Shown here: positions 1 through 40,828 of the stretch, piece by piece | How positions within the stretch are numbered: position 1 is the first letter of the stretch | Layout: every line of letters starts with the position of its first letter | NCBI GenBank assembly: GCA_028821515.1 | Contig: JAPPGA010000057.1 | Location: 1-40,828, forward strand | Source of the DNA: Gammaproteobacteria bacterium | GTDB lineage: Bacteria; Pseudomonadota; Gammaproteobacteria; Pseudomonadales; Azotimanducaceae | DNA: 40,828 nucleotides | Direction: 5' to 3' | Translations under genes and position numbers: made by a program | The notes under the pieces: generated by a model | The model's database searches: none | What the model was told of the DNA's origin: nothing | What the model saw: the letters and a program-made list of their open reading frames with translations, nothing else

Positions 1-61
1 CGCGGGTGGACCCTCCCCAAAGGCCCATTACTGGGAATTACAACAGACAAGCCTTTAGCCC

Positions 62-115
62 GGGAGTGCGAGGGTGTCCCTCGCAAGAGAAAGGGTGTTC
101 CCCGACCGCTGACGC
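62..115 (+). repeat. Dispersed hairpin repeat, copy 1
   Basis: A 54-base element built around a GCGAGGG/CCCTCGC hairpin (68-74 and 78-84 region) followed by a conserved tail reading CCGACCGC then GACGC. It aligns without gaps to a second copy on the opposite strand at 34165-34218, with roughly four fifths of positions identical and the hairpin fully preserved. It sits downstream of smpB in non-coding sequence. There is no run of T after the hairpin on either strand, so it is not a textbook terminator. Its family is unknown to me. Confidence 0.6.
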
Positions 116-201
116 GTAAGGAAGTGCTGGCATTTGCCCCGTCGCCGGATGCGTACTTCCATGCAAGCCACGGCTGCGCCTGCCGGCCCCATCTATGCGC
201 T

Positions 202-675
202 CTATGCGCTGCGTTTGAAGAGGCGCTCCTGCTGTCGTTTCCAATCCCGCTCCCTGACGGCGGCGCGCTTGTCGTGCTGTCGCTTGCCCTTGGCCAAGGC
301 TATACGGCATTTGACGCGCTGCTCCTTCCAGTAGAGGGAGGTCGCGATGCAGGTGAAGCCCTTCTGCGCCACGGCCACTGAAATCCGCGATATCTCCCTG
401 GCGTGGAGCAACAGCTTGCGATCCCGCGTGGGATTCGCCTCCACGTGCGTCGAGGCACTCGGAAGCGGGCGGATGTTCGCGCCGGCCAGCCAGCCCTCGC
501 CATCCCGAATCAGCACGTACGCGTCGGCGATCTGGGCCTCTCCCGCGCGCAGACTCTTCACCTCCCACCCGGTCAGAACCAGGCCCGCCTCGAAAGTCTC
601 GTGGATGTGATAGTCGAATCGCGCACGCCGGTTTCGCGCTATCGCGTTCGGCGTTTTTGTCACGTTTTTGGCCAC
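202..675 (-). CDS. smpB: SsrA-binding protein SmpB
   Basis: SmpB binds tmRNA and carries it to stalled ribosomes for trans-translation. The 157-residue product has the usual family length and features: an N-terminal stretch with [10 protein letters not shown], the barrel segment with [10 protein letters not shown], and a basic C-terminal tail ([13 protein letters not shown]) that enters the mRNA channel. I chose GTG at 675 because the product then begins V(M)AKNVTK, as in homologues; the frame stays open upstream to 840 but that part is not conserved and overlaps the divergent promoter of the next gene. The usual neighbour tmRNA gene is not visible in the 201 bases downstream. Function is confident by family similarity. 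Confidence 0.95.
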
Positions 676-696
676 GCCGCGATCATAGCGCATAAT
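668..696 (+). promoter_or_regulatory. Sigma-70-like promoter of the symporter gene
   Basis: TTGGCC (668-673) and CATAAT (691-696) are separated by 17 bases, giving 4/6 and 5/6 matches to the -35 and -10 consensus. The -10 covers the upstream candidate ATG at 695, so that ATG could not be in the transcript; this supports ATG 725 as the start of the downstream gene. The element overlaps the first codons of divergent smpB. Confidence 0.5.
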
Positions 697-724
697 GCCG
701 AAACTACTTTCCGGGGCGAGCGCA

Positions 725-2101
725 ATGGCGGAATCCGACGTTTCGAGACATGGGATGTGGTCCAGCCGCACCCTGTTCATCCTGGCCGCCGTGGGTTCGG
801 CGGTCGGACTCGGCAACATCTGGCGGTTCCCGTACATCACCGGCGAGAACGGCGGCGGCGCGTTCGTGGTCGTCTACCTGCTATGCATCGCGGCGGTCGG
901 CATACCGGTCATGATGGCCGAGGTCTTGCTCGGCCGTCAGGGCCGCCAGAGCCCGATCAACACCATGCGCTCGCTGGCGCAGCAGAGCGAGGCCTGGCGA
1001 GGCTGGTCGCTGATCGGCTGGATGGGGGCGCTGGGAGGATTCCTCATTCTGTCGTACTACTCCGTGGTAGCGGGGTGGGCGCTGTATTACATCTATCTGC
1101 TGGCGAGTGGCACGTTCGTTGGAACAGAAGCCGCGGCTGCCGGCGCGGCGTTCGACGCGTTTCTCGCCAACCCCGGACTCCTGGTCGGTTTCCATACCCT
1201 GTTCATGGTCATCACTGTCTTTATCGTCGGCGCGGGGGTCGTAGCCGGCCTCGAGCGCGCGATCCGCTGGTTCATGCCCCTCCTGTTCGTGCTGCTCGGC
1301 GTGCTGCTGGTGTACGGCGCCACGTCGGGAGGCTTCGCCGCCGGGTTCAACTTCATGTTCAGCTGGAACTGGGAAAAGCTCACCGCCGATGGCGTGCTTG
1401 AAGCCCTCGGACATGCGTTCTTCACCCTGAGCGTGGGGATGGGCGCCATCATGGCGTACGGCTCCTACATGCCGAACAAGGCCTCCATCCCTTCGGCGGT
1501 GGTGATGATTGGCGTGCTCGACACGCTGGTCGCGATCGCCGCGGGCCTCGCCATCTTCGCCATCGTCTTCGCGAACGGCCTCGAACCGGGGCAGGGACCG
1601 GGCCTGTTGTTCGTAACCGTTCCGATCGCCTTCGGCAACATGGGGCTGGGCGTGCTGTTCGGCACACTGTTCTTCATTCTGGTCACCTTCGCGGCCATCA
1701 CTTCGGCGATCTCCATCATCGAACCGGCCATGGCGTTCGCCGTCGAGGAGTTCAAGGCAAGGCGCTGGCACGTCGCGCTCGTGCTCGGCCTGGTCTGCTG
1801 GATCCTGGGGCTCGGTACGGTGTTCTCGTTCAACGCGTGGGCCGATGTCCATGTCGTCGGGGAAATGACCTTCTTCGACTTCTTCGATTTCGTGACCCAG
1901 AAGGTCATGCTGCCGCTGGGCGGTCTCCTGATCGCGGTATTCGCCGCCTGGGTACTGCCAAAAGCGGTCGTGAAGGCCCAGCTCCGGCTGCCCGGAGGCA
2001 GGCCGGTCGAAGTGCTCTGGGAGGTTCTGATCAAGGTCGCAGCGCCCGTGGGCGTGCTCGCGGTGTTCGTATATACGCTCTACCACTTTTTCTTCCAGTA
2101 G
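725..2101 (+). CDS. Sodium-dependent symporter, neurotransmitter:sodium symporter (SNF) family
   Basis: A membrane transporter of the LeuT-fold SNF family, expected to import an amino acid or related solute with sodium across the inner membrane. The protein is 458 residues from ATG 725. It opens with the family hallmark of TM1, [14 protein letters not shown] followed by GENGGGAF, and has 11-12 hydrophobic helices in total. Helix 6 carries [17 protein letters not shown], the family substrate/sodium region. An alternative start at 695 lies inside the predicted -10 box and is rejected. The substrate cannot be read from sequence. The stop codon overlaps the GTG start of the next gene (TAGTG), indicating translational coupling with ratA. 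It separates smpB from ratA, which are often adjacent in gammaproteobacteria. Confidence 0.93.
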
Positions 2102-2535
2102 TGCACATCGAGCGGAGCGCCCTGCTGCCCTATCCCGCCGCCGAGGTCTACGCCCTCGTCAACGACATTGAGAGCTATCCGCAATACCTGAAGTGGTGCA
2201 AGGCCGCGAGGACTCTGGAGTCCGGTGATCACCTGGTGGTCGCCGAACTAACGCTGGCAGGCCGCGGCCTGAAGGAGACGCTGGTGACGCGCAACAGCCT
2301 CGTGCCCAACCACAGCATCTCGATGACACTGGCGCACGGACCGTTCAGGCACTTCTCCGGCACGTGGACATTCACGACGCTCGGCCCCGGATGCCGTGTC
2401 AGGCTGGCGTTGGAGTTCGAGCCGAAGCGCAGTTTCTTCACCGTGTTCGGCACCGCACACGTGCTGGGCAGGGTGGCCGATGAGACGCTCGACGGCTTCG
2501 TTCGACGTGCCCGCGAGGTGCTGAGTCCCGCGTGA
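2101..2535 (+). CDS. ratA: RatA-like START/polyketide-cyclase family protein
   Basis: A 144-residue single-domain protein of the START-like (coenzyme Q-binding COQ10/RatA) family. Members have been described as a ribosome-association toxin in E. coli and as ubiquinone-binding chaperones elsewhere, so the cellular role is uncertain. Diagnostic segments are the start SALLPYPAAEVYALVNDIE, then YPQYLKWCKA, and the C-terminal helix ending DGFVRRAREVL. GTG at 2101 overlaps the stop of the symporter gene by one base, and its own stop overlaps the GTG start of rnfH (GTGA). The ratA-rnfH pair is the classical gammaproteobacterial arrangement next to smpB and bamE. Confidence 0.9.
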   Translation: MHIERSALLPYPAAEVYALVNDIESYPQYLKWCKAARTLESGDHLVVAELTLAGRGLKETLVTRNSLVPNHSISMTLAHGPFRHFSGTWTFTTLGPGCRVRLALEFEPKRSFFTVFGTAHVLGRVADETLDGFVRRAREVLSPA

Positions 2536-2822
2536 ACATGCGCGTCGAAGTGGTCTACGCGTTCCCCCGGACCTGTTATTCCGTCGAAGTGGGAATCGAG
2601 GAAGGGGCTACGGTTGCGGACGCGGTGCGGGCAGCCATGGCGCTGGAACCGTTCAGGTCACTGCCCGCTTCGCGTCCGCCGCCCGATGCCAACAAGGTCG
2701 GCATCTTCGGCCGCGCGGTAGCACCCGACACAAGGGTCTCCGATGGCGATCGCGTGGAGCTCTACCGCGACCTAGCGCAGGACCCAAGGGAACTGCGGAG
2801 GGAGCGAGCCGGAACAAGCTGA
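2532..2822 (+). CDS. rnfH: RnfH family ubiquitin-like protein
   Basis: A 96-residue member of the RnfH (UPF0125) family, small beta-grasp proteins of unclear function that travel with ratA. The sequence shows the family pattern: an N-terminal strand RVEVVYAFP, the GATVADAVRAA helix, the KVGIFGRAV segment, and the closing GDRVELYRDL followed by a basic tail. Translation can begin at GTG 2532, which overlaps the ratA stop by four bases, or at ATG 2538 two codons later; the choice changes only two residues. Despite the name, no rnf electron-transport genes are nearby. Confidence 0.92.
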   Translation: MNMRVEVVYAFPRTCYSVEVGIEEGATVADAVRAAMALEPFRSLPASRPPPDANKVGIFGRAVAPDTRVSDGDRVELYRDLAQDPRELRRERAGTS

Positions 2823-2828
2823 CCGGTA

Positions 2829-2856
2829 GACCCGGCGCCGGCCTGGCGTGCGGGTC
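2829..2856. terminator. Possible bidirectional terminator between rnfH and bamE
   Basis: GACCCG (2829-2834) pairs with CGGGTC (2851-2856), with an inner CGCC/GGCG pairing. The hairpin lies between the convergent ends of rnfH (2822) and bamE (2864). No T-run follows on either strand, so function as an intrinsic terminator is only suggested by position. Confidence 0.35.
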
Positions 2857-2863
2857 CGCCCGC

Positions 2864-3208
2864 CTACTCGGGCTTTCTGGCGGACGATGGGACCATGTCG
2901 CCCGTGATGTAGGTCAGAACGTCGTTCTTGAAGAACAGGGAGACCAGCATGCGGGATTGAAACGTGTCCGGCACGTCGATCGTATACACGTAGTCCCAGC
3001 GGTCATCGTCGAAGGTATTGCGCAGCACCGGCTCGCCCATGATGTAAGCCACCTGTTCCCGCGTGATCCCGGGTTTCAGTTGATCCACCATGGTCTGGGT
3101 GATGATGTTGCCCTGCTGTATGGCCACGCGGTGGACCCCGCAACCGTTCAGGAGAAGCGGGGCCAGCAACGTCAAACTTCCGACACTGCGGAGGAACCTG
3201 GATGACAT
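2864..3208 (-). CDS. bamE: Outer-membrane assembly lipoprotein BamE (SmpA/OmlA)
   Basis: A lipoprotein component of the BAM complex, which folds beta-barrel proteins into the outer membrane. The 114-residue product has a lipoprotein signal peptide ending in the lipobox LNGC, with Cys23 as the lipidated residue. The mature part contains the family core: QGNIITQTMVDQLKPGITR, YIMGEPVL, and WDYVYTID. Length matches the family. In many gammaproteobacteria bamE is next to or divergent from fur; here fur is absent and recN lies directly upstream on the same strand, with a strong hairpin between them. Confidence 0.93.
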   Translation of the reverse strand: MSSRFLRSVGSLTLLAPLLLNGCGVHRVAIQQGNIITQTMVDQLKPGITREQVAYIMGEPVLRNTFDDDRWDYVYTIDVPDTFQSRMLVSLFFKNDVLTYITGDMVPSSARKPE

Positions 3209-3278
3209 GGCCGCATACTAAAGCGCCGTCAATGCAGAATCCACGGATCTCTTCGTTCCATCCGCCTGGCCGCTACAC

Positions 3279-3300
3279 GCGTTCCCGCCGCCGGGAACGC
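3279..3300 (-). terminator. Hairpin downstream of recN, probable terminator
   Basis: GCGTTCCC (3279-3286) and GGGAACGC (3293-3300) form a perfect 8-bp stem with a 6-base GC-rich loop, five bases beyond the recN stop codon. There is no T-run, but position and stem strength fit a transcription end or mRNA-stabilising structure for recN. Confidence 0.5.
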
Positions 3301-3304
3301 GGCA

Positions 3305-4957
3305 TCAGGACGGCTGTCCGCCGGCCAGGAGCGTCTGGGCGTACGCCCGCGTCTCGCTCGTAATCTGCTGTCCCGCCAGCATCCGCGCCAGTTCATCCAC
3401 ACGTTCAAGGTCGTCGAGCACTTCGATGACGGTGTCGTCGGTGGAGGTCTTCGTGACCCTCAAGTGTGCATCCCCAAGCGCAGCCACCTGGGGCGCGTGA
3501 GTCACACAGATGACCTGGGTGTGTTTCGCGAGGCGGCGCAACAGGCGCCCGAGCACGTCCGCCGTGGTGCCGCCGATGCCGACATCCGCTTCGTCGAGCA
3601 CGAGACACGGCAGGTCTGAACTCGCTGCGGCCACCACGCACACCGCAAGGCTGATTCGCGCCAGCTCGCCGCCGGAAGCGATGGCCCCGAGCAGCCCCGG
3701 GGGAAACCTGGGACTCGAGGTGAACAGGAAGTCGACGGTCTCGAGCCCCCGCTCGTTTTCGGCCGGCGTGAACTCGATGGACAGGGCCGCCTGGCCGAAG
3801 CCGAGTTCTGCCAGCGCCGAAGTGACCGCCTTCTCGAAGCGCCGGGCAGCGACGGCACGTGCCTCGGAGAGATTCGCTGCCGCGTCACGGTACTTCTGTT
3901 CCCTGGCTTCGCAGGTCTCTCTCAATTCCCGGACCCGGGATTCATCGACTTCGAGCGACTGAAGTTCCGCCGCGACCTCCTTCGTGTGGGCGGCGAGTTG
4001 CGTCGCGCTGACGCGATGCTTGCGTGCGGCATCGTGTATGGCCTCGAGCCGCTCCTCGACCTCCTTCAGCGCCTCCGGATCGACCGGAACCGCTTCGAAA
4101 TACGCGCGTAGCGCCGACAGGCCTTCTTCGGCCTCGATGCGCCCCGCCTCCATGTGCTGCCGGGCCGCTTTCAATGCCGAGTGATCGTCGTCGATGTCCT
4201 CGAGGTCGGCATGGATGCGCGAGAGTTGGGACAGCAACTGCTCATCGAGCGTTTCCGCGTGGGTTCCGACGACGAACTGAATGTCCGTCGCGGACGACAG
4301 GCGCTTGTGCCGCTGGGTCAGCGCCTCCACCTCCCCTTCATCCACCGCCAGTACCCCGAGTTCGTCCAGTTGGTATCGCAGCAGGTCCATGCGTTCGCGG
4401 GTCGATCGCGTCCGCTGCTCCAGTTCTTGAAGCTCCGACCGCTGGGCCTGCCAATCGGCATGGCAAACGCGCACGGTGTCCGTAATGTCGGACGGGACAC
4501 CGAAGTCGTCGAGCAGTTTGAGCTGGGTGGAACGTTCCAGCAGTGAACGGTGCTGATTCTGCGCGTAAACGTCGACCAGCGGTGCGCACAGTGCCTGCAG
4601 GGCTGAGACATTGACCGGCGTGCCGTTAATGAAGGCACGCGAGCGCCCGGCAGCGGTACCGACGCGACGGACCAGGCAATGGTGGGGTTCCGTATCGTCT
4701 TCCAGGGCGCGTTCGGCGATGTACTCCCGGGCCTCGTCGCGTCCGTCCAGGTGAAATTCCGCAGTCACCTCGGTACTCGAAGCGCCGGGACGCACGGTCG
4801 TCCGGTCGGCGCGGGCGCCAAGCACGAGGCCGAGGGCGTGCAGCAATATCGATTTGCCCGCGCCTGACTCGCCGGTGATGACCGTGAGCCCCGGGCCAAA
4901 CTCGATGTCGAGGCTCTCGACCAGGGCGAAGTTCCTGACCGTAAGTTGCTTCAGCAT
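3305..4957 (-). CDS. recN: DNA repair protein RecN
   Basis: RecN is an SMC-like ATPase acting in recombinational repair of double-strand breaks. The 550-residue product has Walker A GESGAGKS near the N-terminus (residues 29-36), a long central coiled coil with a hinge, an ABC-type signature segment (ASGGELARISLA), and Walker B LVLDEADVGIGG near the C-terminus. I place the start at ATG 4957 (MLKQLTVRNFALVE), which matches RecN family N-termini; the frame is open for 31 more codons without family similarity. The gene diverges from hrcA. The leader contains nested palindromes (4970-4993), but I see no convincing LexA box of the CTGT-N8-ACAG type. Confidence 0.95.
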   Translation of the reverse strand: MLKQLTVRNFALVESLDIEFGPGLTVITGESGAGKSILLHALGLVLGARADRTTVRPGASSTEVTAEFHLDGRDEAREYIAERALEDDTEPHHCLVRRVGTAAGRSRAFINGTPVNVSALQALCAPLVDVYAQNQHRSLLERSTQLKLLDDFGVPSDITDTVRVCHADWQAQRSELQELEQRTRSTRERMDLLRYQLDELGVLAVDEGEVEALTQRHKRLSSATDIQFVVGTHAETLDEQLLSQLSRIHADLEDIDDDHSALKAARQHMEAGRIEAEEGLSALRAYFEAVPVDPEALKEVEERLEAIHDAARKHRVSATQLAAHTKEVAAELQSLEVDESRVRELRETCEAREQKYRDAAANLSEARAVAARRFEKAVTSALAELGFGQAALSIEFTPAENERGLETVDFLFTSSPRFPPGLLGAIASGGELARISLAVCVVAAASSDLPCLVLDEADVGIGGTTADVLGRLLRRLAKHTQVICVTHAPQVAALGDAHLRVTKTSTDDTVIEVLDDLERVDELARMLAGQQITSETRAYAQTLLAGGQPS

Positions 4958-4969
4958 TGTCCTTGTGAT

Positions 4970-4993
4970 CGGCACTACGTGCCGTACTACGGC
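4970..4993. promoter_or_regulatory. Nested palindromes in the recN leader
   Basis: CGGCAC-TAC-GTGCCG (4970-4984) and GCCGTA-C-TACGGC (4981-4993) are two overlapping perfect inverted repeats, 13-36 bases upstream of the recN start. They can form mutually exclusive hairpins or serve as a dimeric operator. A possible recN promoter lies upstream: TTGTGG and GATACT on the minus strand with 16-base spacing. The binding factor is unknown. Confidence 0.4.
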
Positions 4994-5122
4994 GCAGTCT
5001 GCTAGAGTATCGCCGACGGGGCTGGCGCCACAAAGCGGGGAAGAGGACACGATTCTTCAGGGTGGCCCGTAGTCCCCGCAGTTATGGTTGTTTTGCAGGG
5101 AGCGGCGGCTCGGTGAGGCTCG

Positions 5123-6169
5123 ATGAATAGCCGGGAAGATCGGTTCGCGGATCGCACGCAGCGCCTGTTCAAGCTCTTGGTCGAGCACTATCTGAACGAC
5201 GGCGCGCCAGTCGCGTCGAGGCGCCTCGCCTCCCATGTCGACGTGAGTTCGGCCACGGTCCGCAGCATCATGGCGGACCTCGAAGCCCGCGGACTCATTG
5301 TTTCTCCGCATACCTCGGCGGGGAGGGTGCCGACCGACCGGGGGCTGCGCCTGTTCGTCGACAGCCTGATCTCGGTCCAGCCACTGGATACGCGAAGCGT
5401 CCGACACCTCCGCTCGGAACTGAACCCGGACCTTTCGACGGACGAACTCGTCTCAACCGCATCCGAGATGCTCTCCGAGATCACCCGTATGGCCGGCCTG
5501 GTCACGATGCCGAAGCCGGAGCCGGAACAGATCGCCCTGCGGCAGGTCGAGTTCCTGCGCCTGTCGGGCAACCGCGTGCTGGCGATCCTCGTCGTCGACG
5601 AACGCGAAGTGCAGAACCGGGTCATCCACACCGACCGGGAATACGACGAGAGCGAATTGCACCAGGCCGCCGAGTACATCAACAGGCGCTACCACGGCAA
5701 GACGTTGTCCGAAGTCCGCAGCGGATTGGTGGACGACATGCGCGCCGACCGGGACCGCCTGGACCGACTCATGCAGACCGCCATCGATGTGGCTTCGAAG
5801 ACATTCGCCGAAGATCAGCGCCCGTCAAGGCCATACGTGGTCAGCGGGGAATCCAACCTCGTCGATGCGCTAACGAATACGCAGACGGTCCGTGACCTTT
5901 TCGATGCATTCGCGCAGAAGAGCGCGATCATCCACCTCCTGGACCGGTGCCTCCACACGGAGGGCATCCAGCTCTTCATCGGTGCCGAATCGGGCAACCG
6001 GATGTTCGAAGAATGCAGCCTGATCACGGCACGCTACGAGGTCAATGGCGAGGTTGCCGGCGTGCTCGGCGTGATCGGCCCGACCCGGATGGCGTACCAG
6101 AAGGTCATTCCGATCGTCGATGTAACGGCTCGGATGCTCGGCTCGGCAATGACCGCCAGCCGCGCTTGA
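5123..6169 (+). CDS. hrcA: Heat-inducible transcription repressor HrcA
   Basis: HrcA represses class I heat-shock genes by binding CIRCE elements and is refolded by GroEL. The protein is 348 residues, the family norm. Its N-terminal winged helix-turn-helix contains SSATVRSIMADLEARGLI and SPHTSAGRVPTD, both strongly conserved. The C-terminal half has the GAF-like domain ending with GVIGPTRMAYQKVIPIVD. It leads the hrcA-grpE-dnaK-dnaJ operon. I see no CIRCE element (TTAGCACTC-N9-GAGTGCTAA) in its upstream region or elsewhere in the window, so its target, usually groESL, is presumably outside. Confidence 0.95.
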   Translation: MNSREDRFADRTQRLFKLLVEHYLNDGAPVASRRLASHVDVSSATVRSIMADLEARGLIVSPHTSAGRVPTDRGLRLFVDSLISVQPLDTRSVRHLRSELNPDLSTDELVSTASEMLSEITRMAGLVTMPKPEPEQIALRQVEFLRLSGNRVLAILVVDEREVQNRVIHTDREYDESELHQAAEYINRRYHGKTLSEVRSGLVDDMRADRDRLDRLMQTAIDVASKTFAEDQRPSRPYVVSGESNLVDALTNTQTVRDLFDAFAQKSAIIHLLDRCLHTEGIQLFIGAESGNRMFEECSLITARYEVNGEVAGVLGVIGPTRMAYQKVIPIVDVTARMLGSAMTASRA

Positions 6170-6193
6170 ATTCCGTCACGTCCGCCCATATAA
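6165..6193 (+). promoter_or_regulatory. Sigma-32 heat-shock promoter of grpE-dnaK-dnaJ
   Basis: CTTGAA (6165-6170) is followed after 14 bases by CCCATATAA (6185-6193), a close match to the RpoH consensus CTTGAAA-N13/14-CCCCATNT. The -35 box contains the hrcA stop codon. Transcription would start about 25 bases upstream of the grpE ATG. Confidence 0.75.
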
Positions 6194-6223
6194 GCCCCGC
6201 CTGACGCATTGCGAGGCATTTCC

Positions 6224-6889
6224 ATGCCGGAACAGAACGCAGGCAACGACGCGAATCCGTCGGAGGACGAGCAGTCGGCAGCCACGGAGGACGCCGCTTC
6301 GAAGACGGCCGAATCCGAGCAGGACGAGCAGGACGAACAGGCCGTCGCCGCAGAGGCCGAGCCGCCACAGGCATCGGATGGAGATGGTGCCGACGGCGAC
6401 GAGGCCGAAGAGAAAAGCCTCGAAACGCTGATAGAAGCCGTGGCGACGCTCGAGCAGGACCTCGCCGACGCGAGGGATCAGGTCCTGCGCGCGCGTGCCG
6501 AAGAAGAGAACACCCGCCGGCGCACCGCGCGGGAAGCGGAAAACGCCCGGAAATTCGCGCTTGAGAAGTTCGCCACCGAACTCCTGCCCGTCATCGACAA
6601 TTTCGAGCGTGCGGTCGAAGCCGCCGACGACGATTCGGCCGTCCGCGAGGGCCTCGATCTCTCCATGAAGCTCCTCGCAGGCGTACTGGAGAAGGCCGGC
6701 ATCGAGGTGGTGGATCCTATCGGCGAACCCTTCGATCCCACGTACCACGAAGCGATAGCAACCGTCGACAACCCGGACGCGGAGCCGGGATCGGTGACGG
6801 AAGTGATCCAGAAGGGCTATGTCCTGAGCGGTCGCCTGTTGCGGGCCGCCATGGTGCTCGTGGCAAAACGCGGGGCAGAGAAGGGTTGA
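6224..6889 (+). CDS. grpE: Nucleotide exchange factor GrpE
   Basis: GrpE exchanges ADP for ATP on DnaK. The 221-residue product has a long acidic, disordered N-terminal segment (about residues 1-65, rich in Glu, Asp and Ala), then a dimeric coiled coil, and the C-terminal beta domain with the signature ending VIQKGYVLSGRLLRAAMVLV. The start is ATG 6224, preceded by GCGAGG seven bases upstream; TTG at 6209 is a weaker alternative. It lies just downstream of the sigma-32 promoter and upstream of dnaK. The acidic leader is longer than in E. coli GrpE (197 residues). Confidence 0.96.
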   Translation: MPEQNAGNDANPSEDEQSAATEDAASKTAESEQDEQDEQAVAAEAEPPQASDGDGADGDEAEEKSLETLIEAVATLEQDLADARDQVLRARAEEENTRRRTAREAENARKFALEKFATELLPVIDNFERAVEAADDDSAVREGLDLSMKLLAGVLEKAGIEVVDPIGEPFDPTYHEAIATVDNPDAEPGSVTEVIQKGYVLSGRLLRAAMVLVAKRGAEKG

Positions 6890-6892
6890 AAC

Positions 6893-6907
6893 GGCCCGCT
6901 AAGGGCC
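6893..6907 (+). other. Short hairpin between grpE and dnaK
   Basis: GGCCC-GCTAA-GGGCC is a perfect 5-bp stem immediately after the grpE stop. It lacks a T-run and lies inside the operon, so it more likely marks mRNA processing or partial attenuation than termination. Confidence 0.3.
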
Positions 6908-6966
6908 AATATTGAATAGTTACGGCAGTACGCAGCGCCTCGTCCGGCGCAATGAGAGGACCTGAA

Positions 6967-8931
6967 ATGGCAAGAATCATCGGTATCGACCTCGGCACCA
7001 CCAACTCGTGCGTGGCGGTCATGGACGGACAGGACCCGAGGGTCATAGAGAATTCCGAAGGGGATCGGACGACGCCTTCGATCGTCGCGTACGCCGACGG
7101 CGGCGAGATTCTCGTCGGCCAAAGCGCCAAGCGGCAGGCCGTGACCAACCCGGACAACACCCTGTTCGCGATCAAGCGATTGATCGGCAGGAACTTCAGT
7201 GACGAGGTCGTGCAGCGCGACATGGGCATGGTGCCCTACAAGATCGTCAAGGCGTCGAACAACGACGCCTGGATCGAAGCGAAGGGCGAACAGGTCGCGC
7301 CGCCCCAGGTTTCCGCAGAAGTGCTGAAGAAGATGAAGCGGACCGCCGAGGAGTACCTGGGCGAGGACGTCGCGGACGCGGTCATTACCGTGCCTGCGTA
7401 TTTCAACGACTCCCAGCGCCAGGCGACGAAAGACGCGGGACGCATCGCGGGACTCGACGTCAAGCGCATCATCAACGAACCGACCGCGGCCGCTCTCGCG
7501 TATGGCATGGACAAGCAGCGCGGCGACGCCAAGATCGCGGTCTACGATCTCGGCGGCGGCACGTTCGACATTTCAATCATCGAGATCGCCGACGTGGACG
7601 GCGAGCACCAGTTCGAAGTGCTGTCGACGAACGGCGACACTTTCCTCGGGGGCGAGGATTTTGACCTGCGCGTCATCGAATTCCTCGCAAGCGAATTCAA
7701 GCAGGAAAACGGCATCGACCTGCACAACGATCCGCTCGCCCTGCAGCGGCTCAAGGAAGCCGCCGAAAAGGCCAAGATCGAACTCTCGTCGAGCCAGCAG
7801 ACCGAGGTCAACCTGCCGTACATCACCGCGGACAACACCGGTCCCAAGCATCTCGTCACCAGGCTGACCCGGGCAAAGCTGGAGTCCCTGGTCGAAGAGC
7901 TGGTCGAGCGGACGATCGGACCTTGCAGAACCGCCATCAACGACGCCGGCATCTCGACCGGAGACATCGACGACGTCATCCTCGTGGGCGGTCAGACGCG
8001 CATGCCGCTGGTACAGGAGAAGGTCAATGGTTTCTTCGGCCGGGAAGCGCGCCGGGACGTGAATCCCGACGAGGCGGTGGCGATGGGCGCCGCGATCCAG
8101 GCCGCCGTTCTTTCCGGTGACGTCAAGGACGTCCTCCTGCTCGACGTCACGCCGCTATCGCTCGGCATCGAGACCCTGGGCGGCGTCATGAGCGCGCTCA
8201 TCGAGAAGAACACCACCATCCCGACCAAGAAGCAGCAGGTGTTCTCGACTGCGGACGACAACCAGACCGCCGTCACCATTCACGTGTTGCAGGGCGAGCG
8301 CTCGCAGGCGGCCCAGAACAAGTCCCTCGGCCGCTTCAACCTGGAGAGCATTCCTCCGGCGCCGCGGGGCATACCGCAGATCGAGGTCAGCTTCGATATC
8401 GATGCCAATGGCATCCTGAACGTCTCCGCCAAGGACATGGCGACGAACAGGGAGCAGTCCATCGTGATCAGGGCCTCGAGCGGGTTGTCGGACGACGAGA
8501 TCGAGGCCATGGTGCGCGATGCCCAGGCCCATACCGAAGAGGACAAGGTATTCGAGGAAATGGTCGGGCTGCGTAACCAGGGCGACACCCTCGTGCACGC
8601 CGCGCGGAAGATGGTGACCAACGCGGGAGACAAGGCGACCGACGAGGAAAAGGAGCAGATCGAAGCAGCTGCCAAGTCCCTCGAAGAAGCCATCCAGGGC
8701 GACGACAAGGAAGCCATCGAATCCGGCATCCAGGCCATATCGGAAGCCACCGGCGCGCTCGCGCAGAAGATGTATGCGGAGCAGGCGGAAGCGGCGGCGG
8801 GCGACGGGGGCGCGCAAGCCGGACCCTCCGCCCAGGCCCAATCCGGGGAGCACGATGACGCCGTGGATGCGGAATTCGAAGAGGTGAAGGACAGCGACCC
8901 GGAAACGCGCGAACGGGACAAGGGCGCATAA
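6967..8931 (+). CDS. dnaK: Molecular chaperone DnaK (Hsp70)
   Basis: The ATP-dependent Hsp70 chaperone. The 654-residue protein begins with the phosphate-1 motif [16 protein letters not shown]; the nucleotide-binding domain also shows [12 protein letters not shown] and the adenosine loop [14 protein letters not shown]. The linker [16 protein letters not shown] leads to the substrate-binding domain, then the helical lid. The Gly/Ala-rich tail reaches FEEVKD but continues for about 13 charged residues, beyond where E. coli DnaK ends. ATG 6967 is chosen because it follows GAGAGGA at proper spacing and matches family N-termini; ATG 6952 is a less likely alternative. Confidence 0.98.
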
Positions 8932-8962
8932 TGCAGCGGGGGGCGCACCCCTGAACAAGACC

Positions 8963-10084
8963 ATGGCCAAACGCGACTACTACGATGTCCTCGGCATCGA
9001 ACGCGGATCATCTTCCGACGATGTGAAGAAGGCATACCGCCGCCTGGCCATGAAATACCATCCCGACCGCAACGAAGGGGACGCGAGCGCCGAGGAGAAG
9101 TTCAAGGAGGCGTCCGAAGCCTACGAGATCCTGAGCGACGGCGAGAAGCGCCAAGCTTACGACCGTTTCGGCCATGCCGGCGTGGATGCCAGCGGCATGG
9201 GAATGGGCGACGGGGGCAGCTTCAGCGACATTTTCAGCGATGTCTTCGGCGACATATTCGGCGCCGCCCGCGGCGGTCGACGCGCTGCCCGACGGGGCGC
9301 CGACCTGCGCTACAACCTGAGCCTGGACCTGGAACAGGCGGTGCATGGCGATACCGTCGAGATTCGCGTTCCCGTGCTCGCGACCTGCGATGACTGCGAC
9401 GGCAGCGGTGCTGCGCCCGGGACCAGCCCCACTACCTGTCCGCAGTGTCAGGGCCAGGGACAGATCCGCGTTGCGCAGGGCTTTTTCTCGCTACAGCAGA
9501 CCTGTCCCCAGTGTCGTGGTGCCGGAACATTCATCGCCAACCCCTGCCGCACCTGCGGCGGCGGCGGGCGCGTCGAGCGGCGCAAGACGCTGTCCGTCAA
9601 CATACCTGCGGGCGTGGACGAAGGGGACCGAATCCGCCTCTCCGGCGAGGGCGAAGTTGGACCGAACAGCGGTATGCCCGGCGATCTATACGTGCAGGTA
9701 TCGGTGCGCGAACACCCGATCTTCAGCCGCGATGGCATGAACCTGCTGTGCGACGTGCCGATCTCCTTCATGCAGGCGGCCCTCGGCGGCGAAATCGAGG
9801 TTCCGACCCTGGAGGGACGCATCAAGCTGCGGATTCCCGCGGAGACGCAGACCCACAAGCTGTTCCGCCTGCGCGGCAAGGGCGCGACATCCGTGCGCCG
9901 TTCCGGCACCGGCGACCTTATCTGCCGCACCGTCGTCGAGACGCCGGTGCGACTCAACGACGAGCAGAAGTCCCTGCTGCACGAATTCGGAAAGTCCCTC
10001 GATCGCAGCGGCAGCGAACACTCGCCCAAGGGGACCTCCTGGATAGAGTCGGTCAAGCACTTCTTTGACCGATTCACGAACTGA
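8963..10084 (+). CDS. dnaJ: Co-chaperone DnaJ (Hsp40)
   Basis: DnaJ delivers substrates to DnaK and stimulates its ATPase. The 373-residue protein has the J-domain with HPD (in [11 protein letters not shown]), a Gly/Phe region ([19 protein letters not shown]), and a zinc domain with four CxxCxGxG repeats: [24 protein letters not shown] and CRTCGGGG. The C-terminal substrate-binding domains follow, with [15 protein letters not shown]. It follows dnaK by 31 bases, in the same operon. Confidence 0.97.
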
Positions 10085-10097
10085 GACTGCGAGAACG

Positions 10098-10880
10098 ATG
10101 ATACGAATAGCGATTACCGGGGCTGCCGGACGCATGGGGCGCACCGTCGCCGAGGCGGTGCGCGATGCCGATGACATGGTTCTCGGCGCAGCCCTCGAAC
10201 ACCCGGATTCCGACGCGATCGGCGACGTGATCGACGGCGTGACCATCGCCCGCGAACCGGCTGCGGACGACTTCGATATCCTGATCGACTTCAGCGTGCC
10301 GGCAGCCACGCTCGGCGTGCTCGAAGCATGTGAGCACCATGGAAAGGGCATGGTAATCGGCACGACGGGGTTCGATGCGGATGGCACCGCCCGCATAGCC
10401 GAGGTAGCGGAGCGCATCCCCATCGTCATGACGCCGAACATGAGCGTTGGCGTGAACGTGACATTCAAGCTCATCGAAGCGGCGGCCAGGGCCCTCGGCG
10501 CGGACTCGGACATAGAGGTCTTCGAAGCCCACCACCGACACAAGATCGACGCGCCTTCCGGCACCGCCGTTCGCATCGGCGAAATCCTGGCGCGGGAGCT
10601 GAACCGGGACCTGTCGGCGGACGCCGTCTACGGCCGCGAAGGCATCACCGGCGAGCGGGACGCCCGGACCATCGGTTTCCACTCGCTGCGCGGAGGTGAC
10701 ATCGTGGGAGAACACACCGTCACGTTCGCCGGACCCGGGGAACGGCTGGAAATCACCCATCGCGCGCACAGCCGCATGAACTTCGCCATGGGCGCCCTTC
10801 GCGCCGCCCGCTTCGTCGCCGAGCGCGAAACGGGGCTGTTCGACGTCGCTGACGTCCTCGGCATCGCCGAGGGTATTTGA
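10098..10880 (+). CDS. dapB: 4-hydroxy-tetrahydrodipicolinate reductase DapB
   Basis: DapB catalyses the NAD(P)H-dependent reduction step of lysine and diaminopimelate synthesis. The 260-residue protein has the N-terminal Rossmann motif GAAGRMGR, the GTTGF loop, and the catalytic region EAHHRHKIDAPSGTA with the conserved histidines and lysine. I choose ATG 10098 (MIRIAITGAAG), 13 bases after the dnaJ stop. The frame extends upstream into dnaJ to 10065 without similarity. In many relatives carAB follows dapB; here a small lipoprotein gene follows instead. Confidence 0.96.
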   Translation: MIRIAITGAAGRMGRTVAEAVRDADDMVLGAALEHPDSDAIGDVIDGVTIAREPAADDFDILIDFSVPAATLGVLEACEHHGKGMVIGTTGFDADGTARIAEVAERIPIVMTPNMSVGVNVTFKLIEAAARALGADSDIEVFEAHHRHKIDAPSGTAVRIGEILARELNRDLSADAVYGREGITGERDARTIGFHSLRGGDIVGEHTVTFAGPGERLEITHRAHSRMNFAMGALRAARFVAERETGLFDVADVLGIAEGI

Positions 10881-10953
10881 AGCTGCAATTTTGCGCCTGA
10901 CCCGCCGACCCGGCGAACTTGATTGCGCGGGGAAAGACGCCTACCGTGCGTTC

Positions 10954-11409
10954 ATGCGCCTGTTTGTCGCAATTGCGTTCCTGTTCCTCGCCGGTTGCGA
11001 CAAACCATTCGGTTTCATTCCGGGGCGTGAACTCGACGGCGACGAACAGCCGCCACCGGAGGACTGGTCCGAGATCGACAGTGTCGCTACGGTGCAGCTC
11101 GAATTCCGGCCGGACAAACCCTACTCCATCAACATCTGGGCGGTCAGCATCGGCCCCGACATGTACGTCGCCACCGGTGAAGACGGCACGCGCTGGACCG
11201 AGTATCTCCAGGAGACGCCGATGGTGCGGGTAAGAGTGCAAGAGTCCATTTATCCCCTGAACGCGGTTCGAATAGTCGATGCCGCAGAGCACCAGGACGT
11301 TACCGCCGCCTTCATCGCCAAATACAATGTCGACGAGGACAGTTGGGTCGCGAGCGGCCAGGTGTTTCGCCTCGACCGGCGAACCCGGGAAATGCAAAGT
11401 GCGCCATAA
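10954..11409 (+). CDS. Small lipoprotein with a possible nitroreductase/PNPOx-like barrel
   Basis: A 151-residue hypothetical lipoprotein. The N-terminus MRLFVAIAFLFLAGC gives a lipobox LAGC with Cys15 lipidated, so it should sit in the cell envelope. After a Pro-rich linker, the segment INIWAVSIGPDMYVATG followed by WTEYLQETPMVRVRV resembles the short split-barrel of deazaflavin-dependent nitroreductase and DUF2255-like proteins; this is a weak fold impression, not an assignment. ATG 10954 is chosen because it opens the signal peptide; the frame extends to 10891 with non-signal sequence. The next gene's GTG start overlaps its last codons. Confidence 0.7.
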   Translation: MRLFVAIAFLFLAGCDKPFGFIPGRELDGDEQPPPEDWSEIDSVATVQLEFRPDKPYSINIWAVSIGPDMYVATGEDGTRWTEYLQETPMVRVRVQESIYPLNAVRIVDAAEHQDVTAAFIAKYNVDEDSWVASGQVFRLDRRTREMQSAP

Positions 11410-11644
11410 GGATCGATCACCGACCAAAAGGACCACCGTCCACTTCGACCTGGCAGTCCACCGTGCACTACGTTTCAAGGCGGCGGAGACGGAGCGCAAT
11501 ATCTCCTCGCTTGTGAATGAAGCCGTCAGAGCGGCGCTATCGGAGGACGTTGACGACCTGGAGGCCTTCGAATTGCGCGAGAACGAACCCGACTATGCGT
11601 TCGAGGACGTTGTTCGCGACCTGAGGCGACGAAGCCAGATATAG
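11399..11644 (+). CDS. Orphan CopG/ribbon-helix-helix antitoxin-like protein
   Basis: An 81-residue predicted DNA-binding protein. The segment KRTTVHFDLAVHRALRFKA followed by AAETERNISSLVNEAVRAAL matches the strand-helix-helix pattern of CopG/RHH antitoxins, and the acidic C-terminal tail (EDVDDLEAFELRENEP...) resembles toxin-binding tails of RelB/CopG types. Start is GTG 11399, preceded by GGGAAAT; the frame is open further upstream inside the lipoprotein gene, so the start is moderately certain. No PIN, RelE or Txe toxin follows: the next gene is on the opposite strand and of another family. It may be a solitary regulator or a leftover antitoxin. Confidence 0.75.
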   Translation: MRHKDRSPTKRTTVHFDLAVHRALRFKAAETERNISSLVNEAVRAALSEDVDDLEAFELRENEPDYAFEDVVRDLRRRSQI

Positions 11645-11688
11645 TCCCTGCGACTCGTTCGCTCGCTGTCTCCCTACGAGGCTGAAGT

Positions 11689-12063
11689 TCAGGCGCGTTC
11701 CGTCCCCCGAGCCGTGCCACGTTCCGCAAGCGGATTCCGAAATGCGTCGGGGTCTTCTTCTCCTTCCCGCGGGACAAGGCAGGCGAAGTCCTTCTCGACG
11801 AGGATCTCTACGGCACCTTCGCGACCCCTAAGGGACACTTCCTCCGTGCTGGCCCAACGCAGGGCGATGGCGTGAGGGATGCTGACCGTCATCCGGCCGG
11901 CCGCAAACGCAGCGCCGATTCTCTCTCCTGAAGCCTCAAGCGCATAGGTGAACGGCTGGGGCAGAGAAGTCGTCTCAACGACGGCATCTCCACCGGCCAC
12001 GGCGGACACCTCGGATTGGGTCAGCCGCAGACGAATGGAGTCTCCCTTGATGCGGAGCTTCAT
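11689..12063 (-). CDS. DUF7009-like small protein
   Basis: A 124-residue cytoplasmic protein of unknown function. The opening MKLRIKGDSIRLRLTQSEV is characteristic of a conserved family that I associate with DUF7009; the middle VSIPHAIALRWASTEEVSL looks like a DNA- or partner-binding strand-helix. The C-terminus is charged. Start ATG 12063 lies two bases beyond the stop of the upstream larA-like gene, so the two are very probably co-transcribed and translationally coupled. The larger frame upstream (to 12390) is a shadow of larA. No function is inferred beyond association with larA. Confidence 0.75.
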   Translation of the reverse strand: MKLRIKGDSIRLRLTQSEVSAVAGGDAVVETTSLPQPFTYALEASGERIGAAFAAGRMTVSIPHAIALRWASTEEVSLRGREGAVEILVEKDFACLVPREGEEDPDAFRNPLAERGTARGTERA

Positions 12064-12065
12064 GA

Positions 12066-13346
12066 TCAGGCTGCCGCATGCGGGACCACGTAGGGTCCCT
12101 CCGGGATCACCGCCACTGCCGGATCTCCTGCCCGCTCCACGCTGGCCGCTATCGCCGAGTCGACGCAGTCGATGGCCTCCACCCCGGTGCAGGCACGATC
12201 CCCCCGGTCCAGTTCGCTGAAGAGCTGGATCCGCGCGGCCCGCTGGGCCTTGAGCTGCACTTCCGTCTGCCACTCGTCTATCTCGGCGAAGCGCTTTTGC
12301 AGCAGATCGTTCAGGAAACGCTCGGGACTCTGTTCGAGGAGGCGCCGCTGGGCCGCGCGATACGCATCCGATCCGATCCCCTCGGAACAATCGGCCGCCA
12401 CGATCAGCGTCGCATCGGTGTCGAGAATCCCCATGGGCGTGAGCATGCTCTTGACGGTCTGGTAGTACGTCTGGTCCAGCGGAAATCCTGCGGCGGACGT
12501 GACGACGGTCTTGAAGCGGCGCGGGAGCGAAACCCTGCAGAACCCATGCGCGAAGTCGACGGCGGCCAGGTGGCTCGCAACGATCTCACCGAAGTTGACG
12601 AATGACAGGCGGCGTCGCTCGTCGATGACCGTGTTGACGGCGTGGACCTCCCCCAGCATTCGGACGATTTCGAGCTGTTCCTCGCGCAGCGGGTTGCCCG
12701 ACAGATTGCACTGCACCGCCGCCGGGTCCTCCAGGAAGCGGGCACTGTGGAAGGTTCGTATGGTGTCCTGGTGGGCGATCCCCGGGGCGATGACCTTACA
12801 GCCCCCGGAGTAGCCCGCCATGATGTGCGGCTCCACCAGGCCGGTCGCGATGCGCAGATCGGCTTCGACGAAGCGGCGATCGAGCTTCACGGGCGTTCCC
12901 CGCGTGTCCGTCTTGCCAAGATCGACGTGGGCAGCGTCATCGCGGGCGAAGTGGTTCTCGACCCTGACGTTGTCCATCACCCAGTCATCGCCCACCACCT
13001 GGCGTAGCTCGCCACCCTCGTTGGGGCGGTGCAAACCCGTCGCTACCAGGACCGTGATGCGTTCCTGCGGGACGCCCGCCCGAACGATTCCGCGAATCAG
13101 GCCTTTAAGGAACAGTGCGTTCGGCACCGGCCGGGTGACATCGCAAATGAGGATGCACGCCGACCTGCGTCCGGCCGCCAGATCGTACAGGGATGGTGCG
13201 CCCAGGGGCTCCTCGAGGGCGTGCGCCACGGCGGCCTCGGGATCCGCGATCACCGGCATCTCGGGTTTGCGCACGACCGTGACCTCGCACTCATCGGCGA
13301 GCCGCACCCGCAGTTCTCCTCGACCATAGGGCAACTGGATGATCAC
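12066..13346 (-). CDS. larA: LarA-like nickel-pincer racemase/epimerase (DUF2088 family)
   Basis: LarA-type enzymes racemise or epimerise alpha-hydroxy acids using a nickel-pincer nucleotide cofactor. The 426-residue protein shows the family's catalytic landmarks: VATGLHRPN (first catalytic His), VEPHIMAGYSGGCKVIAPG (second His and the Lys that tethers the cofactor) and FHSARFLED (third His). The N-terminal DUF2088 domain includes LICDVTRPVPN. Start is GTG 13346, with GGAAG seven bases upstream. The cofactor-synthesis genes larB, larC and larE are absent from this window, so the cofactor must come from elsewhere in the genome. The substrate is not necessarily lactate; the family is diverse. 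Confidence 0.87.
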   Translation of the reverse strand: MIIQLPYGRGELRVRLADECEVTVVRKPEMPVIADPEAAVAHALEEPLGAPSLYDLAAGRRSACILICDVTRPVPNALFLKGLIRGIVRAGVPQERITVLVATGLHRPNEGGELRQVVGDDWVMDNVRVENHFARDDAAHVDLGKTDTRGTPVKLDRRFVEADLRIATGLVEPHIMAGYSGGCKVIAPGIAHQDTIRTFHSARFLEDPAAVQCNLSGNPLREEQLEIVRMLGEVHAVNTVIDERRRLSFVNFGEIVASHLAAVDFAHGFCRVSLPRRFKTVVTSAAGFPLDQTYYQTVKSMLTPMGILDTDATLIVAADCSEGIGSDAYRAAQRRLLEQSPERFLNDLLQKRFAEIDEWQTEVQLKAQRAARIQLFSELDRGDRACTGVEAIDCVDSAIAASVERAGDPAVAVIPEGPYVVPHAAA

Positions 13347-13401
13347 TTGACAACTTCCATGGAACGACCAACAGGGTTACGCATAGAGCCTTGATTCACA
13401 A

Positions 13402-13434
13402 GGGATCATACCCAAACGCTCCTGGGTTGATCCC
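13402..13434 (-). other. Strong hairpin upstream of larA
   Basis: GGGATCA-T-ACCCA pairs with TGGGT-TGATCCC across an 8-base loop: twelve base pairs with one bulged base. It lies 56 bases before the larA start and about 235 bases past the end of the metalloprotease gene on the same strand. Lacking a T-run, it could be a leader structure, operator or factor-assisted terminator. The rest of the 13347-13669 gap shows no convincing gene. Confidence 0.55.
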
Positions 13435-13669
13435 AAATCCGGCCACCTTTGAATCGCGAGACCGTCCTGACCTGTCGTTGCGGTGCAGATCATGCAGGAT
13501 CGCCACGACCTTCCTGTGGTGGTCCCGATAGCACCGAGCCTGGACGTCGAACTGCTCTCAGGTCGCCGTCTCACCTCGATCTGCCGCATGGCCGTCATCC
13601 CTGCGGGAACGCTATGATCGGTCCGGGTTTGGGGATTCCAGGTCAAGTGCCGACGACGTGTCGGCCGCG

Positions 13670-16600
13670 TCAATCCTCCGTTCCGGTTTCCCGGCGCGCG
13701 CGCTCCTGCTCAAGCCACGCACGGAGCCAGCCGCGCAGGAGTCCGCGTGCCGACACCGCTACGGTCACCTCGAACGTCAGCGTTGCGGATAGACCGAAAG
13801 CGTCGGTGGCCGTCACCGTCACCGTCGCGGTCCCTTCCCGGGCGCTATCGGACGACGTCAGCGTCAAGACTCCCCCTTCGATATGGACGCGCACTAACCC
13901 AGGATCGCTGGAGCGCGCCGTAAACACCAGGGGCTGTTCGTCTTCCGCTACGAACAACCGGGCCAATGGGATGTGTTCGGAAGCCCCCTCCACGCCGATT
14001 TCCGTTGCCGTCACCGCAGTCTGCAAGAGCTGCGGACCCTGTCTCACCGCCAAAAGGAATACGAGTGACGCGGTCGTGTTGTCGGCGGCCGTAGCTTCCA
14101 CAGTGACACTCACCGTACCGCTCTCGACCGGCATCGCTCGCAGGGTGCCGTCGACCATCTCAACCACTGCGATATCCGCTCCAGGGTCGCTGGCGGTAAT
14201 GCGCGAGACGTCGCCGAGCACGGCGCGAAAATAGCCGGAGGTGTCAAGCGTGACCCTGCCGCCACCGATCCGGACCAAGAGCGTGACGGAATCCAGCCGC
14301 ACGTCCACGTTGCGGTCGAGCAGATCGGGTATGTGCACATTCAGGGACTGCTCGCTGAGCGGATTGGCGCTCAGTGAAACCCAGTCCCCCGCGCTGATTC
14401 CCGGGTTGTCGGTCAGCGGTCCCACATTGGAGATGCGGTTGTCGCTGAGGTCCAGACCTGCCAGTTCGTGCGCCGCGGCCAGCGGCCCGACATTCGAGAT
14501 GTGGTTGGATCCGAGCCAGGCCCATGTCAGGTTCGCGGCCGCATCCAATCCCGCGAGATCGGCGATGCCGGCGTTGAACGCCTGCAATATCACCAGCCTC
14601 TTGATCGACTCCTCCGTAATCGGATCGTCCAGCCGCACCCGTGCCCCGGCTATGGCCTGCGCGATCAATGCCCGGAGCGCGGGATCCGGGATGGCGACGG
14701 CGGCGTGTCCCGCCCCCCAGACCCGTATCCCCCATGACTCCAGCTTGGGGACGTGTTCATGGACGGACGCGCTGTCGAGCGGATTGCCGTACAGATTCAC
14801 ACCCGGACTCGAATCCAGATCCCAGATCTCGCGCCGTACCAGCGGTGCGAGATCCGATACCTGGTTGCGCCTCAGCTCGAGCCATCGCAGGCTGGAAAGG
14901 CCAGTCAATGCGTTCAGGTCCGATACGTTGTTCCCCGCCAGATAGAGAGATTGAAGATTCGGCAAGCGGCCTAGTGCAGCGATGTTCGAGACATCGTTGC
15001 CCTCCAGGTCCAGAAGCCGAGTTTCAGTCAAGCCGCGTAACGGCTCGAGGTCCGAAATCCCGTTCCAGCCCAACCACAGGAACCTCAAGCTGCCGAAATT
15101 CGAAAGCGCCGATATGTCGTCGATGCCGAGTCCCTTCAGACCCAGAGAACTCAGGTCACCAGCGTGTGGCAGCGCCACCACGTCATCAAGCGACACGCCG
15201 GTATCGTCTACACGCAACGACCGGAGCCTCAGGCCCGCGAGCAGCGACAGGTCGACCACTTTCGTGCCGTTCAAATTGAGAGAACGGAGCTGGGTCATGT
15301 CGCTCAGCGGCGACAGATCCGAAACAGGGTTGTTGGGAATCTGCAGGGAGTTGAGCGCGGCGAGCCCTTGCACCGGGGAAAGGTCGGAAAGGCCGATACC
15401 GTCAGCGTAGAGCTGCCGCAGCATCGTCAGTCCGGCCAGGTGCGACGGGTCGGAGACAACGTGGCCCGATTGGCCCAACCACAGGGACTCCAGTTGGCGA
15501 AGCTCCGCGACCGGCGAAAGGTCTGACACCGGATTGCCTACAACGTTCAATAGACTGAGTCCGGCCAGCTCTTCGAGCGGTCTCAAGTCCGACACCCGAT
15601 TGTAATTGAGATAGAGTCTTCGAAGCTGCCGCAGGTCCGACAGGGCGGTCAGACTCGCAACCTCGTTGCGCCAGAGGTTGAGCGTTTCCAGATTCTCCGC
15701 CAGTTCGAGCCCGGTCAGGTCGCGGATGCCAAGATCCTGTGCCTGTAGCTCTGCCAGGTCTGCAAGCTCCTCTGGCGAAATGGGCGCTCCCGGGGCCTTG
15801 CCGAGGGCTTTTTCGACGGCCGCCCGCAACGCGGCATCGCGGAACGGCGAAAGGTCCGCGACGTCCGTGTCCTCGTTGTCGCCGATGCCATCGCCGTCCG
15901 CGTCCTCCCACTCGTCGGGGTCGAGCGGAAACGGGTCGTCCCGGTCGGCGACGCCGTCGTTGTCGTCGTCCGGGTCGGCCAGGTCGCCGATACCGTCCCC
16001 GTCGGAGTCTACGTGCTCCGATGGATCGTTAGGCAGGTCGTCCGCCACGTCCACTATGCCGTCGCCGTCGGTGTCGCGCTTGGAGGCGCGGTGCGCCGCG
16101 ACCTGGTGACGCACGAGGTCGAGGCTCAACATGGCATTGGCACCGTCGGTTTCGTCGCGCGGCACTCCACACGGCGCAGACCCGCAGTCGGCCCCGGGGT
16201 CCGAGAACACGCCACCGAGAATCCTTACGCCGTAGGACATGATCGTGCCCGAAAACTGGTCGATATAGTGACCCCTTGACCAGCGGAACGCGCCATAGGC
16301 CTCGCCCTGCAGGGCCGAGTGAGCGAGACCCAAGTTGTGCCCGAGTTCATGGGCCGTGACCGTGGCGCTCGCGTGCCCCAAGGAAACGGCAATCCCGATC
16401 CGGTAACCTTGCCAGCGTCCGCGGCCCAACCAGCCCTCGATAGTTGCGCACCCAGCCACGCCGCTCCAGCAACCCATCGGTCCGCCGTTGTGGAAGCGGA
16501 AGGCGAGATCCGCGCCGTGGCGATCCATGAGCGCGGTGCGATCGTCCGGATCAGGGACGCCCCGTTCATTGAGCACGACTTCGCTCATGCCAACGGTGCG

Positions 16601-17347
16601 TATCCTGATGTTCGTGCCGCTGTCGACGAACATCGCGTTCGCGAGGGTCATCACATGGTGGATGCGCGTGTATGGATACCCCCCGAAGGCCTCCCGAAAA
16701 CCATCGTTGAAGAGCGCCACCACGTCGATGGTGGACTCGCCGGGCCTGGATGCAGCGCTTGACTCCGACGTTTCGGCCAGGCGTTCATTGACGTCGCTTG
16801 CGCCGTCGCCGTCCGTGTCCGTAAGTATATCGACGAACTCCACCCGGTCCGCGTTCTCCCCCGGCACCGGCCAAAGGGTCAGAAATTCACGGTGAGCCCA
16901 CCTGGGCCCGTCAGGGTCCCGGGCGACCGCCTCGCGCAAGGGAATGGTGATCGGCGCGCCCTCCGTCGGCCGCCGAAAGCCGACGGTGATGGATTGACCG
17001 GTAAGCGTGGTACCGGCGGCCAGGGGCCCCAACGACGAATCCTCCAACCCAAGGTTCGCATGGTGGTAGGACGAGTCCTCGAACCCGCGTCCCACAGCCA
17101 CCTCGCCGCTCTCGGTCGCGCGGAAACTCCGCACGCCGAAGCTCAGGGTCAGTTCTCCCATCCCGGACGTCGGTTCGCCCGACCAGACGGCTTGGCATGG
17201 ACACGCAAAAACGATATCCCGGGGATCGCCGGCCATTGCCGGCCGCGCGCCAACCAGGGCGATCAGCCCGGCCAAGAAAAACAACAATCCGCGTGCGTCC
17301 CGCCGCCTATGCGCCACAAAGCCCTCTTGCGTCCGCGCTGGCATCAT
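13670..17347 (-). CDS. Secreted zinc metalloprotease with thrombospondin-3 and leucine-rich repeats
   Basis: A 1225-residue multidomain exoprotein. Residues 1-39 form a signal peptide (LLFFLAGLIALVGA...AMA). A beta-rich region spans 41-170. The metzincin catalytic domain spans about 205-420 with the zinc motif HELGHNLGLAH (His333, Glu334, His337, His343) and Met-turn GTIMSYG (Met370). Residues 425-495 are Asp-rich thrombospondin-3-like calcium repeats (DTDGDGIVD, DSDGDGIGD and others). Residues 505-1010 are SDS22/internalin-like leucine-rich repeats in two blocks, each preceded by a similar helical cap (FRDAALRAAVEKAL; DPALRALIAQAI). Residues about 1020-1200 look like two Ig/cadherin-like sandwiches. 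No PEP-CTERM or GlyGly-CTERM sorting tail is visible. Its start overlaps the stop of the upstream pro-domain-like gene (ATGA). Confidence 0.85.
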   Translation of the reverse strand: MMPARTQEGFVAHRRRDARGLLFFLAGLIALVGARPAMAGDPRDIVFACPCQAVWSGEPTSGMGELTLSFGVRSFRATESGEVAVGRGFEDSSYHHANLGLEDSSLGPLAAGTTLTGQSITVGFRRPTEGAPITIPLREAVARDPDGPRWAHREFLTLWPVPGENADRVEFVDILTDTDGDGASDVNERLAETSESSAASRPGESTIDVVALFNDGFREAFGGYPYTRIHHVMTLANAMFVDSGTNIRIRTVGMSEVVLNERGVPDPDDRTALMDRHGADLAFRFHNGGPMGCWSGVAGCATIEGWLGRGRWQGYRIGIAVSLGHASATVTAHELGHNLGLAHSALQGEAYGAFRWSRGHYIDQFSGTIMSYGVRILGGVFSDPGADCGSAPCGVPRDETDGANAMLSLDLVRHQVAAHRASKRDTDGDGIVDVADDLPNDPSEHVDSDGDGIGDLADPDDDNDGVADRDDPFPLDPDEWEDADGDGIGDNEDTDVADLSPFRDAALRAAVEKALGKAPGAPISPEELADLAELQAQDLGIRDLTGLELAENLETLNLWRNEVASLTALSDLRQLRRLYLNYNRVSDLRPLEELAGLSLLNVVGNPVSDLSPVAELRQLESLWLGQSGHVVSDPSHLAGLTMLRQLYADGIGLSDLSPVQGLAALNSLQIPNNPVSDLSPLSDMTQLRSLNLNGTKVVDLSLLAGLRLRSLRVDDTGVSLDDVVALPHAGDLSSLGLKGLGIDDISALSNFGSLRFLWLGWNGISDLEPLRGLTETRLLDLEGNDVSNIAALGRLPNLQSLYLAGNNVSDLNALTGLSSLRWLELRRNQVSDLAPLVRREIWDLDSSPGVNLYGNPLDSASVHEHVPKLESWGIRVWGAGHAAVAIPDPALRALIAQAIAGARVRLDDPITEESIKRLVILQAFNAGIADLAGLDAAANLTWAWLGSNHISNVGPLAAAHELAGLDLSDNRISNVGPLTDNPGISAGDWVSLSANPLSEQSLNVHIPDLLDRNVDVRLDSVTLLVRIGGGRVTLDTSGYFRAVLGDVSRITASDPGADIAVVEMVDGTLRAMPVESGTVSVTVEATAADNTTASLVFLLAVRQGPQLLQTAVTATEIGVEGASEHIPLARLFVAEDEQPLVFTARSSDPGLVRVHIEGGVLTLTSSDSAREGTATVTVTATDAFGLSATLTFEVTVAVSARGLLRGWLRAWLEQERARRETGTED

Positions 17348-18003
17348 GGCTGGGCCGGACTGACGGTTGCCGGTTTTTCTAAGCCGTCGGCCAAGAAGTA
17401 GTCCGGCTCGCCGTAGTCGAACCCGGCCATGATGCTGGAGGTCGGAATGAGCCAGCCCAGTTCTGCGCCACCCACGAGTTCGTAAGACCCTAGGGCCGTG
17501 TCGATGTAGGCGAACACGTGCGCGGGTCCCACCGTGACTAGGAAGCGGCGCCGCTGGCCGTCTTTCCCCGTCACCTTCCCCGATGCGGATCGGGAGAGTC
17601 CAGGCCCGTCGTCTATCATCTCGATCCGCGGCCGATATACCGTATCCATTTGTGGGAGCGGCAGCGTCAACCGGTCACCAACGCGCCAGCCATCCGCCGC
17701 GGCCACGGCTGGCGAGACGCGCACCAGTACGCGCCCCGCCGTCGACCACTGCGCCGCATACTCGGGAAGGCGACCCACTGCGCTTTCGTCGATCGTCTCC
17801 CACAACGGCATATCCGTCGCCGCAGCGGCGTTCGGCGCCGCCGTATTGGCTGTCGGCCCGGGCTGCAGGGACAGTTCTGCCGACCCGGTTGCCGTGTCGT
17901 CCGGCGACACCCGCTCGCGCATCTCGAACAGGAGCACCGCCACTACGCCGACCATCGCTGCCACCAGCAGCAGGTATCGAGTTCGTTCAGGAATCTTCGC
18001 CAT
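17344..18003 (-). CDS. Membrane-anchored protein resembling a metalloprotease pro-domain
   Basis: A 219-residue protein with one N-terminal membrane segment (about residues 9-27, YLLLVAAMVGVVAVLLF), a low-complexity Ala/Thr/Pro linker, and a C-terminal domain of about 150 residues. The segment WRVGDRLTLPLPQMDTVY followed by RRRFLVTVGPAHVFAYID resembles the N-terminal pro-region seen fused to secreted reprolysin-like proteases in other proteobacteria. The gene's stop overlaps the ATG of the metalloprotease (ATGA), so the two are co-translated. The inference is that this is a trans-acting pro-domain, inhibitor or chaperone retained in the membrane; no direct evidence exists. Otherwise it is hypothetical. 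Confidence 0.65.
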   Translation of the reverse strand: MAKIPERTRYLLLVAAMVGVVAVLLFEMRERVSPDDTATGSAELSLQPGPTANTAAPNAAAATDMPLWETIDESAVGRLPEYAAQWSTAGRVLVRVSPAVAAADGWRVGDRLTLPLPQMDTVYRPRIEMIDDGPGLSRSASGKVTGKDGQRRRFLVTVGPAHVFAYIDTALGSYELVGGAELGWLIPTSSIMAGFDYGEPDYFLADGLEKPATVSPAQP

Positions 18004-18144
18004 CGCACGCCTCTAACCGGACCGGTCGAAGCGGATCACGCGGTCGCACCCCACGCTCGCTTGCAGGTAGCCTCCACGTCTCCGCTATCGCTGGACGAGA
18101 GGTCCACCCGGAACGTGTCCGTTTGGATCGCTGCCGAACCGGCC

Positions 18145-18187
18145 GACGACACGACGCTATTGGACCAAGCGCCCTATACGTGTCGTC
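18145..18187. other. Long inverted repeat upstream of the protease operon
   Basis: GACGACACG (18145-18153) pairs perfectly with CGTGTCGTC (18179-18187), with an inner CGCT/AGCG pairing. It lies in the 336-base gap between the Nramp-like gene and the pro-domain-like gene, both on the minus strand. It could terminate the Nramp transcript or shape the protease leader. No gene is apparent in this gap. Confidence 0.45.
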
Positions 18188-18236
18188 CAGACATACGATG
18201 CCAGAAGAACACTTGGCGTTCCGTGTCGATACCGTT

Positions 18237-18250
18237 ACTTATCGATAAGT
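18237..18250. promoter_or_regulatory. 14-bp perfect palindrome, possible operator
   Basis: ACTTATCGATAAGT is self-complementary and AT-rich in an otherwise GC-rich gap, 234 bases upstream of the pro-domain-like gene. Its form suits a dimeric regulator's operator. The regulator is not identifiable here. Confidence 0.35.
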
Positions 18251-18339
18251 TAGTATGAGGATCACGTGAATTTTTGAGAAATCCACCCGGCCTTGCCATC
18301 CAGCAGCGCGAACCGGACACTTGTTGCCAGAAGCGTCAC

Positions 18340-19689
18340 TCAGGCAAAAACGTTGCGGATGATGAAGGCGGACAGCAATGCCTGGACCGTGAAGATCGCA
18401 CCAACGGCCCACGTGACCCAGCGTCTCGGACGCACGCGCGGATCAAGCTTGCGCGCCTGCAGGTACAACGTCAGGTAGCTCTGCAGCGGCAACATGAAGG
18501 CGCCGTAGGAAGCGCCGATGATGATGAGCCAGATCGGGCGCTGAAACGAAAGATAGATCAACGCACTCAGAGCCGGCATCGCGATGACGTAGCCGACGAT
18601 CCATTTCCGGCGTAGCGCCAGGTTCTGGCGATCGATGAAGCCGAGCGTGACCAGCAGGTCGGGAAAGGCGCGCGAGCCGGCGCCGATGCCCGACAGCACC
18701 GTCGAGAAAAGGATGCAGAAGGCGCCGAGACTGAACAGCCAGAACGACCACGGACCCAGTACCTGTGTATACATGCTGGAGAGCACTGTGATCGTTTCGG
18801 TGCCCGATGGTCGGAGACCCAGCGGATGGAGCACTCCCGCGCCAAGGAAGAAAAACGCGAGGGTCGCGCAGGTCAGAATGGCGAGCGTCACCCAGACGTC
18901 CGTCTGGATCACCCGGATCCAGCCGCGGGCACGCTCCACCCAGCCTGGCGCGTCCCGGTCGCCCCCGATAAACGTGGGGTATCCCTTTTCGACGCACCAG
19001 TAGGTGTAGCCCGCGATCTCGCTCGCGGCGACCCCGGTGGCGCCGTACATGGCGAGCGCAAGGACCGCGTGTTCGAGGGGGAAGTCGAAAGTCAGGCCGG
19101 ACAGGATGTCGTCAGTGGTGACACGGAATTCCGTCGTCTGCATGAGGAACGCCGACAGGATGGTGGTGAAGGTGAAGCTCATGACCAGCACGAGCATGAC
19201 CTTCTCCAGGCGGCCGTAGGCCCCGGTGCCGAGGACCAGCATGGCTATGCCAGCGGCGATGACGGTGGCCCAGGCACCGTCGACTTGCGGCAACAGCAGC
19301 CCCAATCCCTGGCCGGCGCCGCCGATGATCCCCGCCGCGGTGAAAATGCCGGGGACGTAACCGAAGATGATGAGCCACATGGGCCAGGCGACCGGCCCCA
19401 CCTTTCCCGGCACCCGGTTCAGCGCCCGCAGGTAGGTGTCGCCGCTCGTCACGACGTAGCGTGCGAGTTCCGCCTGGATGAGGGACTTTACCCAGCAGGA
19501 AAAGAGCACCCACCAGAGCAGGACGAATCCGGCCGCCGCGCCAAGGCCCGCAGTGAGCAGGATTTCGCCGGAGCCCACGATGGACCCGGAGACGACGATG
19601 CCCGGACCCAGGCTCTTGAGCCGTCCCCTGAGCGTCGTAGGCGGCGCCAGCGTTTCGCCAGCGCGAATGGTATAGGGATCGTCGCTCAA
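18340..19689 (-). CDS. Divergent Nramp-family membrane transporter
   Basis: A 449-residue inner-membrane protein with about 11-12 hydrophobic helices and the overall Nramp layout. In true Nramp manganese/iron transporters TM1 carries DPGN and TM6 carries MPHN. Here the TM1 region reads GPGIVVSGSIVGSGEILLT (residues 29-47), so DPGN is replaced by GSGE, and the TM6 region reads LALAMYGATGVAASEIAGY, lacking MPHN. The metal-binding residues are therefore not conserved, and the substrate is unknown. The start is TTG 19689; no ATG or GTG fits. It lies 25 bases after the thioesterase gene on the same strand, probably in one operon. Confidence 0.82.
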   Translation of the reverse strand: MSDDPYTIRAGETLAPPTTLRGRLKSLGPGIVVSGSIVGSGEILLTAGLGAAAGFVLLWWVLFSCWVKSLIQAELARYVVTSGDTYLRALNRVPGKVGPVAWPMWLIIFGYVPGIFTAAGIIGGAGQGLGLLLPQVDGAWATVIAAGIAMLVLGTGAYGRLEKVMLVLVMSFTFTTILSAFLMQTTEFRVTTDDILSGLTFDFPLEHAVLALAMYGATGVAASEIAGYTYWCVEKGYPTFIGGDRDAPGWVERARGWIRVIQTDVWVTLAILTCATLAFFFLGAGVLHPLGLRPSGTETITVLSSMYTQVLGPWSFWLFSLGAFCILFSTVLSGIGAGSRAFPDLLVTLGFIDRQNLALRRKWIVGYVIAMPALSALIYLSFQRPIWLIIIGASYGAFMLPLQSYLTLYLQARKLDPRVRPRRWVTWAVGAIFTVQALLSAFIIRNVFA

Positions 19690-19714
19690 GGCGGGCGCTC
19701 GCGAAATCGGTAGC

Positions 19715-20122
19715 TCAGTCCCGGTTCGACCGGTCGAGCTTGTAGGTCACCACCGCCGTGGCCACCTCCTCGCCGTCTTGGCCGACAACCGATACGTCAC
19801 CGACGCAAATGGTCCCGCCGCGGCGCCGCACCGTCGCAGTCGCCGACAGGTCCGTCTGGGCGGCCACGCGCAGGAAGTTGACGGTGAAGCCGATGGTCGC
19901 GCCGCGCGCATTCGCGGGCAGATCCCCATGTGACCAGAATGCCGCTGTGGCAGCGATGTCGACCAGGCCGCTGATCGCGCCTCCGTGAATGCGGCCAGCG
20001 CCCAACTGTTCCCGATAGGGCAACCGTGCGACAGCGCGATCCTCGGCCGCCTCCACCAGTTCAACGCCGAGCGTCCTGGCGAAGCTCTCCTGTACGATGG
20101 GGTTCACCCGGTCGATAGACAT
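19715..20122 (-). CDS. PaaI-type hotdog-fold thioesterase
   Basis: A 135-residue hotdog-fold protein predicted to hydrolyse acyl-CoA thioesters. The motif GAGRIHGGAISGLVD contains the HGG element and the acidic residue on the central helix typical of PaaI/YigI-like thioesterases; GFTVNFLRVA and the closing ATAVVTYKL strands complete the fold. Start is ATG 20122. It diverges from the FAD oxidase gene (83 bases apart) and precedes the Nramp-like gene. The acyl substrate is unknown. Confidence 0.88.
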   Translation of the reverse strand: MSIDRVNPIVQESFARTLGVELVEAAEDRAVARLPYREQLGAGRIHGGAISGLVDIAATAAFWSHGDLPANARGATIGFTVNFLRVAAQTDLSATATVRRRGGTICVGDVSVVGQDGEEVATAVVTYKLDRSNRD

Positions 20123-20205
20123 GCGTCGGGGTGCGGCGATCCTGCGACCGCTTCCAGCTTGAGGGATGGACTCGAAATTATGTCATAGTGACCTGGAGGA
20201 GCAGG

Positions 20206-21816
20206 ATGGCCGCACGAGAAGAACGCCGCAGTTTCTGGACCTGGGGATACGTGTCGGACGAACCGACCGAAACCCAGCGCAGGGAGGCTGCACTGCGGGT
20301 ATCCGCCCGACTCGGCCGGGAAGTGCATGTACCGCCCATTCCCGCAATCGAAGACATTACTCTTGAGAAGAGCCGAATCGAAATCCCCTCGCGGCTGTCC
20401 GGTTTCGTCCGCGCCGACCGCGCGGACAGGCTGACGCACACTTACGGCGGGCACCGCACGGAGCTCCTCGCGGCCCTTCGGGGCGAATTCCGAAACCCGC
20501 CTGACGCGGTCGCGCACCCGCGCACCGAAAGCGAACTAGAGTCCGTGCTCGAGTGGTGCGATGCGAACCGCCACACGGTTGTCCCCTACGGCGGCGGCAC
20601 CTCCGTCGTTTGGGGTGTGAAGGTGCCGGATGCCACCGACGGCGCCGTCACCATCGATCTCGACAACCTGAACGCGGTGTGTGAGATCGACGACGTTTCC
20701 CGCGCGGGGAAGTTCCAGGCCGGCATCCTCGGCCCGGACCTCGAAGCGCCACTTCGGCCCCGGGGCCTGACCTTGCGCCATTTCCCGCAGAGCTTCCCCT
20801 GGTCCACCGTGGGTGGATGGGTCGCGACCCGTTCCGGTGGCCACTACGCCACCAACCACACCCATATCGACGATTTCGTGGAGTCGACGCGCATGTTGAC
20901 GCCCGCAGGTTGGATGGAGACGCGCCGCCTGCCCGGCAGTGGCGCGGGCCCCAGCCCTGACCGGCTGGTGATCGGCTCGGAAGGCGCACTCGGCATCATC
21001 ACCGAGTGCTGGCTGCGCCTGCAGAAGCGCCCCACGTTCCGGGCCAACGCAGGGGTACGGTTCAGCGACTGGCATACGGGCTGCGACGCGGTGCGCGCCA
21101 TCGTCCAGGCGAAACTGTGGCCGGCGAACCTGCGCATCCTCGATCCGGCGGAGGCCGGCGCCAATGCCGGACTCGACGGCGAGACTGCGCTTCTCATCAT
21201 CGGCTTCGAGTCGGCAGACATTCCCCAGGGCGAATACCTGAAGCACGCCGTCACCATCGCCCGTGACCATGGCGGCCTGGTCGATGATGATGAACTCTTG
21301 ATCGACGATGGTGACGGCCAGGCAGGCCGCCGAGGCGGGGCGGTCGGCGCGTGGCGCAATGCGTTCATCGGCGTGAATGCCGGACTGACGAACGGTCTCG
21401 GCCTGATGTCCGACACATTCGAGACCGCGATCACGTGGGACCGCTGGCAGGAATTCGATTCAACAGTCCGCGCCCGCATGCGACGCGTGCTTGACGAAGT
21501 GCTAGGCGACGGCGCGTTCCTGTCCTGCCGTTTCACCCACGTCTACCCGGACGGTCCGGCGCCGTACTACACGTTCAACGGCGCAGCGCAACCCGGCGCA
21601 GAGAACGAGCAGTGGCAGACCATCAAGGACGAAGCCCTCGCGGCAGTCGTCGATGCGGGCGGTACTGTCACCCACCACCACGCCGTCGGACGCATGCACC
21701 GGCCCGCTTGGGACCGGCAGCGGCCGGAACTCTTCGGCGAGGCGCTGAAGGCGGTCAAACGCCGCCTGGACCCCAACGGGATACTGAACCCGGGAGTCCT
21801 CGTCGACGCCGGATAG
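20206..21816 (+). CDS. FAD-binding oxidase, alkyl-DHAP-synthase/D-lactate-dehydrogenase-like
   Basis: A 536-residue flavoprotein of the VAO/PCMH family (FAD_binding_4 plus C-terminal FAD-linked oxidase domain). The FAD domain shows TESELESVLEWCDANRHTVV and PYGGGTSVVWGV, then FPWSTVGGWVATRSGGHYA and EGALGIITECWLRL. The C-terminal domain contains GGTVTHHHAVGRMHRPAW, which matches the active-site region of alkylglycerone-phosphate synthase-like members. ATG 20206 is chosen because GGAGGAGCAGG precedes it; the frame runs open to 20131. Substrate cannot be fixed: ether-lipid synthesis or oxidation of a hydroxy acid are both possible. Confidence 0.88.
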   Translation: MAAREERRSFWTWGYVSDEPTETQRREAALRVSARLGREVHVPPIPAIEDITLEKSRIEIPSRLSGFVRADRADRLTHTYGGHRTELLAALRGEFRNPPDAVAHPRTESELESVLEWCDANRHTVVPYGGGTSVVWGVKVPDATDGAVTIDLDNLNAVCEIDDVSRAGKFQAGILGPDLEAPLRPRGLTLRHFPQSFPWSTVGGWVATRSGGHYATNHTHIDDFVESTRMLTPAGWMETRRLPGSGAGPSPDRLVIGSEGALGIITECWLRLQKRPTFRANAGVRFSDWHTGCDAVRAIVQAKLWPANLRILDPAEAGANAGLDGETALLIIGFESADIPQGEYLKHAVTIARDHGGLVDDDELLIDDGDGQAGRRGGAVGAWRNAFIGVNAGLTNGLGLMSDTFETAITWDRWQEFDSTVRARMRRVLDEVLGDGAFLSCRFTHVYPDGPAPYYTFNGAAQPGAENEQWQTIKDEALAAVVDAGGTVTHHHAVGRMHRPAWDRQRPELFGEALKAVKRRLDPNGILNPGVLVDAG

Positions 21817-21820
21817 CGGA

Positions 21821-22738
21821 TCAGCGCACGCGCCGTCCCAGCCAGTCACGCATGGTCTCAGAGACGATTTCGCTCGCGTCCTGCTGCACGAAGTGGCCCG
21901 CGCCCGGGATCGTGACCAGGGTCAGGTCTCTTTCCACCCAATCCCAAGTGCCGTTCAGCGCGCCGGGTAAAAGCGCCTGGTCGTCGAGGCCGTGGAACAT
22001 CAACACGGAACATTGCACCTTCGGAAAGGCCACAGTTTCGGCGGCTCCCGAAGTGGACGGAAAGTTCGCCTTGTAGTAGTTCAGCATCGACTCGAAGTCC
22101 GATGCTTCGAACGCTTCCACGTAGCGCGCCCGGGCGGACTCGTCCGTCACCCACCCAGCCAGTCCTTCGGCGGTCAAGGCATGGTGCGCGTCGGGCTTCT
22201 GAAACGTGTAGGCATAGGCGCTGCTTTGTTGCTGGTCCGGATTCGTCGCCAGCTCCCGTCTCAGGCCCGCCGGATGCGGCAGGTTCAGGATCACCAGCGC
22301 GGACACCAGTTCCGGGCGCGACATGGCCAAGCTCCACGCAATCGCGCCGCCCCAGTCGTGGCCGGCAACGACCGCGGACTCCTCACCTTCCGCTGCGATT
22401 ACTGCGGCGATGTCGGCGACCAAGAGTGGCATCGCGTAGTTGTCGACACCCTTCGGCTTGTCGCTCCCGTTGTATCCACGCAGATCCACCGCAGCGAGCC
22501 GGTAGGTGCTCTCGAGCGCGGTGATCTGCTCGCGCCACGAGTACCAGAAGTCGGGAAAGCCGTGGACCATGACCACGAGGGGTCCCGTGCCTGCCACGAC
22601 GTAGTGGATCCTGACGCCTTCGTTCTCGGCGTAACGATGTTCGACCCGGTCCATCACGTCGGCATGGCCATGCGCGCACGCCAACGCAAGTGCCAAGGCC
22701 GCGAAGTGCTTTCGATGCGCATGCCTGTCCTCGTTCAT
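21821..22738 (-). CDS. Secreted alpha/beta hydrolase, epoxide-hydrolase-like
   Basis: A 305-residue alpha/beta-fold hydrolase with an N-terminal signal peptide (HFAALALALACAHGHA), so probably periplasmic. It has the oxyanion-hole motif HGFPDFWYSW, the nucleophile elbow GHDWGG (Asp nucleophile, typical of epoxide hydrolases and haloalkane dehalogenases), a helical cap, the acidic residue in LMFHGLDDQALL and the catalytic His in PGAGHFVQQ. The family hydrolyses epoxides by an alkyl-enzyme intermediate; the physiological substrate is not known. It ends four bases from the convergent FAD oxidase gene. Confidence 0.88.
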   Translation of the reverse strand: MNEDRHAHRKHFAALALALACAHGHADVMDRVEHRYAENEGVRIHYVVAGTGPLVVMVHGFPDFWYSWREQITALESTYRLAAVDLRGYNGSDKPKGVDNYAMPLLVADIAAVIAAEGEESAVVAGHDWGGAIAWSLAMSRPELVSALVILNLPHPAGLRRELATNPDQQQSSAYAYTFQKPDAHHALTAEGLAGWVTDESARARYVEAFEASDFESMLNYYKANFPSTSGAAETVAFPKVQCSVLMFHGLDDQALLPGALNGTWDWVERDLTLVTIPGAGHFVQQDASEIVSETMRDWLGRRVR

Positions 22739-22815
22739 TGCGCGGCGAATATACCTGCTTCCCCGGCGCTTCGTGTATTTTCACGGCGACATTGAATGCT
22801 CCCAGCTAACTACGG

Positions 22816-23817
22816 ATGACCCACGCTCGGCTCATCGTCGATCTCGACGCGCTCGCAGCGAACTACCGCAAGTTTCGCGACAGCGCCTCGGGAGGTTGCG
22901 CCGCTGTCGTCAAGGCGAACGCGTACGGCCTGGGCGTGGAGCCCGTGGCGCGCCGGCTGGCCGCCGAGGGATGCCGGCAGTTCTTCGTCGCGACGGACGC
23001 GGAAGGACGCGAACTGCGACGCAACCTGCCCGATGCCGGGACCTTCGACATATTCGTGTTTTCGGGCGTCGTCGAAGGCAGGGGCCTGATACCGGTCGTC
23101 AACCACCCCGACCAGATGCGAACCGGGCCGATCGCCCTGCACGTGGACACCGGCATGCACCGGCTGGGATTCGATGGTCTGGACGCCGAAAGGATTCCCG
23201 CGGACACCGAAGTCAGGCTCCTGATGACACACCTCGCCTGCGCGGACACGCCGGATCATCCGTTGAACGAAGCGCAGCTCGAGCGCTTCGAGGCGTTCGC
23301 CGCGCGATTCCCCGGCGTTCCCAAAAGCATCGCGAACTCCGCTGCGATTCTCACCGGCGTGGAGGGAATCGGGCGTCCCGGCATCGGTCTCTACGGTGGC
23401 AATCCCTTTGCCGCGCAGGAGAACCCGATGCGCTGCGTCGCGACTCTCGAAGGCGAGGTGCTGCAGGTGAGACAGGTCAGGGCCGGCGCGTCGGTCGGCT
23501 ACGGCGCGTCTCATGTGACCAAGCGCGACACGACGCTCGCAGTGGTCGGCATCGGCTATGCGGACGGATTGCCGCGGGCCCTTTCCAATCGTGGACAGTC
23601 CGCCTTCAGGACGATCAGGGCGCCGATCATCGGGCGCGTATCCATGGACCTGACCCTGGTGGACGTGACCGACCTGCCGTTGGTTGCGCCCGGCGACTGG
23701 ATCGAGTTCTTCGGAAACAGCGTGGGCATCGACGAAGTCGCCGCCTGGGCAGACACGATCAGTTACGAGATCCTGACCGGCGTCGGCAACAGGGTCTCGA
23801 GAATGTACGTGCCCTGA
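22816..23817 (+). CDS. alr: Alanine racemase
   Basis: A PLP-dependent racemase producing D-alanine for peptidoglycan. The 333-residue protein is slightly short for the family (about 355-360). It shows the PLP-lysine motif AAVVKANAYGLG, the TM-barrel segments HVDTGMHRLG and RPGIGLYGG, and the C-terminal catalytic tyrosine in VGYGASHVTK, with IGRVSMDLTLVDVTDLP following. Start is ATG 22816; it diverges from the alpha/beta hydrolase with 77 bases between. Confidence 0.95.
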   Translation: MTHARLIVDLDALAANYRKFRDSASGGCAAVVKANAYGLGVEPVARRLAAEGCRQFFVATDAEGRELRRNLPDAGTFDIFVFSGVVEGRGLIPVVNHPDQMRTGPIALHVDTGMHRLGFDGLDAERIPADTEVRLLMTHLACADTPDHPLNEAQLERFEAFAARFPGVPKSIANSAAILTGVEGIGRPGIGLYGGNPFAAQENPMRCVATLEGEVLQVRQVRAGASVGYGASHVTKRDTTLAVVGIGYADGLPRALSNRGQSAFRTIRAPIIGRVSMDLTLVDVTDLPLVAPGDWIEFFGNSVGIDEVAAWADTISYEILTGVGNRVSRMYVP

Positions 23818-23871
23818 CCGCGCTCCCCCGTATATGATCCGCCCTCACGTATTGATCGGGGAAGGATCACC

Positions 23872-24684
23872 ATGGCCGAAGTGAACAGGAACGGTGTCGT
23901 CAGCGGCCAGGTCGCCGTAGTCACGGGCGCGAGCCGGGGTATCGGCGAGGCGATCGCCAAGCGCCTCGCCATGGAGGGGGCGAAAGTGATCGTGTCCGCG
24001 CGCACCGTTGAGGCGTCGGACCATTTCCTTCCCGGAACCATCAAGCAGTGCGCCCAGGACATCGTGGACGCCGGCGGAGAGGCGGCCCCCGTGCGCTGCA
24101 ACCTGGCGGACCCCGACGACCGCCGCAATCTCATCGAGGAGACGGAGCGACTGTTCGGCCCCGTGGACATCCTCGTCAACAACGCGGCGGTGACATGGTT
24201 CATTCCGATCGTCGACTTCACGGAAAAGCGCTACCGCACCATGATGGACGTCCAGGTCTACGCCGCGCTCGAGCTCGCACAGATGATCCTCCCCGGCATG
24301 ATCGAACGCGGCAGGGGGTGGATTCTGAACATCTCCTCACACGCTGCGCTGCATCCCGACGCGAAGGCCGGCGGCGGACACGGCGGCACCGTCTACGGGA
24401 TGTGCAAAGCGGCGCTGGAGCGATTCACTACCGGCCTGGCGCAGGAACTCTATGGCAAGGGCATCGGCGTCAACGTCATCTCGCCCGGCCTGGTCGCCAC
24501 ACCCGGAGTCGTGCACCACAAACTCATCAACGACACGAACCGGGATCGCGTGACCCCGGTGGAACACATGGCCGAGGCATGCCTGCGCCTCTGCCACGGC
24601 GACCCGGCCGAGATCACCGGCCGCATCGACTATGCCGACCAGGTCATGGAGGAATTCCGACTCGAACCCGCCGAGCTGGTCTGA
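23872..24684 (+). CDS. Short-chain dehydrogenase/reductase
   Basis: A 270-residue classical-type SDR. The nucleotide motif is TGASRGIG, followed by the NNA motif (DILVNNAAVTW), catalytic Ser in LNISSHAALH and YGMCK (Tyr and Lys four apart). The insertion between the nucleotide motif and NNA, with SDHFLPGTIKQCAQDIVDAG, occurs in a subgroup of larger SDRs. Substrate is unknown. It starts 54 bases after alr and has an AGGAT-type ribosome-binding site (GGGGAAGGATCACC) before ATG. Confidence 0.9.
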   Translation: MAEVNRNGVVSGQVAVVTGASRGIGEAIAKRLAMEGAKVIVSARTVEASDHFLPGTIKQCAQDIVDAGGEAAPVRCNLADPDDRRNLIEETERLFGPVDILVNNAAVTWFIPIVDFTEKRYRTMMDVQVYAALELAQMILPGMIERGRGWILNISSHAALHPDAKAGGGHGGTVYGMCKAALERFTTGLAQELYGKGIGVNVISPGLVATPGVVHHKLINDTNRDRVTPVEHMAEACLRLCHGDPAEITGRIDYADQVMEEFRLEPAELV

Positions 24685-24859
24685 CCCGGTGGCCACGACG
24701 GAACTGTGATCAACAACCCGATCATAGGTGGACACTTCGGCAACGGCGCACCGGGTGTCAGCTCCCTGTACAATCATCTGTTGCGGTAGCCGTGTCCAAA
24801 AGGATGACGCCGACCGGTTACGCTAGTTGGCATTGGAGTTGTGGCAGCGACCGAATGAC

Positions 24860-25129
24860 ATGAACGCAAGCCATGATTGGCTGGGCGCACGCCCAGAGGA
24901 CGTTGCGAGGAGTCTGGTCGATCTCGCCCAATCCTCCGATCTGTTGTCAAATGACCGGCAACTCGTGGACAAGTACGCGCAGAAATGGGTTGGGGTTTGC
25001 GCCGGCGAAGTGAAAGCGGCTGAGGATGACCTGGATTCTCTGCTAAGGGTATTGGACAGCCGGGGAGTGTCTCGGTCCGAGACGGTTGTCCGATTCATCG
25101 AAAGAGAGCAGAGGACGCTAATACTCTAA
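24860..25129 (+). CDS. DUF5678-like small protein
   Basis: An 89-residue protein. The core DRQLVDKYAQKWVGVCAGEV followed by DDLDSLLRVLDSRGVSRSE resembles DUF5678 proteins, small domains of unknown function (strand, acidic helix, then a hydrophobic strand VVRFIE). ATG 24860 is the most natural start; TTG 24827 is possible. Its stop lies two bases before the ATG of the retropepsin-like pseudogene, an arrangement I associate with this family in other bacteria. No function is claimed. Confidence 0.6.
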   Translation: MNASHDWLGARPEDVARSLVDLAQSSDLLSNDRQLVDKYAQKWVGVCAGEVKAAEDDLDSLLRVLDSRGVSRSETVVRFIEREQRTLIL

Positions 25130-25131
25130 TC

Positions 25132-25569
25132 ATGCTGCACGGCAGGTTCGGCGAGTCGTCGGGCTGACCTTACATCTCCGCGAGGGTCTTTATCCCGAGG
25201 CTTGGACTGGCCGGCAACGTCTCGTTCATATTCGATACGGGTGCCGATAGTTCGGTTCTGATGCCAGCGGACGCACTGACGCTTGGAGTCGATTACAGCC
25301 AGTTGTCCAACCCCTTCGAGTCGTTCGGCATTGGAGGATCGGCACCAACCTATGTGGAGCGCGCACGCGTAGCTTTCGCCGATGTGAACGAACACCTTCT
25401 CTACGGCTACGACATCGAACTGCTAGTCCACCATCCGACGGATGATGCGATGCGGGTGTCGTCTCTCCTGGGCAGGAACATTATTGACCGTTGGCGCGTC
25501 ACCTACGACAAGTCGGTTCCCGAGCTGGTGGCGGAAGTTGTATCGAGCGACGCGGAGTTCTTTGCGTAG
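25132..25569 (+). pseudogene. Retropepsin-like aspartic protease gene interrupted by an in-frame TGA
   Basis: From ATG 25132 the frame reads MLHGRFGESSG, then TGA (25165-25167), then PYISARVFIPRLGLAG and FIFDTGADSSVLMPADAL, ending at 25569. FDTGADSS is the catalytic Asp-Thr-Gly-Ala motif of retropepsin-like proteases, and the later SSLLGRNIIDRW is the family's hydrophobic glycine segment. In similar proteins an arginine normally occupies the TGA position (GRPY); CGA to TGA is a single CpG transition. If translation starts at 25261 (ATG after the catalytic motif) the enzyme would lack its active site. It could be a recent pseudogene or a sequencing error. It pairs with the DUF5678-like gene. 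Confidence 0.75.
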
Positions 25570-25640
25570 CAGTTTTGTGGATTCGGGCTTCGCCGCCATG
25601 GAGACGCGCCGGTACAACTAAGCTGGCACTGGGGCTAAAC

Positions 25641-25663
25641 TCTCGCGCTCTCGATGCGCGAGA
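25641..25663 (+). terminator. Hairpin after the retropepsin-like pseudogene
   Basis: TCTCGCGC (25641-25648) and GCGCGAGA (25656-25663) form a perfect 8-bp stem with a 7-base loop. It lies between the pseudogene's end (25569) and the aminotransferase start (25730). No T-run follows. Confidence 0.4.
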
Positions 25664-25729
25664 CACGCAGTTTGTGTCACGCGCTACGTAGACGAGGCGC
25701 AATCCGTCAGCAAATAAGGATTTTCTCCC

Positions 25730-27127
25730 TTGAAGCCTGGTTCCCTGCACAACGAGTTCCCGCCCGGATCCATCGAGGCGAAGGATCTCGAACACCTGCT
25801 GCATCCCAACACCAACCTTGCCGCCCACCAGGCGCAAGGCCCGGTCGTGCATGCCCGGGCCAAGGGCGTTTACCTGTGGGACAACCATGGCAAGCAGTAC
25901 CTGGAGGGCATGGCGGGCCTTTGGTGCACGGCCATCGGGTACGGCGAAGAGGAACTCGCCCGCGTCGCCGAAGAGCAGATCAGGAAACTCTCCTTCTCGC
26001 AGTTGTTCGCGGGCAAGACCCACGAGCCGAGCGTGCTGCTGGCGGAGAAGCTCAAGTCGATGATGCCGTTCGACGCCGGACGGGTCTTCTACGGGCTGTC
26101 CGGCTCTGACGCCAACGACACGCAGATCAAGCTCATGTGGTACTACCACAACCTCATCGGCAAACCGGAAAAGAAGAAGCTCATCTCGCATCTCGGCGGC
26201 TATCACGGGCTGACCGTCGCCAGCGGCAGCCTGACGGGCCTGCCGCCCTTTCATGTGCACTTCGACCTGCCGATACCCGGCATCCTGCACACCGGCCACC
26301 CGCACTACTATCGCCACGCGCACGAAGGCGAATCGGAGGACGCTTTCACCACGCGTCTCGCGAAGTCGCTCGACGACCTCATCGTGGCGGAAGGCCCCGA
26401 GACCGTGGCCGCGTTCATCGCCGAGCCGATCCTCGGTGTCGCCGGCGTGATCGTCCCGCCGGACGGCTACTACGACAAGGTCCAGGCCGTACTCGAGAAA
26501 CACGGCGTGCTGTTCATCGACGACGAAGTGATCTGTGGATTCGGACGCACGGGCAATCCGTTCGGCGCCCAGACAATGGGCATCCGGCCCGACACCATGA
26601 CCGTCGCCAAGGCGCTGTCGTCCGCGTACCTGCCCATTTCCGCGGTCATCATTCCCGAGTCCATGTACGAACCGCTCGCTGCGGCCAGCAAGGACGTGGG
26701 CATCTTCGCCCATGGCTTCACTTACTCCGGGCACCCGGTCTGTGCCGCAGTCGCCCTCAAGAACCTCGAACTCATGGAAGAACGCGGGATCTTTGCCCAC
26801 GCGGCCAGGGTCGGCGAGACGTTCCAGGCGCGGCTGGCCGAACTCGCGGCACATCCCGTCGTGGGAGAGGCGCGCGGCAAGGGTCTGATGGGTGCGGTCG
26901 AAATGGTCGCGGACAAGGAGACGAAACAGCCTTTCGATGCCGGGCTGGGGATCGGGCCCTACTGCATGCAGCGGGCCATGGATCATGGGCTCATCGTGCG
27001 GGGTCTCGGCGACTCGGTCGCCATCTGTCCGCCGCTCATCATCACCGACGCGCAGGTCCACGAACTCTTCGACAAGCTCGGCAAGGCGCTGGACGAGACG
27101 TTCGAGTACGCCCGCAAGGGCGGGTAG
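25730..27127 (+). CDS. Class III (omega) aminotransferase
   Basis: A 465-residue PLP-dependent transaminase. The family hallmarks are present: YLEGMAGLWCTAIGYG near the N-terminus, YGLSGSDANDTQIKL, GGYHGLTVASGSLTG, the cofactor segment FIDDEVICGFGRTG, and the PLP lysine in TVAKALSSAYLPISAV (about residue 294). This subgroup uses amines, beta-alanine or pyruvate-type acceptors; the exact pair is unknown. TTG 25730 is used as the start because AAGGAT precedes it and the N-terminus matches family length. It is followed at 62 bases by the LLM oxidoreductase gene. Confidence 0.92.
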   Translation: MKPGSLHNEFPPGSIEAKDLEHLLHPNTNLAAHQAQGPVVHARAKGVYLWDNHGKQYLEGMAGLWCTAIGYGEEELARVAEEQIRKLSFSQLFAGKTHEPSVLLAEKLKSMMPFDAGRVFYGLSGSDANDTQIKLMWYYHNLIGKPEKKKLISHLGGYHGLTVASGSLTGLPPFHVHFDLPIPGILHTGHPHYYRHAHEGESEDAFTTRLAKSLDDLIVAEGPETVAAFIAEPILGVAGVIVPPDGYYDKVQAVLEKHGVLFIDDEVICGFGRTGNPFGAQTMGIRPDTMTVAKALSSAYLPISAVIIPESMYEPLAAASKDVGIFAHGFTYSGHPVCAAVALKNLELMEERGIFAHAARVGETFQARLAELAAHPVVGEARGKGLMGAVEMVADKETKQPFDAGLGIGPYCMQRAMDHGLIVRGLGDSVAICPPLIITDAQVHELFDKLGKALDETFEYARKGG

Positions 27128-27188
27128 CGTACTCCGAGCACTTCCGATTCACCGCGCCGCCAGGTGCGGACAACCAAGGGGAAACAGG

Positions 27189-28109
27189 ATGAAATTTGGC
27201 GTTCAGGTAAACGTGTATCGCGTCTCCCGGGATCAGGTGCTCGTATCGGCACAGGCAATGGAAGCGGGCGGCTGGGACAGCATCTGGTTCGCCGACCACT
27301 TCATTCCGCCGCGTTGTACCCACGAGGAGGAAGCGCTGACGGCCTTCGAGGGCCTGTCCGCGATCGCCTTCGTCGCCGGCATGACGAAGAAGCTCAGGCT
27401 CGGGAACCTGGTAGTGGGCAACACCTACCGCAATCCGGCGCTGCTGGCCAAGATCGCCGGCACCATTGACACCCTGAGCGAAGGCCGATTCACCCTCGCC
27501 GTCGGCGCGGGCTGGTACCAGCGCGAACACGAGGCCTACGGCTGGACGTTCCCTTCCATGAAGGAGCGCCAGGACCGTTTCGAGGAAGCCTGCGAACTCA
27601 TCCGGCTGCTGATCCGCTCGAAGGACCCCGTCAGCTTCAGCGGCACGTACTACCGGATCGACTCGGCCCGCCTGTCACCCGGTTCCTACGGGGAACCGAT
27701 CCCCATCATGGTCGGCGGGACGGGTCCGAAACGCACGCTGCGGACGCTCGCAAAGTTCGGCGACGTCATGAATCTCGACGGCTGGGCCGGCGGCGGCATG
27801 GCATTGGACTACTACCGGTACAAGGCCGGAATCCTCGAGCAGCACTGCGAGGACGTCGGCCGAGACCCCGCGGAGATCCGCCGGACGCTGCTCATGCCCT
27901 GCCTCCTCAGCGAAGACAAGGCGCGAACCGAGGAGTTCATTAGCCGTTTCGGCCCCGGCACCGTCGCCGGGGGAACGCAGTACGTCATCGATCGGATCGG
28001 GGAGTTCGAAGACGCCGGTGTCGCCGAAATCATGTTCGGCGCCCTGCCGTCGGGCAACCTCGGGCTGCTGCAGAGATTCGACGAAGAGATCCTCTCGGCC
28101 TTCCGGTAG
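27189..28109 (+). CDS. LLM-class (luciferase-like) flavin/F420-dependent oxidoreductase
   Basis: A 306-residue TIM-barrel oxidoreductase of the bacterial-luciferase-like family. It begins MKFGVQVNVYRVSRDQV, then SIWFADHF, RLGNLVVGNTYRNP, DTLSEGRFTLAVGAGWYQ and PIMVGGTGPKRTLRTLAKF, all typical of the F420-type branch. Whether it uses FMN or F420 cannot be told from sequence. ATG 27189 follows GGGGAAACAGG; the larger open frame upstream is an aminotransferase shadow. It is probably co-transcribed with the aminotransferase and converges on the M20 peptidase gene 13 bases away. Confidence 0.9.
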   Translation: MKFGVQVNVYRVSRDQVLVSAQAMEAGGWDSIWFADHFIPPRCTHEEEALTAFEGLSAIAFVAGMTKKLRLGNLVVGNTYRNPALLAKIAGTIDTLSEGRFTLAVGAGWYQREHEAYGWTFPSMKERQDRFEEACELIRLLIRSKDPVSFSGTYYRIDSARLSPGSYGEPIPIMVGGTGPKRTLRTLAKFGDVMNLDGWAGGGMALDYYRYKAGILEQHCEDVGRDPAEIRRTLLMPCLLSEDKARTEEFISRFGPGTVAGGTQYVIDRIGEFEDAGVAEIMFGALPSGNLGLLQRFDEEILSAFR

Positions 28110-28122
28110 TCCGGTCAGGCGG

Positions 28123-29301
28123 TCAGCCTCGGGTCGTACCACCCCCCACCGCCAACGCCTTCTCGGCAACCGACGCAAAAAAGCTCGCGCCGTAGGGGAT
28201 CGCGGCGTCATTGAAGTCGTACTCCGGATTGTGAACCGGAGTAGAGTCGCCGTTGCCGAGGATCACGTAGCAACCAGGCACTTCGTTCAGCATGTAGGAA
28301 AAATCCTCGGAACCGGTGCCCGCAGGCAGGCGCCGACGCACGTTGCCGCTGCCCACCAGTTCGTCGCATACCTCGGCAGCCAGCCGCGCCGCCACCGGAT
28401 CGTTGACGACGGATTCGTACGTGGGGCGGAAGTCCACCTCGGCGGTGGCGCCATGCGCCCGCGCAATGCCATCCGCCAGTTCCCGCGTGCGTGCTTCGAC
28501 GAGTTCCATGACATCCATCGAGAATGCCCGCGTAGTCCCTGCGAGCCGCGCAGTCGCGGGAATGACGTTGTAGGCGTCGCCAGCATGGATCTGCGTCACC
28601 GACACGACGGCGGTCTCCGTCGGCCGCACGTTGCGCGCCACGATCGACTGCAGGGCCAGGGCAAGTTCCGCCCCGATCACGACCGGATCCACCGCCGTGT
28701 GGGGGAACGCGCCATGGCCCCCGACGCCGGCGATCTCGATGTCGAAGTACGCCCCCGCGGCAGTTACCGTCCCGGGCACGGCACCGAAGCGGCCTACCGG
28801 CATGCCCGGGGCGTTGTGCATCCCGAACAGCCGGTCGCAGGGAAACTGCTGGAACAGGCCGTCCTCGACCATGGCGCGGGCACCGCCGATCCCCTCCTCG
28901 GCGGGCTGGAAGATGAAGACCACCTGGCCGCGGAAGTTCCGCGTTGCCGCGAGGTATTCGGCTGCGCCGAGCAGCATCACGGTATGTCCGTCGTGGCCGC
29001 AGGCGTGCATGCAGCCTTCGTGGTTCGAGCGGTGCGGGAACGTGTTCGCCTCCGTGATGGGCAGGGCATCCATATCCGCCCGCAAGCCGACGGAACTGGT
29101 CTCGTTGCCCTCCCGCAACACGCCCACGACACCGGTCTTGCCTATGCCACGATGCACCTCGACGCCGAACGCCCGCAGTTTCTCCGCCACGAAGTCGGAG
29201 GTGCGCCGCTCCTCGAAACCGAGTTCCGGATGCGCGTGGATGTCACGGCGCCAACGCGCCAGCGTGTCGTGCCTCGCCACGATGTCTTCAATGAGCGGCA
29301 T
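28123..29301 (-). CDS. M20-family amidohydrolase (N-acyl amino acid hydrolase)
   Basis: A 392-residue metallo-amidohydrolase of the M20D/IAP group (hippurate hydrolase, N-acetyl-diaminopimelate deacetylase-like). Motifs: RRDIHAHPELGFEE, LRADMDALPI, MHACGHDGHTVMLL (metal ligands), FIFQPAEEG (catalytic Glu), and GTGSEDFSYML near the C-terminus. The dimerisation lid domain lies between. It removes an acyl group from an amino acid or related compound; the substrate is not fixed. Start ATG 29301 has AGAGGAAG upstream. It diverges from the amidohydrolase gene with 132 bases between. Confidence 0.92.
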   Translation of the reverse strand: MPLIEDIVARHDTLARWRRDIHAHPELGFEERRTSDFVAEKLRAFGVEVHRGIGKTGVVGVLREGNETSSVGLRADMDALPITEANTFPHRSNHEGCMHACGHDGHTVMLLGAAEYLAATRNFRGQVVFIFQPAEEGIGGARAMVEDGLFQQFPCDRLFGMHNAPGMPVGRFGAVPGTVTAAGAYFDIEIAGVGGHGAFPHTAVDPVVIGAELALALQSIVARNVRPTETAVVSVTQIHAGDAYNVIPATARLAGTTRAFSMDVMELVEARTRELADGIARAHGATAEVDFRPTYESVVNDPVAARLAAEVCDELVGSGNVRRRLPAGTGSEDFSYMLNEVPGCYVILGNGDSTPVHNPEYDFNDAAIPYGASFFASVAEKALAVGGGTTRG

Positions 29302-29433
29302 GTTTCTTCCTCTGACGGGAGTCGATCGGGGTTCGCCCGTTCACATCGGCGCCATGGTAACCCCTTAAAGCGCGACGGGAACTGCCGGCGCACCGATCAA
29401 GTATGCTTTGGTACCTGGACCAGAGGACACGAA

Positions 29434-30579
29434 ATGCGCTACGAAATCATCTCGGCCGATTGCCACATCGACCTGCCCTGGCTCCCGGAGGATCTCTTCA
29501 TTAGCACCGCCCGGCCCGCGCTGCGCGATCGGATGCCCTATGTCGAAGAAAGGGATGACGGCCGCTTTTGGGTGAGCAGGAGCGGCGCGCAGTTCGGACT
29601 GCAGAACGGCATGGGCTCGGCGGGACGCGTCTACGTGCCAGGTCAGATTCACCGCTCCGACCGCATGGCGGAACAAGGCCTCTACAGCGACGGCGCGAAA
29701 GGTATCCCGAGGCTCACCGATCCGGCGCTCCGCGTGCGGGACCAGGATCTCGACGGCATTCAGGGGGAAGTGATCTACGGCATCCTCGGCACGGCAAATC
29801 GCCTGAACGACGACGAAGCCGCAACCGAGGTCATGCGCATCTACAACGACTGGATGGCGGACTTCTGCGACGCGAAACCGGAACGCTTCGCGGGAATCGC
29901 GAGCATTCCGAGCCACGATGTCGGGATCGCCTGCGACGAGGTGCGCCGGGTCGCCGAACGCGGCGCACTGCGCGGCATCGAGGTGGCGGCCACGTACGAC
30001 ATGACGCCGCTGTTCCACCCCTCCTGGGAGCCCCTGTGGGCACTGACGGAGGAGGCCGGTCTTCCGCTGCACTATCACACCATCGGCGGCGGGCGCCGCT
30101 ATGACCTCGACGCCCTCGCTCCGCTGCAACGGCGACAGGCTTTCGCCGTGACCATCACGAGTTTCCAGTTGGCCATGTCGAAGATCGTCATGGAGATCAT
30201 CTACGGGGGCGTGCTCGAAGCGCATCCGGGGTTGAAAGTCGTCGTCGGCGAGAGCGGCATCGGGTGGATCCCCTACATCCTGGAACACATGGATCTCGAG
30301 TGGGAAGACCAGTTCAAGGACCTCACGCTCACCATGAAGCCTTCCGAGTACTGGCGCCGCCAGTGCCACGCCACTTACCAGTCGGACCCCATCGGCATTC
30401 GCCTGCTCGACATCCTGGGCGAAGACAACGTGATGTGGGGCAGCGACTTTCCGCATCCGGACGGCGTGTGGCCGGATTCCAGGGAGTTCATCGCGCGCGA
30501 GCTCGGCGGCGTGTCCGATACGTTGCGGCGCAAGATCACCTGCGAGAACGCCGGCCGGCTGTACGGTTTCTTTGACTAG
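29434..30579 (+). CDS. Metal-dependent amidohydrolase (amidohydrolase 2/ACMSD-like)
   Basis: A 381-residue TIM-barrel hydrolase/decarboxylase of the Amidohydro_2 family. The N-terminal metal motif appears as [12 protein letters not shown] (Asp-x-His variant), followed by [11 protein letters not shown], the metal His in [30 protein letters not shown] and the C-terminal catalytic Asp in [21 protein letters not shown]-like relatives decarboxylate or hydrolyse aromatic or cyclic carboxylates; no specific substrate can be read here. ATG 29434 is chosen because the long upstream frame is the opposite-strand M20 gene's shadow. Confidence 0.9.
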
Positions 30580-30697
30580 GGTTTCTCGCAGCGACGTTGG
30601 CGTGCGCTGACGCGCCGCGTGAGCCTGGGCGCGCGAAAAACACGGGGCTCCCGACTTGGTGCATCTTCCGGCGCGCGCTGCTAATGTTCGTCGTCCC

Positions 30698-30774
30698 GCG
30701 CCCGTAGCTCAGCTGGATAGAGCGTTGGCCTCCGAAGCCAAAGGCCACAGGTTCGAATCCTGTCGGGCGCGCCA
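30698..30774 (+). tRNA. tRNA-Arg (anticodon CCG)
   Basis: A complete 77-base cloverleaf. Acceptor GCGCCCG pairs with CGGGCGC before discriminator G and encoded CCA. The D arm holds AGCTGGATA, the anticodon stem TTGGC/GCCAA encloses loop CTCCGAA with anticodon CCG, and the T arm ACAGG-TTCGAAT-CCTGT is canonical. It reads the arginine codon CGG. Confidence 0.97.
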
Positions 30775-30860
30775 CAGCTCAAGACGGGCCTGAACCGGCT
30801 GTCGGAGTTGTCGGCCGAGCGACGTTTGCCGCCCCCCACGGCACATGCTACGGTCATTCG

Positions 30861-31460
30861 ATGGCAACACCACATCACCTCGCCGACGCCAGCCCACTCG
30901 GTGCATGTTCGTACCCGACCGAAACCGACTATCTGCGGCTCACCGACAGCTGCAACCGCCTGTTAGAGTTCGCGGACGGTCGCATTGAGGAGCTTCGCGA
31001 GCCTACCGACTCGCACCAATCCATCCTCGCTCTGTTGTTCAGCCTGTTCGATCAATACGTACGAAACGAGCGCGGCATCGCGCTCTTCGCGCCGTTGCGG
31101 ATCCGAATCCGGGAGGGCCGATACCGCGAGCCCGACCTGTTGCTGCTCCGGGATGCGAAAGATCCGCGGCGTCAGGATCGCTATTGGCTCGGTGCCGACC
31201 TGGTGGTCGAAGTCGTCAGCCCGGACGATCCGGAGCGCGATTACCGGCAGAAGCGCGACGACTATGCGGATCTGGGAATACCCGAATACTGGATCGTCGA
31301 TCCCCAGGCCGCCGCTATTACGGTCCTCACGCTCGATGGCGACAGATATGTCGACCACGGCGTCTTTAGGACAGGTGATGTCGCCTCGTCCGCCACGCTA
31401 CGTGGTTTTCGCGCCCCGGTCTCCGACATACTCAGCCCGGCTCGCGGGAGTGGCCGATGA
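30861..31460 (+). CDS. Uma2-family protein (PD-(D/E)xK-fold, DUF820)
   Basis: A 199-residue Uma2 protein, a restriction-endonuclease-like fold family whose members are largely uncharacterised and abundant in cyanobacteria and many environmental bacteria. The core is visible: a Lys-poor N-terminal strand, REPDLLLLRD with the catalytic-type Asp, LVVEVVSPDDPERDY, the KRDDYADLGIPEYWIVDP segment and a C-terminal strand. Start is ATG 30861. It stands alone between tRNA-Arg and the selenoprotein peroxiredoxin gene, so no pathway is implied. Confidence 0.9.
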   Translation: MATPHHLADASPLGACSYPTETDYLRLTDSCNRLLEFADGRIEELREPTDSHQSILALLFSLFDQYVRNERGIALFAPLRIRIREGRYREPDLLLLRDAKDPRRQDRYWLGADLVVEVVSPDDPERDYRQKRDDYADLGIPEYWIVDPQAAAITVLTLDGDRYVDHGVFRTGDVASSATLRGFRAPVSDILSPARGSGR

Positions 31461-31518
31461 TCACATCGACTTCGTCGACCGGACGCGAGCATAATGCCCA
31501 CAGTTCCCGGAGGCTCTC

Positions 31519-32052
31519 ATGAAATTCCGACCTCGACTCGCCAAGTGCGCTGGCGTCCTGGCCTGCGGAATTCTCACCGCAAGCTGCCTGGCCGCGGACG
31601 TCGGCGATACGGCTCCCGACTTTCGCCTGCCGGGTTCAGACGGCCAACACCACGCGCTGACCGACTACCGGGGCAAGTTCGTCGTCATCGCCTTTTTTCC
31701 GAAAGCCTTCACCGGCGGCTGAACCGCGCAGTGCAAGGCGCTGCGTGACAGCGCCGCAGAGATCGAAGCGTTCGATGTCGCGTACTTCATGGCGAGCGTC
31801 GACGAGGCGGAAACCAACAAGGCGTTCGCCGAGGAGCATGGGGCGAGTTTTCCCATCCTGTCGGACGCGGATCGCACAGTCTCCACCGCCTACGGCGTGC
31901 TGTCCGAACGCGGGTTCGCGAATCGATGGACCTTTTTCATCGATCCGAATGGGGTCATAGCCCGGGTCGATCGCGAAGTCGATGCGCGCACCGCCGGCGC
32001 CGACCTGGTGGAACACCTCGAGGCGCTGGGCGTACCGCCGGCAGAAGACTGA
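31519..32052 (+). CDS. Selenocysteine-containing peroxiredoxin (predicted selenoprotein, TGA at codon 68)
   Basis: Read through an in-frame TGA at 31720-31722, the frame encodes a 177-residue Bcp/PrxQ-like peroxiredoxin with an N-terminal signal ([16 protein letters not shown]), so it is probably exported. The active site reads [14 protein letters not shown], matching the peroxidatic PxxxTxxC motif with TGA exactly at the catalytic Cys (residue 68); Cys72 may be the resolving residue. The remainder ([27 protein letters not shown]) is an intact peroxiredoxin fold with no further stop, so it is not a decayed gene. A SECIS-like hairpin follows immediately (31732-31758). A GGAGG ribosome-binding site precedes ATG. 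It reduces peroxides. Alternative: nonsense mutation TGC to TGA, judged less likely. Confidence 0.88.
31732..31758 (+). promoter_or_regulatory. SECIS-like hairpin for selenocysteine insertion
   Basis: GGCGCTG (31737-31743), loop CGTGA (31744-31748) and CAGCGCC (31749-31755) form a perfect 7-bp stem; TGC/GCA extends it below an AA bulge. The loop begins 21 bases after the TGA and has G at its second position, fitting the usual bacterial SECIS rules (a stem-loop soon after UGA with an early loop G recognised by SelB). Confidence 0.75.
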
Positions 32053-32099
32053 CCCGGAACCTCAGACCGGCCTGACGACGACGGGGTACGAAACCCGGC

Positions 32100-32735
32100 T
32101 TAAGGGTCCGTCTTGTCGCGGTACTCGCACAGATCCTCTATCACGCAGGCTCCGCACCGCGGCTTGCGCGCGATGCATACGTAGCGTCCATGCAGGATCA
32201 GCCAGTGGTGCGCGTCGCGCTTGAATTCGTTCGGCGTGAATCGGAGCAGCTTGTCTTCCACCTGCCGGGGCGTCTTGCCCGGCGCGAGCTTCGTCCGGTT
32301 GGCCACCCGAAAGATGTGCGTGTCGACCGCGATGGTGGGTTCCCCGAAGGCCGTGTTGAGAACGACATTGGCGGTCTTGCGGCCAACGCCCGGTAACGCT
32401 TCCAGTGCGGCGCGCTCCCGCGGAACCTCACCGCCGTGGAGCGAGATAAGCGTTTCACAGGTCTTCAGGATATTGGCCGCCTTGGTGTTGAACAGGCCGA
32501 TGGACTTGATGTGCTCCTTCAGCCTCGAGAGACCGAGCTCCAGCATCGCCTGCGGCGTCCCCGCTTCGGCGAAGAGCTTTTTCGTAGCGAGATTGACGCT
32601 GACGTCCGTCGCCTGCGCCGACAGGATAACGGAAACCAGGAGTTGGAAAGGCGACCGGTATTTCAGTTCGGTGGTCGGCGCCGGGTTCTCGGCTTGAAGG
32701 CGGAGGTAGATTTCGCGCCTCTTGTCGTTATTCAT
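32100..32735 (-). CDS. nth: Endonuclease III
   Basis: A DNA glycosylase/AP lyase that removes oxidised pyrimidines. The 211-residue protein carries the helix-hairpin-helix and catalytic Lys in LPGVGRKTANVVLN, the catalytic Asp in AVDTHIFRVANR, and the C-terminal [4Fe-4S] motif C-x6-C-x2-C-x5-C (CIARKPRCGACVIEDLC). Length matches the family (211 in E. coli). It converges on the selenoprotein gene. Confidence 0.97.
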   Translation of the reverse strand: MNNDKRREIYLRLQAENPAPTTELKYRSPFQLLVSVILSAQATDVSVNLATKKLFAEAGTPQAMLELGLSRLKEHIKSIGLFNTKAANILKTCETLISLHGGEVPRERAALEALPGVGRKTANVVLNTAFGEPTIAVDTHIFRVANRTKLAPGKTPRQVEDKLLRFTPNEFKRDAHHWLILHGRYVCIARKPRCGACVIEDLCEYRDKTDP

Positions 32736-32800
32736 GCGCCGTTGATGTCTCCCCAGGCGAACAGGTGCCAGAACGGCCGGAGATCGCCAGGTCGATGGAC

Positions 32801-33199
32801 TTATCCCGCTTCGGGATCGAGAAAATCCCCGACATCGGAAACGGGTCCGGACACATAGGTCCCCGTATCGTTGTCCGCGTCGATGAACGGGCCCGTATCG
32901 ATCACGCCGCCATCGATCCGCGGGCCGTCATCGGAGTCCGGCAAAACGCGGTCCGCGACAGCCGCATTCTCAATGGACGCGCTCGGTGTCGGCGCGGCCA
33001 CTGGCAACAGCCGGTCGGGCACGGGTTCAATGTAATCCTCCGGAAGGTGGACATCACCACCCGCCATGGGGACTACGTCTACAGCCCCACTATCCGGCTC
33101 GTCCCACAATACGAATACGCCTGCTCCCAGGACGAGAATCAATACGGCGGTAATCGCGGCCGCGCGTACCGCCTTTAGCGGGGTCGCCGCATCAGTCAT
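32801..33199 (-). CDS. Small single-pass membrane protein, unknown function
   Basis: A 132-residue protein with a short cytoplasmic N-terminus, one membrane helix (residues about 13-31, AAAITAVLILVLGAGVFVL), and an acidic, Pro- and Asp-rich extracytoplasmic tail with no recognisable domain. Its start overlaps the end of the upstream secreted-protein gene by eight bases, so the two are probably one operon. No function is inferred. Confidence 0.6.
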   Translation of the reverse strand: MTDAATPLKAVRAAAITAVLILVLGAGVFVLWDEPDSGAVDVVPMAGGDVHLPEDYIEPVPDRLLPVAAPTPSASIENAAVADRVLPDSDDGPRIDGGVIDTGPFIDADNDTGTYVSGPVSDVGDFLDPEAG

Positions 33200-33572
33200 C
33201 CGCCATCACGTCTATGCGTGAGACGAAGCAGTGGCCGTTATGCTTCTTGGTGTCGTCCACCCAGACGCGCACTTCCCGCCCCGTGACGAATGCCAACTGC
33301 GCCGAGTCGTACATGCGCAACGCGTTGGACTTGCTTGTGTGGGTACCGGTGCAACTGAAAGTCACCCACTTGCTCGTCGGGCAATCGAGTCCCTCTTCCG
33401 AGGGCGATACGCTGAGCGCGACCATGCAGCCCCCGAACCTGTCGTCGGCCACAGTCAGCGTCCGCCGAACTTCCGCCTCAACTTCCGCTGTCGCTGCCTG
33501 TACGGGCACTGTCAGCAATACGGACGCAGTCAATGCGGCCACCGTGAACCTGATTGATCTTCCAATGCTCAC
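33192..33572 (-). CDS. Secreted four-cysteine protein, unknown function
   Basis: A 126-residue protein starting at GTG 33572, preceded by GGAGGA. A signal peptide is clear (FTVAALTASVLLTVPVQA, cleaved after about residue 26). The mature part has four cysteines (49, 64, 74, 115) able to form two disulphides and a compact beta-rich look (TSKWVTFSCTGTH, REVRVWVDDTKKHNGHCFV). I have a general impression of this as a conserved hypothetical in environmental proteobacteria but no assigned function. It overlaps the following membrane-protein gene. Confidence 0.7.
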   Translation of the reverse strand: MSIGRSIRFTVAALTASVLLTVPVQAATAEVEAEVRRTLTVADDRFGGCMVALSVSPSEEGLDCPTSKWVTFSCTGTHTSKSNALRMYDSAQLAFVTGREVRVWVDDTKKHNGHCFVSRIDVMADD

Positions 33573-34292
33573 CAGACGTCCTCCGTCGATTCGACGATCC
33601 GGGTTGGATCGCCTCTTGACAAGCCTGTTCGAGAATACATCCCGCAACCGATTCGGTCCACGCCAATATCTGCGACCCGCCACCATGCCAAGGTACCCCC
33701 CGGAGCTTCGCCAACGGCGATTGGCTGCACAATGTTCGGTCGCGATATGATTCCCGGGTCCGGCCCGAACCGGGTTCAGTCGGAGCACATTTCAATGGTG
33801 CGGGACGGTTACCAATCAGCTTTCGCAGAGGTACGTATATGGTTCGCCCCGCTTTGCCAAGTGAAGGGAAGAAGACAGCAGGTTCAGTTGCTCACGTATA
33901 TCCGGCCTCTGATTCGGGAGTCCTCGAACTCCCGGGCCCCGATGGATTCCGCACACGCCCGCCTCATCGCCTCCGCGGTCTCGAAGACCCGGGTACCTCC
34001 TCAGGCTCCTGGCGTGCCGGTCCGACCTGTCTGCCATCACTGCCACTTCACTTTGCGCAACTTGTGATCCTTTCGCTACCGCCGGTGTTCGACCGGCCCG
34101 GTCGGACCCGGGCCGGAGATGGCCGGAAGCTTGCTTTCGGCCATCGACACCTCCGACGTCGCCGGCGTCGGCGGTCGGCGAAGCTCCGGTATCTTGCGAG
34201 GGAAACCCTCGCGCTCCCGGAGCTGAAGGCTCCCTGGTCCCACTTAACAGAATGCCGTGTCCGCATGACCGCATGAGTCTCGAGGCAACAAA
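33573..34292. other. Palindrome-rich non-coding region
   Basis: About 720 bases without a convincing gene. Its right half holds closely spaced hairpins: CGGGAGT/ACTCCCG (33915-33934), a 13-bp stem with one wobble (34118-34145), and a two-tier structure (34182-34224). On the minus strand a short open piece (VFETAEAMRRACAES and FEDSRIRGRIYVSN) looks protein-like and may be a gene remnant. The region likely contains the promoter of the downstream export permease. Confidence 0.55.
34165..34218 (-). repeat. Dispersed hairpin repeat, copy 2
   Basis: Second copy of the 54-base element seen at 62-115, on the opposite strand. The hairpin core is GCGAGGG (34196-34202) and CCCTCGC (34206-34212) around AAA in plus orientation. 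This copy is enclosed by an outer AGCTCCGG (34182-34189) and CCGGAGCT (34217-34224) pairing. It lies in the non-coding stretch before the export permease gene. Confidence 0.6.
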
Positions 34293-35066
34293 GTGATCCT
34301 GATCGAAAACCATTACTGGCGTTACGCCTTTTACCGGGCGTATTTCAACCTTATCGGCGAAGCTTCCCGGTACTACCTGGGTTGGTTGTGGTGGTTCCTG
34401 GAACCCGTCGCGATGACGGGCGTCTTTTATTTGGTCTTCACTTACATCCGGCCGTCAGGCATGGAGAACTTCTCCCTGTTCATCCTGACCGGCGTCACCA
34501 TGTGGCTGTGGTTTTCGAATGGTGTGGCAAATTCGACGGCCAGCCTGTTCGTTGGCAGGAGCATCATTTCGAACATGCGCCTGCCCAAGTTGATGTTTCC
34601 GCTCGTCAGCGTCGCATCCGCCACGCTGAAGCAGGGGTTTGTCTTCCTGATCGTCCTCACCGTCATGGGCTTTGCGATTGGCCCGTCGCCGGCATGGTTC
34701 TATCTACCCGTCCTCGCGCTCGCCCAGTTTTGCCTCATCCTGGCGGTCGCATCGATCGTGTCAATCGTCTGCTGCTACGTGCGGGATCTTCGCTTTGTCG
34801 TCAGCTCAGGACTTACGTTGCTGATGTTCTGCTCCGGGCTTTTCTTTCCCATCGATAGCATGCCCGTCGAGTGGCAACCCTACTTCCGGCTGAATCCGAT
34901 GGCGGTGATGCTGGAGCAGTACCGTCTCGTGCTGCTGTACCAGACCGCTGCGAACCTTGCCTGGTGCCTCAAGGTGATCGCGGGCAGCGTGTTGGCGCTT
35001 TACCTGATCAAGCGGGCCTTCGAATGGATGGACCTGACACTCACCCGACGCGTGATGGACTCATGA
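34293..35066 (+). CDS. ABC-2-type polysaccharide export permease
   Basis: A 257-residue inner-membrane permease of the ABC-2 family (Wzm/KpsM/TagG-like), expected to export a lipid-linked or acidic polysaccharide. It has six hydrophobic helices, the N-terminal amphipathic segment YLGWLWWFLEPVAMTGVFY, and the C-terminal LLMFCSGLFFPIDSMP typical of the family, then LNPMAVMLEQYRLVLL. Start GTG 34293 has GAGG upstream. No ATP-binding partner (Wzt/KpsT) is present next to it: the downstream gene is convergent and unrelated. The ATPase must be encoded elsewhere. Confidence 0.88.
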   Translation: MILIENHYWRYAFYRAYFNLIGEASRYYLGWLWWFLEPVAMTGVFYLVFTYIRPSGMENFSLFILTGVTMWLWFSNGVANSTASLFVGRSIISNMRLPKLMFPLVSVASATLKQGFVFLIVLTVMGFAIGPSPAWFYLPVLALAQFCLILAVASIVSIVCCYVRDLRFVVSSGLTLLMFCSGLFFPIDSMPVEWQPYFRLNPMAVMLEQYRLVLLYQTAANLAWCLKVIAGSVLALYLIKRAFEWMDLTLTRRVMDS

Positions 35067-35088
35067 GAACGCAAGCGACAGGGGTTGA

Positions 35089-36711
35089 TCAAAGGCGACG
35101 CAGGAACACCCGGCCGACGAATGGATCCTCTTCAAAGTACTTCGCCATGCCACGTCCTTCGACCTGGTAGAAGCACTCAAAGGGTCTGCCGATCGTCGCC
35201 TTCTCGACGAACCTGTCGATGTTGATGAAACGCCGATAGTGTGATCCAAAGCGCTTGTAGCCCTTCGCGTCCTTTTCGGTCCGGAACTCGAAGAAGCACC
35301 TGGCTCCGGAACGCAGGGACTGCGAAAGTGCTCCCAATACGAGGTCTTCTTCCTCTTCGGATACTGCGTGGAAAAAAAAGCGGGCGTAGATCGTCACGTG
35401 ATTCCGCCTCGCATCTCCTGCCTGGATGGCAGCCTCTTCCATTCGATTCAGTATATCGACAAGCGTGTGCGGCGCCCCAACGTCCACCTGTTTGAATTCG
35501 ATGTCGTCGACTTGCTTCTCCAGCACGCGCGCCTGGTTGTCGTCGATTGCCTTGCCGGAAACGTCCAGACCGATAACACTGTGTCCCAGTTGCGCGAAGA
35601 AGACCGAATCGCGCCCATTGCCACAGCCGAGATCGACGACATAACCCGGCTCCGTCAACTCGATCGCCACCGCCGCGGCAAAGGCGGAGGGAAGTGTCGT
35701 ATGCGCATACGCGTAGAAACGTGACCAATAGTCCTTGATTTCGGTATGCGTCGACTCGTCGCCAATAGGAATCGCGTTGAGTTCATTCATCTTGGCACGG
35801 ACCTCCGGGGTCACCCGCCATTGGAAGCTGGGATCCGGAACGCGCCATCCAGGCCCGTAGATCAGCTCCAGCAGTGCCTCGGAGTCGTTCGGGACCCAGA
35901 CCTGACGGCCCTTGAACTCACGTTCCGCCAGCGGATAGATCTGGTTTCGCGAGAACGTTCCACCTGCGTTGTACATGAACAGATTCTCACCCTCCATCCA
36001 TGCCATGAAGACATCGAGCGATGTCCCCTGAAGCCCCCAGTGGAACTGCGCGCTACTGTCGAACTGGACTCGCTGACCGATGTCGGTCAACGTCTTTATG
36101 ATCCGGCGGAACTCCCCGGCCGCCGCGTCGAGTCCCTGTTCATCAGCCAAAAAACAGACATCGACGTCGTCGTCATGTGGAATGAAGTCGTTGTTGCGTA
36201 TGCAACCCAGTAAGGTGCCATAACAAATGAACAGCTTCTTCGAGAATTGGGCTTCGAAGATCCTGTTACTTTCGTCCAGCGCCAGAAAGATCTTCTCGTC
36301 AACGTTTCTGTTCTTGAGAGGCCGGATTATCTGTCCGTACTTCGGATTGATTATGTAATCGCCCTGCAGCATCTCGGCGAGTTTCCCGATGTCCTGACCG
36401 TGCGGATTGTCGATGCGGGAGTCACGGCCTTTCAGCATGGGTAGCGCTTCACCACTTGAGGCCACGACTTCGACCTGGGCTCGATGCGGTAGCAACCCGA
36501 AGAGTTCCGGAGAGATGGGAAACCGGAACCCGGCTAAAGGTCGGTCCAGCGCCTTCTCGATATCGTTTCTCGGTATATCGGCCCGAACCCTGCCCAACGA
36601 GAGCCCTTCAACCCTCACATCGACTTCGACCGGGCCTTCAACTTCGTCATCCACGCACCAGCCGGCAATGAACCAGCGCGAAATCCTCTCGATGTATCCC
36701 CTGGTCGCCAT
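35089..36711 (-). CDS. LicD-family transferase fused to a class I methyltransferase
   Basis: A 540-residue fusion. Residues 1-90 form an N-terminal beta-rich domain (YIERISRWFIAGWCVDD, VEVDVRVEG) of a kind found in front of glycan-modifying enzymes. Residues 115-310 are LicD-like, with YGTLLGCIRNNDFIPHDDDVD (residues 164-184 region) carrying the acidic metal site; LicD transfers phosphocholine or similar phospho-groups to surface glycans. Residues 330-540 are a SAM-dependent methyltransferase with VVDLGCGNGRDSVFF (motif I) and GLDVSGKAIDDN. The fusion suggests coupled addition of a methylated phospho-substituent; this is inference. It lies downstream of rmlD-like gene on the same strand. Confidence 0.85.
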   Translation of the reverse strand: MATRGYIERISRWFIAGWCVDDEVEGPVEVDVRVEGLSLGRVRADIPRNDIEKALDRPLAGFRFPISPELFGLLPHRAQVEVVASSGEALPMLKGRDSRIDNPHGQDIGKLAEMLQGDYIINPKYGQIIRPLKNRNVDEKIFLALDESNRIFEAQFSKKLFICYGTLLGCIRNNDFIPHDDDVDVCFLADEQGLDAAAGEFRRIIKTLTDIGQRVQFDSSAQFHWGLQGTSLDVFMAWMEGENLFMYNAGGTFSRNQIYPLAEREFKGRQVWVPNDSEALLELIYGPGWRVPDPSFQWRVTPEVRAKMNELNAIPIGDESTHTEIKDYWSRFYAYAHTTLPSAFAAAVAIELTEPGYVVDLGCGNGRDSVFFAQLGHSVIGLDVSGKAIDDNQARVLEKQVDDIEFKQVDVGAPHTLVDILNRMEEAAIQAGDARRNHVTIYARFFFHAVSEEEEDLVLGALSQSLRSGARCFFEFRTEKDAKGYKRFGSHYRRFINIDRFVEKATIGRPFECFYQVEGRGMAKYFEEDPFVGRVFLRRL

Positions 36712-36734
36712 GCTAAAGCTGGCCTCCCTTCGAA

Positions 36735-37613
36735 TCAGTGAATGTGACCCTTGGCGCGCAAGTATTCATCAAGCGCTGCCTGCCATGCAGGCAATGGACC
36801 AATGGCTCGCGAGGTCTTCGTGTTGTCCAGCACGCTGTAACGGGGACGTGCCGCACGCGTCGGAAACTCTTCGCTGGTACAGGGCGACACCGTGGAGTCT
36901 ATTCGAGCTCGCGCGACGATCTCGCGGGCGAAATCGAACCAGCTCGCGGCGCCGTCATTGACCACGTGGTAAAGGCCAGGCGCGCAGTCCTCCACCAGGA
37001 TGCGGATGATGACCCGCGCAACGTCGGCGGTAGAGGTCGGTGACATGGTCTGGTCGTACACCACCCGAAGCTCACCTTTCTCGGTGCCCACGCGGATCAT
37101 TGTCTCGACGAAATTCCCGCCCTTTCCGCTGGCGCCGGCAACGCCGAACAGCGAAGCGACCCGGAGGATGACGAGGTCGTCGAGAACGAGGTTCGCCAGT
37201 GTTTCACCCAAGGCCTTGGACGCACCGTAGACGTTGACCGGCGCGACCGGATCATCCTCCATCAGGGGATCGGCGCGTCCTGCATCGCCGCCGAACACGT
37301 AATCGGTACTGATATGAATGAGCCGCGCCCTCTGACTGGCGCACACCTCGGCCAGCGTCTTCACTGCGTGGGCATTGACGGCGACAGCCAGGGTCGCATT
37401 ATCCTCGACCTCATCCGTCCTGTGATACCCCGTACAGTTGATCAGTGCGTCAAAGTCAATGCCTTCCAACCGCCGCTCGATCGCATCCGTCGACGCGACA
37501 TCCAAACGGTCGCGCCCCAACGCCAGAAGTTCGAAAGGCGCACCGGTCTTCTCGTGCCAACGCTGAATATCGGACCCCAGTTGGCCATTCGGCCCCAACA
37601 GCACGACTCTCAT
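36735..37613 (-). CDS. rfbD: dTDP-4-dehydrorhamnose reductase-like protein (RmlD/RfbD family)
   Basis: The last step of dTDP-L-rhamnose synthesis reduces dTDP-4-dehydrorhamnose. The 292-residue protein has the NAD(P) motif LGPNGQLGSD, the HISTDYVFGGDAG segment, the catalytic VYGASKALGE (Tyr and Lys), LRVASLFGVAG, and GLYHVVNDGAASW. Related sugar-nucleotide reductases share this layout, so the sugar is likely but not proven to be rhamnose. The other rml genes are not in the window. It lies between the LicD fusion and the sulfotransferase/RgpF protein, all on one strand; the RgpF-like neighbour fits a rhamnan polymer. Confidence 0.88.
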   Translation of the reverse strand: MRVVLLGPNGQLGSDIQRWHEKTGAPFELLALGRDRLDVASTDAIERRLEGIDFDALINCTGYHRTDEVEDNATLAVAVNAHAVKTLAEVCASQRARLIHISTDYVFGGDAGRADPLMEDDPVAPVNVYGASKALGETLANLVLDDLVILRVASLFGVAGASGKGGNFVETMIRVGTEKGELRVVYDQTMSPTSTADVARVIIRILVEDCAPGLYHVVNDGAASWFDFAREIVARARIDSTVSPCTSEEFPTRAARPRYSVLDNTKTSRAIGPLPAWQAALDEYLRAKGHIH

Positions 37614-37722
37614 GTCAGTGAGACCAAGCCACGCGTTTCGTCCGGTACCTGGTCAACCTGGTACCCGAAATGTCGAGGGATCCGCTCCGCATGCACTTCC
37701 TTTCTTCGTTCTGTCCGTTCGG

Positions 37723-40659
37723 CTAACGCCACTCGAAACGATAGTTCATGTCCCGAACCACGTTACCGATCACGCGTTCGATCGCATGCGCCCACTGGGC
37801 ATCAAGGTGGAACCCCAGCGGCGTGTCGTCTCCCTTTTCGAAAGGCAGATTCTTGCAACCTTCGAAAACCCTCTGCAGTACCTCCCTGCGCAGGTACATC
37901 ATCGTACCGGACAGGAACTCCACCTCTCTCGAATCGGGCTTCACTCCCAGGAGGTCCAGAAGTTCCGCAAACTTCTCGGCGTTTTCACGCAGCTTGGTAT
38001 CGCGGCACCTGCGGGAACCTATCAGTCCGACCGTTTCGTCGGTCAGCATCAACCTGAGGTTTTCGACCGCGAGTTCACGGGAACCCATGAGAGCATTCAA
38101 CAGCCGACGGCGCCAGAGCAGGGCGTCTCCCTCGGCCAGATGCGGACTTTTCTTGGTATGGATCAGGCAGAAGAGCCGGTACGTTTCGATCGGAATCTCC
38201 TGCAACAACCGGAAGTGACCGCCAATGTCGCGGCCAATATTCTCGCTGACGTAGATCTTCGCGATCGGGAAGGTTTCGCGGATACGTCGCTCCAGTTCCG
38301 CCGTGAAGGTCGTTTCGACGAGGTTGACGTAAAGGTCGTACGTACCCTGAGGCAGGTTCGCAAGGTATCCGGCCAGTTCCTCCCAGAGATCCGGATAGTA
38401 GACATGCACAAGGACACATATCGGCCGCGTTCCCGATGTCAACTCGGAAGGCAGGTCGACCCGCTCCGGATTGCGCGATTCGGGCCCGTCGTCGCCGCGC
38501 CATGTATGCAGCCTGGGTTCCCATCGTCCGTGGGACATGTAGTGGCGCAACGCTTGCAGCGGCGACCTGGCGGCATAGCCGCCGAGATCCGGGTAAAGCC
38601 CCACGTACTCCGCAAACTTGAAGTCCAGCGGAATCTCCCGTGGGTCATCGCAGATCTGAAGCACGAATTCTCCCCTGGAGCCGGCGCGCGACTCGTCGCG
38701 GCCATGGTTGTGATAGTGATCCAGGAGCGCTTGATCGGTGGACGGGGCCAAGTCGGGATAAAGGTCGCGATAGAGCCCGGCATCGAACGTAAACACGTCA
38801 TCCTCGCGCAAGTCGATCCGATGCAGCGCTTCGATCACGGGATCGATCTGGTCCGGGTCAACCGCGAACGGCAGCCGCCCTTCGACGGCGCCGTGTGCCA
38901 GGTAATGCTGTAGCGGGTCCGTCCCGCTATTCCTCACATCCTCGTTGGCAGCCAGGTAATACTCCGGATCGAAAAGGACCGGCGTATCACCCTGATTGTT
39001 GACTGCATCGAAATTGCGATCCGCCAACTGCAGCCGATCCGAAGCAATGTATCGCCGGTTGGACTGCCTCCTTCGACGCAGGTGGCGGTCAACGAAACGC
39101 CCCGGCAGCAACCGGAGCAACGGGCCCTTGATTCTTTGTCTGAGCGCGCCGAGCGGCATGAGCCTCCAGACGAAGCTGATCACCCGAAAGACGGCCGTTG
39201 ACACGAACCGATAGGTGCCGTGCACCAACCTCGACAGCATGGTATTCAGAGTCCGCAAGGGCCGGGTGATGCGCCACGAAGTCGACTCGTAGATCGCCTG
39301 GATCTGGATGTCCCGCTCCGCGACCGTACGATCGAGGGACTCGATCCGAGTATCCAGTTCGGCGATCCGGGTGTCCCGTTCCGCGATCCGGGTATCCTGT
39401 TCCGCGATCCGGGTGTCCCGTTCCGCGATCCGGGTTTCCTGTTCGGCAACTTGCCTGTCGCGCTCGCCCAATAGCTGGCTGACCGAGTCGAGCCGACGAT
39501 CCCGATCAGCGACCTGCCGGTCGCGTTCACTCAATAGCTTGCCGACCGAGTCGAGTCGGCGATCCCGATCAGCGACCTGCCGGTCGCGCTCACTCAACGA
39601 ATGGCTCACCGAGGAGAGTTGGCGGTCCCGATCGGCAATGCGCTGGTCCCGGTCCCGAACCGCCTCGTCGAGGTCTGCGACCTGGCGATCCCGGCTCACA
39701 ACGGCCTGCTCCAGCGACTGCGTGGACCGATCAAGCGCCTCGATCCGCGCTTCGTATTCGCGATTCTGTTGCATCGCCTGTTTGCCGATCGCAATCGCAC
39801 GGCTGAAGTTTGGCCCCGAATCGTTTAACGCTGACCTGATGGAGTCGAGTGTCTGGGCATCGGCTCTCTTCACCGCGCCGCCAGACCAACGGCCGAAGAT
39901 CTCGAAAACCGTCTTGACCCATAGCGAAACCAGCGGGTCGTGATGCACATGGGCATCGTCAAGTACGTGGTGCCGGATCGATGGCGAAATCAGGGACGCA
40001 AACTCCGGCTCGGCGACCGCGGACACCCCCGGCCACCTGACGTCCAGTTCGGAACCCACCCTGGTCGCCAGGCTCTTCCAGCGGTCGAGTACGTCCTGGT
40101 AGCGAACGAAGGACCGCTGCAGTTCGCGCGAATCCGCCTCGGCGTCGAGGACGTTACGCAGCCAGATGAGCATGCCGACCGAAGGATCGATCGCATCGCG
40201 TTCCCGCAGCGACGCGCCTACCTCAAGGGGGTTCCGGACCGGCAGCACCACGACCGGTGCCGCACCGATACGGTCAAGCGCCTCTTTCCAGAACTGCAAC
40301 AGCCGGCAGATTCGGGGATCCTTGAGGACGAACAGCCGGCTGTCCCCGAACTCGCTCGCGAGCACCGCCTGCGCCCGGTCGAGAAAACCCTCCGCAACCG
40401 TCGATCCGTACCATTCGAGATCGAACGCCTCCCAGTCGTCCCACGAAGAGCCTGCGGACTCGAGAATCGCTTCGTTGAGATTCGCAACCTCCGTGGACTC
40501 CCAGTACCCCATGGCATTGTGGGCGTCCGCCTCCATCAGGGTCTTCGGCAGGTCGCAACCCAGGCTCGCGAGCAACCGGGTAAGCGCAGAGGTACCGCTG
40601 CGGTGCATACCCGCCACGAGTACACCTACTCTTCTGGCGTTTCCTGCAGGCACGGACAC
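37723..40659 (-). CDS. Sulfotransferase-coiled coil-RgpF-like polysaccharide biosynthesis protein
   Basis: A 978-residue multidomain protein. The N-terminus is a sulfotransferase with PAPS-binding loop GMHRSGTSAL (residues 17-26) and RLFVLKDPRICRLLQF. Residues about 290-455 are a coiled coil built of heptads such as RDTRIAE and RDRQVAD. A hydrophobic/amphipathic stretch (about 460-525) follows, then three similar repeats (FDPEYYLAANEDV..., FDAGLYRDLYPDL..., FAEYVGLYPDL..., about 565-735), and a C-terminal RgpF-like rhamnan-synthesis domain (ICVLVHVYYPDLWEEL, ENIGRDIGGHF, FCLIHTKKSPH, FLSGTMMYLRREVLQ). It may link sulfation and rhamnose addition on one surface polymer; this is inference. It heads a minus-strand polysaccharide operon. 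Confidence 0.85.
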   Translation of the reverse strand: MSVPAGNARRVGVLVAGMHRSGTSALTRLLASLGCDLPKTLMEADAHNAMGYWESTEVANLNEAILESAGSSWDDWEAFDLEWYGSTVAEGFLDRAQAVLASEFGDSRLFVLKDPRICRLLQFWKEALDRIGAAPVVVLPVRNPLEVGASLRERDAIDPSVGMLIWLRNVLDAEADSRELQRSFVRYQDVLDRWKSLATRVGSELDVRWPGVSAVAEPEFASLISPSIRHHVLDDAHVHHDPLVSLWVKTVFEIFGRWSGGAVKRADAQTLDSIRSALNDSGPNFSRAIAIGKQAMQQNREYEARIEALDRSTQSLEQAVVSRDRQVADLDEAVRDRDQRIADRDRQLSSVSHSLSERDRQVADRDRRLDSVGKLLSERDRQVADRDRRLDSVSQLLGERDRQVAEQETRIAERDTRIAEQDTRIAERDTRIAELDTRIESLDRTVAERDIQIQAIYESTSWRITRPLRTLNTMLSRLVHGTYRFVSTAVFRVISFVWRLMPLGALRQRIKGPLLRLLPGRFVDRHLRRRRQSNRRYIASDRLQLADRNFDAVNNQGDTPVLFDPEYYLAANEDVRNSGTDPLQHYLAHGAVEGRLPFAVDPDQIDPVIEALHRIDLREDDVFTFDAGLYRDLYPDLAPSTDQALLDHYHNHGRDESRAGSRGEFVLQICDDPREIPLDFKFAEYVGLYPDLGGYAARSPLQALRHYMSHGRWEPRLHTWRGDDGPESRNPERVDLPSELTSGTRPICVLVHVYYPDLWEELAGYLANLPQGTYDLYVNLVETTFTAELERRIRETFPIAKIYVSENIGRDIGGHFRLLQEIPIETYRLFCLIHTKKSPHLAEGDALLWRRRLLNALMGSRELAVENLRLMLTDETVGLIGSRRCRDTKLRENAEKFAELLDLLGVKPDSREVEFLSGTMMYLRREVLQRVFEGCKNLPFEKGDDTPLGFHLDAQWAHAIERVIGNVVRDMNYRFEWR
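39362..39445 (-). repeat. Four tandem 21-bp repeats inside the coiled-coil coding region
   Basis: Four consecutive 21-base units (starts 39362, 39383, 39404, 39425) with only a few differences each, preceded by a degenerate unit. Each encodes one heptad close to AERDTRI, so copy number changes would lengthen the coil without a frameshift. Confidence 0.85.
39469..39657 (-). repeat. Three tandem 63-bp repeats inside the coiled-coil coding region
   Basis: Units starting at 39469, 39532 and 39595 are spaced exactly 63 bases (21 residues, three heptads). The first two are nearly identical and the third is diverged. Together with the adjacent 21-bp array they show that this coil grew by in-frame duplication. 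Confidence 0.8.
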
Positions 40660-40664
40660 GATGG

Positions 40665-40828
40665 ATGAATCAGAAGAGGTCTGCCGTTCCGCGCTACCGG
40701 CCTGGGCTGCAGAACGGCACGCGAGTGCCGATCAAAGCGCAGGACACGGGACGGGCGGGATGGGTGATGCAGAGGGCTTGGGCGGGGGTGAAAGACGGCA
40801 CGCCCGAAGGGCTGACGGATTTCATGGC
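40665..40828 (+). CDS. Possible partial gene cut by the window edge
   Basis: A frame from ATG 40665 stays open to the last base (54 codons): it includes NGTRVPIKAQDTGRAGWVMQ and GVKDGTPEGLTDFM. It looks more protein-like than random GC-rich sequence, but no family is recognised, and it lies only six bases from the divergent start at 40659 with no obvious ribosome-binding site. It may equally be upstream sequence of the polysaccharide operon. Confidence 0.2.
   Translation, partial: MNQKRSAVPRYRPGLQNGTRVPIKAQDTGRAGWVMQRAWAGVKDGTPEGLTDFM

Follow-up and report, generated by a model that had tools for sequence, protein, structure and literature searches.

Gene and in-frame TGA

Does the TGA that interrupts a peroxiredoxin gene in this stretch of DNA (the window, 40,828 nt) end a broken gene, or does it encode selenocysteine (Sec)? 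The gene lies at 31519..32052, on the forward strand like all window features described here, and encodes 177 residues when the TGA is read as Sec68. A ribosome-binding-site-like GGAGG (31509..31513) stands 5 nt 5' of the ATG at 31519, which is in frame with the TGA at 31720-31722 (codon 68). The frame then continues through 109 sense codons to an ordinary TGA stop at 32050-32052, in agreement with the 110 intact codons, stop included, of the original prediction. The Pfam AhpC-TSA model matched across the in-frame TGA (E = 1.7e-35; 122.1 bits vs a cut-off of 26), and the halves on either side each matched the model alone (1.1e-9 and 1.4e-17). The active-site motif is P-K-A-F-T-G-G-TGA, or PKAFTGGU, a form of PxxxTxxU, and it aligned with the Cys codons of homologues, which bears out the placement of the TGA at the peroxidatic Cys of PxxxTxxC. 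Gene splitting by an annotation pipeline had also been anticipated, and a mechanical list of open reading frames (at least 80 aa) lacked the whole gene and recovered only a same-frame 3' piece, 31789-32052. The peroxiredoxin gene 31519-32052 almost certainly encodes Sec at TGA 31720-31722.

Selenocysteine machinery

Reading the TGA as Sec predicted that the genome would encode selA, selB, selC and selD, and all four are present. In the window's genome (4.04 Mb, 86 contigs), selA, selB and tRNA-Sec lie side by side on contig C85. Profile search values were 1.4e-164 for selA, 9.4e-123 for selB and 3.0e-81 for selD, and the tRNA-Sec scored 72.6 bits, with anticodon TCA by ARAGORN. The selD match (L022, G000:C33:7666-8574) is within a 754-aa ORF (763-aa open frame) that contains no TGA and joins a Pyr_redox_2 domain in front of the two AIRS domains of SelD. 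This fusion looks like the Ndh-SelD type in the accessible text of PMC2398784.

Searches for selA and selD covered the window's genome, and the selB search covered 38 genomes (the window's and relatives) plus 8 chosen ones. Of 97 relatives, 57 scored above the Rfam cut-off for tRNA-Sec. A few of these hits could be tRNA-Ser, since ARAGORN assigned the matches of 48.0-48.6 bits from three genomes to that tRNA. Among the 26 family genomes with the TGA form, 21 had tRNA-Sec by Rfam, the weakest of them (G070, 49.8 bits) being confirmed by ARAGORN, and a 22nd, G042, had it by ARAGORN. It was not found in the TGA-form genomes G006, G067, G048 and G073, which are 64, 73, 85 and 85% complete, and the sole match in G067 (48.3 bits) was tRNA-Ser by ARAGORN. 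Of the 16 TGA-form family genomes searched for selB, 13 exceeded the cut-off, and G023 (91% complete, tRNA-Sec present), G067 and G048 stayed below it. Two TGA-form genomes from other families, G425 and G407, had both selB and tRNA-Sec. In G021, the Sec peroxiredoxin (L046, G021:C5:18321-18776) begins 58 nt beyond the selB frame, and both are on one strand. Proteins in the upstream flanks of L043 and L059 (G065 and G071) clustered with the G021 selB.

Sec/Cys exchange among relatives

A search of 97 relatives gave matches at E <= 1e-10 in at least 88, many of them other peroxiredoxins. We read 52 loci at the codon, comprising the 50 best matches and two further loci; L055, a duplicate of L026 on the same contig, was excluded from all counts. 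The peroxidatic column held TGA in 27 loci (26 genomes, the window's included), TGC in 19 and TGT in 6. The Cys/Sec exchange expected from the original prediction is therefore found at exactly the TGA column, with 27 TGA vs 25 Cys codons. The frames of 25 TGA loci run to a stop at the usual length, the exceptions being L037, with an additional in-frame TAA, and L064, which runs off its contig. A class-wide draw of 369 genomes gave a match at E <= 1e-30 in 10, the window's included, and the other nine carried TGA in two (G425 and G407, from other families) and a Cys codon in seven. Cys at Sec+4, which is Cys72 in the window's protein (codon 31732..31734), was present in 27/27 TGA loci and 24/25 Cys loci.

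A tree of the 52 proteins grouped 20 Cys rows in one clade (support 100/99) apart from the Sec rows and placed the Cys rows L032, L033 and L042 with L050 among the Sec rows. The Sec or Cys label needs four changes on this tree (3-5 over bootstraps), of which the well-supported branches force one, with 22 of 49 inner branches open and a midpoint root. The tree suggests repeated Sec-to-Cys conversion. G017, G054, G041 and G069, whose Cys form falls among the Sec forms, have kept tRNA-Sec.

One genus is split between the Sec form (G000, G003, G005 and G006) and a distant Cys form (G002, G004, G007 and G008), and neither form was among the 50 best matches in its ninth member, G001 (71% complete). 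The Sec form adjoins endonuclease III in G000, G003 and G005, and the Cys-form members have other flanks. G048 and G073 share a genus, and their loci L045 and L064 are identical in protein over the 148 aa of L064; G073 also has a diverged copy, L048, indicating either two copies in one genome or mixed bins. Flanks of the 52 loci, which mostly reached up to 1.5 kb on each side (about 0.5 kb for 20 loci and 4 kb for L056 and L057), had no widely shared neighbour, the largest cluster comprising 4 loci, and we therefore propose no operon partner.

Selection downstream of the TGA

Decay across the gene in close relatives would have pointed to a nonsense mutation according to the original prediction. 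Instead, the region 3' of the TGA is under purifying selection for its protein sequence, and an extra TAA occurred in L037 only. dN/dS 3' of the TGA was 0.13, 0.20 and 0.24 between the window and its congeners L026, L027 and L028 (dN and dS of 0.012/0.092, 0.117/0.594 and 0.152/0.626, respectively). Other pairs gave dN and dS of 0.106/0.661 (L026/L027), 0.158/0.923 (L027/L028) and 0.047/0.533 (L036/L040), and synonymous sites were saturated for L045/L048.

SECIS hairpin

The predicted 7-bp hairpin was reproduced at 31737..31755 (GGCGCTG-CGTGA-CAGCGCC, loop 31744-31748), with the stem 14 nt and the loop 21 nt after the TGA and a G at loop position 2. It thus has the suitable distance and the G in the apical loop that are expected of a bacterial SECIS. 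By itself the hairpin is weak evidence for Sec, because comparable stems are common after TGA triplets in the window. We scanned both strands of the 40,828-nt window, with 1009 TGA triplets in all, for stems of at least 7 bp (G-U allowed) whose loops are 4-8 nt long, start 16-37 nt after the TGA and have G at position 1 or 2, reporting the first hairpin per TGA; these limits are similar to those of bSECISearch. A comparable stem followed 66 of the 1009 TGAs, six of these stems had Watson-Crick pairs only, and among the six only TGA 31720-31722 was reported with a CGTG loop.

Conservation among the homologues takes the hairpin, as judged from sequence, far beyond what chance would be expected to give. 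The string CTGCGTGACAG, comprising the five inner pairs and the loop CGTGA 21 nt after the TGA, is identical in 27/27 TGA loci, and the five inner pairs are formed in 0/25 Cys loci. The outer pairs 17/35 and 18/34 are formed in 24 and 9 of the 27 TGA loci, respectively. Conservation of the loop is partly protein conservation, because CGTGA coincides with the codons of a conserved Arg-Asp, and the informative part is the synonymous choice. Leu75, Arg76 and Asp77 each use a single codon (share 1.00) in 26/26 aligned TGA rows, a table that omits the contig-end fragment L064 (counted among the 27 TGA loci), and in comparison columns, where at least 90% of rows have the same amino acid and there is a choice of codon, the most frequent codon accounts for 0.27-0.81. 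CGT makes up 20 of the 215 Arg codons outside the hairpin region of these genes and is used at Arg76 in 27/27. In L079 (G407, another family), Leu-Arg-Glu is encoded by CTC CGT GAG, and the loop-adjacent G-C is replaced by C-G with the loop CGTGA kept; this swap is compensatory, leaving the stem intact.

Thermodynamic support for the hairpin was modest. For the 51 nt from the window's TGA, the favoured fold is a different hairpin (-18.4 kcal/mol, z -0.88), and the expected one is obtained with stretches starting 9 and 10 nt past the TGA (28 nt, -15.1, z -2.22; 38 nt, -14.4, z -1.19). In folds of 54 nt, the expected hairpin was kept in 18 of the 27 TGA loci and absent in nine, including the window's. 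With a UGA in the A site, roughly the first dozen nt that follow it lie within the ribosome, so the 5' arm of the competing hairpin would be removed. Rfam SECIS_1 (RF00031), which presumably models the eukaryotic element, had no match in the window's genome or in 14 controls and is uninformative here, and Rfam at gathering thresholds found only a tRNA in the window.

Alternative readings of the TGA

A nonsense mutation, pseudogene or sequencing error, in which the TGA simply ends a broken gene, is exceedingly improbable. Other TGAs do act as ordinary stops, the one that closes this very gene among them, and the relative L037 carries its additional TAA, but a broken gene would not be expected to show a TGA at this one column across 27 loci (26 genomes) and in two genomes of other families, purifying selection downstream of it, and a hairpin frozen at synonymous positions. 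The TGA distribution, dN/dS and the hairpin freeze oppose this explanation as strongly as sequence can. Genome-wide reassignment of TGA to Trp, Cys or Gly would also keep the frame open, but we regard its probability as practically nil: the gene itself and several relatives end in TGA, the genome encodes selA/selB and a tRNA-Sec whose anticodon is TCA, and such a code would leave the hairpin without a use. Because TGA also terminates the gene 31519-32052, we read the window with the standard code.

A subtler possibility is that the UGA serves chiefly as a switch controlled by selenium, with a 67-residue product if selenium is scarce and the full-length protein otherwise. To our knowledge, competition between UGA termination and Sec insertion is general for bacterial selenoprotein genes, and in the window the competing hairpin overlaps the SECIS. 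However, nothing observed pointed to a distinct short product, and the competing fold of the window is common only to L025-L027, with a similar one in L043, among the 27 TGA loci. We consider a primarily regulatory UGA very improbable.

Other TGA peroxiredoxins and a shared loop

The window's genome has a second TGA peroxiredoxin, L089 (G000:C76:7530-7919, reverse strand), an AhpE-like protein with the motif FPLAFTGG-TGA-SNQ and apparently without a signal peptide. Its hairpin, TTCAAC-CGTGC-GTTGAA, places the loop 24 nt after the TGA. L089-like genes were also observed in G003, G005, G007, G009 and G040. Beyond the 50 best matches there were 18 weaker single-TGA matches among those listed, of which 11 were fetched as paralogue loci. 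L094-L098 and L101 add a further pair of TGA peroxiredoxin types from relatives (STPG/STGG-TGA-T..G.GFRDRIQ and ADFTPG-TGA-TKQAC.IRDM); their loops begin CGTG. A tblastn search at E <= 1e-2 missed L094 and L098 of the 11 paralogue loci; read from their own frames, both hold the TGA and the loop. A regular-expression match in L098 was false and was dropped. The other seven of the 18 weaker matches listed are single-TGA peroxiredoxin-like matches in open frames of 333-453 aa from seven relatives (G004:C72, G006:C453, G023:C38, G042:C63, G069:C144, G071:C11 and G001:C586).

In all 12 of these other TGA peroxiredoxin loci (L089 and the 11 fetched), the hairpin loop begins CGTG, 21 or 24 nt after the TGA, as found with a hairpin finder that accepted a loop only if one of its first two bases was G and that scored each stem on its own. 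The stems differ in sequence (TTCAAC/GTTGAA, GCATA/TATGC and GGATTC/GAATCC), and some are weak, at about -2 to -6 kcal/mol. CGTGA overlaps conserved Arg-Asp codons in three of the four subfamilies and Arg-Ala codons in the fourth. A broader reading, which we advance tentatively and rate slightly short of an even chance given the single Sec/Cys change forced by well-supported branches and the overlap of the loop with conserved codons, is that the window's protein belongs to an exported selenoperoxidase subfamily not described before, from a gammaproteobacterial family, with a periplasmic Sec68-Cys72 pair one helical turn apart, a fixed CGUG(A/C) loop read by the SelB of the lineage, and Sec-to-Cys conversion with hairpin loss in up to three separate branches. 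SelB would be the reader of the fixed loop because the TGA subfamilies keep CGUG(A/C) and their stems differ.

Protein, probable export and proposed mechanism

The N-termini of the window's protein and its relatives have, by eye, a hydrophobic stretch before an Ala-rich cleavage-like site, and for this reason the peroxiredoxin is probably exported. The probable signal peptide covers residues ~1-25 (31519..31593), and residues 1-22 had pLDDT < 50 in a fold model built from a 4-row alignment (pLDDT 85.1). Residue 68 is near the start of a model helix, 66-77, that also contains residue 72, and the nearest PDB folds were BCP (9a4d) first and the 1-Cys AhpE (1xxu) second. Since Cys at Sec+4 is conserved in nearly all loci of both forms, Cys72 is a candidate resolving residue.

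The gene most likely encodes an exported peroxidase with Sec made by SelB/SECIS recoding, for which we infer export, the partner Cys72 and the reductant. SelB and Sec-tRNA(Sec) would bind the hairpin 14 nt past the UGA and insert Sec at residue 68, a recoding step read from sequence, and the preprotein would then probably be exported to the periplasm. The Sec68 selenolate would attack hydroperoxides, the presumed substrate, to give a selenenic acid, which could be converted to a selenenylsulfide by an external thiol or by Cys72, a helical turn further along. A periplasmic thioredoxin-like protein may serve as the reductant of this selenenylsulfide. The peroxiredoxin family, the Sec column, the conserved SECIS, the Sec machinery and selection can be regarded as established at the sequence level.

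Because mechanical gene calling breaks the gene, it would overlook an exported, selenium-dependent defence against peroxides in these genomes. What selenium buys could also be studied in this family as a natural experiment: Sec and Cys homologues occur next to each other, the Cys forms lack the hairpin, and the four genomes whose Cys form falls among Sec forms have kept tRNA-Sec.

Comparison with known peroxiredoxins

All 13 NCBIfam models matched by the window's protein scored under their curated cut-offs, including peroxi_PrxU NF040737 (68.3 bits, cut-off 270), Prx-SUH NF045827 (30.3 bits, cut-off 298) and the BCP/PrxQ equivalog NF006960 (91 bits, cut-off 140). PHROGs gave one match, to a family of unknown function. 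The BCP/PrxQ thiol peroxidases (PRK09437) provided the best NCBIfam match (7.1e-26) and the best fold match (9a4d). The second Cys of E. coli BCP is at +5; the window's protein differs in having Sec for Cys and its second Cys (+4) one position earlier. Mycobacterial AhpE (1xxu and others) has the closest solved sequences (1.6e-22) and shares the FFPxAFTG active-site context, but it is described as 1-Cys, with an active-site Cys and no Cys at the aligned +4. The 20-row Cys clade (the CTIECKSLAENG type), mostly from the same gammaproteobacterial family, is 41-55% identical to the window's protein and shares the Cys at +4 and, by eye, a signal-like N-terminus; it differs in its peroxidatic Cys, the absence of the SECIS hairpin and its position as a separate clade (100/99).

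Prx TxxU (pfam00578/COG1225) is a listed selenoprotein family in the accessible text of PMC13188914 and PMC9312934, which cite the peroxiredoxin of Eubacterium acidaminophilum as its experimental case, and the GOS survey reported 253 Prx TxxU sequences (PMC2398784, accessible text). The same portions of these three papers make no mention of such an exported subfamily. The window's protein appears to differ from the family in its score under the peroxi_PrxU cut-off, its probable signal peptide (by eye) and its Cys at Sec+4. It shares with the family the AhpC/TSA domain, the PxxxTxxU motif (as given in the accessible text of PMC13188914) and Sec as the peroxidatic residue, and is a further member of the established Prx TxxU selenoprotein family.
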